From contig NZ_CP030082.1 of the NCBI RefSeq assembly GCF_006874645.1, positions 3,410,001 to 3,474,000 of the forward strand: 64,000 bases of DNA, written 5' to 3'. The notes under the pieces were generated by a model, which was not told where the DNA came from, ran no database searches, and was given only the letters and a program-made list of their open reading frames with translations. How positions within the stretch are numbered: the first letter of the stretch is position 1; every line of letters starts with the position of its first letter. This DNA is from Bdellovibrio sp. ZAP7 (GTDB lineage Bacteria; Bdellovibrionota; Bdellovibrionia; Bdellovibrionales; Bdellovibrionaceae). This document shows positions 1 through 64,000 of this stretch, piece after piece. The position numbers and the translations under genes were made by a program.

Positions 1-133
1 GGATTGCTATAAAGAAAGGCGTAGGCACGTTGGTTTGGGGGAACGAATTTACGATGTGCCGGGGGGAGTTGCAAAGCTCTTCTGGGAAAAAAATTCAGGA
101 AGTTAACCGAATTTATACAGAAGCGAGTCTTAT
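1..133. other. left-edge non-coding or gene-end stretch
   Basis: Two forward frames are open into the window from the left edge and stop near 115 and 150, so the 3' end of an upstream gene could be present. I recognise neither translation. No clear Shine-Dalgarno sequence or promoter for the sigma factor at 134 can be picked out. Confidence 0.3.
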
Positions 134-745
134 ATGCAGAAAGATCTAATAGGGTTATCGGATCTTGAACTGGTTGAAAAAGTGAAGTCTGGCGACAGAA
201 GATCTTTTTCCGAACTCGTGAAACGACATCAGAGAAGTGTACTGCGACTGAGTTTGAGATTCATGAAGGACACGGATGCCGCTGAGGATGTTACTCAGGA
301 AGCTTTCATCAAAGCTTACGAGAAACTAAATTCCTTTGAAGGTCGTGCTTCTTTCAAGAGCTGGTTATTTCAGATCGCGGTAAATACTGCACGCAACAAA
401 TTGCGCGAATTCAAAAGAGACACAGTTGATTTTGAAGACGCTAATTTGGCAGTAGATGCGGAGGCTGAAAACACTCTCGTTCACACGGCGGTTGCTGACA
501 TCCTTCAGAAAGAAGTAGAAAAGCTGCCGATGAAACAGAAAACAGCTTTGGTTCTGCGCGTGTATGAGGATCTTAGCTTTAACGAAATTGCTGATATTAT
601 GGAATGTCCATATGACACAGCTAAGGCGAACTACCGCCATGCCTTACTAAAACTACGTCAGACTTTTGAGGAACAAAATGACCTTAAAAGCTGGAGTGAA
701 GAAGTTGGTGGCTTCTTCCAAACATACGCAGAAGCGGAAGGATAA
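134..745 (+). CDS. ECF-type RNA polymerase sigma factor (RpoE/SigW-like)
   Basis: 203 residues, the usual size for an extracytoplasmic-function sigma factor. Region 2 lies at about residues 22-90, with the DAAEDVTQEAFIKAY motif for core binding and -10 recognition. Region 4 lies at about 125-180, with a helix-turn-helix around LSFNEIADIMECPYDTAKAN. It should direct RNA polymerase to a stress or envelope regulon. The next gene on the same strand is a single-pass membrane protein starting within ten bases of this stop, the usual place for a cognate anti-sigma factor. The start has no strong ribosome site, so the first residues are uncertain. The family is clear; the regulon is unknown. Confidence 0.9.
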   Translation: MQKDLIGLSDLELVEKVKSGDRRSFSELVKRHQRSVLRLSLRFMKDTDAAEDVTQEAFIKAYEKLNSFEGRASFKSWLFQIAVNTARNKLREFKRDTVDFEDANLAVDAEAENTLVHTAVADILQKEVEKLPMKQKTALVLRVYEDLSFNEIADIMECPYDTAKANYRHALLKLRQTFEEQNDLKSWSEEVGGFFQTYAEAEG

Positions 746-752
746 AAAGCGA

Positions 753-1235
753 ATGGATCAAAGAGAGACCATGAATCGTTTAGATAAAGTCCGCAAAGGT
801 CTTAAGGCGAATGACGACATTGAGATGACTATGAGTGATGATTTTTTTGACCGGCTCCATGATAAAATTATGATGGAAGTCGAACAAAAGGTGATCGAGC
901 CAACTCCAATGCTGATGCGACCGCGAAATATGTTGCGCGCACATTGGCGTGGTTGGCTTTATCCTACGGGGGGACTTATGTCTGTCGTTCTAGCGGCGAC
1001 ACTCTTGGTTCCTCATATGGCAAAAGTAAATCAGGGTATGCAGCGTGCCGGCTTACTAAGCGATGGCCGCGAAAGAATTGTCACGGAAGCGATTTTATCA
1101 CCTGAAGACTTGTCCCAGACTTTAATCTCCAGTCAGACGGAATCTGACTTTTTTGTGGACGTAGCCAGCGAATCATCTCAAACTTTAACGATAGCTAAAC
1201 TCAATAAAATTGTGGGTGGTCGAGCAACACGCTGA
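753..1235 (+). CDS. single-pass membrane protein, probable anti-sigma factor
   Basis: A longer reading frame starts at 666, inside the sigma factor gene, but the ATG at 753 follows a GGAAGGA-like ribosome site and gives a sensible 160-residue protein. Residues 1-65 are charged and cytoplasmic-looking. One hydrophobic segment follows at about residues 70-90 (around GGLMSVVLAATLLVPHM), and the remaining 70 residues would be periplasmic. That layout and the position directly after an ECF sigma gene suggest it holds the sigma factor at the membrane until an envelope signal arrives. There is no zinc-binding HxxxCxxC motif, so it is not a typical ZAS-domain anti-sigma factor. Assignment is by context. 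Confidence 0.6.
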   Translation: MDQRETMNRLDKVRKGLKANDDIEMTMSDDFFDRLHDKIMMEVEQKVIEPTPMLMRPRNMLRAHWRGWLYPTGGLMSVVLAATLLVPHMAKVNQGMQRAGLLSDGRERIVTEAILSPEDLSQTLISSQTESDFFVDVASESSQTLTIAKLNKIVGGRATR

Positions 1236-1255
1236 TCCCCCCAAGGGTGAAGATC

Positions 1256-1750
1256 GTGCGCTGGATTTATTCTGCTTTCATTCTAACAACATTCTTGATG
1301 CAGCCTCTGGCTGTTTTCGCTCAAAGCGCACCGTCAGGGGCCAAGCGAAACCAGCTTGAGGAGCTCATGATTTGGAAAATGAGTGACGAACTGAAACTTT
1401 CAGCGAACGAAGAAAAAAAGTTCTCTGAGATCATCAAAGATCTCAACAAACGAAAATCAGAACTAAATAAATCTCTTCAATCATCTTTAGCATCACTGGG
1501 GAACATCAAAGATGCCAAGAAACTTGAAGCAGAGTTCTCTTCTTACAAAAAAAGCTTACAGGCATTTAATAAAATCAGTGAAGAAGAGCTGGATAAACTA
1601 AAACCACTCCTGGGGACTGAACGCACAGTTCAGTATCTACAAATTAAGCAAGACCTCGCGACCAGAATCAAAGCGACCTTGACCAACCCAGATGCTCCAT
1701 TGAAAGATGAGAAGAAGCCACTGCCGGCTCCCAAATTAATCATCGAGTAG
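1256..1750 (+). CDS. periplasmic helical protein, CnrX/Spy-like sensor candidate
   Basis: It has a signal peptide ending near VFAQS, then an almost wholly helical, charged protein of about 140 residues. The pattern 'IWKMSDELKLSANEEKKF' resembles periplasmic metal-sensor and LTxxQ/Spy-type proteins found beside ECF sigma factors. In-frame GTG codons lie at 1247 and 1256. I prefer 1256 because an AAGGGTGA ribosome site (1243-1250) sits five bases before it, whereas it would overlap a start at 1247. Third gene of the sigma operon, it may pass a periplasmic signal to the anti-sigma candidate. No metal-binding residues can be pointed to, so the ligand is open. Confidence 0.55.
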   Translation: MRWIYSAFILTTFLMQPLAVFAQSAPSGAKRNQLEELMIWKMSDELKLSANEEKKFSEIIKDLNKRKSELNKSLQSSLASLGNIKDAKKLEAEFSSYKKSLQAFNKISEEELDKLKPLLGTERTVQYLQIKQDLATRIKATLTNPDAPLKDEKKPLPAPKLIIE

Positions 1751-1757
1751 AATCCCT

Positions 1758-2243
1758 ATGTCCCTGCAATTGTCATTTTCTATCGCCGACAAAACGACGA
1801 CGATTTCGCTCAAAGGCGCTCTGAACGAATATTCCTCCGCGTTAAATGGTGTGGAAGTGAATCCGCAGTTCGATTTGACTTTAGATTTAAAAGATCTCAC
1901 TTCGATCAATTCATTAGGAATCAGAAATTTTCACTCGTGGATTTACAGCATTGAATGTCAGCGTTTGCGCCTTCTGCACTGTCCCCGTGTTTTCGTTCAT
2001 CAGCTGAATCTTGTGAATGGCTTCTTACCCCCGAAAGCAGAAATCGAAAGTTTTTTTGTTCCCTATTTCTCTGAAGCTTCTGGAGAAGAGACTTCGGTGC
2101 TATTTACCAAGTTTTTGGAATACAAGGCGGTGAATGGAAAAACAAAAATCAGTTTTCCGAAGGTAACAGATTCGCAAGGAAACCCCATGGAATTAGACGT
2201 TCTTAAGGAAGTTTACTTTCGTTTCCTGGATTTCTACAGCTAG
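1758..2243 (+). CDS. STAS-like (anti-anti-sigma fold) protein
   Basis: 161 residues, no signal peptide or membrane segment. The first 110 residues follow the STAS pattern: an N-terminal strand pair (LSFSIADKTTTISLKGAL), a conserved-type strand DLTLDLKDLTSINSLGIRNF with the Ser-Leu-Gly-Ile-Arg turn, then a helix. STAS domains bind partner kinases or anti-sigma factors, often under control of serine phosphorylation. It starts seven bases after the preceding gene, so it is probably the last gene of the sigma operon. The extra C-terminal 50 residues are unassigned. I give the fold moderate confidence and propose no partner. Confidence 0.5.
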   Translation: MSLQLSFSIADKTTTISLKGALNEYSSALNGVEVNPQFDLTLDLKDLTSINSLGIRNFHSWIYSIECQRLRLLHCPRVFVHQLNLVNGFLPPKAEIESFFVPYFSEASGEETSVLFTKFLEYKAVNGKTKISFPKVTDSQGNPMELDVLKEVYFRFLDFYS

Positions 2244-2352
2244 CTAAACAACTCCTGGAGCACTAGAGCCATGCGGAATTCACGGCTCAGCGCAATATTT
2301 AATGCAAAATTCGGATTTGTGTGGCGACATGTTCCCTATTCAAGGCGGTAAC

Positions 2353-2991
2353 ATGTCCATGACATTTAAAATCCTTATTTCGACTCTTCTTTTGAGCTTT
2401 TCATTTTCTGCATTCGCAGGTGATGAGCTGCAAAATGGTGGCGATATTATCGCTTGCCCAGGTCTTGAAATTCCAACTTACAGATCTTTGGATCTTTACG
2501 AAGGCAAGATGGTTTACAACTTGGAACCGGCCTTGATCGATCAAAGTGACTATCGTGTGATCGTAAGTAAGCTGATTGATCGTATTGAAAAATTTGATAT
2601 GAACCGCTCCAAGCTTTACCGCGTGTTCTTAAAAAACTTTGCATCCGAAGTGCAAATGATTCCTGGTAGTGAATTCGGCAACATCAAGGACGAAGGATTT
2701 ATCACTCTTCCTCAAGGTTGCGAGCTTCAACAAGCCGCCGCACAATTTCGCAGACATACTCCAGATGGCATCAAGTATATTTTCAACAGCGCCATCTGGT
2801 CTAACATGAACCCGATGACTCGTGCCGCTTTAGTTTTGCATGAGATTGTTTACCGTGAGGCGCTGATGCCGAAAACAGGTCCGGCAACTTCTGCAAAGGT
2901 TCGCTATTTCACGGCGTATATCCATTCAACTAAAATGTTAAATGGAACTCGCGCAGACTATGCTAAAGCGAAAGCTTTTGCGGGTTTCTAA
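2353..2991 (+). CDS. secreted protein of unknown function
   Basis: The ATG at 2353 (another in frame at 2359) follows AAGGCGG and begins a clean signal peptide ending at SAFAG; an upstream in-frame ATG at 2302 lacks these features. The mature protein starts with an NGGD motif near a cysteine, a pattern I associate with small Bdellovibrio exported proteins. It ends with a helix containing ALVLHEIVYREAL. That helix resembles the LLLHEYLGL helix in the secreted protein at 53713-54846, so the two may be distant relatives. A full HExxH zinc motif is absent, so I do not call a protease. Confidence 0.7.
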   Translation: MSMTFKILISTLLLSFSFSAFAGDELQNGGDIIACPGLEIPTYRSLDLYEGKMVYNLEPALIDQSDYRVIVSKLIDRIEKFDMNRSKLYRVFLKNFASEVQMIPGSEFGNIKDEGFITLPQGCELQQAAAQFRRHTPDGIKYIFNSAIWSNMNPMTRAALVLHEIVYREALMPKTGPATSAKVRYFTAYIHSTKMLNGTRADYAKAKAFAGF

Positions 2992-3005
2992 AACTTCTGA
3001 ATGAA

Positions 3006-3030
3006 ATCGCTAAGAGAGTTTCTTAGCGAT
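3006..3030. terminator. 10-bp perfect hairpin between convergent genes
   Basis: ATCGCTAAGA (3006-3015) and TCTTAGCGAT (3021-3030) form a perfect stem with a five-base loop. It includes the stop codon of the minus-strand RCC1 gene (3010-3012) and lies 14 bases after the plus-strand stop at 2991. No T-run follows on either strand, so it may act in mRNA 3'-end protection rather than as a classical intrinsic terminator. Confidence 0.55.
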
Positions 3031-5322
3031 CACAAAAGACCCTGTGCTGCCGCGAGAGTCGCCCGGCAAAAGAGTCCAGCTGCCAGGAATTTGTACGGGA
3101 CTTGAGCGTAACGTCGTATCCCCAAGACCCAACTCGCCCTGAGCGTTCGTTCCCCATACCCACAAAGTCGAATCAGTTTTTACTGCGGCAGAGAATCCAT
3201 TACCTGCATATATCTGTGACCACGAGCCTGGAACTTGAACAGGAGAAAACGTGTTTACGCCGATCCCTAAATTTCCGTTGCGGTTTCCGCCCCATGCCCA
3301 ATAAGTACCATCAGATTTTTTAGCCAGGAACATATCGTAACCACCGACAACCTGTGACCACGAACCTGCAATTTGCACAGGACTTGAAATTCCGGTTGGA
3401 GGTTGCAAGTGGCTAACAGCGCCGAAGGTATTATCCCCCCACGCCCACAATGTGCCATCGATTTTAATACCTGCGCACGCGTTTTGGGCCGCGGTGACTT
3501 GAGTCCAGGAGTCCGATCCAATTTTGGTAAAAACCTTTTTATCCACTGAGGTACCATCACCCAATGCACCCGCATCATTTGCTCCAGCCGTCCACAATGA
3601 CCCGTCAGTTTTGATCGCTATCGAGTGGCTCCAACCAGCGGCCGCTTGTTTCCAAGGACCAGCAACAGTAACTTGTACAGGTGCACTGTTATTCGTGGTG
3701 GTGTTAATTCCCAACTGCCCATTGGCATTGAATCCCATGCCATACATGGCACCTGCCGAATCAATCAAAATATTATGCCATCCACCTGCCGTAACTTGTG
3801 CCCACGATGTGGTGCCGATCTTAGTCGGAGTTATTAGGGTAGTATTGTTTGTCCCAGCTCCACCAGAGGTGCTATATCCCCAGGCCCACAAGGAACCGTC
3901 GGATTGAATGCCGATACTGTGCCACAGACCCGCAGAAACTTGAGACCATGAACTCGTACCCACTGCAGATACCTGTACCGGACTGTTGTAGCTTGTATAG
4001 CCGCCGGTACCTAGGCAGCCGTTGCTACCATCTCCGAACGCCCAAAGTTTTGCGGAGGTATCAATTGCCAAAGAAAAGTTACGGCCCAATGCAAACTGAG
4101 ACCACGTTGTTCCGATCGCTACGTTCGCAGGGCTGTAGAACCATTGATTTGTAATACCGTTTCCAAATTCACCATAAGTGTTTGATCCCGTTGCTTTGAC
4201 ATTCGTAGCAGTCAGCAGCAACCAATGAAGGCCGTTCATTACCGTCGGCATCATGGTGAAAGTTCCAGTGATCTGATTTGGAGAAGCTAAAACTTTTGTT
4301 AAAGTGCCATACTGACCGAAGGCTGCATTACCCCAAACATACAAACGCGCGTCTGTTCGTAGAGCCAACGCATGCGTCGGACCGGCACTGACTTGAGTAA
4401 AGGAACCCGTGATATTTCTGATCTGCGTAGGACTTTCTCCGAACTCACCCCCATAATAACCATAGTTATAATAGGTGCCGTCCCATCCCAGATTGTAATC
4501 TCCCACACCCCATCCATAAAGAGCCCCGACAGAGGAGATTGCTAGAGAGTACTGGTAGCTCGCGGCCACCTGACTGAAACTGGTCCCAGCCAATATTTGC
4601 ACAGGAGATTTGATAGAAGTTCCACTGGCATTGTTGTTTCCGACTTGTCCATAGTCATTCGCGCCCCAACCAAACATCGCCCCAGTCGATGTAATCCCGG
4701 CAGAGTGGAACACTCCCGCGGCGATCTTTGTCCAAACCGTCGATGCAGAAACTTGTACTGGAGAACTTTTATCGGTTGTAGAACCAATCCCTAATTGGCC
4801 ACTACTGTTTTCTCCAAACGCCCACAAATATCCACTCGTATCCAAGCCCAGTGTATGCGAATCACCAGCAGCGATTTGTGACCAGGATGCGGGACCCGTC
4901 GTAATTTGCGTCAAGGAAGACTTTGATGTGGCTGTGCTAATATTTAAGCCCAACTGACCACTGGAATTTCTTCCCGTGGAAAAAAGTTTACCATCGGACA
5001 TCAACGCGACGGCATGTTGACTACCGAAACCAATTTTCACTGGCGAAGTGCTAATGCTGATATTGGTAGGACTGGACATATTCGTAAGATTGCCCAATCC
5101 CAAATTTCCGCTGGTATTTTGCCCCCAGGCATAATACGGCGATGAGGATTTCTTTTTCCAGAAACTGTGAGTGAAAATCTGCGCATCGGCTTCCTCAGGA
5201 GCCACCACGGTTAATGCCCCAATAACAGAACTCCACAGACCTGCTTGCACGGTGGCTCCGCTTGCTAATAGCTGAGCAATGAACTCCCTGCGAGATGTTT
5301 TTCGATTTTCAGAATCACCCAT
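3010..5322 (-). CDS. Tat-exported RCC1-repeat beta-propeller protein
   Basis: 770 residues. The start at 5322 is an ATG with AAAGGA seven bases upstream; the TTG two codons earlier is less likely. The N-terminus has a twin-arginine signal (SRREFIAQLLASGA), so the protein should be exported folded. The rest is about a dozen RCC1/ATS1-type repeats of roughly 50 residues, each with WAWGxNxxGQLG and SWSQVxAGxxHSxAI signatures, enough for about two seven-bladed propellers. Bacterial RCC1 proteins are mostly of unknown function and the fold binds proteins or ligands. Its start overlaps the glycosyltransferase stop by eight bases, and the fibre gene lies upstream in the same direction, so the three genes probably form one operon. 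A role on or with the fibre is inference. Confidence 0.85.
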   Translation of the reverse strand: MGDSENRKTSRREFIAQLLASGATVQAGLWSSVIGALTVVAPEEADAQIFTHSFWKKKSSSPYYAWGQNTSGNLGLGNLTNMSSPTNISISTSPVKIGFGSQHAVALMSDGKLFSTGRNSSGQLGLNISTATSKSSLTQITTGPASWSQIAAGDSHTLGLDTSGYLWAFGENSSGQLGIGSTTDKSSPVQVSASTVWTKIAAGVFHSAGITSTGAMFGWGANDYGQVGNNNASGTSIKSPVQILAGTSFSQVAASYQYSLAISSVGALYGWGVGDYNLGWDGTYYNYGYYGGEFGESPTQIRNITGSFTQVSAGPTHALALRTDARLYVWGNAAFGQYGTLTKVLASPNQITGTFTMMPTVMNGLHWLLLTATNVKATGSNTYGEFGNGITNQWFYSPANVAIGTTWSQFALGRNFSLAIDTSAKLWAFGDGSNGCLGTGGYTSYNSPVQVSAVGTSSWSQVSAGLWHSIGIQSDGSLWAWGYSTSGGAGTNNTTLITPTKIGTTSWAQVTAGGWHNILIDSAGAMYGMGFNANGQLGINTTTNNSAPVQVTVAGPWKQAAAGWSHSIAIKTDGSLWTAGANDAGALGDGTSVDKKVFTKIGSDSWTQVTAAQNACAGIKIDGTLWAWGDNTFGAVSHLQPPTGISSPVQIAGSWSQVVGGYDMFLAKKSDGTYWAWGGNRNGNLGIGVNTFSPVQVPGSWSQIYAGNGFSAAVKTDSTLWVWGTNAQGELGLGDTTLRSSPVQIPGSWTLLPGDSRGSTGSFVIAKKLS

Positions 5323-6448
5323 GCGCAAATCCTTTCAAAGATTCACGAACTTTCTGACCAACATCATCCCAACTTCCAAACTTTTTCTGGCGAAACAATT
5401 GAACTGAATTATACCAAGGAGAGGTGTCGCCTTCCAAGGCCCAAACAAAGTAAGGCAGCGCAGGGACCAGCACCCAGGTCTTGATACCACTTGCTGCACT
5501 TGCATGCGCAACGCTGGTGCAAGAGCTGATCACCAAATCCATTTCGTTTAGAGCAGCCAAAGTGTCATCCCATGTGGCGAGATGGGGCCCTAAATCCATG
5601 ATGTCATCGTTTAAAGAAACTAAATTGTCATCACGTTGAAAGCTGTAAAGCTGAACTCCGGAAACATCATGCAGTCCTGTAAGAATTTCTGGAGGAAAAC
5701 TGCGAAATTGTTGATGTTCGAATCCTGGATTGCCCGCCCAACGAATTCCTACCTTCAATTTTCCTTTACCCACATTATTAATTAGGCTTTTCCATTTTGC
5801 TGATTGCTGGGGCCTTGGTGATAAATACTTGTCACCGTTAAGATCCTTGTGCTCATACCCTAAGGCCAAAGCAGCCGACATTCCAGGCAGCCAGGAATCA
5901 TGATAAACTCCCGTCGCTACTTCCCGTTGCATGACTGCAGAAACATAGGGAGAGGTTGCAAACATGGTTGCCAGTTTTGGATGACAAACCACAGTCACCT
6001 TGCAGTCATATTTTTCGACTAAGTCCTTACAGAATCGAAAATGAATGATTTCATCTCCGAAACCACCTTCCAGTACTAAATGCACACGATGGCCTCGCCC
6101 TGTTTCTGGAGTCCATAAAGGTTGGGACGAAGGCAAACGTGGATGGCCATAGGTATTTAACGTGCGACCGAACTCCAAAAGAGCCATACCTTTTTGCATT
6201 TGATTTCTTTTAAGCCAATGCCAACCATGATTAAACAAAACACGGGCGTCGTCTGGAGCCAATTTTATTAATTCATTAGATACAGCAAAAGATTCTTCCT
6301 CACGGCCGACGGCGTTTAGGAAAACTTGCAAGTCTAAACGTGCAGCTACGGGATTTTGTTCAGTGGCGGACTTGAGATGATTTATGACTGTGTCCGTGTC
6401 ACCAAACTTCTCCAATAGTTCTTGAATAAAGCTGACTTTCTTTTCCAT
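5315..6448 (-). CDS. TPR domain fused to GT9-like glycosyltransferase
   Basis: 377 residues, no signal peptide. Residues 1-100 look like degenerate tetratricopeptide helices (NPVAARLDLQVFLNAVGREEE, LAPDDARVLFNHGWH). The remainder resembles the C-terminal part of GT9 heptosyltransferase-like proteins often fused to TPRs. The typical end segment DLVISSCTSVAHASAASG, then WVLVPALPYFVW, then DTSPWYNSVQLFRQ is present, as is GGFGDEIIHFRF near residue 128, where the donor site starts in such proteins. It lies 22 bases after the fibre gene and overlaps the RCC1 gene. The simplest reading is a cytoplasmic enzyme that adds sugar to one of these exported proteins before secretion, but neither donor nor acceptor is visible in the sequence. 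Confidence 0.75.
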   Translation of the reverse strand: MEKKVSFIQELLEKFGDTDTVINHLKSATEQNPVAARLDLQVFLNAVGREEESFAVSNELIKLAPDDARVLFNHGWHWLKRNQMQKGMALLEFGRTLNTYGHPRLPSSQPLWTPETGRGHRVHLVLEGGFGDEIIHFRFCKDLVEKYDCKVTVVCHPKLATMFATSPYVSAVMQREVATGVYHDSWLPGMSAALALGYEHKDLNGDKYLSPRPQQSAKWKSLINNVGKGKLKVGIRWAGNPGFEHQQFRSFPPEILTGLHDVSGVQLYSFQRDDNLVSLNDDIMDLGPHLATWDDTLAALNEMDLVISSCTSVAHASAASGIKTWVLVPALPYFVWALEGDTSPWYNSVQLFRQKKFGSWDDVGQKVRESLKGFAHG

Positions 6449-6470
6449 GACTAAAACTCTATCCTTGATT

Positions 6471-9400
6471 TTAGTAACCTGTCACCCACGCGGCATAAAT
6501 GTCTGTTCCCATAACGACGAAGGTATACATGGTATGGGTACTTGCGGTTGTAGCTCCATGGTCTGGAGGTAAGTGTACTGTAAATCCAGCATGAGTGAAA
6601 GCACAAGTTCCCGACGTCGCACCTTTTACGGCAAGCATGTATGTACCGCCATCTTTCATTCCTGACAGAGTGAAAGCTCCGCAACTGGCAGATGTGTATT
6701 GCAAATTACCAGCGGCAAAACTGATGCTGGTGCCGGCATTGCTTGTGGTTTTGCTGGTGATAGTTTTTTGAATCTCAATATTTTGCGAAGAATCCACCAC
6801 CATGGCCGAGCCATTGTTCGCCATCAACGTTAAGGTGTTGTCAGTAGATCCGACTGTGACGGCTCCTGCATTTCCACCATTGATCAAAAATCCAGTGGAT
6901 GCATAGTTCGTACAGCCAATATTTCCAGAAGCATCAAACGTAATCATTTGAGCGATACCGCAATTATAGGCCGTAAAGTCACCGGAGCCATTGGAAGCGA
7001 TCATTCGATTCGCAGTAATCGACGTTAAGCCCGTACCACCTTTTGATACTGGCACGGCTGACGGGAAATTCGCTGGATCTGCAGCGATTACCCCCGAACT
7101 TACAGAGATACCAGAACCGACTTGGACTACACCCAGAGCACCAGTTGTCGCTGCTGAAACATTCACAACAGGAGCTGCTGCAGTACCAGTAATTGAAATC
7201 GGAGCATTGCCTGTTACTCCCGTAACTGTACCTGTAGGAGCATTAATCCACTGTAAACCACCCGCAGTCGAAGAAAGGATCTGACCTGCAGTTCCGCGAG
7301 CAATCCGCACATTGTTGGTGCCATCTGAAGTCACCAAATCGCCTGCCGTTGTTAGAGGAGAAAGAGCATCAAACGCCGCCGTCTTAGTAGTTTGACCGGT
7401 ACCACCTTTAGCAATCGCCAAAGTTCCTGAAATCGAAGAGGCCACGACACCCGTTAATTGCGAGCCATCAACAGCCGGCAATTTTGCAGAACCATCCAAT
7501 TGAACAATTTTATTTGCAGTCGTTCCGGCATCAACAACCAAAGTATTCGCACTCAGTGTCAAGCCGGTGCCATAAGAAAGACCCAGGTTCGCACCCGTCA
7601 CATTCAGCGGAGCCGCGGTACCTAAAGCCGCGTAAGTGCCTGCGCCCGTTCTTTGTACGATACCAGTGCCAGTGATGGTAGTTAAGTCTGTCGCCGTTGG
7701 AGCAGCCCACTTGATTCCATTCGCTGCTGCTGCGTCGACCATCAAAACATGACCATCAGTTCCACCCACTGCCAACGAAACACTGTTAGTTCCATTGTGG
7801 GTTACGATTGAACCTTTCGCTGCCAGCGGAGAAAGTGCATCAAAGCCTGCGGTTTTAGAAGTCGCACCCGTACCACCTTTAGCGATAGGTACTGCTGACG
7901 GAAAATTCGCCGGATCCGCACTGATTGTACCCGAGCTGACTGCGATACCTGACCCCACGGTCACTACTCCGGCAGTAGATGTCGTTGCTGCATTCACAGA
8001 TACCACCGGTGTCGTCGTACCCGTCACCACGATTGGCAGAGTTCCTGACATACTCGTTACGCCGGTCGATGGAGCATTGATCCATTTCACGCCGTCCGTC
8101 GTATCAGCCGACAAAAGCTGACCTGAAGTTCCTGGTGCCAAGCGTACGTTATTTGTGCCATCGAAATAGATGATGTCACCTTTGGTTGTCAGCGGAGACA
8201 AAGCATCAAAACCCGCAGTTTTAGATGATTGGCCTGTACCACCTTTAGAGATCGGAACCACGGCAGAGAAATTCGCAGGATTCACCGCCAAGTTCGCAGC
8301 ATCGACACTGACCAAGCCTGCTGTCACTGACAATCCAGTACCAACTTGCATGATACCTTTGGCAGATGTGGATGCGTCACCAGGCGCTGAACCCGTCGCA
8401 TCGTCAGCCATTGTCCATTTAGTACCATCGTATTTAAGAATTTTTCCTGATGCGATACCAGTTGTATCAACTGTCGCGCCTTTGATTTTATCAACTGACG
8501 TCGCACCTTGCGTACCACTTACGTCACCCACCAACGAACCAGAGAAGTTCGTTACTGTCGTCGGAGAATTAATCCAGGCTAAACCGCCTGCAGTCGAAGA
8601 AAGAATTTGTCCCGCAGTACCACGAGCAATGCGCACGTTATTGGTACCATCGGAAGTCACCAAATCACCCGCTGTCGTCAACGGTGATAGAGCATCGAAA
8701 CCCGCAGTTTTAGAAGACTGTCCCGTACCACCTTTAGAGATGGGAACCACGGCAGAGAAGTTGGCTGGGTTCACAGCCAAGTTCGCTGCATCGACACTGA
8801 CCAAGCCAGCAGTCACAGATAGGCCTGAACCAACCTGCATAATACCTTTTGCAGATGTAGATGCATCACCAGGGGTAGAACCCGTCGCATCGTCAGCCAT
8901 GGTCCATTTAGTACCATCGTATTTAAGAATTTTTCCTGATGCGATACCAGTTGTATCAACGGTTGCGCCTTTGATTTTATCAACTGACGTTGCACCTTGC
9001 GTACCACTTACATCACCGACTAAAGAACCACTGAAATTCGTAGCTGTCGCAGCACTTGCTGCAACCACATTCGTCAACTGAGATCCGTCAACGGCAGGCA
9101 ATTTTGCGGAGCCATCCATTTGCACGATTTGATTTGCAGCTGTACCGACATTTACTTTCGCAACACCAGATGCAATCGTAATACCTGAAACTGCAGCACT
9201 CGTGTCGAATTGTACGATACCTTTTGCAGAGTATGAAGAATCCACTGGCGAGCCGCCCGTCGCGTCGTCTGCCATCACCCAATTACCCGATTGATACTTC
9301 AAAATTTTACCGTCAGCAATACCTGTCGTTACAACTGGAGAGCCCTTGATTTTATCAACGGAAGTCGCACCCTGCGTGCCGCTGACGTCACCCACCAAGG

Positions 9401-11522
9401 AACCGGTAAAATTCGTAGCCGAACCTGCAGTGGTTGCAGAAGAAGCAACCACACCCGTCAATTGCGAACCATCCACTGCTGGAAGTTTATTGCCAGTGTC
9501 CATCGCCACGATTTTACCCGTTGTGACACCAGTATCGACAACCAAAGAACCAGCACTTGTTGTTAAGCCCGTACCATATGCCAGACCAATACTTGAACCC
9601 GTCACATTAATCGGAGCCGTCGTACCTAAAGTTGCGTAAGTACCCGCACCCGTCCTTTGCACGATACCTGTACCAGTGACAGTTGTAAGATCCGTTGCAG
9701 TTGGAGCTGCCCATTTAATGCCATTTGCAGCTGCTGAATCCACCATCAACACATGACCATCAGTAGAGCCCACTGCCAACGCCACGTTGTTAGTGCCGTC
9801 ATGAGTGATGATACTGCCTTTCGCCGCCAACGGTGAAAGAGCATCAAAGCCCGCTTGTTTCGTCGACTGACCGGTACCACCTTTATTAATCGGCAAAATA
9901 CCGGATAAAGAAGCTGCCACGATATTTGTTAGGGCAGAACCATCCACCGCTGGCAATTTCGCAGTGCCGTCCAACTGCACGATTTGATTAGCTGCGGTAC
10001 CCGCATTCACTTTCGCAACACCAGCCGCAACCGTCATACCCGAAACAGCCGCGCTTGTATCAAACTGCACAATGCCTTTTGCTGAATATGATGAATCAGA
10101 TGGAGTACCACCTGTCGCATCGTCAGCCATTGTCCACTTAGTACCATCGTACTTAAGAATTTTTCCAGACGCGATGCCTGTTGTATCAACGGTAGCACCT
10201 TTGATTTTATCAACTGACGTCGCACCCTGCGTACCGCTAACGTCACCAACCAACGAGCCAGAGAAGTTTGTCGCCGAACCCGCTGTTGTAGCAGACGAAG
10301 CGACAACTCCTGTCAATTGCGAACCATCCACTGCTGGAAGTTTCGCCGAACCATCTAATTTAACGATTTGATTCGCAGCTGTACCTGTATTTACTGTCGC
10401 GACACCCGCCACGACTGTCATTCCCGAAGTCGCCGCATTCGTATTAAATTGCACAATACCTTTTGCGGAATATGAAGAGTCCACAACTGTAGATCCCGTG
10501 TCATCGTCAGCAAACACCAAAGTACCGGAAGAGTATTTCAAAACTTTTCCGTTCGCGGCACCGGTAGTAACAACAGACATGCCTTTAACTTTATCTACGG
10601 AAGTTGCAGATTGAGTTCCGGAAACATCACCAGTTAAAGAACCCGTGAAGTTTGTAGCCGAGCCCGCCGTGGTAGCAGATGTTGCTGTTGTCGCCGAAGA
10701 AGCAACGATACCCGTCAATTGCGAACCATCAATCGCTGGAAGTTTTCCGGTGCCATCCAACTTGACGATTTGATTCGCACCCGTACCGGTATTTACTTGC
10801 GCCACACCGTTGGTCACGACGATACCTGATGTTGCTGCATTCGTCAGGAACTGAACCAAGCCTTTAATAGTATATGAAGCATCCAACGAAGAGCCACCAC
10901 CTGCTGGCGTATCACAAGCAAAGGCCGCACCATTGTAAGTCAGGAACTGACCTGTCGAGCATGTGGATAGATCTGTTTTTCGAACGTAATCCGTGGCGAC
11001 TAAGCCCCCCAGCTTCTCCGCTGAGACGGCGTTAGTTGCATAAGGTACAGAACGAATTTCAGAAGCTGGAACGATGTGATTCCAACCTGCAGTGCCGTTT
11101 GGATTGAATTGCACATCCAGGAATCTTTTATCAGAAGCAGACAACAAAAATGTTCCGCCCTCGGCACAAGAAACTGTGCCGGAGTTATTCATAAACTCAT
11201 AAACCTTGGACGATGAATTTGGAAAGTTAGCAGTTCCATTTCCGATAGCGACGTCAAATAATCCATCCGATGAAATAGGAATCAAATCCGCTTGCTCACG
11301 CCACAGCGTACAGTTCGGATTATTGCCGTGAGATTTATCAACCATGATCGAGAAACTAAACGATGCCATCGTGAAGCCAGGACCGCCGCCCGTAGCATTT
11401 GTAATACGGCCTTGATACGAAAAAGTCGTGGGAGCAGATTGAGCGACTCCAAACGTAAACAGAGACGTGAACAGAATCACGATTCGTATTTTACAGAATC
11501 TTGAGTTTGTGTAATCTCCCAT
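6471..11522 (-). CDS. giant repetitive surface fibre protein (MAT/tail-fibre-like)
   Basis: 1683 residues from the ATG at 11522, which has a GGAGG ribosome site; a longer frame to 11648 is rejected. A signal peptide (to about residue 30) precedes the TTFSYQGRIT module and an IRSVPYATNA segment, the same N-terminal layout as the gene at 60114. The shaft is built of glycine, serine, threonine and alanine-rich repeats: five copies of GDVSGTQ-ATSVDK-KG, and five copies of KGGTG followed by FDALSPL plus one variant. The C-terminal 130 residues are unique and contain two well-spaced cysteines. Such repeats are typical of phage tail fibres and of the mosaic adhesive trimer fibres of Bdellovibrio used in prey contact. 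No S74 chaperone domain is apparent at the C-terminus. It heads a three-gene operon. Confidence 0.85.
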   Translation of the reverse strand: MGDYTNSRFCKIRIVILFTSLFTFGVAQSAPTTFSYQGRITNATGGGPGFTMASFSFSIMVDKSHGNNPNCTLWREQADLIPISSDGLFDVAIGNGTANFPNSSSKVYEFMNNSGTVSCAEGGTFLLSASDKRFLDVQFNPNGTAGWNHIVPASEIRSVPYATNAVSAEKLGGLVATDYVRKTDLSTCSTGQFLTYNGAAFACDTPAGGGSSLDASYTIKGLVQFLTNAATSGIVVTNGVAQVNTGTGANQIVKLDGTGKLPAIDGSQLTGIVASSATTATSATTAGSATNFTGSLTGDVSGTQSATSVDKVKGMSVVTTGAANGKVLKYSSGTLVFADDDTGSTVVDSSYSAKGIVQFNTNAATSGMTVVAGVATVNTGTAANQIVKLDGSAKLPAVDGSQLTGVVASSATTAGSATNFSGSLVGDVSGTQGATSVDKIKGATVDTTGIASGKILKYDGTKWTMADDATGGTPSDSSYSAKGIVQFDTSAAVSGMTVAAGVAKVNAGTAANQIVQLDGTAKLPAVDGSALTNIVAASLSGILPINKGGTGQSTKQAGFDALSPLAAKGSIITHDGTNNVALAVGSTDGHVLMVDSAAANGIKWAAPTATDLTTVTGTGIVQRTGAGTYATLGTTAPINVTGSSIGLAYGTGLTTSAGSLVVDTGVTTGKIVAMDTGNKLPAVDGSQLTGVVASSATTAGSATNFTGSLVGDVSGTQGATSVDKIKGSPVVTTGIADGKILKYQSGNWVMADDATGGSPVDSSYSAKGIVQFDTSAAVSGITIASGVAKVNVGTAANQIVQMDGSAKLPAVDGSQLTNVVAASAATATNFSGSLVGDVSGTQGATSVDKIKGATVDTTGIASGKILKYDGTKWTMADDATGSTPGDASTSAKGIMQVGSGLSVTAGLVSVDAANLAVNPANFSAVVPISKGGTGQSSKTAGFDALSPLTTAGDLVTSDGTNNVRIARGTAGQILSSTAGGLAWINSPTTVTNFSGSLVGDVSGTQGATSVDKIKGATVDTTGIASGKILKYDGTKWTMADDATGSAPGDASTSAKGIMQVGTGLSVTAGLVSVDAANLAVNPANFSAVVPISKGGTGQSSKTAGFDALSPLTTKGDIIYFDGTNNVRLAPGTSGQLLSADTTDGVKWINAPSTGVTSMSGTLPIVVTGTTTPVVSVNAATTSTAGVVTVGSGIAVSSGTISADPANFPSAVPIAKGGTGATSKTAGFDALSPLAAKGSIVTHNGTNSVSLAVGGTDGHVLMVDAAAANGIKWAAPTATDLTTITGTGIVQRTGAGTYAALGTAAPLNVTGANLGLSYGTGLTLSANTLVVDAGTTANKIVQLDGSAKLPAVDGSQLTGVVASSISGTLAIAKGGTGQTTKTAAFDALSPLTTAGDLVTSDGTNNVRIARGTAGQILSSTAGGLQWINAPTGTVTGVTGNAPISITGTAAAPVVNVSAATTGALGVVQVGSGISVSSGVIAADPANFPSAVPVSKGGTGLTSITANRMIASNGSGDFTAYNCGIAQMITFDASGNIGCTNYASTGFLINGGNAGAVTVGSTDNTLTLMANNGSAMVVDSSQNIEIQKTITSKTTSNAGTSISFAAGNLQYTSASCGAFTLSGMKDGGTYMLAVKGATSGTCAFTHAGFTVHLPPDHGATTASTHTMYTFVVMGTDIYAAWVTGY
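8190..9010 (-). repeat. tandem 489-bp coding repeat in the fibre gene
   Basis: Blocks around 8190-8520 and 8680-9010 are near-identical with an offset of exactly 489 bases (163 codons); for example the shared word CGCATCGTCAGCCAT starts at 8398 and 8887. A third, more distant copy of the same word starts at 10116. The offset keeps frame, so the number of units can change without breaking the protein. Confidence 0.85.
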
Positions 11523-11899
11523 AAACGTCCTCCACGAACATACCAGAATCGACGATGACTCCGAACTCTTCGGTGAGATTGGTAATTTACTAGAGATTAC
11601 TCGCAGATAAGTGTTCACAAGTGGAGATGGGAACACCTTAGGAACCACTCAATATGACCTAGGTCTTGTAGCAGAATGAAACACAGGGACGGTTTCATTG
11701 TTAAATTTTAACTAATGCAAAGCGAACAAAGTACCTTATTCAACCAAAAAAAGTAGACGAATTCTGAATAAAAACATGAGGATTCACGTTTTGATAACTG
11801 TTCCCCATGGAGTCATCTCTAAATAATTTTTAGTGGATATTTACTCAATAATCTTAATTATTTAAACCCGAGGTGGATTTATTTTTGAGACGATTTATT
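11523..11899. other. intergenic region upstream of the fibre gene
   Basis: A 377-base stretch with no convincing gene. The first 15 bases hold the fibre ribosome site (GGAGG on the minus strand). The part beyond 11690 is AT-rich and should contain the fibre promoter and the 3' end of the next minus-strand transcript. I could not pick a promoter with confidence. Confidence 0.4.
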
Positions 11900-12334
11900 T
11901 CAAGAATTGCGGGCGCGGTATAGATCGGAACAAAGATTTGCTGTCTGCTGTTTCCACTGGCCGGTTCTGCTATCAGGATGGCAAAAAAGATTCATGCACG
12001 ACTCTAAAAGATATTCTCCATTGGGATCTATTTTTAATGCCGCAGGCTCGCAGGCCTTCATTGCATCCGCCAAAAGAGTTTTGGAATTTCCCATCGGATC
12101 AACAGAAGGCAACTTAGGTTTTTGTGCAGCTGTATCTTGTGGTGCCGGAGTGGAAGCTTCTTCAGCAGCATCTGCAGATGATTGAGTGGAAGCGATCTCT
12201 GTAGAACCACTGGAAACAAAGCCTGAACTTCCTCCAATTAAATTGTCAGTCCCAAGCTTTGCACAATTTTGATATCCCAGAAGTAAAACAGGTGTCCCAA
12301 TCAATAACGCCAACTTGCTGATAGAAAGCTTCAT
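11900..12334 (-). CDS. small exported Cys-containing protein, atypical lipoprotein candidate
   Basis: 144 residues from the ATG at 12334, which follows GGAGGGGG. The N-terminus is a short charged region, a hydrophobic core (LALLIGTPVLLLG) and then YQNC. The spacing is that of a lipoprotein signal, but the residue before the cysteine is asparagine rather than Gly, Ala or Ser. Similar F/YQNC ends recur in Bdellovibrio exported proteins as far as I remember. The middle is low-complexity Ser/Ala/Thr/Pro and the last 50 residues hold four cysteines that could form disulphides. No enzymatic motif is visible. Confidence 0.65.
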   Translation of the reverse strand: MKLSISKLALLIGTPVLLLGYQNCAKLGTDNLIGGSSGFVSSGSTEIASTQSSADAAEEASTPAPQDTAAQKPKLPSVDPMGNSKTLLADAMKACEPAALKIDPNGEYLLESCMNLFCHPDSRTGQWKQQTANLCSDLYRARNS

Positions 12335-12487
12335 TCCCCCTCCAAGCAATTTGGGTAAATGCAATTTTAAGGCTCAGGCGTTTTTTACCGCCGTTCAGGT
12401 ATAGATTGATTTGCAGCTGTTGATATTTTTAAATTCGCCCAGATCCTAGACATGCCGATCCCCTTGTTTCCTTGCGGTATGCAGAGT

Positions 12488-12511
12488 TAACGGGGCTTCT
12501 GCGCCCCGTTA
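12488..12511. terminator. hairpin downstream of the TIGR02147 gene
   Basis: TAACGGGGC and GCCCCGTTA form a nine-base GC-rich stem with a six-base loop. It follows the minus-strand stop at 12558, but no T-run follows on that strand, so termination strength is uncertain. Confidence 0.5.
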
Positions 12512-12557
12512 GCGCCTTTTAAAACGCAAATGAACGCATGCAGGCGAACACGTTTGA

Positions 12558-13349
12558 TTAAGTTGTGGACGAATCAATTTGAGATGCAATGACCGAAGGC
12601 GACTCAAAGTCGCGATCGTTCACATCAGTCAGCGGATAAAGATACATTGATAAATTATAAACTTCCGTTTTAGGGCCGTCTTCTAAAAGCAAACACATCT
12701 TGCGACGAAATTGCGTCAACATTTGTTTTGCTTCCTCGATCTTAGCGACATTGATCGGCATGGTGATGGTTCCGAAATGACGTTTCTCCATCGGCACCGT
12801 ACGCAAAGCTTCTTCAGACTTTCGTAAATTGGCTATGTGACCTTCCACGATGGCAGAACTTGGAATTTCCGAAGTCGTCGTTAACTGTGAAGGAATACGC
12901 AGCCAGCGGCCGTTCTTCATTTTGATCACGCCTTGCGCTTCCAACAGATTCAGACACTCTTCCGTTTTTTCCACCGACAGCGCCAGACGTTTTGCAATCC
13001 ACTCTGTGGAACTTTCAAAATCGTCAGTCTTCATCAAATTCAAAATCGCGTAAGGCTCCCAGCTGGTGATCAAACGCAATTCCTGATTTTCCAAAACTTT
13101 TTGGAAGTTCATACGTTTTGCACGAACCGTGACGAAACTTGAAAGAGTGACTTGCTCTTCCTGAGTTAAACTAAGACCGTAGGAAATTCTGTTGGAGTAG
13201 TGATCACTGAGTGGACGGCGTTCATGAAAGATTTCATTCAAACGGCCGGGAGAGATTCCCGCTTTTTGCGCCAGCGCACGCATCGAGAAACGCGGATTTT
13301 TTTTCTGCATCTCTTCCAGTTTAGCGCTCAAAAAACGGTTCAAAGTCAT
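12558..13349 (-). CDS. TIGR02147/DUF4423-family regulator, copy A
   Basis: 263 residues from the ATG at 13349, supported by AGGAGA seven bases upstream. The N-terminal 80 residues carry a helix-turn-helix of the Cro/C1 kind (FSMRALAQKAGISPGRLNEIFHERRPLS). The C-terminal two thirds hold a second winged-helix-like part (WIAKRLALSVEKTEECLNLLEAQGVI) and a conserved regulatory region ending in the YNLSMYLYPLTDV motif. This is the architecture of the TIGR02147 paralogous family, abundant in Bdellovibrio and Fibrobacter. It lies 35 bases after the paralog at 13385-14215 and both are probably co-transcribed. DNA targets are unknown. Confidence 0.8.
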   Translation of the reverse strand: MTLNRFLSAKLEEMQKKNPRFSMRALAQKAGISPGRLNEIFHERRPLSDHYSNRISYGLSLTQEEQVTLSSFVTVRAKRMNFQKVLENQELRLITSWEPYAILNLMKTDDFESSTEWIAKRLALSVEKTEECLNLLEAQGVIKMKNGRWLRIPSQLTTTSEIPSSAIVEGHIANLRKSEEALRTVPMEKRHFGTITMPINVAKIEEAKQMLTQFRRKMCLLLEDGPKTEVYNLSMYLYPLTDVNDRDFESPSVIASQIDSSTT

Positions 13350-13384
13350 GGGTGTCTCCTGGGGAGACACCATAACTTAGTGTT

Positions 13385-14215
13385 TTAAACTTTATCAAGC
13401 TCAACGCGTGGCGACTCCGCCAGATTCGCTCCAGCAGCGGTCTTAGAGAGATGCTCTGGCACTGACAGAGGGAACATTTGGATGTTGAGAGAGTAGACTT
13501 CACTTTGTGTACCCTGCTGCAACAAGCGAAGGATACGCCCACGGAAGCGCTCTATCATGCGCTCTGCCACGGGGATCTGCTGCGGATTTACGGTCAACGT
13601 GACACCTGTGTAACTCGAGTTCATCTCGAGCTCCATCGCCTGGCTAGCCTTTTCCAGATGCTTTTTATAATAGTTACGGCTTTCCTGATTTGCACATTCG
13701 TAAGAAGTGATCAAACGGCGGTGGACAATTTCAATGCCGCGCTCTTCATTACGAATCAATTCCATGCGCTCAAGATTTTCCAAGCCTTTTTCAACTTGCT
13801 CAGGCGTCAAAGCCAAACGTTCTGCAATCCAGTTTACGTCGTCATTGCCATTGGCAATTCTTAGCAAGTTCAAAATCGCATACTCTTCCCAGCCACCCAT
13901 CAGGTTACCGCTCTTCACACCCAACACGCGGTCGGAATTAAAGCGACGTGATGTTACAGAGATATAAGATCTCAATTGCTGACGTTCATCTTGATTAAGC
14001 CCCAAGCCAGTGGAGATCTTTTCAAAATAAAATTCGCTAAGGGGGCGTTTGCCACGAATCAGTTCGCTCAAACGACCTGGCGTGATGCCGATTTTGTAAG
14101 CAACCATACGCAGTGAAATACGACGATTGGATTTACGAAGCTCTTCGAATTTGTTCATCATGAATTCTGTAATAGTCTGGTTTTGCATGAACACAGTATT
14201 TAACCAAGAAGTCAT
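13385..14215 (-). CDS. TIGR02147/DUF4423-family regulator, copy B
   Basis: 276 residues as drawn; an ATG at 14188 would give 267 residues and matches the start of copy A better, but neither start has a clear ribosome site. It aligns with copy A over its whole length: HTH at about residues 35-60 (ISLRMVAYKIGITPGRLSELIRGKRPLS), a second winged-helix region (WIAERLALTPEQVEKGLENLERMELI), and the closing VYSLNIQMFPLSV motif. Copies A and B are an old tandem duplication rather than a recent one. It is divergent from the kinase gene at 14357, with which it shares a 141-base intergenic region, so it may influence that gene. Confidence 0.8.
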   Translation of the reverse strand: MTSWLNTVFMQNQTITEFMMNKFEELRKSNRRISLRMVAYKIGITPGRLSELIRGKRPLSEFYFEKISTGLGLNQDERQQLRSYISVTSRRFNSDRVLGVKSGNLMGGWEEYAILNLLRIANGNDDVNWIAERLALTPEQVEKGLENLERMELIRNEERGIEIVHRRLITSYECANQESRNYYKKHLEKASQAMELEMNSSYTGVTLTVNPQQIPVAERMIERFRGRILRLLQQGTQSEVYSLNIQMFPLSVPEHLSKTAAGANLAESPRVELDKV

Positions 14216-14356
14216 TTTAAGCTATAAATCTCGCGGGGTTACGGTCAGTAACTGTTCCCTCAATGAGGACACGGGAACGGCTATTCCAATTATGGAACAC
14301 TTTCTAAAACCACCGAAGTTATGAGAATGACATAAAAAACCGAAAAGTTCTCAGAC
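14216..14356. promoter_or_regulatory. divergent promoter region with short palindromes
   Basis: This 141-base gap must hold promoters for regulator copy B (minus) and the kinase (plus). It contains short inverted repeats, GTTAC/GTAAC near 14238 and TTCC-aattat-GGAA near 14284-14297, which are plausible operator half-sites. No clear -35/-10 pair stands out. Confidence 0.35.
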
Positions 14357-15847
14357 ATGAAGACACCCAAAAGAATCGGACAATTTCAGATAATCAAGCG
14401 CATCGCCGAAGGTGGGATGGCGGAAGTTTATTTGGGAAAATCCGATTCAAGATTCGGTGTCAGCAAGCTTGTCGCGATCAAAACAACTCTGCCGGATGAG
14501 CAAAATTCTGAAATTTTCAAAGACATGTTTTTTAAAGAAATTCGCGTCAGTGCAAATTTGAATCATCAAAACATCGTGAAGATATATGATTTCGGAGAGC
14601 ACAACCATCGCGCCTTCATGGTGATGGAATACATTCACGGCGTGACCTTGCGAGACCTGATGTCATATCACCGCGACAAAGAGGATCCTCTCCCGACGCC
14701 ATTCATTCTGTATATTGTACATCAGGTGGCATTGGCCTTGGCCTATGCTTATCAGTCAGTGGATCCCCAAACAGGTCAGTCACTTAAACTGATTCACCGG
14801 GATATCAGCCCTCACAATATTCTGATCTCCTTCGAGGGTGAAGTAAAAATCATCGATTTCGGGATTGCCAAAGCCACCATGGATGTCGAGCAGACTCAAC
14901 ATGGGCAGGTCAAAGGCAAAGTCGCCTATATGAGTCCCGAGCAAATCAATCGCGAAACTTTGGACCATCGCACAGACATTTTTTCATTGGGAATTGTGTT
15001 CTGGGAGCTACTCGCCAATACCCGTTTCTTTGCCGGAAACACAGTCGGTGAAGTCAAAGAATCCATTCGCCTTTATGATGTTGCAAATCTTCCAACCGCG
15101 GTGATCAAAGACCGCTCCGAAGAACTCTTAAATGTTTTGCCACGCATGCTTCACCACATTGCTCAGTTCCGCGCCGAAGATGCGAATGAACTTGCAAGAC
15201 ATATTGGAACATTGCTTTCGACCAAGCATCCGGATTTTTCGGCACTCTCGTTGGCGGACTATCTAAAAGAAGTTTTCGCCATGACCTATAAAGATACCAT
15301 GGAACAGATCCGTCAGTTCGTTGTCGAAGACGATAAAACCATGACGATCAGTACAACGGCGACCGCTGAAGAAGTGATGTCGATGCTAACCAATAAATCA
15401 ATCACCGCACCGATCCTGAAAAACATCAAAGTCCCAGCACCACCCGTTTACGTTCCACCCGAAATGATCCCGCCACGCCCTAAGTGGACGAATCCCTCAC
15501 CAAACATTTTAAATATTCCCAACAGGCCCCTCGGCCAAAACGGAAAATTCAGCAACCTACTAAAAGGCGCCGTAGCCATAGCGTTGCTATTAACAGTGGG
15601 CTTACTACTTGGAAAAGAAAACTTAGAAACAAAAAAGCCAGCTCCACAGGTTTACTCGTCAGTCCCAACACTGACCCCTATCCAACCCAGAAGAGCAGCC
15701 CCACAACCCGTGCTTCCAGCACCTCCGAGCCCCTTCAAAAAGCCACCAACATACACTCACAAAAAAGTGCTGAAAAAAAACCGCCTCCCCGCTTCCCCAA
15801 AACCCGCGAAGCGCGTAAGCCCCTACCAAAAAAACGTAAAAAACTAA
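14357..15847 (+). CDS. Hanks-type Ser/Thr protein kinase with one membrane segment
   Basis: 496 residues. Residues about 8-275 form a complete kinase domain: glycine loop GGMAEVYLG, ATP lysine K42, C-helix glutamate E61, catalytic HRDISPHN at 147-154, DFG at 167-169 and the YMSPEQ segment near 191. One hydrophobic segment at about 398-417 (AVAIALLLTVGLLLG) anchors it in the inner membrane. The last 80 residues, beyond the membrane, are Pro/Lys-rich without a recognisable sensor domain. It is the only Ser/Thr kinase in the window and is convergent with dgcB, whose FHA domain needs a phosphothreonine ligand, which suggests a functional pair. The start has a weak ribosome site. Confidence 0.9.
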   Translation: MKTPKRIGQFQIIKRIAEGGMAEVYLGKSDSRFGVSKLVAIKTTLPDEQNSEIFKDMFFKEIRVSANLNHQNIVKIYDFGEHNHRAFMVMEYIHGVTLRDLMSYHRDKEDPLPTPFILYIVHQVALALAYAYQSVDPQTGQSLKLIHRDISPHNILISFEGEVKIIDFGIAKATMDVEQTQHGQVKGKVAYMSPEQINRETLDHRTDIFSLGIVFWELLANTRFFAGNTVGEVKESIRLYDVANLPTAVIKDRSEELLNVLPRMLHHIAQFRAEDANELARHIGTLLSTKHPDFSALSLADYLKEVFAMTYKDTMEQIRQFVVEDDKTMTISTTATAEEVMSMLTNKSITAPILKNIKVPAPPVYVPPEMIPPRPKWTNPSPNILNIPNRPLGQNGKFSNLLKGAVAIALLLTVGLLLGKENLETKKPAPQVYSSVPTLTPIQPRRAAPQPVLPAPPSPFKKPPTYTHKKVLKKNRLPASPKPAKRVSPYQKNVKN

Positions 15848-16182
15848 TCTCGTTTTCTCTCTCTTATAAAAAGAACGACCACTAAAAAATTCAATCTCTT
15901 CAAAGCTAAAAGCCGAAAAGAAATCCAAATTCTGAACAGTCCTTTTTTAATTGAATCCCGTTAGCACGACGGGAGCGCCTGCCTTAGGCACAGCGGCCTA
16001 CGCCTGTCGTGCAGCGACCTCCGTCGGCGCTGGATGCGCGAACCGCCGAAGGCGGCGACGGTGAGCCAGGATGGCGTGTCGCGAAACGACGGGCGAAGGA
16101 CGATGGGTCTAAGGCAGGCGATCCCGGCGCGCGCAACCATGAGCCCAAATAAAAAACCCGGCTGTTAACCGGGTTTGTGTTT
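15848..16182. other. GC-rich structured intergenic region
   Basis: No gene is seen in this 335-base gap between convergent genes. From about 15960 to 16140 the sequence is much richer in G and C than its surroundings. It contains a long-range 12-bp inverted repeat, CGCCTGCCTTAG (15976-15987) with CTAAGGCAGGCG (16109-16120), and shorter internal stems such as CGCC-gaa-GGCG. The dgcB terminator lies at its right end. Confidence 0.6.
16150..16178 (-). terminator. intrinsic terminator of dgcB
   Basis: On the minus strand AAACCCGG, a seven-base loop and CCGGGTTT are followed by a T-rich run. It lies seven bases after the dgcB stop codon at 16183. Confidence 0.85.
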
Positions 16183-17112
16183 TTAAGGAGCGACAGTGAC
16201 TTTGTTTCGTCCGCCCTGTTTTGATTGGTAGAGCGCTTTGTCCGCCCGTTCGTAAAGCTGTGTCCATTCCGTCTCTGCCGCATATTTCGTAGCGACTCCG
16301 ACAGAAATTGTGACCGGAATTTTTTTACCTTCGAAAACGAATTCGCTGGTTTCAATAGTATGACGAATACGTTCACCAACTTCCGCCGCCACTTTTGGAT
16401 TTGATCCAGAAAGAAGCAAAACGAATTCCTCACCACCATAACGGGCAAAAAAGTCATTCGCACGGATCAATTTCATGATCACGATACGGCAAAGTTCTTT
16501 TAGGACATAGTCGCCACCCGGGTGACCATAACCGTCGTTGATTTTTTTAAAGTGGTCGATGTCGAACGTCACCAAACTTAAAGGCTCATTCAGTACTTCT
16601 GAACGCTTCATCGCCTCGGGACCTTTTTCGATCAAAGCACCTTTAGAGTGGGCACCCGTCAAAGCATCTTTTTGTGCGCGCTCATACAACGCAGAAGTAC
16701 TCATGGCTTCAAGACTGCCTTTTTCCAGGAACTTGAAAATAACGTTTCCGGTTTTGATTTGGTCATTGTTCTTAAGCAAGCAAGAAGCCAATGGCGGAAT
16801 CGTCTGACCATTCACCACAGTCTTATTTGTCGAACCCAAGTCGATCACGGAAACTTCACTGCCATTCACTGCAAATTTCGCATGCGAACGACTTAAACTT
16901 TTATCATCGATATAGACTTGGCTTTCCACAGAGCGGCCGATCGTAATGTCATTCGCAGTGATGGGATATTGCTTACCCACGTATCCTGGAGGCCCAATCA
17001 AAACCAAAACTGCAGGAGGAACATCATCTGCCTCGCGCAATTTACCTTTAAAAGTATCACTCGCAACTATACTGGTTTTTTCTAAATTATCAGAATCGTC
17101 ATTGTTAGCCAT
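16183..17112 (-). CDS. dgcB: FHA-GGDEF diguanylate cyclase DgcB
   Basis: 309 residues from the ATG at 17112. The order is a short N-terminal tail with T13 in EKTSIV, an FHA domain at about 35-130 (GRS at 59-61, SRSH at 74-77, STN near 94) and a GGDEF domain at about 145-309. The active site is GGEEF (226-230), and RAND (217-220) lies five residues before it as a proper inhibitory c-di-GMP site. The metal-binding aspartate is in FDIDHFKK. Architecture, length and sequence match my memory of B. bacteriovorus DgcB, required for prey invasion and reported to bind its own phosphorylated N-terminal tail through its FHA domain. The promoter puts the mRNA start at or next to the ATG. Confidence 0.88.
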   Translation of the reverse strand: MANNDDSDNLEKTSIVASDTFKGKLREADDVPPAVLVLIGPPGYVGKQYPITANDITIGRSVESQVYIDDKSLSRSHAKFAVNGSEVSVIDLGSTNKTVVNGQTIPPLASCLLKNNDQIKTGNVIFKFLEKGSLEAMSTSALYERAQKDALTGAHSKGALIEKGPEAMKRSEVLNEPLSLVTFDIDHFKKINDGYGHPGGDYVLKELCRIVIMKLIRANDFFARYGGEEFVLLLSGSNPKVAAEVGERIRHTIETSEFVFEGKKIPVTISVGVATKYAAETEWTQLYERADKALYQSKQGGRNKVTVAP

Positions 17113-17148
17113 AACGACAATTATAAGGAAGGGAGTGAAAGGTGACAA
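17113..17148 (-). promoter_or_regulatory. sigma-70 promoter of dgcB, predicted leaderless
   Basis: On the minus strand TTGTCA (17143-17148), a 17-base spacer and a perfect TATAAT (17120-17125) precede the ATG at 17112 by seven bases. Transcription should begin on or next to the start codon, and no ribosome site is present, so the mRNA would be leaderless. Confidence 0.8.
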
Positions 17149-17190
17149 TCAACCATCACTCCCCTAGTCTCTTGGACAGTTCCGTGAGAA

Positions 17191-17214
17191 CCCCGACCTA
17201 TTGCCGGGGTTTTT
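17191..17214. terminator. hairpin after lamB
   Basis: CCCCG and CGGGG with a ten-base gap form a short stem just 3' of lamB on the minus strand. The longer T-run is on the plus strand, where no gene is upstream, so as a lamB terminator it is weak. Confidence 0.4.
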
Positions 17215-17217
17215 ACA

Positions 17218-18549
17218 TTAGAACCAAACTTCGTACTGGTAACCTACGTTGAAACCACTAGATTTGTCCGCAAATGTCGGAGCGTTGCCACCAATATAAT
17301 CAGCACCTTGGTTCGCTGAGTTCCAGAATGAATATGAAGCATAGGCACGCATAACTGGACGTCCCCAGATGCTTTTCTTAAACGAAAGCTGTGGAGCAAT
17401 GGCCACACGACCCAAATCACGTGGACCGATATAGGCATTAGTCACTTTGTCTTTTTCGTTTTGATCTTCGTAACGAGTGTAACCAACTTCAGTTGCCAAT
17501 TGGAATCTGTCAGTGAAGTAGTATACCGGACGAACACCGATACCTTGCCACTGAACCACATTGTCTTGATCCAAACCGTTGCTTCCATAGCTTGCGGCAA
17601 AGCCAGCCATAAATGCCCAGCGATCCGCAACATCCATGGACCAGTCTTCAACCAAGCGCACATTCCAAGCTTTGTTTTGCGCGCGTTCAGATGCTTGAGA
17701 AGCATCAACAGCACTCTTGCCGTATACGTTGAACTGGTTCATAGCGCCTTGACCGAATTCAAGGACAGCTTTGTTGTAACCACCCAGGCCTTTGCCCTCA
17801 AGTTTTGTCGCTAACACATAACCATTTGTTGCCTCGAAAGTAGTTGTGCCTTGAGTGCTTTCTTTCGCCCACGCATAAACACCCCAGAAGCTAATGTTTT
17901 GTTCTGCGAAAACAGGAATCGTAGAGTATCTGAAATCCCAGATATTCAAAACCGGACGACCGATAGATGTAGTCGCGAAGTCTTCATTGGCTTGAATCAA
18001 GTTCGCGATCGCCAACTTACCTGGGCCCACTGGAATGGCTTCAACACCAGCACCAACACCGGCCATCTCGCCATAGTAGTACCAGTCAAAGATGAACAAA
18101 TCGACGTCACGATAGAATCTTTTACCGACCCAATATTCAATCGGATTGCCTTCAAAGCCACCGGCTTTGACGTAAGCTTCGATTTCGGATTTAGGAACTG
18201 TGACAGTTGTTGCTGTTGAAGGATTTGCTGGAATCGTTGTTTTCGTAGATTCCCATTGACGTAAACCGTCAGAACTATACGCGTAGCGTAGTTGCGTTCT
18301 GAAAAAAGAGGGATCGGCCTCATCCGCTTTTTTGTGATGGAATACGAATCCTAATTCAGTATAGAAGTCGCATTCATTTCCTAAACGTAGGAAATTACCC
18401 GGCAAATTCTTATTGCGGAAGCATTCCATTTTGCCGCCTTCTTGGCTGATCCCTGTTCCACCCCGAAGATACGAAGTGAAGTCAGCTTCGAGAGCATGCG
18501 CGTTATTAACTGCGAACAATATCGTAAGAACCCAAAAGATTATTTTCAT
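17218..18549 (-). CDS. lamB: LamB-type maltoporin
   Basis: 443 residues with a signal peptide ending at NNAHA. The mature start DFTSYLRGGTGIS and the segment WVGKRFYRDVDLFIFDWYYY are characteristic of LamB/maltoporin 18-strand channels, and the protein ends with an aromatic residue (YQYEVWF) as outer-membrane barrels do. It should admit maltodextrins across the outer membrane. It is divergent from the pullulanase-led operon, with 93 bases between them, and completes the uptake route. Length is close to E. coli LamB. Specificity for maltodextrin follows from family and neighbours, not from individually identified binding residues. Confidence 0.88.
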   Translation of the reverse strand: MKIIFWVLTILFAVNNAHALEADFTSYLRGGTGISQEGGKMECFRNKNLPGNFLRLGNECDFYTELGFVFHHKKADEADPSFFRTQLRYAYSSDGLRQWESTKTTIPANPSTATTVTVPKSEIEAYVKAGGFEGNPIEYWVGKRFYRDVDLFIFDWYYYGEMAGVGAGVEAIPVGPGKLAIANLIQANEDFATTSIGRPVLNIWDFRYSTIPVFAEQNISFWGVYAWAKESTQGTTTFEATNGYVLATKLEGKGLGGYNKAVLEFGQGAMNQFNVYGKSAVDASQASERAQNKAWNVRLVEDWSMDVADRWAFMAGFAASYGSNGLDQDNVVQWQGIGVRPVYYFTDRFQLATEVGYTRYEDQNEKDKVTNAYIGPRDLGRVAIAPQLSFKKSIWGRPVMRAYASYSFWNSANQGADYIGGNAPTFADKSSGFNVGYQYEVWF

Positions 18550-18642
18550 ACCCTATTCCTTGAAAAACACGAGGCTTACCCATAAAGTCCCGCCCTGACC
18601 AGAACTGATGCATGGAATTAGCAAAAAAAGTAAGGGGATGCT
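18550..18642. promoter_or_regulatory. divergent lamB/pulA control region
   Basis: A 93-base gap that must serve both directions. On the plus strand TTGAAA (18560-18565) with a 17-base spacer and TAAAGT (18583-18588) is a possible promoter for the pullulanase operon. No regulator gene of the maltose type is present nearby. Confidence 0.4.
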
Positions 18643-21324
18643 TTGCTAGATCGACGCTTGAAACAACTGCTGACATTCATTTTCACAGCGCTTTCATTTC
18701 TATTAGCAGACCCTGCGTCCGCTGCTTCACCTGCGCGCGCGCAATGGTTAAGTTCACAAAAAATGTTGGTCAAACTTCCTCAAGGTCTTCGTGTTGCCGA
18801 CAACATGATCTTTCAGCTGGCCAACAGTGATATCAATTTCAGAGATGTTCCGCGCACTTATCCTCTTCCCGTGCTGCAACGTCAGGACAACTATGCGGTG
18901 GTCAGCACGGCTGGTTTGAACCGCCAGATGATCGAGGATTTGATTCATCGTCCGCTGAAAGTTTTCGTAACCAATGATCAAAACCAGCTTCTTGATTCGA
19001 CCGCGATTCAGTATGCCGGTCTGTTGGATGAGCTTTATGCTTATCGTGGCAACGATCTGGGTGTAACGAATCAGGGTTCGCAATTTCAATTAAAGCTGTG
19101 GGCTCCAACGGCTTTTTCTGTGCGAGTAGCTTTGTTTGCTTCGCCGACAGCGATGCAATCAGATGCTGTACTAGTTCCAACTTATCAAAATGGCGTTTGG
19201 ACAACATCAGTCCCCCGTCAGTACCAAAATTTTTACTACCTGTATGAAGTGACGGTTTATCAGCCGCTCACGGACCGTATGGAAACCTCTTTGGTTACCG
19301 ATCCCTACAGCATCAGTCTTGCGATGAATGGTGCAAAATCTCAACTGGTAGATTTGGATAGCGGCGAGTCTAAACCATATGGATGGGATAACCTGACAAA
19401 ACCCTATCTGAACTCTTTCAAAGACATAACAATCTATGAACTTCACATCCGCGACTTTAGCGCCAACGACGAAAGCATTCCTTTCGTGTATCGCGGAACT
19501 TACGATGCTTTCGCGCAAGGTGCTGGGCGTGGAGTGCAGTATCTGAAATCCTTGGCTGATGCGGGTTTAACCCACGTTCATCTTTTGCCATTCAATGATT
19601 TCGGATCTGTGAATGAGGATCGCACAACTTGGGAAACCATCAATGCTAACTCCTCGAACCTTCAGGATGCTCAAGGGGCGCTGTCGCAAATTCGCGCCCG
19701 TGATGCTTTCAACTGGGGTTACGATCCGGTTCACTTCTTTGTTTCTGATGGTTCCTACGCAATGGATCCGCAAGGTCTTTCCCGTGTTCGCGAAACGCGC
19801 ACCATGGTTCAATCTTTAAACACGTTGGGCTTGCGCGTGGTTCAAGACGTTGTGTTTAACCACACTTATGAAAATGGTCTAAGCGCATTTTCAGTTTTTG
19901 ATAAAATCGTTCCTCTTTACTATTACCGCCTGAACGATGAGGGTTACACTTACAACTCTTCTTGTTGTGCGGATACGGCCAGCGAACACTTCATGATGGA
20001 AAAACTCATCGTGGATTCTGTGGTTCACTGGGCAAAGAACTATAAAATTGACGGTTTCCGTTTTGATTTGATGTCTTTCCACTCGCGCTCGACCTTAATG
20101 AAAGTAAAAGAAGCTTTGCGCTCTTTGACTTTGCAACGTGATGGCGTGGATGGCTCTCGCATCTATATATATGGAGAAGCTTGGCCGTTTGGTTCTTTCT
20201 ATAACCAAAATCCGCAGGAATCCATGAGCCAGTTGAATGCTTATGGTACTGGTATCGGTTTCTTTAACGATCGTCTGCGTGATGCGGTTCGCGGTGGCAC
20301 GACAAGTTCTTCTGAAAAATCAGATCAGGGCTTCGCGACAGGATTGTATTTTGATTTCAATCAGGAACCGGCAAACCAAAACACACCGACAGATATCAAT
20401 CAGCAAATGGATAAAATTCGCCATTTGGGAGATGTGATCAAAGTGGGACTTGCAGGGAATCTTCGTGATTTCTCTTTCCGTGAACATTATGGAAATGTGA
20501 TCCTGGGGGGAAACCTTCTGTACCGCAACAGCCCTGTGGCAACTTCGGCAGAACCGATTGAAACCATCAATTATGTTTCTGCTCACGATGGTTATACTTT
20601 GTGGGATGCCGTTCAAGCAAAAGCGCCTTTCTATACTCGTGGACGTATTCCAGAAACGGCGACGGCCATAGAACGTCAGCGTATGCACCAGTTGGCAATG
20701 GCGATTCCTATGCTTAGCCAAGGTATTCCATTTATGGAAGCTGGTGTGGAACTTCTGCGTTCTAAAAACGGTGACCAGGATTCTTATGATTCGGGAGATT
20801 ATTTCAACCGCATCAACTGGATAGGCAACGACAATTATTGGGGTCAGGGTCTGCCACCCGCTTGGAAGAACTATAATGACTGGGCCTTCTGGCAACCCCG
20901 CCTGCAAAATCAAGATTTGAAAGTGACACCGCAGTTGATTGCGCAAACTGCGAATTACTACAAAGGACTTCTGCGTCTGCGTAAAGGCAGTTCGCTATTT
21001 AAAATGAATTCTTTGGAAGAGATCATGAACGGATTGGTCTTCCTGGATAATGAGAACACGATTGACCCAGGTCTCATCGCCATGGTTCTGCACAATCCCA
21101 AAGAAGCGCTTTTGATTATGTTCAACAGCTCGAGAAACCCTCGAGTCTTTTCTCACAAAGTATTGAGCTACAACTGGGGTTACGACCCTGCGTTTGGACC
21201 GAATGTGGATCCATTGCTTGCGCAAGTGATCCTTAATCGTGCTCAGTCTCAGATTCAAATTCCAGGTATGACAACAGTGGTGTTGCGACTGGCAAAGGGA
21301 TCTTATTTTACGGGTGTTAAGTAA
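18643..21324 (+). CDS. pulA: secreted type I pullulanase (GH13)
   Basis: 893 residues from a TTG start preceded by AAGGGG, with a signal peptide ending near PASAAS. A CBM48-like N-terminal part (LKLWAPTAFSVRVALF) precedes the catalytic barrel. All four GH13 regions are present: DVVFNHT, GFRFDLMSF with the nucleophile Asp, YGEAWPF with the acid/base Glu, and SAHDGYT. The type I pullulanase motif is seen as FNWGYDP. It should cut alpha-1,6 branches of glycogen or starch in the periplasm or outside. The stop codon shares a base with the next ATG, so translation is coupled to the transporter genes. In a predator, prey glycogen is an obvious possible substrate. Confidence 0.9.
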   Translation: MLDRRLKQLLTFIFTALSFLLADPASAASPARAQWLSSQKMLVKLPQGLRVADNMIFQLANSDINFRDVPRTYPLPVLQRQDNYAVVSTAGLNRQMIEDLIHRPLKVFVTNDQNQLLDSTAIQYAGLLDELYAYRGNDLGVTNQGSQFQLKLWAPTAFSVRVALFASPTAMQSDAVLVPTYQNGVWTTSVPRQYQNFYYLYEVTVYQPLTDRMETSLVTDPYSISLAMNGAKSQLVDLDSGESKPYGWDNLTKPYLNSFKDITIYELHIRDFSANDESIPFVYRGTYDAFAQGAGRGVQYLKSLADAGLTHVHLLPFNDFGSVNEDRTTWETINANSSNLQDAQGALSQIRARDAFNWGYDPVHFFVSDGSYAMDPQGLSRVRETRTMVQSLNTLGLRVVQDVVFNHTYENGLSAFSVFDKIVPLYYYRLNDEGYTYNSSCCADTASEHFMMEKLIVDSVVHWAKNYKIDGFRFDLMSFHSRSTLMKVKEALRSLTLQRDGVDGSRIYIYGEAWPFGSFYNQNPQESMSQLNAYGTGIGFFNDRLRDAVRGGTTSSSEKSDQGFATGLYFDFNQEPANQNTPTDINQQMDKIRHLGDVIKVGLAGNLRDFSFREHYGNVILGGNLLYRNSPVATSAEPIETINYVSAHDGYTLWDAVQAKAPFYTRGRIPETATAIERQRMHQLAMAIPMLSQGIPFMEAGVELLRSKNGDQDSYDSGDYFNRINWIGNDNYWGQGLPPAWKNYNDWAFWQPRLQNQDLKVTPQLIAQTANYYKGLLRLRKGSSLFKMNSLEEIMNGLVFLDNENTIDPGLIAMVLHNPKEALLIMFNSSRNPRVFSHKVLSYNWGYDPAFGPNVDPLLAQVILNRAQSQIQIPGMTTVVLRLAKGSYFTGVK

Positions 21325-23522
21325 TGCGCTATTATTTGTTTCTATTGATCACACTCTGTTCGATGGCTGCTCATGCGGAGAAACTTCGTATTCACGTATG
21401 GCACCAAATGATCTATGGCCACCGTCAGGTTCTGGCTGAAGTTCTTAAAGAATTTGAAAAACAAAATCCCGATATCACGGTTCAGGCAACTTATCGTGAA
21501 ACTGAAGAACTACGCAGCGGTTATCAATCCGCAGCTATGGGTGGTTCGGGTCCAGAGCTGGTTTACGGTCCTTCGGATCAAATCGGTCCTTTTGCCACAA
21601 TGGGCATCATCCGTCCTTTGGATGAAGTTCTGGGCGTAGACTATTTCAAACAATTCGATCCTCTGGCGGCTCCGACTTTCAATGGTAAGCACTTTGCTAT
21701 CGGCGATGCTGTCGGCAACCACTTGATGTTGATCTATAATAAAAAGCTTTTGCCTGTTCCTCCGAAAAACTCGGATGAATTGATCGAGATGGGTAAAAAA
21801 GCGACCATCGATAAAAATGGCGACGGCCGTGTTGATCAATGGGGCTTGGTATTCAACTATACAGAGCCGTTCTTCTTTGCGCCGTTCATTCCGGCTTTTG
21901 GCGACGACTTCATTAAAGACGACGTAAAACCCAACCTGAACACGCCAGCTCTAGCGAACACATTCCAATTCATTTTGGATATGCGTGATAAGTACAAAAT
22001 CATCCCGAAAGAGTGCGACTACGAAACGGCCAATGCTCTTTTCAAAGACAACAAAGCTGCGATGTTGATCAACGGTGACTGGTCTTGGGGTGATTATAAG
22101 GAAGCGAAAGTCGATTTCGGTATTGCCCGTATTCCAATGATTTCAGGCACTGGCAAATGGCCGGCTTCTTTGGTGGGAACCAAGGGTTATTCACTGAACG
22201 TGAATATGAAATCACCCCAGCATCAAGAAGCAGCTGTTAAGCTTTTGATGTATTTGACGTCCACTCCGGTGCAACTGCAATTCGCAGAAAAAGTGGGCAT
22301 CTTGCCATCCAATCTGGATGCGCGTGATTCTGATATCGTTAAGAACAATCCATTGCTGAAAATCTCGGCTGACATCATGGAAGTCGGTCATCCCATGCCG
22401 ATCGTGCCTGAAGTACGCGCGATCTGGGACAGCTTGCGTATTCAATACCAAAAAGTATTGGCTGGCAGTCTGACTCCACAAGCTGGTGCACAAGGTGCTC
22501 AGGTTCTGGCTGAAAAACAAATCGCCGAGATGAATGAGGTTCTTAAACCCGACGCCGGTGCTTATGTTCTAAAAGCGATTTTTGCCTTGGTAATCTTGGG
22601 TGGCATTTGGATGTCGCGCAAATCATTGGTGGCTTTCGTCAAAGGCTTCCAGGGTCCTAATCGCTTTGCCTACTATATGATGCTTCCGGCATTTATCGGT
22701 ATCTTTGCGGTAATCGTGTATCCGTTCTTCTATAATATCGCGATTTCTTTTTCGAACTTTAGCTTGCGCACGTTCCAGGATTGGTCGCTGGTGGGCTTTA
22801 CTCATTACGTGAATGCGTTTTCGGATCCAAAATTCTATTCATTGTTCTTGAAAACAGTGATTTGGACCGTCGTGAACGTTTTCTTCCACGTGACGTTGGG
22901 TGTGTTCTTGGCTGTTATCATTAATCAAGTGATGCCATTCCAAGGTTTCTGGAGAGCTCTTTTGATCATCCCGTGGGCCGTTCCTCAATACATCACGGCT
23001 CTAACCTGGAGAGCGATGTTCAATCAGGAATACGGACCGATTAATATCGTTCTGCAAAAGTTTTTACACTTGTCTCCGATTCAATGGCTCAGCCAACCGA
23101 CGACGGCCTTTGCGGCCTGTATCATCACCAACGTGTGGTTGGGATTCCCATTCATGATGATCGTGGCCTTGGGCGGTTTACAGTCTATTTCCCATTCACT
23201 GTATGAGGCGGCTCGCCTGGATGGCGCGACTTCATGGCAGCGTTTCCGTCACATCACGTGGCCGTTGTTGATGCCAGTGATGGTTCCCGCAGCGCTTTTG
23301 GGTTCTATCTGGACATTTAATAACTTGAATGTGATTTGGTTGGTTTCAAATTCCGGCGAGCCGGGAGATCAAACGCACATCCTGGTATCTTATGTTTATA
23401 AAGCGGCCTTTAACTTGTATCGCTATGGTTATGCAGCGGCTGTTTCTGTGATTATCTTCCTGATCCTGGTTATCTGGGGCTTGGGAATGCTTAAGTCACA
23501 ATATCAAAAGGAGACCAAGTAA
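21324..23522 (+). CDS. maltodextrin-binding protein fused to MalF-type permease
   Basis: 732 residues covering two proteins that are separate in E. coli. After a signal peptide (to about residue 18), residues 19-400 form a family 1 solute-binding protein (LRIHVWHQMIYGHRQVL, GPELVYGPSDQ, a DKNGDGRVDQWG loop). A membrane segment at about 413-430 (AIFALVILGGIWM) leads into a MalF-type permease at 450-732 with about six membrane spans and the EAA loop EAARLDGATSWQRF that docks on the ATPase. The binding domain is thus tethered to its own channel. Both ends of the gene overlap their neighbours by one base. Fusions of this kind are known in some ABC importers, but it is unusual for the MalE-MalF pair. 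Confidence 0.9.
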   Translation: MRYYLFLLITLCSMAAHAEKLRIHVWHQMIYGHRQVLAEVLKEFEKQNPDITVQATYRETEELRSGYQSAAMGGSGPELVYGPSDQIGPFATMGIIRPLDEVLGVDYFKQFDPLAAPTFNGKHFAIGDAVGNHLMLIYNKKLLPVPPKNSDELIEMGKKATIDKNGDGRVDQWGLVFNYTEPFFFAPFIPAFGDDFIKDDVKPNLNTPALANTFQFILDMRDKYKIIPKECDYETANALFKDNKAAMLINGDWSWGDYKEAKVDFGIARIPMISGTGKWPASLVGTKGYSLNVNMKSPQHQEAAVKLLMYLTSTPVQLQFAEKVGILPSNLDARDSDIVKNNPLLKISADIMEVGHPMPIVPEVRAIWDSLRIQYQKVLAGSLTPQAGAQGAQVLAEKQIAEMNEVLKPDAGAYVLKAIFALVILGGIWMSRKSLVAFVKGFQGPNRFAYYMMLPAFIGIFAVIVYPFFYNIAISFSNFSLRTFQDWSLVGFTHYVNAFSDPKFYSLFLKTVIWTVVNVFFHVTLGVFLAVIINQVMPFQGFWRALLIIPWAVPQYITALTWRAMFNQEYGPINIVLQKFLHLSPIQWLSQPTTAFAACIITNVWLGFPFMMIVALGGLQSISHSLYEAARLDGATSWQRFRHITWPLLMPVMVPAALLGSIWTFNNLNVIWLVSNSGEPGDQTHILVSYVYKAAFNLYRYGYAAAVSVIIFLILVIWGLGMLKSQYQKETK

Positions 23523-24340
23523 TGGTAAAACGTCTTCTCGCTTGGGTTTCGATCCTTTTGTTTGCTGTGTTCTCTCTGTACCCGATCGTTTATGTGATTT
23601 CGGTTTCTCTTCGTGGCGACAATGCTTTCCAAACGCAGTCTTTGGAAATCGTCGGTCCGAATTCCACACTTAAAAACTTTGTTTCATTGTTCACAGAAAC
23701 AGACTTTTTGTTGTGGTTGAAAAACTCATTGATCATCAGCGGTGTTACGACATTTGCGGGTGTGGCGCTGGCTTCCTGCAGTGCTTACGCTTTGTCTCGT
23801 TACCGTTTCCGTGGCCGTAACATGATGTTGTTCTCTTTGCTGACGACACAGATGTTTCCAGCCACGATGTTGATGCTTCCATTCTTTATTATCTTGTCGC
23901 AGCTACATCTGATCGACAGCTTCTGGGGATTGTTCATTATCTATTCCTCGACAGCATTGCCGTTCTGTATCTGGCAGATGAAGGCGTACTATGACACCAT
24001 TCCGCGCGAGCTCGAAGAAGCGGCGCTATTGGATGGCTGCTCACGCTGGATGATCTTTACCAAAATTATTCTGCCGGTGTCTTCACCAGCACTTGTGATC
24101 ACGGCTTTGTTCAGCTTTATGTCAAGCTGGTCTGAATACGTGATTGCCGCCGTGGTTCTGCAAGATCCACAGCTTTATACTCTGCCTCTGGGACTTCGTT
24201 CCTTCCAGGCAAGTCTTGCGACTCAATGGGGCCTGTATGCAGCAGGTGCTTTGATCGTAAGTATTCCAGTTTTGATTTTGTTCATCAGTATTTCCCGTTA
24301 TTTGGTTTCTGGTCTGACAATGGGAAGCGTGAAGGGTTAA
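23522..24340 (+). CDS. malG: maltodextrin ABC transporter permease MalG
   Basis: 272 residues with six predicted membrane spans and the EAA cytoplasmic loop EEAALLDGCSRWMIFTKIILP that contacts the MalK ATPase. It ends in the typical VSGLTMGSVKG tail of MalG, which in E. coli reaches into the channel and contacts the binding protein. Its ATG overlaps the stop of the fusion gene by one base, and malK follows three bases after it. It should form the heterodimeric channel with the MalF half of the fusion protein. Confidence 0.92.
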   Translation: MVKRLLAWVSILLFAVFSLYPIVYVISVSLRGDNAFQTQSLEIVGPNSTLKNFVSLFTETDFLLWLKNSLIISGVTTFAGVALASCSAYALSRYRFRGRNMMLFSLLTTQMFPATMLMLPFFIILSQLHLIDSFWGLFIIYSSTALPFCIWQMKAYYDTIPRELEEAALLDGCSRWMIFTKIILPVSSPALVITALFSFMSSWSEYVIAAVVLQDPQLYTLPLGLRSFQASLATQWGLYAAGALIVSIPVLILFISISRYLVSGLTMGSVKG

Positions 24341-24343
24341 TTT

Positions 24344-25387
24344 ATGGCGAATATTGAATTTTCTAATCTGGCTAAAAGTTTCGGCTCCGCCAAAATTCTT
24401 AAAGACATCAATTTGGAAATCGCTTCGGGCGAGTTTCTGGTATTGGTAGGTCCTTCTGGTTGCGGTAAATCCACTTTGCTTCGCACGCTTGCCGGTCTTG
24501 AAACTTTGGATTCCGGTACGATCAAAGTCGGCGGTAAGGTAATCAACAATGTTGAACCTCAGGATCGCGACCTGGCGATGGTATTCCAAAGCTATGCTCT
24601 TTACCCGCATATGACGGTGGAAGAAAACATGGGCTTTGGCTTGAAGCTGCAAAAAATTTCTGCATCCGAAATCGCCAAACGCGTGAAAGAGATCGCAGAG
24701 CTTTTGCAGATTTCTCACCTGCTTGAGCGCCGTCCAAAAGAACTTTCCGGTGGTCAACGTCAGCGTGTGGCTTTGGGTCGTGCCCTGGCTCGTAAAACTC
24801 CGGTGATTTTGTTCGACGAACCCCTCTCGAATTTGGATGCACATCTTCGTACGCAAATGCGCGTAGAGATCAAACGTCTTCATGAAAATTCCAAATCCAC
24901 GATGATCTATGTGACTCATGATCAAATGGAAGCAACAACGATGGGTGATCGTATCGCCGTTCTGAAAGATGGCGTGATCGAACAAGTTGGCACTCCAACG
25001 GATATTTATCACCGCCCCAAAAACATGTTCATCGCAAGTTTCATCGGTTCCCCAGAGATGAACTTCATCGAAGGCAACACCGTTCGCCGCCTGCCATGGC
25101 CGGAAGCTCAAAAAGCCGACCAAGTTTTGGGTGTTCGCCCAGAAAGCTTTAAATTCAATACAGGCGATCTGAGCCCCCAAGAACTTGCTCTCGGCGATTA
25201 TACGGTGGAACTGTCAGAAAACCTTGGAGGCCAACAAATGCTCCACGGATTGTTAGATGGCCAAAGTGTGAGAATTATTACGGATTCCATGGATAAATTT
25301 TCCAAGGGGCAAAAGGTTCCAGTGAAAATAGATCTGACAAAGGCTCACCTGTTTGATAAGAAAACAGGACAGAATCAGCGTCTATAG
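24344..25387 (+). CDS. malK: maltodextrin ABC transporter ATPase MalK (MsmX/UgpC type)
   Basis: 347 residues. Walker A GPSGCGKST, Q-loop FQSYALYPHM, signature LSGGQRQRVALGRALA, Walker B VILFDEPLSNLD and switch histidine in YVTHDQMEA are all intact. The C-terminal 110 residues are a TOBE/MOI-type domain with GVRPESF, as in MalK, MsmX and UgpC. It supplies ATP hydrolysis for the importer formed by the fusion protein and MalG. The C-terminal domain is slightly shorter than in E. coli MalK, so regulatory contacts with a MalT-like activator are not assumed. Confidence 0.93.
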   Translation: MANIEFSNLAKSFGSAKILKDINLEIASGEFLVLVGPSGCGKSTLLRTLAGLETLDSGTIKVGGKVINNVEPQDRDLAMVFQSYALYPHMTVEENMGFGLKLQKISASEIAKRVKEIAELLQISHLLERRPKELSGGQRQRVALGRALARKTPVILFDEPLSNLDAHLRTQMRVEIKRLHENSKSTMIYVTHDQMEATTMGDRIAVLKDGVIEQVGTPTDIYHRPKNMFIASFIGSPEMNFIEGNTVRRLPWPEAQKADQVLGVRPESFKFNTGDLSPQELALGDYTVELSENLGGQQMLHGLLDGQSVRIITDSMDKFSKGQKVPVKIDLTKAHLFDKKTGQNQRL

Positions 25388-25395
25388 GAGACCAC

Positions 25396-26841
25396 ATGTT
25401 CTCAAAACTGCAACGTTCAATTTTACTCCTGACTCTTTTGTTGGGTACTAGTTCGGCCCTTGCAGCTCCAAGAACAGTTTTCGTTCAATTGTTTGAGTGG
25501 CCCTGGAGAGAAGTTGCACGTGAGTGCGAGTTGTACCTGGGCCCATCTGGTTTTTCTGCTGTTCAAGTTTCTCCTCCCCATGAACACGTTGCTTACAACG
25601 GTGCCTGGTGGGAGCGCTATCAAGTCGTCTCTTACAAATTAGAATCCCGTGGTGGCAGTGAAGCCGAATTCGCCAATATGGTTCAACGCTGTAACGCTGC
25701 TGGAGTCGACGTTTATGCCGACGCCGTATTGAACCACATGGCAGGCTTCCCGCAAGGTGTGGGCTTTGCCGGCTCAACATTCACTCAAAGAAACTATCCT
25801 GGTATTTACAGCCCGAATGACTTCCACAGCTGTGGTCGCAACGGCAACGACAACATCGTTAATTACCGTGACCTGTACGAGCTTCAGTATTGCCAGTTGG
25901 TGGGCTTGGCCGACCTGGCGACAGAATCTCCTTACGTTCAACAAAAGATGGCTGATTATATGAATCACATGTTGGATTTGGGTGTCGCTGGTTTCCGCTT
26001 GGATGCTGCGAAACACATGCCTTCCAAAGATTTGATTCAGATCACTCGCCGCTTGAAGCGCTCTGCTTATATTTTCCAGGAAATCATTCACGATAACTAT
26101 GGACCGGTTACCTATAATGAATACTTCCCAGCCGGCGATGTCACTGCTTACGAATATCCGTTTATACTGGGTTCCAGCATCAAGAACGGCCAGCTTGGCA
26201 ACTTGATTAACATTGCTCGTGGCATGCCTGACAGCAACCACTCTATCGTGTTCGTGACAAATCATGACCTGGAAAGAACGGGGGACTCCAATATCCTTCG
26301 CTACACAGGGGATGATCACTATGTTTATCGTCTGGCGCAAATCTTCATGCTCGCGTTCCCGTACGGCTATCCACAGGTTTACTCTGGATACAATTTTAAC
26401 TCGTACGATCAAGGTCCTCCCTTGGGCACTGATCTGCGCACATTGGGAATCCTGACGCAAAATAATGCCTGCGTTTCTCCTTGGACTTGTGAACACCGCT
26501 TGCCTGAAGTGGCGGCGATGGTGAATTTCAGAAACCAAACGGACAAAGCTTTCTATGTATCCAACTGGAACACAGACAATTCTACGTTTGTTTCTTTCAG
26601 CCGCGGTGGTTTGGGATTCGTAGCCCTTAATTTCTCTAGCAATCCGATCACACGTGAGTTGCAAACAGGCTTGCCTGCGGGCAGCTACTGCAACCTTACT
26701 GGCCCGTCTTACAGACGCCAAACTCGCAAATGTACAGATATGAAATACGACGTCAATTCGAACGGCGCCATCACTGTTACCTTGCCTCCTTACTCATCTC
26801 TGGTACTTTTGAATCGCGATCAAACAAAACGTACAAAGTAA
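25396..26841 (+). CDS. secreted alpha-amylase (GH13)
   Basis: 481 residues from an ATG preceded by GGAG, with a signal peptide ending at SSALAA. Catalytic regions are DAVLNHMAG, GFRLDAAKHM with the nucleophile Asp, FQEIIHD with the acid/base Glu, and VTNHDLER. The early segments SAVQVSPPHEH and WWERYQVVSYKL resemble the animal/actinobacterial type of alpha-amylase. It should cleave alpha-1,4 links in the periplasm or outside, giving maltodextrins for LamB and the ABC importer. It follows malK by eight bases and is probably co-transcribed. Several cysteines in the mature protein could form disulphides. Confidence 0.92.
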   Translation: MFSKLQRSILLLTLLLGTSSALAAPRTVFVQLFEWPWREVARECELYLGPSGFSAVQVSPPHEHVAYNGAWWERYQVVSYKLESRGGSEAEFANMVQRCNAAGVDVYADAVLNHMAGFPQGVGFAGSTFTQRNYPGIYSPNDFHSCGRNGNDNIVNYRDLYELQYCQLVGLADLATESPYVQQKMADYMNHMLDLGVAGFRLDAAKHMPSKDLIQITRRLKRSAYIFQEIIHDNYGPVTYNEYFPAGDVTAYEYPFILGSSIKNGQLGNLINIARGMPDSNHSIVFVTNHDLERTGDSNILRYTGDDHYVYRLAQIFMLAFPYGYPQVYSGYNFNSYDQGPPLGTDLRTLGILTQNNACVSPWTCEHRLPEVAAMVNFRNQTDKAFYVSNWNTDNSTFVSFSRGGLGFVALNFSSNPITRELQTGLPAGSYCNLTGPSYRRQTRKCTDMKYDVNSNGAITVTLPPYSSLVLLNRDQTKRTK

Positions 26842-26885
26842 GGGCCTACTCCAGCAGATCTGGAGTTCATCGGGTGTAGTGGGAT

Positions 26886-27866
26886 ATGAAAAAGAAAACT
26901 TATACAATCGGTTTTGATTTAGGTGGTACTAAACTTGCGGCAGCTCTTCTGGATAACTCTGGAAACATGCTGGATTTCGTAAAAGTACCGGTCGATATGA
27001 AGCGCGAGGGCTCGGCCCAAAAAACTCAACAGCGCGTGATTCATCTTATTTCTGATATCGCTCAAGATTTCAAAAAACGGTTTCCCAAAGAAACATCTCC
27101 CTCTGTATTTAAAGGTATTGGGCTGGCAAGTGCCGGTCCCTTGAATGCTGAAGAAGGAAAACTTTTGCACCCAGTGAACTACCCAGGCTGGAAAGTCGTT
27201 CCGATTCGTGATTTGGTAGAAAAAGAAATCAATAAAAGCGGTTTTAAAACGAAAGTGTATTTCCAGCATGACGCTACAGCCGCAGCCCTTGCAGAGGGTT
27301 GGGTAGGTGGAGCTCAAGGCATGAAGTCCTTTGCTGTTGTGACGACAGGAACTGGGGTTGGTACGGGTATCATCTTTAACGGTATGCCTTGCCAAAGCGG
27401 AGGCATGGGCTCGGAGTGCGGGCACTTTGTTATCGACGTGCCCGGCTTGAAAGCGAATCCTGATAAAGTTCATCACTACACAGTCGAAGGTCTTTCTTCA
27501 GGCACGGGACTTTTACGTCGCGCCAAAGAAATGGGTTTCAGTGGTAACTCCGTCGAACAACTGGTTGAAACCAAAGATCCAAAATATGATATCTTGTTTG
27601 CTGACATGGCTTTTGCGCTGGCAAGTCTTTGCCACAATCTTTCCATCGCCTTTAACTTGGAAAAAATCTTTATCAGCGGCGGTTTGATTAAAATCAAAGA
27701 TCTGTTCTTCAAAGATTTGAAAGCGAACTATTCAAGAACCATTCGTCAGATCAACACTGATCTTGAGTGCAAAATTGAAATCGCAAAAACAAAAAATAAT
27801 GCGGGCGTTTTGGGTGCGGGCTATCTTCCCCACCTTTACGGCAAACCGGCTCGCAAAACGAAATAG
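26886..27866 (+). CDS. ROK-family sugar kinase, probable glucokinase
   Basis: 326 residues. The phosphate-binding motif DLGGTK is at residues 11-16, the catalytic aspartate lies in FQHDATAAALAE, and TTGTGVGTGI and SECGHF match the ROK core. The usual zinc motif CxCGxxGCxE after the GH dipeptide is missing; the same stretch reads PGLKANPDKVHHYTVEGLSSGTG. It lies 44 bases after the amylase in the same direction and would phosphorylate glucose released from maltodextrin, feeding Pgi at 28726. Glucokinase is the best reading, but the ROK family also includes fructokinases and N-acetylhexosamine kinases. No HTH is present, so it is not a NagC-type repressor. Confidence 0.8.
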   Translation: MKKKTYTIGFDLGGTKLAAALLDNSGNMLDFVKVPVDMKREGSAQKTQQRVIHLISDIAQDFKKRFPKETSPSVFKGIGLASAGPLNAEEGKLLHPVNYPGWKVVPIRDLVEKEINKSGFKTKVYFQHDATAAALAEGWVGGAQGMKSFAVVTTGTGVGTGIIFNGMPCQSGGMGSECGHFVIDVPGLKANPDKVHHYTVEGLSSGTGLLRRAKEMGFSGNSVEQLVETKDPKYDILFADMAFALASLCHNLSIAFNLEKIFISGGLIKIKDLFFKDLKANYSRTIRQINTDLECKIEIAKTKNNAGVLGAGYLPHLYGKPARKTK

Positions 27867-27895
27867 ACATTTTCGAATAACAATCCCAAAAATCC

Positions 27896-27928
27896 ACACC
27901 CAGGGGCAATCTTCCTCTGGGTTTTTTA
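27896..27928 (+). terminator. terminator of the maltodextrin operon
   Basis: CCCAGGGG, a seven-base loop and CCTCTGGG (one G-T pair) followed by a run of six T. It lies about 30 bases after the sugar kinase stop. Confidence 0.85.
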
Positions 27929-28016
27929 TTTTGCAGCCTCAACTGTCATTAATTTAATTCTGACCGAATTTCCGTCCAGGTCTGCTCTTTGCAATTCACA
28001 TTTGCAAGGAGGCTAT

Positions 28017-28628
28017 ATGGTAAATCTCAAGGAAAACCCATCTCATTCAGAAGACATTGTCCAGCTGATCAAGAAAGACCATAAGCCCTTGAAGGTGCTG
28101 CTGGGAATTCTTAAGAACGAAGATGTCACCATCACTGAAAAGCGCGCCGCTTTTACAGAGTTCGCTCCCCTGCTGGAAGCCCATGCCAAACCTGAAGAAG
28201 ACACCTGGTATACGTCTTTAAAGCGCGAGCACCAGATGGAAGTTCAGGGCATGGAAGGCGACCTGGAACACCGACTTTCAGATCAAATTTGTAAGGACAT
28301 GAAAAAAACCGTCGACGATAACTCCTTTATGGCAAAAGCAAAAGTATTGGCTGAACTCGTCGAGCACCACATCAAGGAAGAGGAAATGGAAATGCTGCCG
28401 GAGTACGAAAAGTATGCAACCTTGGATGAGCGAATTGAACTAGGTCACCGATATCTTGAATTACAACAAGAAATTGAAAACCGACAATACAAGGAAAGCC
28501 ACAAGTTTCCATCGTCAGTATTGGATAACATTCAGGGTAAAGTCGGCATGCCGATCTTGCTCTATATCCTCGGAGTTCCAGGATTTGTTGTTATCCTGCT
28601 CTGGTTTTTCTTCTTCCGCGGGGAATAA
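28017..28628 (+). CDS. hemerythrin-like HHE protein with C-terminal membrane anchor
   Basis: 203 residues from the ATG at 28017, chosen because AAGGAGG ends four bases before it; a TTG at 28002 is rejected. The first 150 residues are a four-helix hemerythrin-type domain with metal-ligand candidates in KKDHKPL, LLEAHAKPEE, LEHRL and ELVEHHIKEEE. The last 20 residues form a single hydrophobic segment (GMPILLYILGVPGFVVILLW), giving a tail anchor with the domain in the cytoplasm. Such proteins bind oxygen, nitric oxide or iron. It is followed by a strong terminator, so it is a single-gene unit. Confidence 0.8.
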   Translation: MVNLKENPSHSEDIVQLIKKDHKPLKVLLGILKNEDVTITEKRAAFTEFAPLLEAHAKPEEDTWYTSLKREHQMEVQGMEGDLEHRLSDQICKDMKKTVDDNSFMAKAKVLAELVEHHIKEEEMEMLPEYEKYATLDERIELGHRYLELQQEIENRQYKESHKFPSSVLDNIQGKVGMPILLYILGVPGFVVILLWFFFFRGE

Positions 28629-28665
28629 AAAAAGGGAGCCCCAGTGCGTGGGGCTCCCTTTTTTT
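28624..28665. terminator. strong bidirectional terminator
   Basis: GGGAGCCCC and GGGGCTCCC form a nine-base GC-rich stem with seven A before and seven T after it. It sits between the hemerythrin-like gene (plus) and pgi (minus) and can end both transcripts. Confidence 0.92.
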
Positions 28666-28667
28666 GA

Positions 28668-28697
28668 TACTCCGACGGAGTCGGAGTGCAAATCAGC
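28668..28697 (-). repeat. 3' hairpin repeat, copy 1
   Basis: On the minus strand ACTCCGAC-TCC-GTCGGAGT forms a perfect eight-base stem with a three-base loop, about 30 bases after the pgi stop. Copies with related flanks are at 34818-34847 and 50728-50757. Confidence 0.75.
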
Positions 28698-28725
28698 TTT
28701 TCGATTTTCGCGTATCTGGCGCTGA

Positions 28726-29940
28726 CTATTTTTTAAGTTTCGCCTTAGCCAAGATTTTGCCCGCTTCAACACCTGGCTGATTGAAAGCATCAATCTTCAA
28801 ATATTCACCCAAGCCAGCAACAACCAATTGCCAGAACATGAACAAGTAACCCAAAGTCTCTTCGTCCAATGCCTTTGCTTTTAAGGTCATTGTAGAAACT
28901 CCGTTTGCCACCAGGGCTTCCTGAGTTGCCAAAGCTTCAGCTCTTAATAGTTCACCCATCGTGCGACCTTGCAGGTCCATAGTTTCTTTGAACTGCGCAT
29001 TTTTAATACGCATAGATCCGCCTTCAGCTTCGTCGACACGTTGGAAAATCACAAATTTGTCTTTCGTGCCTTCCATCACTTGTTGCAAGATCGAGTGCTG
29101 ATCAGAAGCACCGATAGCAGCAATCGGAGTACTAACGCGAGGAGCAGGAGTTCCCGCGCGAGTTACCGGTTTACCCAAAGACTCTGCCCACAACTGCGCA
29201 TACCAGCCACCGAAATCTTTCATGCGAGAGTTATATGACCATAACAATGTGATCCACTCTTCACGGCCATAGGATTGAATCACTTGAGCCATAGTTTGAG
29301 TCACAGTTGCTGTATCTAATAGAGCGCGCTTCGCACCAACACGGAACTTTTCCAAATCCAAGCCCAAGAAGGCAGCCGGGAACATTCCCACTGGAGAAAG
29401 AACAGAGAAACGGCCACCTACATCCACCGGGATTTCACACTCAGGTACTTTGTGCTTACGTGCCCAGTCAGTCAGGGAACTTGATTTCGTTTCAGAGATC
29501 ACTATCGAGTTGGAAGCAAGGTGAAGACCTTCTTCTTTGTAAACTTGATCCAAAAGTTCCAAAGCGCACAAAGATTCAATAGTTGTACCGCTCTTGGAAA
29601 TAAACGCCCAGGCAACGTCTTTCAGATCCCCCAGTTCATCAATCAAGGTTTCGAAAACCAGGGCATCCACATTATCAACAAAGAACATGTTGTTGGCGTT
29701 AAAGACTTCGGCGATTACGCGAGTTCCTAAAGAACTTCCACCCAAACCCACGATAACCAATTTTTTAAATTTAGAAGACATCTCCGAGCCGGCTTTGTGG
29801 GATTGTTGCCACAAGTTGATGCGCTCTACGAGTTGTGGGAAACCAATTTCTTTTCTTTGCAAAAACAATTTCAAAGAAGATTGGCATTCCTGAATAAGAT
29901 TTTCGGGATTTGTATGATTCGCCTGCGTGATTTCCAACAT
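28726..29940 (-). CDS. pgi: glucose-6-phosphate isomerase
   Basis: 404 residues from the ATG at 29940; a TTG six codons upstream is possible but less likely. The sugar-phosphate isomerase motifs are present: VIVGLGGSSLGTRVI, AFISKSGTTIESL, the DVGGRFSVLSPVG segment and a C-terminal AFNQPGVEAGK with the catalytic lysine region. It interconverts glucose-6-phosphate and fructose-6-phosphate and would take the product of the ROK kinase at 26886 into glycolysis. It lies 36 bases after the metallophosphoesterase gene on the same strand. At about 400 residues it belongs to the shorter bacterial Pgi form. Confidence 0.92.
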   Translation of the reverse strand: MLEITQANHTNPENLIQECQSSLKLFLQRKEIGFPQLVERINLWQQSHKAGSEMSSKFKKLVIVGLGGSSLGTRVIAEVFNANNMFFVDNVDALVFETLIDELGDLKDVAWAFISKSGTTIESLCALELLDQVYKEEGLHLASNSIVISETKSSSLTDWARKHKVPECEIPVDVGGRFSVLSPVGMFPAAFLGLDLEKFRVGAKRALLDTATVTQTMAQVIQSYGREEWITLLWSYNSRMKDFGGWYAQLWAESLGKPVTRAGTPAPRVSTPIAAIGASDQHSILQQVMEGTKDKFVIFQRVDEAEGGSMRIKNAQFKETMDLQGRTMGELLRAEALATQEALVANGVSTMTLKAKALDEETLGYLFMFWQLVVAGLGEYLKIDAFNQPGVEAGKILAKAKLKK

Positions 29941-29976
29941 CGTGATTTCTCTTTCCAACAGAGTTTGTCGGAAAAA

Positions 29977-31122
29977 TTACGAAATCGCGACGTCTTCCTC
30001 AATACGGTGATATCCGTTCCACTCTTTCAGACGACCACGAGGGCGTCCTCCGTCTTCAGGATACTCAATCAAGCAATAGGTCAGTTTCGTGATTTTTCCA
30101 AGAGACACGATATCTAAAGAAGTGATCTCAGTCCACGTTCCTGTATTAAAATATTCTTTGTGTTCCGACCATTGCCTGTATTGGTACACATGGGTGTGCC
30201 CAAAGACCACAGTATGCACTCTGTCATCGTGAAGAATTTTACGCGCTGATTCACTCAAATCCGGGAAGATAGCGCTTTCCAGGATAACCTGGATGATCCG
30301 CTTCAAAGGCCAATGACGGCGGCTGTCCTTTACAAACACGCTTCTTAGGAAGTAGCGATTTGCCATAAAAAAACCACGCACCAAGCTCATGGTTTCATTT
30401 ACCAGCGCCCAGCGCAGCATTTTACCAAATGGACGAATCTTATCCACGTGGGGATACGTCTGTTTGATTTTCAATACGACTTCCAAAAAGAAGTGAGAAC
30501 CAAAGGGCAGATTCAAGATCGGCTCCACCAAGTTCTTTTTCAGAAAGAATTTTTTGGGGTCCATACGATTAGCGGCTTCATGCATATGACCGTGCTCGAT
30601 ATGAACACCATCAAAGAAATAAACGATGTTTTTAAAGCGCACCGGTGCACCGATCACCTGATTCACAAAGGCGCGGCAAGCCGGCCACAGCATCCCCTGA
30701 TCGTGATTGCCGACGATATAGGTGATGGATTTTCCTGGCTTGGCAGCAAATTCGGCCATGGCTTTAAAGACGTTCTCGTGACCTTTCACGATGTCTTTCA
30801 GAATATCCAGTGTCACGGCTTCGGTGATGACTGATAGGAAATGTCCTTTGTAATCACATTGAAGGAAATTAAAGAAATCACCGTTGATGATCAGTTCAAC
30901 TTCGTAATCGCGGTAAACGCCGGTTGAGTAGTAGTGAATGAATTCCACCAGCTTGTCGCCGTAATAGAATTCCTCGAGCGAATTGATCCCACCCTCAGCC
31001 AATAAACGGCCTTTGCCCAGATGCAAATCGCTGATAACCACCTTGATTTTTTTTACTGGTGCGGGTTTTGCGACAACTGCTGAGCCGTCGCTGACTTCCG
31101 CTGGTGATGTGGTGGACTCCAT
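29977..31122 (-). CDS. calcineurin-like metallophosphoesterase
   Basis: 381 residues, no signal peptide. All metal-binding blocks are present: SDLHLGKG (DxH), INGDFFNF (GD), VGNHDQGM (GNHD), EHGHMHEA and FGHTHVYQ (GHTH). The order resembles LpxH-like enzymes, which cleave UDP-diacylglucosamine in lipid A synthesis, but this protein is about 140 residues longer and has extra helical inserts around 200-290. It lies six bases after the coiled-coil gene and upstream of pgi, forming a likely three-gene minus-strand operon. A role in phospholipid or lipid A metabolism is possible; the substrate cannot be read from the sequence. Confidence 0.85.
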   Translation of the reverse strand: MESTTSPAEVSDGSAVVAKPAPVKKIKVVISDLHLGKGRLLAEGGINSLEEFYYGDKLVEFIHYYSTGVYRDYEVELIINGDFFNFLQCDYKGHFLSVITEAVTLDILKDIVKGHENVFKAMAEFAAKPGKSITYIVGNHDQGMLWPACRAFVNQVIGAPVRFKNIVYFFDGVHIEHGHMHEAANRMDPKKFFLKKNLVEPILNLPFGSHFFLEVVLKIKQTYPHVDKIRPFGKMLRWALVNETMSLVRGFFMANRYFLRSVFVKDSRRHWPLKRIIQVILESAIFPDLSESARKILHDDRVHTVVFGHTHVYQYRQWSEHKEYFNTGTWTEITSLDIVSLGKITKLTYCLIEYPEDGGRPRGRLKEWNGYHRIEEDVAIS

Positions 31123-31128
31123 GAATTC

Positions 31129-32526
31129 CTACTCAGCCTTCTTGAGTGGAACAGGTCCGCCTTCCTCTTTGACTTCCAAATTAGAAAGGGCCAAACGGAG
31201 AGCACGCTCTGTACGTTTGAATTGGTCCTGATTCCCCTCGATAGTCTTGTTTAACTCAAGACATTTATTTCTATAATTATCGAGTTCCTGGGAAAGCTGA
31301 TCAATCTTTCTTTTCTGGTCAAGGATATACTCATCTTTGGACCGAACTAACGCGGCCTTCTCTGCACGCAAAAGCTCTAGACGATTTTCCAGTTCGCGTT
31401 CACGAACACGGATCTTTTTGAAATCTGATTTTAGTCTGGTTTCCAGCTCTTCGACTTTAACGCGAGCTTTGGCCACTTCGTTTTCCTTGTACTGAAGGTT
31501 GCCCTTCAGGATCAAGATCTCGCTTTGGAAGGATTCGCGGTCTTCCGCTTTCTCTTTTTCCACCGCCACGATGCGCACACCCAGTTCGTCTGTACGAGCC
31601 CGAATGATCTCCCCGGCTGAAGCCAGCTCTTCATTTTCACTGCGCAGACTTTCAACTTCTTTTTCCAGTTCCAAGATGCGCTGTTGTGCCAGCTTCAGAT
31701 TTTCTGCCTGAGCCAAGCTTGCATCCACAGAAGTCATCACGTTTGCAGAACCTGCACGGTTGCTGCCACGGAAGTTACCCACGCTGACTTTCACGTCCAC
31801 GTCGTTGTTTTTACGGCCACCCACACGGGCATTCGCAAAACCAGATACGGCCAGAGTGCGATCCGCATCTGTGCCAGCACCGGAAGTCATTTTCGAACTT
31901 GTTAAATTCAAATCTTGAATAGAAACCGTTTTGTCTTCTTTTTGGCTGTCACCCAGGGATGCTGCCAAGTTATCTACCGGACTTGTAAAGTCATCCTGGT
32001 AGTTTGAAGAAGAAACCGGAACATAGGGCTCCTCTGATGGAGTTGGCATTTCTACCACGACATCATCGGACTCATCATCAAGGCTATCGGCAGATTGATA
32101 ACCGCCGTCTGCAGAAGGACCTTGATAAGGTTCTTCGACAGGCATTTCATATGTTGGGTATTTTGGACGAGGTGGCAAATCAAAGCCCACTGGTTTTTCG
32201 CCATCTAACAGCTCATCGCCGGAAGCAAATTCTTCCACACCTTGAGCGGCATAGTCATCGTCAGCTTGATGACTGGTGTATTCTTCTGCTCCACCTGGGA
32301 ATTCAGACGCGTCGATTTCTGCACCGACATCTTTTTCCAGGCCAGCCCACATATCTTCACTCCCGTCTGCATCTGCAGATGGGGTCTGATGGAAATTCGT
32401 TGGCTCTTCGCCAGAAACTTTCCCATCTTTATGAAACGACGCATCCTCTTGAATACCGCGGACATCGTCCATCAGTGATTCAATCAGGTTTTCCGCCGCT
32501 GAAGATTTCTTTTTTCGTTTCGACAT
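31129..32526 (-). CDS. coiled-coil protein with acidic disordered N-terminus
   Basis: 465 residues, no signal or membrane segment. Residues 1-200 are acidic and low in complexity, as expected of a disordered region. Residues 200-275 hold short motifs including EDKTVSIQDL and DADRTLAVSG. Residues 280-450 are heptad-rich charged helix (LELEKEVESLRSENEELASA onwards), a long coiled coil. I know no family. The KTVSI and RTLAV motifs have threonine with a hydrophobic residue at +3, like the KTSIV tail of DgcB, so they could be phosphothreonine ligands for FHA domains; that is speculation. It may be a scaffold or cell-pole protein. It leads an operon with the phosphoesterase and pgi. Confidence 0.7.
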   Translation of the reverse strand: MSKRKKKSSAAENLIESLMDDVRGIQEDASFHKDGKVSGEEPTNFHQTPSADADGSEDMWAGLEKDVGAEIDASEFPGGAEEYTSHQADDDYAAQGVEEFASGDELLDGEKPVGFDLPPRPKYPTYEMPVEEPYQGPSADGGYQSADSLDDESDDVVVEMPTPSEEPYVPVSSSNYQDDFTSPVDNLAASLGDSQKEDKTVSIQDLNLTSSKMTSGAGTDADRTLAVSGFANARVGGRKNNDVDVKVSVGNFRGSNRAGSANVMTSVDASLAQAENLKLAQQRILELEKEVESLRSENEELASAGEIIRARTDELGVRIVAVEKEKAEDRESFQSEILILKGNLQYKENEVAKARVKVEELETRLKSDFKKIRVRERELENRLELLRAEKAALVRSKDEYILDQKRKIDQLSQELDNYRNKCLELNKTIEGNQDQFKRTERALRLALSNLEVKEEGGPVPLKKAE

Positions 32527-32695
32527 ACTAGTGGAATTATCGGAAATTCCTCAACTTCTCTTAAGGAACTCCCATGGGATTCCATCTAACTGGAACAAGG
32601 TCCAGCCCCTACGGGTACGGACTTACCTCAGAACAAATACAGCATCCCACACGCAGGGCATCGCCTCAAAAAATCTCGCATAACCGTCTCATTTA

Positions 32696-32729
32696 GGTAC
32701 GGCCTTACCTCGCAAAGTAAGTCCGTACC
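32696..32729. repeat. GGTACGG-armed hairpin, copy at the ohrR side
   Basis: GGTACGGCCTTAC (32696-32708) and GTAAGTCCGTACC (32717-32729) form a 13-base stem with one mismatch and an eight-base loop. A single arm of the same type lies at 32614-32629, and relatives are at 40348-40423 and 51986-52001. Confidence 0.75.
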
Positions 32730-32820
32730 TTTTGAAGTACATTTTCGCTGCGGTTCCGCAGCGCCTCGTGGTGGAGCCCATCTAAGGCGTGGCGCAGGAC
32801 CCCAATTGTATTAATTATAG

Positions 32821-32839
32821 ATTGTACACAATTTAATTG
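32821..32839. promoter_or_regulatory. probable OhrR operator
   Basis: ATTGT-ac-ACAAT (32821-32832) and the overlapping CAATT-t-AATTG (32829-32839) form palindromes like the TACAATT/AATTGTA operators bound by OhrR in other bacteria. They lie 33-50 bases before the ohrR start, as expected for autoregulation. Confidence 0.6.
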
Positions 32840-32871
32840 CACACAACATAAATGGGCGTAGAATTTGACGT

Positions 32872-33324
32872 ATGAACAAGCAACTTCTTTTGCAAAATCA
32901 GCTTTGTTTTCCGATCTACGCGGCTTCTCGCCTGATCACGCAGCTTTATGGTGAACACTTTAAAGCTTTTGATCTGACGTATCCGCAGTACTTGGTCTTT
33001 TTGGTTTTGTGGGAGAAATCTCCTCGTAAGGTGACCGAAATCGCTGACTTACTGATGCTGGATACGGGAACAGTAACGCCTTTGATTAAGCGCATGGAGA
33101 AACGTGGTTGGATCGTGCGCAAACGTTCTGCCAAAGACGAGCGCTCGGTTGATGTGCAGCTCACCAGTGAAGGACGCAAGCTTGAAAAACATTTCGCCAC
33201 CCTTCCGGAAAAACTACTTTGCGATGTGGATTGCAAAAAGGGCGAGCTGCAAACATTGCACAAAACTTTGAATAAACTTAATGAGCAAATGAAAATAACC
33301 TTAGAAGGAGGTCATCATGAGTAA
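32872..33324 (+). CDS. ohrR: MarR-family organic peroxide sensor OhrR
   Basis: 150 residues. The conserved sensing cysteine is C12 in NQLCFPIYAASR, followed by YPQYLVFLVLWE, the wing-helix LDTGTVTPLIKRMEKRGW and the DERSV wing, all as in Bacillus OhrR. When C12 is oxidised by organic hydroperoxides the protein should leave its operator and release ohr. The gene overlaps ohr by eight bases, and an OhrR-type palindrome lies upstream. A second cysteine pair near the C-terminus (LLCDVDCKKG) may allow a two-Cys response, which I note but cannot assign. Confidence 0.92.
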   Translation: MNKQLLLQNQLCFPIYAASRLITQLYGEHFKAFDLTYPQYLVFLVLWEKSPRKVTEIADLLMLDTGTVTPLIKRMEKRGWIVRKRSAKDERSVDVQLTSEGRKLEKHFATLPEKLLCDVDCKKGELQTLHKTLNKLNEQMKITLEGGHHE

Positions 33325-33730
33325 GCTCTATACAGCAGTTGCGACCGCAACTGGCGGACGCAACGGAAAAGTAGAAAGCTCTGACGGAGTCCTAAATCTT
33401 GAAGTACGTATTCCCAAAGAAATGGGCGGATCTGGTGGCGCGTTCACCAATCCAGAGCAGCTTTTCGCTGCTGGATATGCTGCTTGCTTTGACAGCGCGC
33501 TGAACTTCGTAGCCATGCAACAGAAGACCAAAATAACGTCTTCCGTAACTGCTGACGTGGGCATTGGTCCTAACGATAGCGGTGGCTTCGCCCTGGCAGT
33601 TAAGCTGCGTGCGAAAATCGAAGGTGTCGAGCGTGCAATCGCTCAGCAACTTCTGGAAACGGCTCACAAAGTATGCCCATATTCCAATGCCACTCGTGGC
33701 AACGTTCCCGTCGAGATCGAACTAGTCTAA
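33317..33730 (+). CDS. ohr: organic hydroperoxide resistance protein Ohr
   Basis: 137 residues of the Ohr/OsmC fold. The peroxidatic cysteine is C57 in GYAACFDSAL and the resolving cysteine is C120 in KVCPYSNAT; the active-site arginine and glutamate of the family lie near R15 and E47. It reduces organic peroxides using lipoylated or thiol partners in the cytoplasm. The ATG follows AAGGAGG and overlaps ohrR, so the pair is translationally coupled. A bidirectional terminator follows at 33771. Confidence 0.94.
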   Translation: MSKLYTAVATATGGRNGKVESSDGVLNLEVRIPKEMGGSGGAFTNPEQLFAAGYAACFDSALNFVAMQQKTKITSSVTADVGIGPNDSGGFALAVKLRAKIEGVERAIAQQLLETAHKVCPYSNATRGNVPVEIELV

Positions 33731-33770
33731 CCCCTCCCGTAAAAGGCTAAGACTACCTATTCAGAAAATA

Positions 33771-33802
33771 AAAAAAGGCAGGGACTCCCCTGCCTTTTGT
33801 TT
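33771..33802. terminator. bidirectional terminator between ohr and a PfkB gene
   Basis: GGCAGGG, a short loop and CCCTGCC flanked by A-run and T-run. It lies between convergent genes and can end both. Confidence 0.85.
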
Positions 33803-33886
33803 TACAAAAAGGTGCCTGCCACTTTCTGCAGAAGCACCGCGAAACTGCTGCGGTTCCGCACTGCATTCCGGAAAGGGAACTGTTAC

Positions 33887-34795
33887 CTAAACTGTGATAA
33901 CTTTTTTGTATTCTGCTAGGCGTTTTTCCAAGTCTGGCAAAGTTACTTTTGAAAGTGCTTTGACTGAGAAATCTTGGATCGTGTGAGATGCCATCATGGA
34001 ACCCATGATGCACGCTTGTTTCAAAGTGTTCACTGTTGGAACTTCTTTTTGTGCTGCGATGTAACCGAAGAAACCACCGGCGAACGTATCACCCGCACCC
34101 GTTGGGTCGATCACTGTCGGGATCGGCATTGCCGGCAAGATGAAGTAACCAGATTCTTTTGTGTACATAGCGAAACCGTACTCGCCACGTTTGATAACAA
34201 CAGCGGAAGGCCCCATGGCTGTGATCATTGGAGCTGCCGAGATCGCATTCGAAGCGCCCGTCAGCATTTTTGCTTCGCCCTCATTGATCAATACCAAGTT
34301 CACTTTTTTCACAACTTCAAGCAAAGCGTCTTTCTTGATGTTGATCCAAAGGTTCATTGTATCAAGACCCACAAACTTAGGTTGTTTTACTTGCGACAAA
34401 ACTTGCAATTGAAGTTCAGGAGCAATATTTGCAAGGAAAACGAAAGACGAATCTTTGTAATGCTCTGGCAATTGTGGATTGAAGTGTTCAAAAACGTTCA
34501 ACTCTGTATTCAAAGTTTTCGCTTCGTTCATGTCGCCTTCGTAGGAACCCGCCCAGTGGAATGTCTTACCTGGAACTTTTGAAAGACCTGCCAAATCAAC
34601 CCCACGGTTGTTCAAAAGATCGTAATCTTTTTGGTCGTAGTCTTCACCCACAACACCGACAACACGCACTTTTGAAAACAAAGACGCTGCCAAAGAGAAA
34701 TAATTCGCAGAACCACCCAAAGCACGGTCTGCTTTGCCTGATGGAGTTTGAATTGAATCGTATGCAAGGCTTCCTACTACTAAAATTTCAGACAT
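33887..34795 (-). CDS. PfkB-family carbohydrate or nucleoside kinase
   Basis: 302 residues, ATG with GGAG upstream. The family signatures are an N-terminal ALGGSANYFSLAASLF motif and the C-terminal DPTGAGDTFAGGFFGY anion hole and catalytic aspartate. It phosphorylates a sugar or nucleoside hydroxyl with ATP. Relatives of this exact type are usually annotated as sugar kinases or adenosine kinase-like proteins, and the substrate cannot be set from the sequence. It lies downstream of rlmN, with a hairpin repeat copy between, so it probably has its own transcript. Confidence 0.8.
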   Translation of the reverse strand: MSEILVVGSLAYDSIQTPSGKADRALGGSANYFSLAASLFSKVRVVGVVGEDYDQKDYDLLNNRGVDLAGLSKVPGKTFHWAGSYEGDMNEAKTLNTELNVFEHFNPQLPEHYKDSSFVFLANIAPELQLQVLSQVKQPKFVGLDTMNLWINIKKDALLEVVKKVNLVLINEGEAKMLTGASNAISAAPMITAMGPSAVVIKRGEYGFAMYTKESGYFILPAMPIPTVIDPTGAGDTFAGGFFGYIAAQKEVPTVNTLKQACIMGSMMASHTIQDFSVKALSKVTLPDLEKRLAEYKKVITV

Positions 34796-34817
34796 TTTAA
34801 ATTCTCCAGGATAATTC

Positions 34818-34847
34818 TACTCCGGCGGAGCCGGAGTGTAACTCAGT
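34818..34847 (-). repeat. 3' hairpin repeat, copy 2
   Basis: On the minus strand ACTCCGGC-TCC-GCCGGAGT forms a perfect eight-base stem, about 36 bases after the rlmN stop. Against copy 1 one base pair is changed on both sides (A-T to G-C), keeping the stem. Confidence 0.75.
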
Positions 34848-34882
34848 ACTTAGCGCTCCGGCTTTTCGAAGCGCAATGAAGA

Positions 34883-36136
34883 CTATTGAAGTTCCGTTTC
34901 GTTTTCAAAGCTCATCGCAGCAAATGCCGCATTTTTCGCTGCATGCTCCGCTTTATGCTCTGCCATCAACTCACGTTTCGCTTTCGGCATACCCGCCAAT
35001 TTGGAATTGGAGATATCCATCGTTGCGTTTTCTTCCTTGTGCGTGCTGTTCAATTGACCGCAAGCTGCAAAGATATCGCGTCCCATAGAACGGCGAAGAA
35101 GAACGTGGCAACCCAAACGGTTCAATTCCGTGTGGAAAGCTTCGATAGTCGCATCCGAAGGACGCTCGTAGGGAGCACCTGGATGTTCATTGAATGGAAT
35201 AATATTGATTTTGCATGGCACACCACGAGTCAGCTTCGCGACCTGACGAGCGTTCTCGATGGAGTCCGTAACGCCTTTTAGCATCACATACTCGAAAGTG
35301 ACCTTGTCGCCTGTCTTGTCAGTGTACTGCTTACAAGCATCCAACAACATTGTCGTGTTCCATTTTTTATTGATCGGCATCACTTGGGTGCGGATTTCAT
35401 CTGTCGGCGCATTCAAGCTTACCGCCAAACGAACTTTCGCATCAGCGATACGCCACATTTCTGGAACGATACCCGAAGTGGATACTGTGATTTTTTTACG
35501 GGACAAGTTAATACCCCATGGAGAATGGATCACGTCGATCGTTTTGAAAACTGCTTCTGGGTTATCAAGTGGCTCGCCCATACCCATGAACACGATATTG
35601 GTGATGCGTTGACCTTCAGATAAAGAGTCATGAACTTGCATGAACTGACCAACGATGTCTTCAGTACGAAGTCTGCGTTTCAATTTTTGCTTGCCCGTGA
35701 AACAGAATTTGCAACCGATGTTGCAACCCACTTCAGAAGAAATACAAAGAGTCAGACGACCTTCAGAAGGAATCACCACGGACTCCACACTTTGGTTGTC
35801 GCCCATATCAAATAGAAACTTCTGCGTTCCATCGACGGATTTCAAGTGAGTCAAAATTTTAGGAAGTTCGAAAGAAAGAAGCTTTGGAAGTTCCGCGCGG
35901 AAGTCCTTGGACAAATTCGTCATTTGTTCTGGATCTGTCACGCGTTGTTCGTAAACCCATTTAAAGATTTGTTGAGCGCGGAATTGCTCTTTGCCTTTAC
36001 CTTTTAGGTAAGCTTTCAAATCTTCCAAGGTCATGGAATAGAAATTTGCGGCTTTATTTTCTAGGGGTTTTGCGACGTCGTCGTCAGCGTAGTTGATAGG
36101 TGCAAGAGCAGGGCTCAGGCCTTCGTTCAATTCCAT
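34883..36136 (-). CDS. rlmN: 23S rRNA A2503 / tRNA methyltransferase RlmN
   Basis: 417 residues. The radical-SAM motif CNIGCKFCFTG (CxxxCxxC) follows SSEVG. The N-terminal helical domain YLKGKGKEQFRAQQIFKWVYE and the VFMGMGEPLDN motif are typical of RlmN. The methyl-accepting and resolving cysteine region is present near GCHVLLRRSMGRDIFAACGQL. It methylates A2503 in the ribosomal peptidyl transferase centre. The ATG follows AGGAG. N- and C-terminal extensions of about 25 and 45 residues beyond the usual core are charged and probably disordered. Confidence 0.93.
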   Translation of the reverse strand: MELNEGLSPALAPINYADDDVAKPLENKAANFYSMTLEDLKAYLKGKGKEQFRAQQIFKWVYEQRVTDPEQMTNLSKDFRAELPKLLSFELPKILTHLKSVDGTQKFLFDMGDNQSVESVVIPSEGRLTLCISSEVGCNIGCKFCFTGKQKLKRRLRTEDIVGQFMQVHDSLSEGQRITNIVFMGMGEPLDNPEAVFKTIDVIHSPWGINLSRKKITVSTSGIVPEMWRIADAKVRLAVSLNAPTDEIRTQVMPINKKWNTTMLLDACKQYTDKTGDKVTFEYVMLKGVTDSIENARQVAKLTRGVPCKINIIPFNEHPGAPYERPSDATIEAFHTELNRLGCHVLLRRSMGRDIFAACGQLNSTHKEENATMDISNSKLAGMPKAKRELMAEHKAEHAAKNAAFAAMSFENETELQ

Positions 36137-36283
36137 CTCAGGGCTCCTCGGCTTATTACAGCCATGCTTGTTACAGCTGGGACTTTTGTGGTCCCGTTAA
36201 GTTAAGGATATGTGTGCGAGGTATGTAGCATAGGAGCCCCTGAACGCCTAGCAATTCCTATAATTTCAGCGGTTTAGCCAATA

Positions 36284-36310
36284 AAAAAGGCCCTTAAAAA
36301 GAGCCTTTCT
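36284..36310 (-). terminator. terminator of the 36345-36839 gene
   Basis: On the minus strand AAAGGCTC, an A/T loop and GGCCTTTTTT form a stem with a T-run about 35 bases after the stop codon. Confidence 0.75.
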
Positions 36311-36344
36311 TGCAAAAAATGCTTATTTGACTAGAGCTTGGCGG

Positions 36345-36839
36345 TTATTCCGCGACCTTAACCAGATCGGCCTCATAGTAGCAGGCCTTTCTGAGCACCC
36401 CTGAACGAAGTGTTTCATCATCTAAGGCCACCACCACACCGCGATCGGTACGATATAAACGAATGCGCACACCCTGCTTGTTTCCAACAGACCACGTGCC
36501 ACGAACGTTTGCGGCCCAGCCTTCTCCACCCGAAGTGACGGCAAATGACCCCGCCGTGTCGCGGTCATTGCGTGTCTCGTAATTCATCACAGAATGTCGG
36601 TTTGATTTATAGGCATTAACAAAATCAACTCGGTGAGATTCAAACTTAGCGTCACCAACTTTCACACTGACACTTTTAAGACTTCCAAAGCCGTACTGAA
36701 TACAATAATTGTTATTGAACTCTTTTACGCGAGGTTCCCCCTCGATCACATAATTTCCAATAAATTGGTCGAAAGGGTCCGAAGTTTCAGCGAAGGCTTG
36801 AATAGAGAAAAGTAAAATCAACGATGCGATGAACTTCAT
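36345..36839 (-). CDS. secreted protein of unknown function
   Basis: 164 residues with a signal peptide ending at IQAFAE and an ATG preceded by AGGAGAT. The mature protein is strand-rich, with DQFIGNYVIEGEPRV at the start and two cysteines (in NNYCIQYG and RKACYYE) that could form a disulphide. This suggests a small lipocalin-like or beta-barrel fold, but I recognise no family. It is a single-gene unit with its own terminator. Confidence 0.7.
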   Translation of the reverse strand: MKFIASLILLFSIQAFAETSDPFDQFIGNYVIEGEPRVKEFNNNYCIQYGFGSLKSVSVKVGDAKFESHRVDFVNAYKSNRHSVMNYETRNDRDTAGSFAVTSGGEGWAANVRGTWSVGNKQGVRIRLYRTDRGVVVALDDETLRSGVLRKACYYEADLVKVAE

Positions 36840-36872
36840 GTTGTGATCTCCTGATTGATTTCTAAAATCTCA

Positions 36873-37772
36873 TCAGGATCGCAACTCTTGAGCAATCAAA
36901 AAGGGAATGCCTAATAGCTTTTTCGTATCGCCATAATCCCAAGCTGTTGAAATCATTGCCGCAGCAAAGGTCCACGCCTTCATTCTTTGCAAATCGAAGT
37001 TGATCTGCTCATTGAGAATCGCCATACGACGCTCCAGTGTTTTTCTTAAAGGTCGATGGACGGGATAAGCATCCAGAGGATTGTACATCATCACGGCCAT
37101 TTCAAATGTCGGATCACCGACATAGCCGTGGGGATCAATGACTTTCCAGGAATACTTATGTTGCAAAATATTGTCGTGATGAAGATCCCCATGAAGCAGG
37201 CGATCCTGACTGCGATCCAAGGTCAGCTCTGCAATAATACGGCGAGCTTTATCTATCATGCGATCATCGACGGCCCCCTTTAACACATCCAGGTCTTTTG
37301 CAAGATCCGCGATATGTTTGAAGGCCCCACTGGTGACCGTGCGGGAGTTTAGCTCTCTGATGAGATTGGCGATGATGACGGTCTGTTCGTCGTCACTCAA
37401 GTGTTTAGAATGCTTTAACGTCGTACCAGGCACCAGACGCTCCAGCAACGTGGCACCCAAGGCCTTATCAGACTCTATAACTTGAGCTGCGACTCCGTTG
37501 AAATGGCGCAGCCATTGGCGCTCGCGATCTAGGGATTCAATATCACAACCGGTTTTTACCACGACTTCCAAACCATCAGATTTACGTTTTGAAGCGCCCA
37601 CGAAGTGGAATGACAAATTGTCGATGGGTTTAATTGGTTCCAGATTCCAAAGCTGTTGAATTTTAAGGATGTGAGAATCAAATTGCGAAAGCCAGGCTTC
37701 GCCCGGGGCCTTCCAGGTGGTCACAATATTTTTATAGAGATTTGAATCACGAGAGATCAAAAAGCCTCCCAT
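36873..37772 (-). CDS. APH-fold phosphotransferase (streptomycin 6-kinase-like)
   Basis: 299 residues. The catalytic loop is LLHGDLHHDNIL and the metal-binding aspartate follows in KVIDPHGYVGDPTFE, as in the aminoglycoside/hydroxyurea kinase group. The N-terminal nucleotide-binding half has VVVKTG. Members inactivate streptomycin-type antibiotics or act on unknown small molecules. In the chromosome of an environmental predator a housekeeping or unknown substrate is as likely as drug resistance, so no resistance phenotype should be inferred. It lies 11 bases after the 37784-38164 gene and may be co-transcribed with it. Confidence 0.78.
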   Translation of the reverse strand: MGGFLISRDSNLYKNIVTTWKAPGEAWLSQFDSHILKIQQLWNLEPIKPIDNLSFHFVGASKRKSDGLEVVVKTGCDIESLDRERQWLRHFNGVAAQVIESDKALGATLLERLVPGTTLKHSKHLSDDEQTVIIANLIRELNSRTVTSGAFKHIADLAKDLDVLKGAVDDRMIDKARRIIAELTLDRSQDRLLHGDLHHDNILQHKYSWKVIDPHGYVGDPTFEMAVMMYNPLDAYPVHRPLRKTLERRMAILNEQINFDLQRMKAWTFAAAMISTAWDYGDTKKLLGIPFLIAQELRS

Positions 37773-37783
37773 CCATCAAAGGC

Positions 37784-38164
37784 TTAGTCTTTAAAAACGT
37801 CGTAGTTTAAATCCAATTGCGGACCCAACCACATAGCCGCTTGAGTATGATCGTAATGATCATCACCCGTCAGTTCATGCACCAGCACCGATAAATCACC
37901 GCGCTCGTGCATTAACCATAGTACCACGTCTGTGAATTTCTCTTTGGGAAAATTAATTTCAAACATTGGAGTCGGATGAGGACCAATTGGTTCAGGAATC
38001 AGCTGCCCGGTGAAAACCACTTGATCCTTGAATGAGACAATCGCTTTATTACGAAGTTCTTCCGCAAACGCGAGTTGGTCTTTCTCAAAGTAAATATGCG
38101 CATCAAACTGTCTCGGAAATCCCTCCGGCAGCAGCTTCGAATTTACCTTGTAAGACTTTTCCAT
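37784..38164 (-). CDS. DOPA 4,5-dioxygenase-like protein
   Basis: 126 residues from the ATG at 38164, supported by AAAGGAAA; an upstream start at 38209 lies within a repeat. The pattern is that of the small extradiol DOPA dioxygenase family: FDAHIYFEKDQ with the first histidine, IGPHPTPMFEINF, WLMHERGDLSVLVHELTGDD and DHTQAAMWLG, with histidines placed to bind iron. Bacterial members have unknown natural substrates among small catechols or related aromatics. Confidence 0.75.
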   Translation of the reverse strand: MEKSYKVNSKLLPEGFPRQFDAHIYFEKDQLAFAEELRNKAIVSFKDQVVFTGQLIPEPIGPHPTPMFEINFPKEKFTDVVLWLMHERGDLSVLVHELTGDDHYDHTQAAMWLGPQLDLNYDVFKD

Positions 38165-38181
38165 CTTATTTTCCTTTGCGG

Positions 38182-38306
38182 AAAAGCGGTCAAAAAGGTT
38201 CAGATGCAAGGCCGAGGTCTATCCCCGCAGCGCCGGCGTGCTACCTGCACGTCGGAGCGAGGAGATAGGCCGACAACGCAGCAGATGGACCTTTTTCACC
38301 GCTTTT
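38182..38306. repeat. 125-bp nested hairpin element after the heptose kinase gene
   Basis: AAAAGCGGT (38182-38190) pairs with ACCGCTTTT (38298-38306); AAAAAGGT pairs with ACCTTTTT next inside; then GGTCTATC with GATAGGCC; and the tip is CGTGC-tacct-GCACG. The right arm includes the stop codon of the minus-strand gene at 38305. A relative is at 43202-43281. Confidence 0.85.
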
Positions 38307-39333
38307 AGTGTACTTCGTTGATGTATTCGATCAATTCCGGGATTTCACATGGGACGCAGCCTACCTTGCCTACCACTACGCCTGCGGCGTTGTTGGCCAG
38401 CATGCAGCTGTGAACCAAGGAAAGACCGGATACCAAGCCAAGCGCTAATGCTGCGATAACTGTGTCACCGGCACCAGTCACGTCGAATACTTTTTGTGCG
38501 TATGTTGGAACTTCAGTGATTTGATCGCCAGAAAATATCGTCATACCGTCTTTTCCGCGAGTCATTACGACTTCTTTAGCACCCGTCACGCGTTGCAAAG
38601 CGCGACCTACTTCTACGACTTTATTTGGATTATCTTTCAAATCATCAAAGCTATAACCTGTCAAAGCCACGGCTTCGTTATAATTCGGTTTGATCAAATC
38701 AATACCTTGATAATGAGTTCCCGGATGATTTGGATTCGGGTCCACCATCAGACGTTTTCCAGCTTTTTTACAAATTGCCGCGACTTTTTCCACGACGTTA
38801 CGAGAAACCACACCTTTCGCATAGTCTTCGATGATCACACCATCAGCTTCGCCGACATGTTTTTCAACCATCGCCAAAAGCTTTTGCTCTGTCTCTTCAG
38901 AAAGATATTTCTTCATTTCATAGTCGACACGAACAAGGTGATGGTGCCCCGTCATGATACGAGTCTTACGTGTTGTTGGACGATGTTTATCTACGATCAT
39001 GTAATGCCAGCTTACGCCGTTCTTTTCGCTTAATTCTTTCAGCAAACTTGCGCCCATATCGTGACCAACAACAGAAACCATCATCGGAATGCCACCAAGG
39101 CTTGCGACGTTTTGTGCAACGTTGGCAGCAAGGCCCAAGCGTTTGTCTTCGCCGTCAACTTCAAGAACTGGGACTGGAGCTTCGGGGCTGATACGACGAA
39201 CTTGTCCCATGACGTACTCATCCAAACCCACGTCCCCGATAATGAGGATTTTTTTACCCTTCAAAGCAGGGATCTGCTTAATCAGAAGGTCTTTTTCTTG
39301 TGGGCCTAATGTAGCTTGAACAGGTGCTGTCAT
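38305..39333 (-). CDS. rfaE1: heptose-7-phosphate kinase-like PfkB protein (RfaE domain I)
   Basis: 342 residues from the ATG at 39333 (GGAG upstream). It closely follows the kinase half of E. coli HldE: IIGDVGLDEYVMGQV, RRISPEAPVPVLEV, AANVAQNVASLGG and DVTGAGDTVIAALALGL. It would make heptose 1,7-bisphosphate for LPS inner core. The nucleotidyltransferase half of HldE is absent, so a separate RfaE2/HldC would be needed. The usual GGAANVA motif reads GLAANVA here, a change near the sugar site that may affect specificity. Confidence 0.82.
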   Translation of the reverse strand: MTAPVQATLGPQEKDLLIKQIPALKGKKILIIGDVGLDEYVMGQVRRISPEAPVPVLEVDGEDKRLGLAANVAQNVASLGGIPMMVSVVGHDMGASLLKELSEKNGVSWHYMIVDKHRPTTRKTRIMTGHHHLVRVDYEMKKYLSEETEQKLLAMVEKHVGEADGVIIEDYAKGVVSRNVVEKVAAICKKAGKRLMVDPNPNHPGTHYQGIDLIKPNYNEAVALTGYSFDDLKDNPNKVVEVGRALQRVTGAKEVVMTRGKDGMTIFSGDQITEVPTYAQKVFDVTGAGDTVIAALALGLVSGLSLVHSCMLANNAAGVVVGKVGCVPCEIPELIEYINEVH

Positions 39334-39437
39334 TTTTTCACTCCAAAAGCCATTTTTAACGGATTGCTCCCCCGCTGTCATCCCTTTCTACCTCGGCTAT
39401 TGGCAGCAAAACAGCCTTTGTGTTAAAAAGGCGCTCT

Positions 39438-40349
39438 ATGTTCAAACCCAAAGGCAAATCTCAGGGCGCTCGCGGCCCGGCTTTCAAAAACAATTCCCGT
39501 GGTGGCAAGCCCGGCTCTCGCAATGGCGACGAGCGCAAAGCCGCGTCGAATCTGATTTACGAGCAAAATTACATCAGCCCACGGGAAAAAGAAGAGATCC
39601 TGAAATACTTGAGCACGCTTTATCCGATCTGGGAGATGCGTTACTCGAAAAACAATCCTCCCCCTGAAAACCAAAAGCAAAGACCCCTTTTGCGCCCGGT
39701 TTATTGGTTGGGGAACTGGCAATTTGCCTGCTTGAATTACTATCATCCACCTAAAGGAATCTATAACCGTTGTGTCTCGGCAGAGCGCTATCCTCCGGTT
39801 TTGGAATACCTGGTGAGCAAAATTGAAAGCTTAGTGAAAGAGAAATTCGATCCTCGCGATATTCCGCGTGGTTGGACTTTGAACACGTGTTTGATCAATT
39901 ATTATGGAAATCAAGTTCAAGAAGACGGCAAAAAAATCGACTGCGCCCGCGTGGGAGAACACAAGGATTTCGAACCAGGCCCGGTGGCTTCCATTTCATT
40001 TGGCGAGCGCGCACTGTTTCAATTTGTTTCCAGCAAAGGCACTGAATCCAAATCAGACGTCGTCTTGCAACAATGGCTCGATGACCGTTCTTTGCAAATC
40101 TTTGGTGGCGAGAAATTTAAGAAGCAACTTTTCCACCGCGTCCAACGCGTGGAAGATAAAGCCGATCAAATTTTTCCACTGAACGACATCACGAATTTTG
40201 AAACTCGCAGAATCAATTTCACATTCCGCTATGTTCCTGACGAGCACATCGTGCCTTTCAGAAAACTCTCTGAAGAGGCCCAAGACGATGTTCGCCAGTA
40301 TATGGAAAAACTCGCGGAAAAATCGCCTTTCTTTAAGTCCCAACTCTAA
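39438..40349 (+). CDS. AlkB-like 2-oxoglutarate/Fe(II) oxygenase
   Basis: 303 residues from the ATG at 39438, following AAAAAGG; a GTG at 39420 is the alternative. A basic Gly/Lys/Arg-rich tail (residues 1-40) precedes the catalytic domain. The iron site is the HxD in GEHKDFE and a distal histidine in QLFHRVQRV, with the 2-oxoglutarate arginines in RRINFTFR. INYYGNQ before the HxD is typical of AlkB. Family members remove alkyl groups from nucleic acids or proteins; the basic tail could help nucleic acid binding. It is larger than E. coli AlkB (216 residues). Confidence 0.82.
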   Translation: MFKPKGKSQGARGPAFKNNSRGGKPGSRNGDERKAASNLIYEQNYISPREKEEILKYLSTLYPIWEMRYSKNNPPPENQKQRPLLRPVYWLGNWQFACLNYYHPPKGIYNRCVSAERYPPVLEYLVSKIESLVKEKFDPRDIPRGWTLNTCLINYYGNQVQEDGKKIDCARVGEHKDFEPGPVASISFGERALFQFVSSKGTESKSDVVLQQWLDDRSLQIFGGEKFKKQLFHRVQRVEDKADQIFPLNDITNFETRRINFTFRYVPDEHIVPFRKLSEEAQDDVRQYMEKLAEKSPFFKSQL

Positions 40350-40423
40350 AAGGTACGGACACACTTTCTCCCGACCGGTCACTTCAGGTGTACTTCATGG
40401 GACAAAGTGTGTCCGTACCTTTT
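40348..40423 (+). terminator. 20-bp perfect inverted repeat at the AlkB-like gene end
   Basis: AAAAGGTACGGACACACTTT (40348-40367) and its exact complement (40404-40423) form a 20-base stem, with TCCC/GGGA pairing further inside. It begins within the stop codon. It belongs to the GGTACGG repeat family and could act as terminator or 3' stabiliser. Confidence 0.8.
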
Positions 40424-40468
40424 CGGCACAATACTTGATTAGTTAGATTCTTGTGGATGGAGAGTGCC

Positions 40469-41377
40469 ATGAGATTCAACCTATTGAAGCAACTGACTAG
40501 TATTTTGACAGTGAACCCGCCAAGGGCGTCACTCTCCGTTTTAATCGCTCTTCTGAGCTTTTCAAGCCTTCAGGCTTCGGCAATTACTGGCGGCAGTTCT
40601 GTTAAGCCCAATACCTCTGTGGCTTTACGCACGGTGGGTATTTTCAATGTGAAAACAGCCAACGCCTGCTCGGGAACTTTGATTGCAAAAGACGTGGTTT
40701 TGACTGCGGGCCACTGCGTGATCTCTAAAAAAGAAAATCTGATTGTTATTTTCGATACTCATTTCCCGAATAAAGTCGGTGAAACAGATAAAATCGACCC
40801 TCGAAATATTCGCACGATCAGAGCTATGGCTTTTCACGATGATTTCAAAAATCTTGATGAAGCTGGCAGTGACTATGGAGATATCGGCATTATCAAACTG
40901 ACGTCCCCCGCTCCTGAAAATTACCTTATCACTCCCCTTCTGAAAGACGTATCGAATATCCGTCCTTCCGACACCGTGACTTTGGCGGGATTTGGTTATT
41001 CTTCAGAAAAAACCATTGTTACAGATCGCAATTATCCGGGTGTCGACGCAGCTGTCAGCGAGGGCCGAGGTTATTGCAATAACTATAAAACAAAGTGCTA
41101 TGTCACCGAAGTTAACGGTGATGGCGAGCTTCGCGAAGTACAAGTCACAATCGAAACTTTGCGCGACAAAGATATGGTCCTTAACGAAAGCAACCAAAAA
41201 GCCACATGCAGTGGTGACTCTGGCGGTCCGGCATTTGTCGAGATTAATGGCAAAACTCTGCTTGCAGGGGTAACAAGCCGTACGCTGACTGACAATGACT
41301 GTGGTTCTGCTCAAGGTGTGAAGACTTTGGTTCCCCACTATTTCACTTGGATCAAACAAATGATCCAAGCTATGTAA
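40469..41377 (+). CDS. secreted trypsin-like serine protease (S1)
   Basis: 302 residues from the ATG at 40469 (GGAGAG upstream). The signal peptide, ending near LQASA, has a long N-region. The mature start ITGGSSV resembles the activated end of trypsins (IVGG). The triad is His in LTAGHCV, Asp in DYGDIGIIKL and Ser in CSGDSGGPAF, with cysteines around each for disulphides. It should hydrolyse proteins in the periplasm or outside, and in a predator prey proteins are likely substrates. It ends in an eight-base overlap with the convergent GMC gene. Confidence 0.92.
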   Translation: MRFNLLKQLTSILTVNPPRASLSVLIALLSFSSLQASAITGGSSVKPNTSVALRTVGIFNVKTANACSGTLIAKDVVLTAGHCVISKKENLIVIFDTHFPNKVGETDKIDPRNIRTIRAMAFHDDFKNLDEAGSDYGDIGIIKLTSPAPENYLITPLLKDVSNIRPSDTVTLAGFGYSSEKTIVTDRNYPGVDAAVSEGRGYCNNYKTKCYVTEVNGDGELREVQVTIETLRDKDMVLNESNQKATCSGDSGGPAFVEINGKTLLAGVTSRTLTDNDCGSAQGVKTLVPHYFTWIKQMIQAM

Positions 41378-43109
41378 TCTGCATTCTTTCAATCGCTCGC
41401 TCGGACAAGGCTGATATCGTTAACAACGGATTCACCCCGAGCGCCGTCGGCACAATCGATCCGTCTAAAACATAAAGTCCCGCATGCAAACTGCCGTCTG
41501 CTTGATAAACTTGCCCCAAATGATTAACGACACCGTTATTCACCGAGTCCGCCATAACACATCCACCTAAAGGATGAACCGTCACCAGGTTTTTCCCGTT
41601 GATAATTAAAGTTCTGGGATTCATCACGAAATTTCCGCCAAGGGCTCGGGACTGCGCTTTCATCGCGCGATCAATCGTCGGATAAATGGGATCATATTTT
41701 ACTTCGGGCCAGCGAACGCGGATACGTCCTTTGCGATCCAGTTGTAGTTTTCCATCGGCTCGATCATGTCCCATACCCAAGTAAACCATCGAGTAATTCA
41801 AAGCCCCTTTTTCAATGTCTTTGGAAAGTGTTATGTCGCGACCGACTCGCAAATAGCGAGCTGCAGAGATACGAAACTTTGCAACGCCCATGGCAAGCCT
41901 CAAAGGAATTGTGAATGCACCAGGAAAAGTTCCCTCTTCGATAATAAAGCGATCGAACAGATTTTTTTTGTTACGATAGTCTGCTATCGAATAAATAACC
42001 GCACCCGGCTTCATATCCACGCGAATCCGACTGGCCGAGGAGAATCCAATCGCATTCGTGCGAAAGGCGGTATTAAAGGAAAGACCCAACACATCACCAT
42101 TCCCGGAAAATCTTCGCCCCAACTTTTCTGACAGACTTAATCCGCGCGCTTGAGAGTTTAGTAGTAGCTTGGTGCTACCCATAGTTCCCGCAGACACGAT
42201 CACTTGATTCGCTAAAACAGATTTGCGACTCTTTTCACCGCTCTCTGAAACATACAGACAATGAATTCGATATCCGGCAGTTAGCTTCTCAATCCACAAA
42301 ACTTCGATTTGTGTGAAGACTTCAGCACCCTGATTTTTCGCAAGCGGCAGATAGTTCATATTCAAAGTGTTTTTTGCTCCGGTATTACAACCGGAACAAC
42401 AGTTTCCACACTCAATGCATTTTGGCTGAGTCACTCCAGATTGTTGTGCCTGTTGGCCATACAGATTCACTGCAACCGGCGGGAACTTCAAATCCACACC
42501 GAGTTCATGAGACGCATATTCATGGGCTCGCACTTTTGCGCTATTCATCCGCCGAGGATCATAAGCCTGGCCTTGCAGCATACTTTTCACTCGAGAATAG
42601 TACTTTTCAAACTGCCCTGAATGAACTTCTTCTACCAAAGCTTGCGGCCATTCGGGCGAGCGAACTGTTTCGCGATCGGGACGAACCAAAGCCCCGGCAT
42701 TGATCAAAGAAGTTCCGCCCAAACCATTCCCATTTAAAACATCCATCTCGTGATTCGCGTGAACTTCAAACAACCCAAATGGATTTTTCTTACAGCGAAT
42801 ATCGTTACGAACGTCTTCAAAATTTTCAGAAAAACTTCCGGGCGGCCTCTCAGGTCCTCGCTCTAAAATCGCCACACGACAACGCCCCGCCAATCGCGCA
42901 GCAGACACAGATCCACCATATCCAGAACCAATGACGACAACATCATACCGCTCCCGCAAATCCGAAATAGGATTCGCCAGAGGCGTGTATTTAATTTTCA
43001 GAGGAACAACTTTAACCTGCGGCTCCGCCAAGGCTGTGCGCGTACCAATCACCCCTAACAGCCCACCGATAAAACCAGTTTTTAGAAAAGATCGACGAGA
43101 AATCCCCAT
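41370..43109 (-). CDS. Tat-exported GMC oxidoreductase, cholesterol oxidase-like
   Basis: 579 residues from the ATG at 43109; a TTG at 43127 is also possible, and neither has a good ribosome site. The N-terminus has a twin-arginine signal, SRRSFLKTGFIGG. FAD binding is shown by VVVIGSGYGGSVSAARLAG and the C-terminal catalytic end by TVHPLGGCVMAD and NPLLTISALSERA. A cysteine-rich segment, CIECGNCCSGCNTGAKNTL, is typical of the cholesterol-oxidase-like GMC group and might hold a metal or cluster. It oxidises an alcohol, perhaps a sterol-like or lipid substrate, in the periplasm. Confidence 0.85.
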   Translation of the reverse strand: MGISRRSFLKTGFIGGLLGVIGTRTALAEPQVKVVPLKIKYTPLANPISDLRERYDVVVIGSGYGGSVSAARLAGRCRVAILERGPERPPGSFSENFEDVRNDIRCKKNPFGLFEVHANHEMDVLNGNGLGGTSLINAGALVRPDRETVRSPEWPQALVEEVHSGQFEKYYSRVKSMLQGQAYDPRRMNSAKVRAHEYASHELGVDLKFPPVAVNLYGQQAQQSGVTQPKCIECGNCCSGCNTGAKNTLNMNYLPLAKNQGAEVFTQIEVLWIEKLTAGYRIHCLYVSESGEKSRKSVLANQVIVSAGTMGSTKLLLNSQARGLSLSEKLGRRFSGNGDVLGLSFNTAFRTNAIGFSSASRIRVDMKPGAVIYSIADYRNKKNLFDRFIIEEGTFPGAFTIPLRLAMGVAKFRISAARYLRVGRDITLSKDIEKGALNYSMVYLGMGHDRADGKLQLDRKGRIRVRWPEVKYDPIYPTIDRAMKAQSRALGGNFVMNPRTLIINGKNLVTVHPLGGCVMADSVNNGVVNHLGQVYQADGSLHAGLYVLDGSIVPTALGVNPLLTISALSERAIERMQIT

Positions 43110-43201
43110 CCACAAAGGAAACAGCAAAAATTAACGAAAAGAAATCTCCCCCAAAAGACAATGCAGAAAGACATCCGAGCAAAACTAGCAGAGGCGCAGG
43201 A

Positions 43202-43281
43202 TTTTCCCTTTTAACAAGGCGCAAGAAGGAAGGCGTACTCCTCGTACGCCGACGCCGCAGCAACGCAGGTAAAAGGGAAAA
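43202..43281. repeat. 80-bp nested hairpin element after the alpha/beta hydrolase gene
   Basis: TTTTCCCTTTTA (43202-43213) pairs perfectly with TAAAAGGGAAAA (43270-43281), enclosing GGCGTAC-tcctc-GTACGCC (43232-43250). It starts 11 bases after the minus-strand stop at 43293. Plan and the shared AACGCAG word relate it to 38182-38306. Confidence 0.85.
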
Positions 43282-43292
43282 GACAAGCCCCT

Positions 43293-45008
43293 CTATTGCG
43301 CGACAGCCCAAGACACTTGAAGGTTCGGTTTTCCAGCGATGTCTACGACGGCGACGCTTAGGTTTTGATTGATCCAACGGACGATCATTTCTTTTTCAGA
43401 GTTCGTTAGTTCTGGATTGTGAAAGCGGAAATCAAACTCTGAAAGAGGCAAGCTAAAGCTCATGGATTTTTCTTTGCCTTTGGAATTCTTCAATTCGATT
43501 TCCAGGTTCACAAAGTTTTTCTTTTTGCCGGGTTCTTCGACTTTGTAGGTTGTGGTCGTTGTACCGACGAAAAATTCTTTCCACTCCTCATCGCCCAATT
43601 CCATATTCAACTTATTCTGGCGCATTTTAAAGTGCGGCGAATGAGACAACACATAGGATTGAAACATCGAGCTTGAAAGTTTCCAGTCGTATGCCACAGG
43701 CAACGTGCAATGGTACCCTTCAGGGAATTCCACAACACGGATATTGCGACTGTCGATTTTCATCACTTTATTTGAAATCTTTTGTGCATTGATCGCATAC
43801 GGAACCATGAAGTCGTGATCCGTAGCCCAAATCATCACCGGTTCAGAAACGTCTTTGTAGTAGGGCCAAAAGTTATTTAATCCCCAGAAATCTTCACTGT
43901 CTTTCATTCCTGGCGGAAGCTTCACTGAGTTAATGTATGAAAGACCGCCGTGGTAAGTTCTAACCACTTCAGAAACTGCTTTGTGAATGAATTTAAAACT
44001 GTCGTATTGAACCACGCCCGGAAGTTTTTCTTCGATACCGCGCAGACGACGACGTCCCCACAAATCGATAAATGCCGAACGAGTTCCACTGTTCGTTAAA
44101 CTCTCCATCGTCTCTTTCAAATTAATCACCGGGCATAAAGCCAGGAAACTTTGAATCAAGGGCGTTCCCGCAGGAGAGTTGTATTTATTCAGCAACGAAG
44201 AAAATAAAACTCCAGGACCGCCCAAGCTCATGCCCATGATGTGAATGCTGTCGACCACGCGAGACAAAGGTTCTGTGGGATTGCGAAGCATCTGAGCGAT
44301 CAAGATATTTTGAATTCCTTCATCGTAACCGCCGAACGAAAACTGATTGTTATTCGCAATGAAATCCGCGCTGGTTAAATTTTCAAGCAACAAAACATTG
44401 AATGGGGATTGTTCAAACAACATCATCATCCAGGCGCGCTCTGGTCTAAAATCCTCAATGCTTGAGAAAATTCCTGAACGGAAAATCACCAATGGACGAC
44501 GTTTAGAATCACCCTTTAACGCCAACAGCCCTTTTAGCTTTACGTTCCCAGGAAGATTAATCACCACACGGCGAAGAAACGGATGTTCATAGGCATTGTA
44601 ACGCATCGTTAGATATCGACGCACATTCACCATTTCACCCAAGTCTTCTGTCTGCAATTGCGAGCCGCACTCTTGTAGGTACTTCTGCACCAGTCCACCT
44701 TGAATTTGCGCGGAAACTGCAACGCGAGGATCTTGCAAGCGGGAAGCCCACACCGAAGTGTTGCACTTGTCCGTGACAGATTGCCCCTCCCCTGTAGGCG
44801 TCCAGCCTAGGATACCTTCGAATAGAAAGTTCAAAACTGCTGGATAACGCCCCGGGGCGTCGGCAAGAATAGGGTTATCTATTGCTGGAAACCAGATTCG
44901 AGGGCTTTGAAACTGCTCGATAAACGCCTGCTGAGGTGATGCAGGTTTCTGTGCAAAAGTGAAAAACGGAAATGCGCTGATGATGAGAACTATGAGAGAA
45001 CGAGACAT
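43293..45008 (-). CDS. secreted alpha/beta hydrolase
   Basis: 571 residues from the ATG at 45008, which gives a clean signal peptide ending at FTFAQ; a longer start would run into the divergent gdhA gene. The nucleophile elbow is IMGMSLGGPG (GxSxG). An acidic residue is likely in the ATDHDFMVPY region and the histidine in FPEGYHCTLP, giving a full triad order. It should be an exported esterase, lipase or peptidase. The C-terminal 150 residues, after the fold, are strand-rich and unassigned. It is upstream of the GMC oxidoreductase in the same direction, separated by a hairpin element. Confidence 0.8.
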   Translation of the reverse strand: MSRSLIVLIISAFPFFTFAQKPASPQQAFIEQFQSPRIWFPAIDNPILADAPGRYPAVLNFLFEGILGWTPTGEGQSVTDKCNTSVWASRLQDPRVAVSAQIQGGLVQKYLQECGSQLQTEDLGEMVNVRRYLTMRYNAYEHPFLRRVVINLPGNVKLKGLLALKGDSKRRPLVIFRSGIFSSIEDFRPERAWMMMLFEQSPFNVLLLENLTSADFIANNNQFSFGGYDEGIQNILIAQMLRNPTEPLSRVVDSIHIMGMSLGGPGVLFSSLLNKYNSPAGTPLIQSFLALCPVINLKETMESLTNSGTRSAFIDLWGRRRLRGIEEKLPGVVQYDSFKFIHKAVSEVVRTYHGGLSYINSVKLPPGMKDSEDFWGLNNFWPYYKDVSEPVMIWATDHDFMVPYAINAQKISNKVMKIDSRNIRVVEFPEGYHCTLPVAYDWKLSSSMFQSYVLSHSPHFKMRQNKLNMELGDEEWKEFFVGTTTTTYKVEEPGKKKNFVNLEIELKNSKGKEKSMSFSLPLSEFDFRFHNPELTNSEKEMIVRWINQNLSVAVVDIAGKPNLQVSWAVAQ

Positions 45009-45120
45009 AGGTCTAATTGTGGGGAAAAAGAACCACCGAGTCATCAGCTTTTTTCCCGAGTGACACTGAGTATTTACTTCATTAAACTGCCAGCGTGTAT
45101 TTTTAAGGAGACACATTAAC

Positions 45121-46395
45121 ATGGACCACAAGATTGAGCCCCTGTACGACGGGCCGTTGTTCAGAAACGCTATCCAAACTCTAGATGAATCCGCAAAAAT
45201 TATTAACTGTGACCCAAACGTTCTTGAGCGCCTAAAACGCCCTCGTCGTTGTATCACTGTTTCCGTTCCAGTTCGTATGGACGATTACTCTGTGAAAGTA
45301 TTCACAGGCTACCGTGTTCAGTACTCTCCAACGTTGGGACCCTACAAGGGCGGTATCCGTTATCACCAAAACGTAGATCTTCAAGAAGTTGTGGGTCTTG
45401 CTGCTTTGATGACTTTCAAAAACTCTGTTCTTGGTCTTCCATTGGGTGGCGCAAAGGGTGGTATCACTGTTGATCCAACTAAATTGTCACGCACTGAAAA
45501 ACAAAATCTGACTCGTCGTTATGCTTCTGAAATTGGACCATTCGTTGGACCAACTAAAGACATCCCAGCTCCAGACGTGGGCACTGATCCACAAACTATG
45601 GCTTGGTTCATGGACACTTACTCTCAAGAGCAAGGTGGCTTTGCGCAACCGGGTGTTGTAACTGGTAAACCAGTTGAAATCGGCGGTTCTTTGGGTCGTA
45701 ACCACGCTACAGGTTTAGGCGTTGTTTACGTTGCAGAGAAAGCTTTCGAAGTTTGCAAAATGAACATGAAGGGCTCCACTATCGCGATCCAAGGTTTTGG
45801 TAACGTGGGTTCTTTCGCTGCTAAATTTGCTTACGATCGTGGCGCACGCATCGTTGCAGTTTCTGACGTTTCCGGTGGTATCTTCAACGGTGATGGTCTT
45901 GATATCCCTGAAGTACTTGAGTACATCAAAGCTCACAAGTTTTTGAAGGGCTATCCAAAAGCAACACCAATCAGCAACGAAGACTTGCTTGAAGTTAAAT
46001 GTGATGCTTTGTTCCCATGCGCTCTTGAAAACCAAATCGACACTCACAACGCTGAAAAAATCCAAGCGAAAATCATCGTTGAAGGTGCGAACGGTCCTAT
46101 CACGAATGCAGCTACAAAAATTCTTTCTAAACGTGGCGTGTTCATCGCTCCAGACGTTATCGCCAACGGTGGCGGCGTAATCGTTTCTTACTTTGAATGG
46201 GTTCAAGACACGATGGCGTTGTTCTGGGATGAAGACGAAGTAAATGCTAAATTGAAAACTCTTATCACTAAAGCTTTCGACAAAGGTTACGCAATGTCGA
46301 AAGAAAAGAACGTGGATATGAGATCTGCTGCGATGGCGGTTTCTGTTCAGCGCCTTGAAAAAGCGATGCTTTTGAGAGGTCTTTACCCTCGCTAG
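45121..46395 (+). CDS. gdhA: glutamate dehydrogenase (Glu/Leu/Phe/Val family)
   Basis: 424 residues, ATG with AAGGAGA upstream. The substrate site is GPYKGGIRYH, with catalytic lysines in PLGGAKGGI and the DVGT loop in PAPDVGTDPQT. The NAD(P)-binding fold starts at IQGFGNVGSFAAK. It deaminates glutamate to 2-oxoglutarate and ammonia or the reverse. For a bacterium that lives on prey amino acids it is an expected central enzyme. Its codon choice looks biased to frequent codons, which suggests strong expression. A strong terminator follows. Confidence 0.93.
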   Translation: MDHKIEPLYDGPLFRNAIQTLDESAKIINCDPNVLERLKRPRRCITVSVPVRMDDYSVKVFTGYRVQYSPTLGPYKGGIRYHQNVDLQEVVGLAALMTFKNSVLGLPLGGAKGGITVDPTKLSRTEKQNLTRRYASEIGPFVGPTKDIPAPDVGTDPQTMAWFMDTYSQEQGGFAQPGVVTGKPVEIGGSLGRNHATGLGVVYVAEKAFEVCKMNMKGSTIAIQGFGNVGSFAAKFAYDRGARIVAVSDVSGGIFNGDGLDIPEVLEYIKAHKFLKGYPKATPISNEDLLEVKCDALFPCALENQIDTHNAEKIQAKIIVEGANGPITNAATKILSKRGVFIAPDVIANGGGVIVSYFEWVQDTMALFWDEDEVNAKLKTLITKAFDKGYAMSKEKNVDMRSAAMAVSVQRLEKAMLLRGLYPR

Positions 46396-46402
46396 TTTCA
46401 AC

Positions 46403-46434
46403 AAAGGTGGGTTTCAAAACCCACCTTTTTTTTT
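46403..46434 (+). terminator. terminator of gdhA
   Basis: GGTGGGTTT, a two-base loop and AAACCCACC followed by nine T, eight bases after the gdhA stop. Confidence 0.92.
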
Positions 46435-46470
46435 GCCTTTTTCTGTATTTATTTTTGGAGTGTTTTTCTC

Positions 46471-47457
46471 ATGCGTCCTTGGCTTTTGCTTCCTCCCAAA
46501 CTCGCTCACGATATTAACGGTTACGCACTTCCATTACTTTCTTATCTTCACGGCAAAAAAACTCCCCATTGGAATTCCTTCACTTGGAGAAACATGACCT
46601 TTCCAAATCCCTTGGGAATTGCAGGTGGCGTGGATAAAGATGCGGAACATTTAAGTGACTGGTGGAGATTGGGATGTGGCTTCGTCGAAGTCGGAACCGT
46701 CACTCCTCAGCCGCAAGCTCCGAATTCAGGGAAAATCATGGATCGCGATATGAAGCTGACCGCCATGTGGAATAAAATGGGCTTTCCCAGCCAGGGAGCA
46801 GACGAAGTATTCTATAATCTCGCCTCTTACGCTCCGAATTTTAGAACCCCAGTGTTCGTAAACATCGGAAAAAATCGTCAGACTCCCAATCACCAGGCCG
46901 TAAATGATTATTTGGAGCTGGTCGATAAGTTTCGTCCTTGGGCCGATGCTTTTGTGGTCAATATATCCAGCCCCAACACTGCAGGCCTTCGCGAACTGCA
47001 GAAAAAAGAAAACTTGGGCGCTTTGCTAAAGCCGATCTTGGACCGAGTATCACACTTTGAACCAACACCAGTGTTGGTTAAGCTAAGCCCTGATATGGGT
47101 GAAGAGGGCCTTGCTGAAGCTGTCGCAAACTGCCAGGAAATTGGAGTGGATGGCTTCGTGTTAACAAACACGACCCTGATGAGACCAAATGGATGTCGTT
47201 TTCCTAATGAAGGCGGCCTTTCGGGGGCGCCATTAAAGAACCTGTCTCAACGCGCACTTCAAATTGCTGTTGAAACTTTAGGCAAAAAGCGTCAAGGAAT
47301 GCTATTAGTAAGCGCCGGAGGGGTCTTAACTCCGGAAGATGTCTTTGAAAGATTGCAAATGGGCGCAGATCTTGTTCAAATTTACTCTGCACTTGTTTTT
47401 CATGGACCAAGCTTTTTCCATGATGTGGCAGCTAGAAGGAAAAATGTCGGAAGATAG
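46471..47457 (+). CDS. pyrD: dihydroorotate dehydrogenase, quinone type
   Basis: 328 residues. FMN and substrate motifs are NPLGIAGGVDKDAEH, GFVEVGTVTPQPQ, VVNISSPNTAGLREL with the catalytic serine, VLVKLSPD, GFVLTNTT and VSAGGV. The N-terminal helical extension (residues 1-40) is that of class 2 enzymes that pass electrons to membrane quinones. It carries out the fourth step of pyrimidine synthesis. GGAG lies about ten bases before the ATG. The NUDIX gene starts inside its 3' end. Confidence 0.93.
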   Translation: MRPWLLLPPKLAHDINGYALPLLSYLHGKKTPHWNSFTWRNMTFPNPLGIAGGVDKDAEHLSDWWRLGCGFVEVGTVTPQPQAPNSGKIMDRDMKLTAMWNKMGFPSQGADEVFYNLASYAPNFRTPVFVNIGKNRQTPNHQAVNDYLELVDKFRPWADAFVVNISSPNTAGLRELQKKENLGALLKPILDRVSHFEPTPVLVKLSPDMGEEGLAEAVANCQEIGVDGFVLTNTTLMRPNGCRFPNEGGLSGAPLKNLSQRALQIAVETLGKKRQGMLLVSAGGVLTPEDVFERLQMGADLVQIYSALVFHGPSFFHDVAARRKNVGR

Positions 47458-47902
47458 TGTTGAGTTAAAATCAAGAAAACCAAAAATCCGTAAGGGTCAT
47501 TGGATTCCCGTGGTTGCAGGCTTTCTGCGCAAAGACGGAAAGATCTTGGTCGGTCAACGCCCCGAAAACAACTCCTTAGCTGGGCAATGGGAATTTCCCG
47601 GTGGAAAAATCGAAAGTGGCGAGACACCTGAACAAGCTTTGGCTCGTGAACTTGACGAGGAGCTTGGTATTGAAGCTGAAGTCGGCGACCTAAAACTAGC
47701 GTGCACTCATTCTTATGGAGATGTAGGGATTCTCATATTATTTTATGAAATCCTATATTGGAAAGGCGAACCTCGCGCCAAACATCACATGATGCTTGAG
47801 TGGATACATCCGGAAGAACTTAAACACCGTAATATCCCTGAAGCCAATCGTAAGATTCTGAACAGAATCTACAAAGCCCTGGGACTTGAATGGCCAAAAT
47901 AA
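47444..47902 (+). CDS. NUDIX hydrolase, MutT-like
   Basis: 152 residues from the ATG at 47444, which follows AAGGAAAA; an upstream in-frame ATG at 47339 lies deep within pyrD. The NUDIX box is complete: GGKIESGETPEQALARELDEELGI. The N-terminal VVAGFLRKDGKILVGQRP and the preceding QWEFPGG match MutT, which hydrolyses 8-oxo-dGTP. Related enzymes accept other nucleotides, so the substrate is probable rather than certain. It overlaps pyrD by 14 bases and the next gene by 13, so the three are one operon. Confidence 0.85.
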   Translation: MSEDSVELKSRKPKIRKGHWIPVVAGFLRKDGKILVGQRPENNSLAGQWEFPGGKIESGETPEQALARELDEELGIEAEVGDLKLACTHSYGDVGILILFYEILYWKGEPRAKHHMMLEWIHPEELKHRNIPEANRKILNRIYKALGLEWPK

Positions 47903-49005
47903 TTCTTGTTAGTACCAAAGTTCAAAGCACGACATGGCAGCTGGCTCAAGCATTGCGCTCCCAACAACATGAAGTGACAGTACTAACCAGTTATGGCGAT
48001 GCCCCTCCAGAAACAGCCAACGGCATTGAATTCATGGCCTATTTTAAAAAGTGGTCCATCCTGGAAGGTTTAAAAATCATTCCGGGTCTTTTCGGAATGC
48101 AGCCTCATATTCTACATTTGATTTTAGATGACGATCGTATGAATGCCGCCCAGGTGATTTTGTCGACTTTCGCAAAATCCCACCCCAGCTGTGTACTGAC
48201 GACATCCCTATTGCACATTAGACGTGGTCTTAAAAAATCCAATCCCGTTCGTTATCTGGTAGAGGAAAGTGACATCATCACTTTTCCGACGGTCGAATCA
48301 TTGGCGCAATTGCGTGGCCTTAACGTCCGCTCGACAAAACAAGGTCGCGGTATTCTGCCACCGGCTTTAGATTTTAAAAACCAACAGCAACAATTGGGTG
48401 CTTTGGATGAAGACGAAGTTTCCTTGCTGACAAATATCCAAGACAAAGAATTTTTCGTCCTTCCGTTCCGTGAAGGCCGATTTAATCCTGAGTCCGATCG
48501 CTTTGCCCGTTTAAAAATGCTGGCTCGTCGCCACAAGCTTGTCTTGTGGGGCAGTTATTCGCATTGGTCCCTGCGCGAAAGAAAGCATTTCGCCAACTGG
48601 ATGGAAAAAAATGGCTGCGGCGACCGCTGGGTCGTGACCGGTGAAATCTCTCCTCACCTATCTAGAATTCTGTTGGAAAAATCTGTCGCTTTCGTGATGG
48701 CGGGCCAGTCTTTTACGCCAGTGGAAATGACGGAGTACTATATGCGCGCGATCCAGGCCAAATCGACTTTGATCTTGGATTCCAAACAGACCAGCGTGCA
48801 TGCAGATCTTTGGAAAAACACTGTAAATTGCTGGGTACTGAATGCCGACAGTTTACACAAAGACCTGGTTAAACTTTTAGAGCGTACAAATTTATCGTTA
48901 CCCGAAGCCCTCTCTGAAGACTGGGCACAAAGCAGTCATATTGTTGATTCATCCATGAATGAATTAAACCGACTGTATAATCGGGCCTTGGCTTCTGCCA
49001 GATAG
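47890..49005 (+). CDS. glycosyltransferase-like protein (GT-B fold candidate)
   Basis: 371 residues, no signal peptide. The N-terminal half starts like a GT-B enzyme, with strand-helix AKIILVSTKVQSTTWQLAQ and EVTVLTSYGD. The second half has VLWGSYSHWSL, WVVTGEIS and VFVM-like strands (SVAFVMAGQSFTPVEM) in the usual order of the donor domain. No strong EX7E motif is seen, so activity is uncertain. It lies between the NUDIX hydrolase (13-base overlap) and a clear GT4 enzyme, which points to a surface polysaccharide or glycolipid pathway. Confidence 0.6.
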   Translation: MAKIILVSTKVQSTTWQLAQALRSQQHEVTVLTSYGDAPPETANGIEFMAYFKKWSILEGLKIIPGLFGMQPHILHLILDDDRMNAAQVILSTFAKSHPSCVLTTSLLHIRRGLKKSNPVRYLVEESDIITFPTVESLAQLRGLNVRSTKQGRGILPPALDFKNQQQQLGALDEDEVSLLTNIQDKEFFVLPFREGRFNPESDRFARLKMLARRHKLVLWGSYSHWSLRERKHFANWMEKNGCGDRWVVTGEISPHLSRILLEKSVAFVMAGQSFTPVEMTEYYMRAIQAKSTLILDSKQTSVHADLWKNTVNCWVLNADSLHKDLVKLLERTNLSLPEALSEDWAQSSHIVDSSMNELNRLYNRALASAR

Positions 49006-49022
49006 TCTTTTAATCTTTATTC

Positions 49023-50285
49023 ATGTTCGCGAAAAAATCCGCACTGCCGGAATCTCTTAACATTTGCCTGACCTCGCATCGTTTTCCGATTCTAAGTCGG
49101 GCAACTGATCATGGGTTTTTGTGGCCTATTGCTCGCGGCCTGGCTCGCGAAGGTCACAAGGTCACGGTTATTTCCGCGAACTCCCCTTTAAAAAAACCTG
49201 AAGTGACTCGCGATGGTGTTCGCGTGTTTTATCTGAATGAGGGCGAAAAAAATCTTGCTCACTTGCGCTTTCAAATGGCGGTTCGTCAGAAGTTCATGCA
49301 GCTTCACCGCGAAACTCCGTTTCACATTGTGCACTCGATTGATAAATCAGGTTATCGCATCGGCAATCGCAAAAAAGATCTGAATGTGGCTGTCGCTTAC
49401 GACGTTGAAGCCACTCAGATGTCTCAGTTGTTTGCGATCCTGGCGATGAAGCAGGAAACTCTGCCCAGCATTCTGACGACGGGCCTTGCAACCGCTTATA
49501 AATTTTTGACGACTTATTATGGTGGAGACCGCCAGCTTCTTTCCACGGCGGATGGTATCTTTGTGACCAATCCTCAACAGAAAATCATCCTAGAAAGATA
49601 TTATCTGTATCCGGATTTTCACACCTATACAGTGCCGTACGGAATTGATCTGGGGGATTTAACTCCCAAAGAACAATCTCTGGAGCTGCGAAATAAATTA
49701 AACCTGCCAGAAAATTCCCATATCGCAGTCACTATCAATGACATGACCGATGCCCATGAAATGCTGCCGTTATTGCAGGCTTTTGAAAAAGTCGCGATAA
49801 AAAAACCGAACAGCTATTTGATCGTGGTCGGTAACGGACCTAAATTTAAAGACGTGGAATACCAGGTTTTGAACTTGGCTTTGGGTAACCGTGTGATTTT
49901 GGCTGGCGCAGTACCAGCTTCCGAACTGGAAGACTATATTGTTTTGGGCGATGTTTTCATTAATATGGGTTCGCGCAGTACGGGTTTTGAGCCGTCAACT
50001 TTGGAAGCCATGGCACAAAAGAAAGTCGTCATGGGTTCTGAAGTTTCCCCGATCGCCAACATCATCGAAGATGGCCGCGACGGGTTCTTACTGCGCCCTG
50101 CTGACGTAGATTCGATCTCAAACCTTTTGGTGGAGATCTTTTCAGGAACAATGCCCGCAGATGAGATCGGCGAAAGAGCGCGTCAGCGCGTCATGGACCT
50201 GTTCGATACGGGTAAAATGGTCCAGGCCGTCATTGATGCCTACCGTAAAATCCTTCTCAATACCGGAATGTATAAGAAGCAATGA
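49023..50285 (+). CDS. GT4-family glycosyltransferase
   Basis: 420 residues. The N-terminal half begins NICLTSHRFPILSRATDHG and has the usual GLAREGHKVTVIS helix. The C-terminal donor domain has LIVVGNGPKFKDVEYQV, VILAGAVPASELEDYI and FEPSTLEAMAQKKVVMGSEV, the last corresponding to the EX7E site of GT4 enzymes. It transfers sugar from a nucleotide-sugar to an unknown acceptor at the inner membrane or in the cytoplasm. It follows the related gene by 17 bases and no ribosome site is obvious, so it probably depends on read-through translation. Confidence 0.85.
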   Translation: MFAKKSALPESLNICLTSHRFPILSRATDHGFLWPIARGLAREGHKVTVISANSPLKKPEVTRDGVRVFYLNEGEKNLAHLRFQMAVRQKFMQLHRETPFHIVHSIDKSGYRIGNRKKDLNVAVAYDVEATQMSQLFAILAMKQETLPSILTTGLATAYKFLTTYYGGDRQLLSTADGIFVTNPQQKIILERYYLYPDFHTYTVPYGIDLGDLTPKEQSLELRNKLNLPENSHIAVTINDMTDAHEMLPLLQAFEKVAIKKPNSYLIVVGNGPKFKDVEYQVLNLALGNRVILAGAVPASELEDYIVLGDVFINMGSRSTGFEPSTLEAMAQKKVVMGSEVSPIANIIEDGRDGFLLRPADVDSISNLLVEIFSGTMPADEIGERARQRVMDLFDTGKMVQAVIDAYRKILLNTGMYKKQ

Positions 50286-50305
50286 GTTAAATCATTGAAA
50301 AGTGG

Positions 50306-50333
50306 TAGTCAGCCCCCACACACCCTGTATAAT
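50306..50333 (+). promoter_or_regulatory. sigma-70 promoter of the HU/IHF gene
   Basis: TAGTCA (50306-50311), a 16-base spacer and a perfect TATAAT (50328-50333). The transcript would start near 50340, leaving about 36 bases before the ATG at 50376. Confidence 0.55.
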
Positions 50334-50375
50334 CGGGAGTGTTATCAATACTTTATGTTCTAGAGGATCTGGACG

Positions 50376-50660
50376 ATGACTAAAGCGGATTTGATTAATT
50401 TGATCTCTGAAAAAGCTGGTATCACTCGCGTGAAAGCAGAGACCGTTGTGAATACAATCTTCGATTCTATGGTTGAAGCGTTGATGCGTGATGACCGTAT
50501 TGAGATCCGTGGTTTTGGTTCATTCGTGAATCGTCAATACGGTGCTTATAAAGGCCGCAATCCTCGCACAGGCGAAATCATCAACGTCGAAGAAAAGAAA
50601 CTTCCATTCTTCAAAGTCGGTAAAGAACTTAAAGAAGACATCAACGGCGGCAAAGAGTAA
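50376..50660 (+). CDS. HU/IHF-family DNA-bending protein
   Basis: 94 residues. The N-terminal dimer helices are followed by the GFGSF turn and the DNA-binding arm GRNPRTGEI with the conserved proline that kinks DNA. It packs or bends chromosomal DNA. The residues EIRGFGSFVNRQYGAYKGRNPRTGEI lean to the IHF type rather than HU, but the split cannot be made certain. It has its own promoter and terminator, and GAGG precedes the start. Confidence 0.92.
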   Translation: MTKADLINLISEKAGITRVKAETVVNTIFDSMVEALMRDDRIEIRGFGSFVNRQYGAYKGRNPRTGEIINVEEKKLPFFKVGKELKEDINGGKE

Positions 50661-50680
50661 CTCACTCTGCCTACTGAATG

Positions 50681-50708
50681 AAAAAGGGACCACACGGTCC
50701 CTTTTTTT
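50681..50708. terminator. bidirectional terminator between HU/IHF gene and epmA
   Basis: GGGACC-acac-GGTCCC with five A before and seven T after it. Confidence 0.9.
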
Positions 50709-50727
50709 ATGGTCTTTTTTAGATCCC

Positions 50728-50757
50728 TACAACGATGAAGTCGGAGTGCAGACCAGC
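50728..50757 (-). repeat. 3' hairpin repeat, copy 3 (degraded)
   Basis: On the minus strand it starts GCTGGTCTGCACTCCGAC, like copy 1, but the second stem half has three mismatches. It lies directly at the epmA stop, with its last base in the stop codon. Confidence 0.6.
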
Positions 50758-51968
50758 TACTTTGGAAAAACGGAAATATCTGAGATATTTCTGATTCCGT
50801 GCAGGGCCATGAACAGACGTTCAACTCCCAAAGCAACCCCCCCACTGGGCGGCAAACCTGCATCCAGGCATTGGAAAAATTCTGGATCCAAAGCGATCAT
50901 TTCCTTATGAGATTGCTGTTTCTTTTCCAGGTCTTCTTCAGAACGCTGTCTTTGAATTTGCGGATCGTTCAGTTCGTGGAACGCGTTGCAAAGTTCAAGG
51001 CCCTGCCAGTAGGCTTCGAATCTATCGCCCCAACCATCAGGCGTCAGTCGAGCAAGAGCCGCTTGGTAAGGTGGATACTTTTCGACAAAAATCAGGTCTT
51101 CGCCGTGCAATTGGGATTCGATTTTTTCCATAAAAATGAGGAAGAAAAAGTCGTCGATGCTTTCGGCACTGTGGACATCCACGTTTAGTTTTTGGGCGAG
51201 TGCTTTTAATTCTTCTTTTGTAGTTTCCGGTGTGAAATCAAATCCGCAATGGATTTTAAAAAGCTCCGCGACCGAATAGCTCAGAATCTTGCGAGGAGCT
51301 GGGAACTTTAAGACCTTCACCAGGTGCTGAACCAAATCAATCACGTCTTGCTTGATCGTTCCTAAGTTGTCGTAGGCGCGATACCACTCCAACATATTGA
51401 ATTCCGGTTGATGACGTTCCGTCACTTCACCGTTACGAAAACAGGGGGCGATTTCAAAAATCTTTTCAGCGCCCAATGCGAGAGCTTTTTTCAGATGCAG
51501 TTCCGGGCTGGTCGGCAAATAAAGTTTTTCTTTGCGGGAACCAACTTTAAGTTCTGTCAAGAACACGTCCAAGGACGGCTCCGTTCCAGGACATACCACC
51601 AACGACGGTGTTTTTACTTCGACGAAATCTTTGCGACGGAAGAAATGGCGAACCTCTTCGACATAACGATTCCATTTTTCTAAAATGTCTTTGTTATAAG
51701 TGCGATTTGGCAGAGCGGCTTTATTGGGAGCAAGCAGAATTAATTCCGTCGCGGAAACTGCAGCAACAATGTCACCTTCGATCAGAAATTCCGACTGCGG
51801 CGGAGCTTTTTCAAAAGAGACGATCTGTTCTTTTCCATCGCGAATCAAAGTGATTTCCAGCTCACCCGCTTCGCGCACGATCTGATAAATACGACCTGCC
51901 GCCTTGGCATCAGCGGGCATCGCGGGATAAGACGTCCAATGTTGATTTAAAAAAGTATTTCTATCCAA
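50757..51968 (-). CDS. epmA: EF-P beta-lysine ligase EpmA (GenX/PoxA), with N-terminal extension
   Basis: 403 residues. The class II synthetase core is clear: motif 2 as FRNGEVTERHQPEFNMLEWY and motif 3 as GGVALGVERLFMALHG. It lacks the full lysyl-tRNA synthetase anticodon domain. Typical EpmA has about 325 residues; here the first 90 residues look like a shortened OB fold (TLIRDGKEQIVSFEKAP). It attaches beta-lysine to elongation factor P. The partner genes epmB and efp are not in the window. A highly diverged lysyl-tRNA synthetase form is the less likely alternative. Confidence 0.82.
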   Translation of the reverse strand: MDRNTFLNQHWTSYPAMPADAKAAGRIYQIVREAGELEITLIRDGKEQIVSFEKAPPQSEFLIEGDIVAAVSATELILLAPNKAALPNRTYNKDILEKWNRYVEEVRHFFRRKDFVEVKTPSLVVCPGTEPSLDVFLTELKVGSRKEKLYLPTSPELHLKKALALGAEKIFEIAPCFRNGEVTERHQPEFNMLEWYRAYDNLGTIKQDVIDLVQHLVKVLKFPAPRKILSYSVAELFKIHCGFDFTPETTKEELKALAQKLNVDVHSAESIDDFFFLIFMEKIESQLHGEDLIFVEKYPPYQAALARLTPDGWGDRFEAYWQGLELCNAFHELNDPQIQRQRSEEDLEKKQQSHKEMIALDPEFFQCLDAGLPPSGGVALGVERLFMALHGIRNISDISVFPK

Positions 51969-51985
51969 AGTCCTTGCAGATTAGC

Positions 51986-52001
51986 GGTACGGCCTTACTT
52001 T
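51986..52001. repeat. single GGTACGG repeat arm
   Basis: GGTACGGCCTTACTTT matches the arms at 32614, 32696 and 40348. No facing arm is seen close by. It lies 3' of the minus-strand regulator at 52018. Confidence 0.6.
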
Positions 52002-52017
52002 GGGTAGCAAGAGTGCG

Positions 52018-52818
52018 TTAGACCTTAAAGAAATCCAAGCTAAAACAGAAAGCTTCTTCAGGATCAGAAGGGTCCGAGACCTTGTTAAATTCCTTAATGA
52101 AATTAGCAATCTTCTTTTTCAAAAGCTCAAAGTCATTTTCTGATATGGATTGGATCGCCGTATAGTGAATCGCCATTCTGTCATTCTTTTGCGTATTTTC
52201 AATAGACCGCAGACGCCAGTTTAAATGGTGATTCGAAACCCAAGAGCTATCATCAGAGAGATGAATATTCCCTGAACCCCACTTGTATCGACCGCCCTCT
52301 TTTGTGACGAACTCAAGACCTTCCAACTGATTCAAAAAATGCTGAACAACCGCCACCGACAATCCCAAACGCTTACCAATTTGTTCTGCGGTTTGAAACT
52401 TTGTGATGGAACTTAAGGTGTGGATGGCCGTCAGCATCCAATTCGAATAATAAGTTCCAACTCCCGAATCGACATCAGAAATGACATGACCTTCACGCTG
52501 TTGATTTTTCAACCTGTAAGCTTCCCTGGAAAGATCACGAATTTTATCTTCCAGTTTTTTACGAAGCTTTGGCGTATTGGCTTTTTCTTTTTCAACAAGC
52601 AGAAATAAATACTCCTGCTCGGTATCGGTCATCCCCAAATATTCTGACATCCCAAACACCTGATCCAGCGTCAGATGATTCTTTCCATTCAAACACGCCG
52701 ACAGGTAAGACTTCTGGCACTCTCCAGCTTCGGCAAGCCTTGTGAGCAAGCCACGCTCAGAGCTGCAGATCTCCACCAGGAAAGTTTTATAGGATTTATA
52801 GTCGAATATGGTCTTCAT
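52018..52818 (-). CDS. TIGR02147/DUF4423-family regulator, copy C
   Basis: 266 residues from the ATG at 52818, chosen because family members start M-x-IFDY-xSYKTFL; the ATG at 52839 has no better ribosome site. An N-terminal HTH (LLTRLAEAGECQKSYLSACLNGKNHLTLDQVF), a central helical region and a second winged-helix part (TAEQIGKRLGLSVAVVQHFLNQLEGLEF) match the family. The C-terminal part (HYTAIQSISENDFELLKKKI) is the regulatory region. It differs from the tandem pair at 12558-14215 and is closer to the common form of the family. It may regulate the divergent secreted-protein gene at 52963, 144 bases away. Confidence 0.82.
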   Translation of the reverse strand: MKTIFDYKSYKTFLVEICSSERGLLTRLAEAGECQKSYLSACLNGKNHLTLDQVFGMSEYLGMTDTEQEYLFLLVEKEKANTPKLRKKLEDKIRDLSREAYRLKNQQREGHVISDVDSGVGTYYSNWMLTAIHTLSSITKFQTAEQIGKRLGLSVAVVQHFLNQLEGLEFVTKEGGRYKWGSGNIHLSDDSSWVSNHHLNWRLRSIENTQKNDRMAIHYTAIQSISENDFELLKKKIANFIKEFNKVSDPSDPEEAFCFSLDFFKV

Positions 52819-52962
52819 GCTTATAAAGCTATCCATCACTTAGACATATGTAAAGTAAAACTGAACAAACAGGTAATTAAATAATAACATCTATATTTTT
52901 TCGAGGACTAAGGTCAGGTACTTTCTGCTGCAACGGAAACTAACTTTAACCAAGGAAACCAT

Positions 52963-53631
52963 ATGAAAACGATGATTCTGATTTTTACTTTATTTACTTC
53001 CATGAACGCTTTCGCAGGGGGCTCGATCGGTTTGGATCAGGCGATCCAAGAACTTACCTACGGCACTACAGGCAATGAGTGCGTTGGAGCAATCAAAGCA
53101 AATGCCGCCTTAGCTCACGCTTTACAAAAACTGAGCCTTGAGGAAGTTGGCACAGCTATTCGCATTGGACACATTCAAGAAAACTGCACTGGAACTCGCG
53201 TTATGCCTTATACATTCATGACCAAAGATAGAAAGCTGACAGTCGAAGTTACTGATGATGGCATTTTAGTACAGACAGCTGGCGCTGCTGAGTACGAAGT
53301 GGATCGTTCTATTGGTAAATCATTGGCATCTTTGACTATCGGTACAGTTCGCAAAGCTGATGCCTTGAAACAGGTTGCTTATGGTCACGCAGAACAATAC
53401 TGCGGAAAAACAACTAAAGGCGATATCGCGTTAGCTCGTGCCCTAGCGACTTTGAATCTTTCAGATGTCGGAACAGGAGTTCGTATCACTCGCAAAAGCA
53501 TCGTTGGCGTCTTGGCCCCGGCCTGCGCTGATCACAACTTCATGCCATATGCGTTTAAAACTAAAGACGGCAAGCTGTCTGTTGAAATTGACGAAAACAC
53601 TTTCTATATAACTCCTACGACTCCCCAATAG
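52963..53631 (+). CDS. secreted protein with an internal duplication
   Basis: 222 residues with a signal peptide ending at NAFAG and AAGGAAACC before the ATG. Two copies of an 80-residue unit follow. Copy 1 runs from LTYGTTGNECVG through ALAHALQKLSLEEVGTAIRI to MPYTFMTKDRKLTVEV; copy 2 from VAYGHAEQYCGK through ALARALATLNLSDVGTGVRI to MPYAFKTKDGKLSVEI. Each copy has two cysteines, probably one disulphide per unit. I know no family. It is divergent from regulator copy C and followed by a terminator, so it is a single-gene unit. Confidence 0.8.
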   Translation: MKTMILIFTLFTSMNAFAGGSIGLDQAIQELTYGTTGNECVGAIKANAALAHALQKLSLEEVGTAIRIGHIQENCTGTRVMPYTFMTKDRKLTVEVTDDGILVQTAGAAEYEVDRSIGKSLASLTIGTVRKADALKQVAYGHAEQYCGKTTKGDIALARALATLNLSDVGTGVRITRKSIVGVLAPACADHNFMPYAFKTKDGKLSVEIDENTFYITPTTPQ

Positions 53632-53645
53632 GAATTCCACAGCTA

Positions 53646-53675
53646 AAAACCTGTGCCTGAGAAGCACAGGTTTTG
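53646..53675 (+). terminator. terminator after the duplicated secreted protein
   Basis: AAAACCTGTGC and GCACAGGTTTT form an 11-base stem with a seven-base loop, 15 bases after the stop. Confidence 0.85.
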
Positions 53676-53712
53676 CTCCTTATAGGAACCATAACGAAAG
53701 AACAGGCTCAGA

Positions 53713-54846
53713 ATGAATTTATTGAATTTGACTGTTAAAAAGTTTTACACCGCACTAACAATCTTAGGCTGTATTGCGCAGACCTCAACCGCCTGCGCGA
53801 CGTCGGTTCGCAATCCCGCGTCTCCAAATGAAAATCAAAATAAAATTACGATTAAGATCAAGCCTAATGCTGAGAAGGACAAGCAACCGAAGGCGCCGGC
53901 TTTGATTCTTGATACCAAAGAAGTCTTCGATAAATTAAGCCGCCCATCGGTCGAGGGCCCAAGAACTAGTGGCGGAGGTAACTCCTGTGCCCTTGCGATC
54001 ACTCAAAACACGACGACTCTTGTTGAGCTTCTTAATGGTGAAGATTATGTCTATTTATTTAAATCAAAACAATTGGACCGCGTTCTATCAACCATAAAAA
54101 AGGCGCGCTTTTATTTGCAGGATAATTTGGTTGTAAATGGTCAATCCAAAGACGCCATGAACTTTCCGGCTCAAGGTGTGATCTACGTTTCGCCCAAACT
54201 TTGCGCGACAGAATTAATTGAGGTCTCAGGCCGCGCAATGAGTTTGTTACTTCACGAATATTTGGGGTTAGCGCAAATTGAAGATCGCAATTATCAGATT
54301 TCTGGAAAGTTTCTGTCAATTTATGCTGACGGAAAATCCGAAGATGCACAGGCAAAAGCTTGGCTGACGAATGAATTAAAAAGAGCTCTTCAAGGCAAGA
54401 AAAACTGCTTCGGCGATGCCGTCTCCAAAAAGGTTGCAGAAAAAGAAGAAGATAGAATTGTATTCACACCAGAGACCTTACGGATTGAAATACAGCCCAT
54501 TGAATCCTATGGCCCCCTACTTAATGATAGGGAGTGTCGCGCCGTACTTGATAAAAATATGCGCGAAACAGAAGATGACGCAAAAGTGGTTTACCAAATC
54601 TGCCACGCTCCGCGCACCCGCACGTATTTTACAGCGATTCCGTTTGAGGGGCACAAGCACGGATGGTACGGGCGAGATGCACTTTACTATAAAGTAGAAA
54701 GACGTGAAGATACTACTACGATCAAGAAAGCTTCTGACGAATATGGTTACGGCGATCCGATTAAAGAGTCGACCAAGACCGAATACAAGTGCACACCTTT
54801 TGAGTTCGATTGGGAAAAAGTCGGAATTAAACCAAAAGACCAATAA
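53713..54846 (+). CDS. large secreted protein with an HEYLG helix
   Basis: 377 residues. A signal-like N-terminus (hydrophobic core ending TACATS) precedes a Pro/Lys/Asn-rich linker, then TSGGGNSCALAI. A central helix reads MSLLLHEYLGLAQIED, and a cysteine-containing C-terminal part follows (NDRECRAVL, YQICHAP, EYKCTPFEF). HEYLG gives two of the three HExxH residues but lacks the second histidine, so I do not call a protease. Similar GGGN-x-C and LLLHEYLGL pieces recur, to my memory, in other secreted Bdellovibrio proteins. The protein at 2353-2991 has a comparable helix. Confidence 0.65.
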   Translation: MNLLNLTVKKFYTALTILGCIAQTSTACATSVRNPASPNENQNKITIKIKPNAEKDKQPKAPALILDTKEVFDKLSRPSVEGPRTSGGGNSCALAITQNTTTLVELLNGEDYVYLFKSKQLDRVLSTIKKARFYLQDNLVVNGQSKDAMNFPAQGVIYVSPKLCATELIEVSGRAMSLLLHEYLGLAQIEDRNYQISGKFLSIYADGKSEDAQAKAWLTNELKRALQGKKNCFGDAVSKKVAEKEEDRIVFTPETLRIEIQPIESYGPLLNDRECRAVLDKNMRETEDDAKVVYQICHAPRTRTYFTAIPFEGHKHGWYGRDALYYKVERREDTTTIKKASDEYGYGDPIKESTKTEYKCTPFEFDWEKVGIKPKDQ

Positions 54847-54852
54847 AGACAT

Positions 54853-54887
54853 AAAAAAAGCCTGATCAGAAACGACAGGCTTTTTTA
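54853..54887. terminator. bidirectional terminator between secreted-protein genes
   Basis: AAAAAAGCCTG (54854-54864) and CAGGCTTTTTT (54876-54886) form an 11-base stem between convergent genes. Confidence 0.88.
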
Positions 54888-54888
54888 T

Positions 54889-55125
54889 TTAGCGGCAAAG
54901 ACCTTGAGTACGTAGAGTTCCAAGTTCAGTGGAGATAGCTTCAAGGTCATCAGCTCCATAGACGACTTGCTCGCCGACCGTGATCCGATGTTTAACCCAA
55001 GCTCCATCAAAAATTCCTTCGCTGCTCAACGAACAAGATGGTTTTGCTTCCATTGTTGCAGCTGATGACCAGCTCGCAAGAAATGACAAAATAAGTGTAG
55101 TTCCGATTGCTAAAAGAATTCTCAT
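54889..55125 (-). CDS. small secreted protein of unknown function
   Basis: 78 residues from the ATG at 55125, chosen because it begins a clean signal peptide (ending near WSSAA) after AAAGGGGAAA; a longer frame to 55242 runs through a repeat. The mature 55 residues contain two cysteines (PSCSLSSEG and QGLCR), likely one disulphide. Nothing else is recognised. Confidence 0.65.
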   Translation of the reverse strand: MRILLAIGTTLILSFLASWSSAATMEAKPSCSLSSEGIFDGAWVKHRITVGEQVVYGADDLEAISTELGTLRTQGLCR

Positions 55126-55168
55126 GGTTTCCCCTTTCCCCTTGTGTCCTAATTGACTCCAGGTGATC

Positions 55169-55463
55169 TCTGCCTTCCTTCTAAAGCAATGTCCTTGCCA
55201 ACTCTTTCTGGTCACTTTGACACCGAAGTCTTGGGAACGCATGGGAAGGAGTGGGGATTGCAGAGGGCCGCTACGCTCGGACAGTCCTCGCTCTTTTTTG
55301 TCAGCGTTTTTGAAGGCAGTTCAGGGGTTCGTCGATGTTTCACGGCTACGTTCGTTGCCACAAAGGCCTGCGGAACTCGCACGCGTCCCTCTGCAATCCC
55401 CACTCCTCCCCACGCGACACAATTTAGGTTTTCAAAATGACAGTGCAGATCTGCCTTCCTTCT
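55169..55463. repeat. 21-bp inverted repeat bracketed by 14-bp direct repeats
   Basis: TCTGCCTTCCTTCT occurs at 55169-55182 and 55450-55463. Between them AGGAGTGGGGATTGCAGAGG (and one more G, 55247-55267) is matched by its exact complement at 55387-55407, about 120 bases apart. It has the shape of a small non-coding mobile element or a decayed insertion, but no transposase is present. Confidence 0.7.
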
Positions 55464-55619
55464 TCAGAACTCGGGGTCAAGATGCACCAGAGACGAAAGT
55501 TGTCGGGGTTTTGGAAAAATTATGCTTCGGGAGGCGGTTGCTGACTTTGCTGATTGTCGCCGTAGCTCGTTTAAGGGTGAGAATGGGGGATGCATTTGTT
55601 GAATGTTATTGTGTAATTA

Positions 55620-55654
55620 ATACCGTTGAAAGGTATACCGTTACTTGGTATATT
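55620..55654 (+). promoter_or_regulatory. higBA promoter with two tandem palindromic operators
   Basis: ATACC-gttgaaa-GGTAT (55620-55636) and ATACC-gttactt-GGTAT (55635-55651) overlap by two bases. They cover a promoter TTGAAA (55626-55631), 17-base spacer, TATATT (55649-55654). HigA binding here should block transcription. The ATG at 55659 is only four bases after the -10 box, so the mRNA is probably leaderless. Confidence 0.8.
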
Positions 55655-55658
55655 AATT

Positions 55659-55847
55659 ATGGCCATTCAGTCGTTTTCTTGCGATTTAACTTATCAGTTT
55701 TTTGTTAGTGGGAAGGTTTCTAAGAAGACTGGCTGGGTTTCGGTTCGGGATATTGCTCGGCGAAAATTGGATATGCTGCGCTTCGCCAAAAAACTTTTGG
55801 ACCTTAGGTCGCCACCGGGCAATCGACTAGGAATTTTTTATGATTGA
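55659..55847 (+). pseudogene. higB: truncated HigB-type toxin
   Basis: 62 residues, against about 92 for a complete HigB (RelE-like mRNA interferase). The N-terminal part is well kept: IARRKLDMLRFAKKLLDLR, then PPGNRL, the family motif. After it only GIFYD and a stop follow. The missing C-terminal 35 residues normally carry the LKGxxxxxxSIRxNxQWRxxF core with catalytic residues, so the toxin should be inactive. The stop overlaps the higA start, so the lesion looks like a deletion or a drift of the 3' end rather than a frameshift. A short functional variant is less likely. Confidence 0.8.
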
Positions 55848-56130
55848 GATGAAACGACAACCGACGACTCCCGGGGAAATTTTGAATGAGGAGTTTTTGA
55901 AGCCTTTGAATCTGACTCAAAGGGCTTTCGCAGAGCACATTGGTGTAGAAGTTAAAACTATCAATCGCATTGTGAATGGTCGCCAGGGGTTGACTCCGGA
56001 AATTGCTCTCAGATTTGCTGCGGCCCTCGAGGTTTCTGTGGAATTTTGGTTGGATTTGCAGAAGGCTCAGGATCTGTGGCGCCTAAAAAATAGTAAAATT
56101 AAGCTGCCAAAACCATTAAAAGCCAGCTGA
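55840..56130 (+). CDS. higA: HigA-family antitoxin
   Basis: 96 residues; the ATG at 55849 is an alternative start. The typical PTTPGEILNEEFLKPLNLTQ start, an XRE-type helix-turn-helix (RAFAEHIGVEVKTINRIVNG) and RFAAALEVSVEFWLDLQ are all present. It should repress its own operon through the two palindromes at 55620-55651. It is complete although its toxin is truncated, so it may persist as a plain repressor or neutralise toxins coded elsewhere. It overlaps the toxin remnant by eight bases. Confidence 0.9.
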   Translation: MIEMKRQPTTPGEILNEEFLKPLNLTQRAFAEHIGVEVKTINRIVNGRQGLTPEIALRFAAALEVSVEFWLDLQKAQDLWRLKNSKIKLPKPLKAS

Positions 56131-56223
56131 GTCCGTTTCCCCTCATTCTCCTCCCATAAGGGTTGAGTTTCTTGCCCTCTTCCGCTATCAGAACTATCGA
56201 ATTCTACTGCGAAAAGAGGAAAC

Positions 56224-57648
56224 ATGCTCGACTTACATAAGACGCTGAATAGCCTGAAGGGGTCCGTTGAATGGGCTCAATTGAGATTGGTTAGTGAGAA
56301 GACTACTTGGCGTGTAATTCGTAATGAGCAATTCGAAACCAGTGACATTAGCTTTGATAATGGGTTGATGGTTGAGGTTCTTGTTAATGGTCATTTTGGT
56401 TATGCCGGAACCAGCGATCTAACGGCTGAGGGTGTGAAACGTGCTTTTGACAAAGCGACGTTGATGGCTCGTCAGGCATCTTCTTTTAAGGTTCATGACT
56501 TTTCTGTTTTGCAAAGACCGGTGGCTCAGGGCAAATATTCTTCTCCGGTTGTTCGTCCGATGGATTCTTACTCCGCGAAAGAGATCACAGATCTTTTCAT
56601 CGATGCGACTCGTGCAATGAAAGTTTCTGATAAAATTATAAACCGTATAGCGATGGCGATGATTGTTGAATCAGAATTCTCTGTCGTCAGTACTCACGGT
56701 TCTGATGTTCATCAAAAGTTTTCTATCGTTAGTACAGACTTCAATGCGACGGCGGCTGATGCTGGTGAAGTCCAACAGCGCTCTCAAAGTGGTGGCTTGG
56801 CTCGATGCAATCAGATTGGTGCGGAAGTTTTTGATCGTGCAGCGATCTTAGACAGCGCCAAAATCATAGCAACTGAAGCTTTGGAATTGTTGACCGCCGA
56901 AAACTGTCCTTCAGAAACTTTGGATTTGCTAATTGCACCAGATCAAATGACTTTGCAAGTGCATGAGTCTATCGGGCACCCGCTGGAATACGATCGTATC
57001 TTGGGTGATGAAAGAAACTATGCGGGTTGGAGTTTTGTGAAGCCTGAAGATTTCGGGAAACTTCAATACGGTTCAAAGTTAATGAACGTGACTTTCGATC
57101 CGACGGTTCCAGATGCGATGGCTTCTTATGCTTTCGATGATGCTGGCGTTAAGGCGACAAAAGAATATTTGATCAAAGATGGCGTTTTGCTTCGTGGCCT
57201 AGGCAGCCTTGAATCTCAAGCACGCTTAAGCCTTCCAGGTGTTGCGAACTCTCGTTCATCCAGCTGGAATCGCGCTCCCATTGACCGTATGGCCAATATC
57301 AACCTAGAGCCCGGCACATCTAAGCTTTCAGATATGATCGCTTCTGTTGAGCGCGGTGTTTTCATGCATGCCAATAAATCCTGGTCGATCGATGACTACC
57401 GTAACAAGTTCCAATTCGGTTGCGAATACGCGCAAATGATTGAAAACGGCAAGATTACTAAAACTTTGAAAAATCCAAACTATCGCGGAACGACTGTGAA
57501 GTACTGGAACTCTTTGAAAGCCGTCAGCGAGAACCGTGAAACCTACGGCTCCCCATTCTGTGGCAAAGGTGAACCTAACCAAGTGATCCGCGTCGGTCAC
57601 ACAACTCCTTACTGCTTGTTCAGTGGTATCGAAGTGTTCGGAGCGTAA
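56224..57648 (+). CDS. tldD: TldD-family metalloprotease
   Basis: 474 residues with AGAGGAAA before the ATG. The zinc-type motif HESIGH lies in QVHESIGHPLEYDRILG, with the conserved GGLARCNQ-like and SSSWNRAPIDRM segments of the TldD family. With TldE it forms a heterodimeric peptidase that degrades unfolded or hairpin peptides; in E. coli it matures microcin B17 and acts on CcdA. It overlaps nothing, but tldE begins one base after its stop, so the two are co-translated. Confidence 0.93.
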   Translation: MLDLHKTLNSLKGSVEWAQLRLVSEKTTWRVIRNEQFETSDISFDNGLMVEVLVNGHFGYAGTSDLTAEGVKRAFDKATLMARQASSFKVHDFSVLQRPVAQGKYSSPVVRPMDSYSAKEITDLFIDATRAMKVSDKIINRIAMAMIVESEFSVVSTHGSDVHQKFSIVSTDFNATAADAGEVQQRSQSGGLARCNQIGAEVFDRAAILDSAKIIATEALELLTAENCPSETLDLLIAPDQMTLQVHESIGHPLEYDRILGDERNYAGWSFVKPEDFGKLQYGSKLMNVTFDPTVPDAMASYAFDDAGVKATKEYLIKDGVLLRGLGSLESQARLSLPGVANSRSSSWNRAPIDRMANINLEPGTSKLSDMIASVERGVFMHANKSWSIDDYRNKFQFGCEYAQMIENGKITKTLKNPNYRGTTVKYWNSLKAVSENRETYGSPFCGKGEPNQVIRVGHTTPYCLFSGIEVFGA

Positions 57649-57649
57649 T

Positions 57650-58987
57650 ATGAACTTTATCGAAACAACGCAAAAAACATTTAATGCCATTGCTGACCAA
57701 ATCTTTGCCAGACTTCAATCTGGCGAAGAAGCGAATATTAATTTGAATGCCGAAGACTCGGTCTTTGTTCGTATCAATAACAACAAAGTTCGTCAGAACA
57801 CGCATGTTGAACAACGCACGATCAGCCTGCAATTTCAAAAAAATCAGCGCACAGCCCGCATCACTTTTGAAATTACGGGGGTTGCAGACCTCGACAAGGC
57901 TCGCGCTTTGGAAATTCTTGAGATGGCTCGCAAAGAGTGTGATTTGTTACCGGAAGATCCCAAGCAAGTTCCGATGCGCAACAACGGCACCAGCAGCAAC
58001 TATATCAAAGGCAGTCTGCTGTCTCACGAAGAGATGTTTGAAAAACTGATTGCACCAGCAACAGGTTCTGACTTGGCAGGTATTTACTGCGCAGGTCCTC
58101 GCGTTTCTGCCAGCCGCAACTCTGCAGGACAAAACCATTTCTTTGCGACGGATTCATTCTTTATCGATTACTCTTTGTACATGGGCGAAAAGGCTGTGAA
58201 AGGCACTTACGCTGGGACTCAGTGGAATCAAAATGAATACGCAGCGAACCTGGCACAAAATAAAAATCAGCTGAAGCTGATGGATCGTCCTAAAAAAGTT
58301 TTGCCTCCAGGGCCTTACAAAGTTTATTTAGCTCCCGCTGCAGTCGCAGAAATGGCGTCCATGTTCTCATGGAGCGCGATGAGCTATAGCGCTTACAAGC
58401 AAGGCAGCAGCCCATTGCAAAAACTGGCGGATAAAGAAAAATCATTCTCGCCGCTTTTCTCGATGCGCGAAAATTTCTCGACGGGACTTACTCCCCCATT
58501 CAATTCCTTGGGTGAAGTTTCCCCAGAGAAAGTGGAATTGATCAATCAAGGTCAGCTTAAGACTTTCTTGATTTCTTCAGGCACAGCCAAAGAGTACGGC
58601 GTTGAAGGAAACTTGGCCAGCCCAAGTGAAGGGCCTCGCGCTCTGGAAATTATGCCAGGAACTTTGCCTAAGGAAAATATTTTGAAGGAATTGGGAACTG
58701 GCGTTTACCTTTCCAATCTTCACTACTTGAATTGGTCGGACCGTCCCAGCGCGCGCATCACGGGCATGACTCGTTATGCTTGTTTCTGGGTTGAGAACGG
58801 CGAAATCGTCGCGCCGATCGCAGATATGCGTTGGGATGAGAGCTTGTTTGATTGTCTGGGTGAAAACCTTTTGGCAGTGACGAACTTCCAGGAGATTGAT
58901 CCTTCGGTCGACACTTACAACTCTCGCGCCTGGGGTGGAAAAAAACTGCCGGGACTTTTGATCAAAGATTTTAAATTTACTCTTTAG
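57650..58987 (+). CDS. tldE: TldE/PmbA-like partner of TldD
   Basis: 445 residues from the ATG at 57650, after GGAG in the end of tldD. It lacks the HExxxH motif, as TldE subunits do. It keeps the family pattern IAPATGSDLAGIYCAGP, ENFSTGLTPPFNSLGEV and the C-terminal MTRYACFWVENGEIVAPI. It would form the TldD-TldE peptidase complex. A small DUF4286-like gene follows after 12 bases. The adjacent higBA locus is of interest because E. coli TldD/E can degrade antitoxins, although a link here is speculation. Confidence 0.9.
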   Translation: MNFIETTQKTFNAIADQIFARLQSGEEANINLNAEDSVFVRINNNKVRQNTHVEQRTISLQFQKNQRTARITFEITGVADLDKARALEILEMARKECDLLPEDPKQVPMRNNGTSSNYIKGSLLSHEEMFEKLIAPATGSDLAGIYCAGPRVSASRNSAGQNHFFATDSFFIDYSLYMGEKAVKGTYAGTQWNQNEYAANLAQNKNQLKLMDRPKKVLPPGPYKVYLAPAAVAEMASMFSWSAMSYSAYKQGSSPLQKLADKEKSFSPLFSMRENFSTGLTPPFNSLGEVSPEKVELINQGQLKTFLISSGTAKEYGVEGNLASPSEGPRALEIMPGTLPKENILKELGTGVYLSNLHYLNWSDRPSARITGMTRYACFWVENGEIVAPIADMRWDESLFDCLGENLLAVTNFQEIDPSVDTYNSRAWGGKKLPGLLIKDFKFTL

Positions 58988-58999
58988 GAGAATTCACAA

Positions 59000-59323
59000 A
59001 TGGTTACCTATATCGTGCAAACAACAGTTCAATACGAAGTCTACAATGAGTACGTAGAATGGTTGAAAAATGACTACATTCCTCAAGCCCTGAAAATCCC
59101 TGGATTTATCAGCGCTGATCTTTGCCTTCGCAAAGGCGGAGCGATGGAGTCTTCTGCCAAAGAACTTCGTATCGTGTTCAAAGTCGAGAGTGAAGACTCT
59201 ATTAAATCCTATATTTCGGATCACGCAATGCCACTACGTGAAAAAGCGACTGAAAAATTCCCAGGCAGATTCTCTAACAATCGCGAAATTTGGCTAGATA
59301 CCATTAATTTTGTGTCAAAATAA
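59000..59323 (+). CDS. DUF4286-like small protein
   Basis: 107 residues, with AGGAGAA before the ATG. The start VTYIVQTTVQYEVYNEYVEWL and the end FPGRFSNNREIWL resemble the DUF4286 ferredoxin-like-fold family, whose function is unknown. It has no catalytic motif. It follows tldE by 12 bases, so it is likely the third gene of that operon. Confidence 0.7.
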   Translation: MVTYIVQTTVQYEVYNEYVEWLKNDYIPQALKIPGFISADLCLRKGGAMESSAKELRIVFKVESEDSIKSYISDHAMPLREKATEKFPGRFSNNREIWLDTINFVSK

Positions 59324-59392
59324 CAGTTCGAGTCTTTTAAATCGGAAACCACGGGTGTAAAGTGGTTTCCGAGCTCTTGAAAGGAGAAGATC

Positions 59393-59857
59393 ATGTCATC
59401 TGCATCATTTCAGAAACTTTTGAATAACCTCTCAAAGAACAAGAACGTACAAAGCCTTCTTGAGAACTTCCAAACTTTGAGCGACGAAATCAAAAAACGC
59501 GAAGGCGACCTTAAAGGTAAATTCGATAAATCCAAAGAACAGAAGATCGAGCAAGCTTGGCAAAAATACCAAGAGATCGTAAAAGTTTTGAGCGCCTCTG
59601 AAGAGAAGCTTGAAAAAGAAGTTACGACGACAATTGCGAAAATCAAAAAATCTGCGGACGCTCTAGAAAAGAACATCCAAGTCGCTAAGAAAAAAGCGAT
59701 CGTTCAAAAAACGAAATTGGAAAAAGCATTGTTCAAAAAAACAATGACTGCGAAAAAAGGCGCTGCAAAAACTGCTAAGAAAGCTGCTGCAAAACGCCCC
59801 GTAAAAGCTGCTAAAAAGGCAGTTCGCAAGGCTACAAAAAAGGCTACTCGCAAGTAA
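59393..59857 (+). CDS. histone H1-like Lys/Ala-rich protein
   Basis: 154 residues, with AAGGAGA before the ATG. Residues 1-100 form a charged helical coiled coil (LSDEIKKREGDLKGKFDKSK). The last 45 residues are a chain of short AAK and KKA units (AAKTAKKAAAKRPVKAAKKA), as in histone H1 and in bacterial H1-like proteins. It should bind DNA nonspecifically and may help compact the nucleoid, which is strongly condensed in attack-phase Bdellovibrio cells. It has no HMG or core-histone fold. Low-complexity tails make family naming loose. Confidence 0.72.
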   Translation: MSSASFQKLLNNLSKNKNVQSLLENFQTLSDEIKKREGDLKGKFDKSKEQKIEQAWQKYQEIVKVLSASEEKLEKEVTTTIAKIKKSADALEKNIQVAKKKAIVQKTKLEKALFKKTMTAKKGAAKTAKKAAAKRPVKAAKKAVRKATKKATRK

Positions 59858-59869
59858 AACTGTCTCAAT

Positions 59870-59913
59870 AAGGCATAGACATAGGTCTGTTTTTGATACT
59901 TATGCTATGCCTT
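59870..59913 (+). terminator. possible terminator after the H1-like gene
   Basis: AAGGCATAG (59870-59878) pairs with CTATGCCTT (59905-59913). The loop is long (26 bases) and includes a short T-run, so this is moderate evidence. Confidence 0.45.
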
Positions 59914-60113
59914 CCTCGCTTTTTCAAAAAACGAATCTTCGTATTATTCCTTCACCAAATCTTATTAATTGAATTTGGTATTACCTGAAGGTGTTCCGCA
60001 ATAAAGTGATCTTTTTTTTGATTTCATTTTGGCAACAATGCTTAACTATTTGATTTGTCTTACCGAAGAGTCCTAAGGAACGTTTTTTAACGAATTCTTA
60101 ACAGGGACGTCTC

Positions 60114-63100
60114 ATGCGAATCGGTAAAAAAATCATAACTGTGTTTGCGCTGATACTGCTCGGGTTTATAGCATCTGTAGCAACAGCGTCTCCACAAAAA
60201 CTCACATATCAGGGTCGTATCGTTGATTCCACCGGACATGCATTAAACTACAACGACGTCGCATTTAGATTCCAAATTACGTCCACCGATGGATTGTGTG
60301 TTCTTTATTATGAAGAGCGCCAACACATCAACATGCAAAACTCTGATGGTATCTTTGATATTGCGATCGGCGATGGCAATGTGATTTATGCTGCTGGCGG
60401 AGCGAATAAACTTTCTGATTCTTTCACAAATGGAATTACTCATAACTGTTACGGCGGTGGTACTTGGGCTGCCTCTTCGACTTCTGAACGTCTTTTGAAA
60501 GTAAGTTTCCATGACGGCACCGGTTGGCAGGCAGTGGATCCGGCTAACACGATTCGCTCCGTTCCGTTCGCAATGTCATCTTACTCCGCACAAACTTTGG
60601 CGGACAAAACTATTAATGACCTAGTATTGAAAGCTAGCTTAACTTCTTGTGCTGCCGGCCAAGCCTTAAGCTGGAATGGCACGACGTTCTCTTGCGTCGC
60701 AACTTCCACAGGTACACTGACAGGTGTGACAGCGGGCACAGGTCTTTCTGGTGGCGGCACATCTGGCACAGTGACTGTTTCTCTTGCGAACTCTGGTGTG
60801 ACTGCTGGTACTTACGGTTCAGCAACTCAAGTTCCAGTGGTTGCCGTAGATGCCACAGGTCGCATTACTTCAGTAACTCCGACAACAATCACTGGTATCG
60901 CTCCGGGCGGTTCTGCTAGTGGTGATTTGAGCGGTTCATACCCTTCGCCAACAATTGCGAACAACGCTGTGACCAGTGCAAAAATTGCTGACGGCACTGT
61001 TGTCGCAGCCGACATGGATTTCACGGGTACGAACGTTGCTACATCAAGCATCGTGATCAAAGACTCCACAGGTAAATTTGCAGAGTTTGCATGTTCAACT
61101 GTTGGTCACGTTGCAACTTGGACTGCTGTGGGTTGGGGTTGCCAAGCTCCTTCAACAACAGATGCGACGAAGTTGCCTTTGGCTGGCGGTACAATGGCTG
61201 GCGCGATTGACATGAACAGTAACAACTTCACAAACATTGGTTTCATGACAATGTCTGCGAACAAGAGCCTTCATGTTTCAAACAATGCTGCAGACCCAAG
61301 CTTGGTTGCTGCTGATAAAGGTAAAATCTGGTTTAACTCGACAACGAATGAATTGAAATACTGGAACGGTACGACTGCCGTTGCTGTAGGTTCCACAGGT
61401 GCTGCAATCACAGACTTAACAGGTGATGTAACTGCAACAGGCCCGGGCTCAACGGCAGCAACTATTGCTAATAGCGCTGTAACTAATGCCAAAATGGCCA
61501 ACATGGCTTCTTATACTTTGAAAGGAAATAACACGGGCTCTGCGGCAGCGCCGACAGATGTTACGATTACTTCTCTTCAAGGTACGACGGCCACAACATT
61601 TGCAGCAGGTAATGACTCCCGTATCACGGGCGCACTTCAATCGGGCGCATCTGCAGGTGGCGACCTGACGGGTACTTATCCAAACCCTACAGTCGCGTCT
61701 GGTGCAGTTACTTCTGCGAAAATCGCTTCTGGAACTATTCTTGGAACGAACATGGATTTCACGGGAGCAAACAGCGGAACAACTGGAATGGTTTTAAAAG
61801 ATTCCACTGGGAAGTTCGCGAACTTTACATGCTCCACAGCGGGTGACGTACCGACTTGGACAGCTTCAGGTTTTTCTTGTCAGACGCCTTCACCACTTCT
61901 GCCTTCACTTGCTGACGGCAAAATGTGGGTGGGTGTAACAGGCACAGCAACAGCAGTGACGATGTCGGGTGATGCGACTTTGTCAAATGCAGGTGCTTTG
62001 ACTCTGGCAAACGTTGTTTCCGCAGGAACTTATACAAAAGTAACTGTAGATACAAAAGGTCGTGTTACTACCGGCGCTAACTTAGCGGCTGGTGATATCA
62101 CAACTGCTTTGACGTACACTCCTGTGAATAAAGCCGGTGACGTGATGACAGGATCTTTGGGTCTTGGCAACTTCACAAATGCAACGGAAGCAACTCTTAT
62201 TACTGGTTGGACTGCTGCTGATAAAGGTAAAACTTGGTTCAATACTTCAACGAACCAAGTAAAATACTGGGATGGTTCTGCCGCTCAAGCTTTGGGAGTT
62301 TCTGGGGCGGGCTTAACGTCACTGAATGGTGAATCTGGTTCGGCGCAAACTTTTGCAACTCCAGGTACTTCTGGAACAGCTCCTGCTTGGTCTTCAGCTT
62401 CCAATGCTCATACATTGAATATCCCAATGGCTTCGGCCGCTGGTGTGACTGCGGGTCTTATCAGCAAAACTGATTACGATGCTTTCACGGCAAAACAAGC
62501 TGCAGGTAACTATGTTACTGCTTTGACTGGTGACGTAACAGCTTCAGGCCCAGGCTCTGCCGCTGCGACTATCGCTGCCAATGCCGTGACAAGTTCTAAA
62601 ATTGCTGACGGCACTATCGTTGGCGCGGATATGGATTTCACTGGCGTAAATGCTGGTACTGCGAATCTTGTTATTAAAGATACATCCGGTAAATTCGCAA
62701 ACTTTGGTTGTTCAACTGCAGGGCACGTTGCCACTTGGTCTGTGACCGGTTGGTCTTGTGCTGCCCCTACTCCACTTATGCCTTCACTAGCTAACGGAAA
62801 AATCTGGGTTGGGGATGGTTCGAATGCCGCAACGGCGGTGAGCGTAAGTGGCGATGCGACACTTGCTAATACAGGTGCTTTGACTCTGAAAAACACGGGT
62901 ACTGCAGGTACATATTATAGTGTGACAACGGATGCTCAAGGCCGTGTGACAGCAGGTGCTGCTTCGTTGGTGGCTGCTGACATTCCAAATCTTGATTGGG
63001 CAAAAATCACTTCTGGCAAACCAACATCCCTTTCAGGTTATGGAATTACTGATGGCGTTCAAAATGCTGGTGGCACTCCAAGTGTTGCTACAGGTTTGGA

Positions 63101-64000
63101 TGCAAGTAAACCAGCTGCTGGTACTGCCGGTCGCATTTACGTAGCGACAGATACGCAAAAAATCTATTCTGACTCTGGTGCTGTATGGACAGTTGTTGGT
63201 GCTTACACTTCACTGACTGGTGCAACTGGCGCCTTCGTTAACGGCGGTAACTCTTTCGGTACGGCCGCTTCCCTTGGAACAAACGACAGTAATCAATTAA
63301 CTCTTAAAACAAACAACACAGATCGTATCACGATCGACACCGCTGGTAACGTAGGTATCGGTGGAGCGCCGGCTTATAAAGCTCATATCAGAAATGGTGT
63401 TCTTGCCGTTAAAGGTGACGCTGGTTCATCGAATGCTCCATCCACTGAATCCGTGGCTTCTTTCGATAGAGAAGCTGTTGGCGGTGTCGGTATGAACATG
63501 TACACAATGAACGCCCAACCTGCGACAATCTATTTCGGTAATACTTCGAGTGCGCAGCAAGGTTCTATCAAATACCAAGTTGATGCTTCCACTCCAGCGA
63601 ATCAATATATGGCTTTCCGCGTGAACTCTGCTGAAAGAGCGCGAATCACTTCGACTGGAAACTTTGGTATCGGGACAACTACGCCAACTTCTCCTTTACA
63701 TGTAGCTGGCACGATGACTAATACCAGTGGTGCACCAGCATTGAACTACTTCTACGGAACTGCAGATCCGACGGCGGCTTCCACGGCCGTATTCTATGGC
63801 AGCAATGGGTCTGTTGCTAAATTTGACAATGCCAACATGTCGGGCGCCCAAACTGTCGGTGCTGCCGGTATCGTTGAACAAGGTGGAACAGGCACTTTGG
63901 GTACGGCCGTTGGTGTAGAAGGTTATCTTACGAAGTACGGCACAGGAAATGTTACTAACTCCTATGGCGTATTCTCACACATGAAAAGCAGCGCCGCAGG
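60114..64000 (+). CDS. second fibre protein, cut by the window end (tail-fibre-like)
   Basis: The frame starting at the ATG at 60114 (AGGGA six bases upstream) is in phase with the coding reading at 64000 and gives at least 1295 residues with no stop seen. A signal peptide to about residue 26 is followed by LTYQGRIVDSTG and IRSVPFAMSSY, the same N-terminal module as the fibre at 6471. The shaft has three copies of a 75-residue unit with MDFTG, KDSTGKFA-F-CST and TW--GW-C motifs. Near 63300 the text turns to LTLKTNNTDRITIDTAGNVGIG, typical of the region before an S74 chaperone domain in phage tail fibres. The C-terminus, and so any S74 domain, is outside the window. Confidence 0.85.
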   Translation, partial: MRIGKKIITVFALILLGFIASVATASPQKLTYQGRIVDSTGHALNYNDVAFRFQITSTDGLCVLYYEERQHINMQNSDGIFDIAIGDGNVIYAAGGANKLSDSFTNGITHNCYGGGTWAASSTSERLLKVSFHDGTGWQAVDPANTIRSVPFAMSSYSAQTLADKTINDLVLKASLTSCAAGQALSWNGTTFSCVATSTGTLTGVTAGTGLSGGGTSGTVTVSLANSGVTAGTYGSATQVPVVAVDATGRITSVTPTTITGIAPGGSASGDLSGSYPSPTIANNAVTSAKIADGTVVAADMDFTGTNVATSSIVIKDSTGKFAEFACSTVGHVATWTAVGWGCQAPSTTDATKLPLAGGTMAGAIDMNSNNFTNIGFMTMSANKSLHVSNNAADPSLVAADKGKIWFNSTTNELKYWNGTTAVAVGSTGAAITDLTGDVTATGPGSTAATIANSAVTNAKMANMASYTLKGNNTGSAAAPTDVTITSLQGTTATTFAAGNDSRITGALQSGASAGGDLTGTYPNPTVASGAVTSAKIASGTILGTNMDFTGANSGTTGMVLKDSTGKFANFTCSTAGDVPTWTASGFSCQTPSPLLPSLADGKMWVGVTGTATAVTMSGDATLSNAGALTLANVVSAGTYTKVTVDTKGRVTTGANLAAGDITTALTYTPVNKAGDVMTGSLGLGNFTNATEATLITGWTAADKGKTWFNTSTNQVKYWDGSAAQALGVSGAGLTSLNGESGSAQTFATPGTSGTAPAWSSASNAHTLNIPMASAAGVTAGLISKTDYDAFTAKQAAGNYVTALTGDVTASGPGSAAATIAANAVTSSKIADGTIVGADMDFTGVNAGTANLVIKDTSGKFANFGCSTAGHVATWSVTGWSCAAPTPLMPSLANGKIWVGDGSNAATAVSVSGDATLANTGALTLKNTGTAGTYYSVTTDAQGRVTAGAASLVAADIPNLDWAKITSGKPTSLSGYGITDGVQNAGGTPSVATGLDASKPAAGTAGRIYVATDTQKIYSDSGAVWTVVGAYTSLTGATGAFVNGGNSFGTAASLGTNDSNQLTLKTNNTDRITIDTAGNVGIGGAPAYKAHIRNGVLAVKGDAGSSNAPSTESVASFDREAVGGVGMNMYTMNAQPATIYFGNTSSAQQGSIKYQVDASTPANQYMAFRVNSAERARITSTGNFGIGTTTPTSPLHVAGTMTNTSGAPALNYFYGTADPTAASTAVFYGSNGSVAKFDNANMSGAQTVGAAGIVEQGGTGTLGTAVGVEGYLTKYGTGNVTNSYGVFSHMKSSAA
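60918..62770 (+). repeat. three copies of a 75-residue unit in the second fibre
   Basis: Units near 60918-61150, 61660-61890 and 62530-62770 encode similar blocks: GDL-G-YPxPTIA or GDVTASGPGSAAATIA, then AVTSAKIADGT, MDFTG, KDSTGKFA, CST-GHVATW and GW-C--P. Each ends with two cysteines about 15 residues apart. Borders are approximate. Confidence 0.7.

Follow-up and report, generated by a model that had tools for sequence, protein, structure and literature searches.

A mosaic adhesive trimer fibre, a TPR glycosyltransferase and a Tat-signalled RCC1 protein encoded together in Bdellovibrio: a candidate two-part prey-contact fibre with an exchangeable head

Prey recognition in Bdellovibrio is thought to be set by mosaic adhesive trimer (MAT) fibres, and single deletions have little effect. 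In the window analysed here, a 64,000-nucleotide stretch of the genome of Bdellovibrio sp. ZAP7, the gene of one such fibre stands in a row with genes for a cytoplasmic glycosyltransferase and an exported RCC1-repeat protein, raising the question of what this enzyme and this second exported protein do beside a fibre, and which of the two exported proteins the enzyme modifies. All three genes are on the minus strand, and direct reading of the junctions gives spacings of +22 bases between fibre and transferase and -8 bases between transferase and RCC1 gene, the latter being an overlap (ATGGGTGA). The features are as follows:

6471..11522, minus strand: MAT-family fibre of 1683 aa, ATG at 11522, with a Sec-type signal and phage-fibre-like repeats (NF053851, 2.3e-38)
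10974..11471, minus strand: conserved N-terminal MAT domain, residues 18-183 (NF053851 match)
6474..6791, minus strand: domain at the C-terminal tip of the fibre, suggested to be the head's socket (tip alignments A2/A6)
5315..6448, minus strand: cytoplasmic TPR + GT-B (GT9-like) glycosyltransferase of 377 aa (AlphaFold model, phage homologues)
3010..5322, minus strand: Tat-signalled RCC1-repeat protein, 770 aa from ATG (PF00415, 1.2e-90; 14 repeats)
5182..5322, minus strand: twin-arginine signal peptide of the RCC1 protein (SRREFI ... ADA, from sequence)
5149..5181, minus strand: QIFTHSFWKKK, opening the mature RCC1 protein, a candidate docking ("plug") peptide (motif common to heads with unrelated bodies that follow this fibre tip)

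The first-pass annotation had described this layout correctly: open reading frames and junction reads reproduce its three genes and their gaps, its exported repetitive fibre of 1683 residues is a MAT with a Sec-type signal, the predicted fold bears out the TPR-GT9-like nature of its cytoplasmic enzyme, and its twin-arginine exported protein with about a dozen RCC1 repeats carries a visible Tat signal and 14 repeats. It did not see that the fibre belongs to a known family, that the transferase-RCC1 pair is shared with phages, or that the RCC1 protein is one of many alternative heads. Promoter and terminator scans of the trio returned only chance-level matches. The parts of the trio are of known kinds; the literature searched contained neither their combination nor the idea of a plug-in head.

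The fibre is placed among the MATs by the domain that follows its signal peptide, which matches NF053851 with 131.5 bits against a cut-off of 60. Its Pfam and NCBIfam matches include no S74 C-terminal protease/chaperone domain, and the chain, 24% of which is Ser+Thr, ends in an A2-type tip, a domain present in 64/369 Bdellovibrionota genomes. Searches returned no confident solved structural relative for this tip. Assignment to the Bd2133 type was rejected, as the initial match (1.8e-10) was due to a beta-helix capping motif and the tip HMM does not match Bd2133. Surface display and a part in prey contact are the published role of the chimeric MAT fibres of B. bacteriovorus, and the Bd2133 crystal shows that a short peptide can be accommodated by a MAT tip, in a pocket at the trimer interface (PMC10769870); since homology to Bd2133 is unsupported, this pocket serves as an analogy only for the present tip. 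The text of that paper makes no mention of RCC1, glycosyl, operon or neighbour. Elsewhere in the window a second MAT of the same tip class begins (about 60159-64000, plus strand) and runs past the window end, and the next gene, just outside the window (L326, 661-1587), encodes an exported LamG protein.

No glycosyltransferase family appears among the Pfam and NCBIfam matches of the transferase at E <= 1, and its assignment comes from the AlphaFold model (pLDDT 88), in which TPRs resembling those of OGT (residues 6-99) are followed by a GT-B domain (residues 114-377). The nearest fold is GT9 (3tov, Z 20.7 over 249 residues; WaaF, Z 19.5; TibC, Z 18.0), and the LPS heptosyltransferases WaaF and WaaC are among the best fold matches; a lipid or glycan acceptor would likewise be compatible with a GT9-like fold. 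Phage homologues share 40-46% identity with it, and 53 residues are invariant across six Bdellovibrionota and seven phage transferases. The transferase tree groups the window copy with viral ones in a supported clade and splits the Bdellovibrionota into two groups; it mixes viral and Bdellovibrionota clades and shows no direction of transfer.

The RCC1 protein matches PF00415 in 12 stretches, and by eye 14 repeats can be counted (13 by pattern scan, plus one at 'WAWGDNTFGAVS'). By repeat number it would probably form two 7-bladed propellers, on which the fold model (pLDDT 58) gives no confirmation, being too poor to be kept for blade geometry. Its signal, TSRREFIAQL...EEADA, contains the Tat-type S/T-R-R-x-F-L/I motif (TSRREFI), TatC is present in the same genome, and QIFTHSFWKKK follows directly after the ADA cleavage site. 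The protein contains 22.5% Ser+Thr. In the Bdellovibrionota the Tat motif is found in nearly every complete RCC1 protein examined, and likewise in nearly all transferase-linked ones; a mature N-terminal motif of the SFWKKK type nearly always accompanies it, and one protein has a Sec-type signal. The same genome encodes two more large RCC1 proteins (L174, 6866-13078; L175, 11415-14756), with lipoprotein-like starts and no Tat signals.

The trio is rare and is kept together even as its order shifts. The transferase occurs in 15/369 Bdellovibrionota genomes, in about 11 of which an RCC1 gene is adjacent or within a few genes and in about nine of which a fibre is at the locus. The order fibre-transferase-RCC1 is seen in the window and L051, fibre-transferase-MT-RCC1 in L040, fibre-RCC1-transferase in L049, fibre-RCC1-RCC1-transferase in L039 and fibre-MT-transferase-RCC1-FkbM-transferase-RCC1 in L041. 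L166 has RCC1-transferase-MT as well as fibre-RCC1, all within 19 kb; in L048, transferase-FkbM-transferase-RCC1-sulfotransferase is flanked by MATs; in L172, fibre-sulfotransferase-RCC1-RCC1 adjoins transferase-MT-transferase; and the short contigs L053 and L054 have RCC1-transferase. Exceptions to linkage are G035 (transferase far from RCC1), G055 and G364, with G349 on a short contig. Some of these loci also include modifying genes of glycan type (MT, FkbM, sulfotransferase, GT25). This linkage exceeds chance by far, and the proposal that the genes belong together, which stood to fall had they been unlinked in relatives, survived. One genome (G019) has a single fibre with two transferases and two RCC1 genes. 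The majority of MATs have no adjoining transferase, and the HD100-like genome G006, with 21 MATs, has no transferase match.

Two further groupings were seen in the course of this survey. TIGR02147/DUF4423 regulators and an exported family of about 230 aa stand side by side repeatedly across the genus (window 2302-2991 and 12558-14215, L047, L166), several times by RCC1/MAT loci. The bacterial contig L050 carries RCC1, several TPR transferases, a sulfotransferase and sulfate-activation genes, resembling a glycan-sulfation island.

The transferase-RCC1 pair is shared with tailed phages. The transferase query alone retrieved 228 viral contigs, and 80 of these were retained; 75/80 contain an RCC1 ORF, directly adjacent in 69/80, although the contigs are not independent events because many are related. 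Where at least 900 bases were available upstream of RCC1 (32 loci), a fibre-tip ORF lies within 1.5 kb before it in 27, and each of the 12 phage tip-domain members scanned matched PHROG tail fiber families. In one viral locus (L057) the tip domain and RCC1 repeats are fused in a single ORF; Synechococcus phage BUCT-ZZ01 has the order fibre, small ORF, RCC1, transferase; and in S-SRM01 RCC1 genes and a transferase stand behind a long tail fibre, with sulfotransferase and other glycan genes. Phage fibre and RCC1 are often separated by a conserved ORF of about 165 aa (for example in viral loci L063, L068 and L142), which may encode an assembly or adaptor protein. The window RCC1 protein matches phrog_4219 at 6e-63. 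RCC1 proteins of phrog_4219 were detected by mass spectrometry in virions of phage W70 (PMC11370258), and the RCC1-domain protein of GAP32 is a structural protein found in the virion by the same means (PMC5259590). PHROGs files phage RCC1 families (phrog_4219, phrog_7220, phrog_16766) under DNA, RNA and nucleotide metabolism, despite members being virion proteins by mass spectrometry and their genes adjoining tail fibres; a description of phage RCC1 as a receptor-binding protein was not found in the literature searched. Twin-arginine motifs, hydrophobic signals and FW near the start are absent from all 47 complete viral RCC1 ORFs. As for the fibres themselves, homology between MAT tip and phage fibre tip is unsupported (hhalign probability 9%), and the phage collection gave one weak, partial match to the window fibre.

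The position behind this kind of MAT is occupied by different proteins in different genomes. In G011, the relative closest in synteny, flanks and MAT are retained at 71-80% DNA identity, and a single exported protein of 705 aa replaces transferase and RCC1 at the syntenic site. Of 90 MAT ORFs of this tip class, 54 adjoin a gene that a crude signal score marks as exported, the rest including some ended by a contig edge and some with a transferase between. The bodies identified among these heads are NHL, Kelch, DUF5122/Rax2, SBBP, LamG and DUF7483, and many of the mature N-termini are alike (AFRSNVGFWQ, AQRINIGFWK, AQVTGLGAFWQQ, AQMIPHGLWRKR). A strict FW within residues 16-65 is found in 21/54 heads and in 4/187 background exported ORFs from 400 kb of sampled sequence; about 60% of heads are without it. 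Because a looser pattern had been defined after looking, only strict FW on loci collected once the idea existed counts as a test, and on this held-out set the motif occurs in 15/37 non-redundant heads against 4/187 in the background (p 2.8e-10). Heads whose bodies are unrelated tend to have more similar plugs the more similar the tips of their fibres are (rho 0.22-0.25, permutation p <= 6e-4), a correlation that may partly reflect remaining genome relatedness. The motif is borne by heads with Tat and by heads with Sec signals, and motif-bearing RCC1 genes apart from any MAT seen occur in L045 and L047. In G006 one fibre-head pair of this kind is present, with an NHL protein as head of a 1964-codon MAT (682-688 kb), and no exported FW gene follows the other MATs examined in a scan in which some MAT ends were mis-picked.

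We propose, at roughly even odds (probability about 0.5), that the locus encodes a two-part prey-contact fibre, in which a MAT stalk carries an exchangeable RCC1 head that is docked on its tip and modified by the transferase. The MAT protein would form a trimeric stalk exported via Sec, and the RCC1 protein would be made separately as its head, folding in the cytoplasm, where the TPR transferase encoded alongside probably glycosylates it. We infer that Tat is used because a head that has already folded and been modified in the cytoplasm, as would happen in a phage-infected cell, needs export in the folded state. Once outside, the mature N-terminal peptide QIFTHSFWKKK may dock the head on the fibre tip, an arrangement that would be analogous to the T2-type phage fibre with its separate gp38 tip. 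Transferase and RCC1 are a single cassette also found in tailed phages, standing there behind tail-fibre genes; the predator versions of RCC1 have a Tat signal and a candidate plug peptide that are missing from the phage ones. The site following such a MAT would act as a slot that in other genomes is filled by NHL, Kelch, DUF5122 or SBBP propellers or by LamG.

The annotation had taken fibre, propeller and enzyme as one functional set, and half of this stands: the pairing of propeller and fibre is supported by the repeated linkage, the same set in phages and the N-terminal motif common to heads after this tip. Its other half, that the enzyme decorates the fibre, has fared less well. On that version the transferase would glycosylate the Ser/Thr-rich MAT in the cytoplasm before Sec export and the RCC1 protein would bind the glycosylated fibre, for which speak the Ser+Thr content of the fibre and its place immediately ahead of the transferase in the window, L040 and L051. 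In phages, however, the transferase tracks RCC1 and not fibres; the doubling of both genes beside one fibre in G019 follows the same pattern; the RCC1 protein is itself nearly as rich in Ser+Thr; and most MATs, including all 21 of G006, do without the enzyme. We consider glycosylation of the fibre unlikely, and the transferase most likely acts on the RCC1 protein because this is its constant partner. It is less probable still that the enzyme is a GT9-type surface-polysaccharide transferase of a variable surface island whose position between fibre and RCC1 is meaningless, an idea that draws on the WaaF and WaaC fold matches and has against it the near-constant RCC1 adjacency in phages, the almost equal match to the protein-modifying TibC and the OGT-like TPRs that precede the catalytic domain.

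The reading that comes nearest to the docked head, though we still doubt it, takes the FW motif for a sorting or outer-surface secretion signal and the RCC1 protein for an independent adhesin merely co-expressed with the fibre. The motif-bearing RCC1 genes of L045 and L047, which are not beside a MAT, and the presence of the motif on both Tat- and Sec-using heads are as such a signal would have it; enrichment just after one MAT tip type, variation of the motif with tip type and the result for the other G006 MATs argue instead for docking. That the cassette is a prophage remnant with no function of its own in the predator would account for the same pair in tailed phages, but there are no other phage genes nearby, the frames are still open, Tat signals and FW motifs are found in the Bdellovibrionota copies only and the MAT genes belong to the predator, which leaves this already disfavoured idea very improbable.

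Beyond this locus, it is conceivable, at somewhat under even odds, that predatory bacteria possess a general plug-and-socket system, in which one class of MAT tip serves as a socket for separately exported heads (many beta-propellers and lectin folds) that share an N-terminal plug, so that a one-gene swap would change prey range; the RCC1-transferase version would be the one shared with phages, with Tat exporting the folded, glycosylated head. If many fibres bear separately encoded heads, the recognition repertoire would be larger than the list of fibres and could be read from genomes via the plug motif. Phage RCC1 genes filed under DNA metabolism would gain a likely role as tail-tip proteins with their own glycosyltransferase, and a reason is suggested for the use of Tat, namely the export of a surface protein folded and modified in the cytoplasm. 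Because G006 has a single fibre-head pair, the docking idea is directly testable in this HD100-like genome.

Several known systems resemble parts of this arrangement. FlmG, a TPR-GT-B enzyme, modifies Caulobacter flagellins in the cytoplasm and binds its acceptor by the TPR (PMC7591256). The window transferase has the same N-terminal TPR and C-terminal GT-B order in its model and is likewise predicted to be cytoplasmic; FlmG acts on surface proteins before export, as would the window enzyme, whose acceptor would not be flagellin. TibC, a protein-modifying heptosyltransferase (4RAP), glycosylates a surface adhesin; it shares the GT9-like fold, with about 11% identity, and is without TPRs of the window kind. 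The phage pair of phrog_4219 RCC1 protein and TPR transferase is homologous to the window pair, with a tail fibre nearby in both, the phage RCC1 proteins lacking the signal peptide and FW motif that the predator protein has. The window fibre belongs with the published MATs by its N-terminal domain; tips there are part of the fibre chain, and none of the solved tips could be matched with confidence to that of the window fibre. The closest parallel to a docked head is gp38 of T2-type phages, a separate protein that sits on the tip of the gp37 trimer, attached through its N-terminal part, and that is partner-specific and not freely interchangeable (PMC12892980). Like gp38, the window RCC1 protein is encoded by a separate gene close after the fibre on the same strand, with the transferase between them; gp38 has a glycine-rich PGII fold and no export signals, whereas the window head is an exported protein of RCC1 repeats that carries a short candidate plug and is accompanied by a transferase, and it is the motif enrichment and the tip-plug correlation that suggest N-terminal docking for it too.
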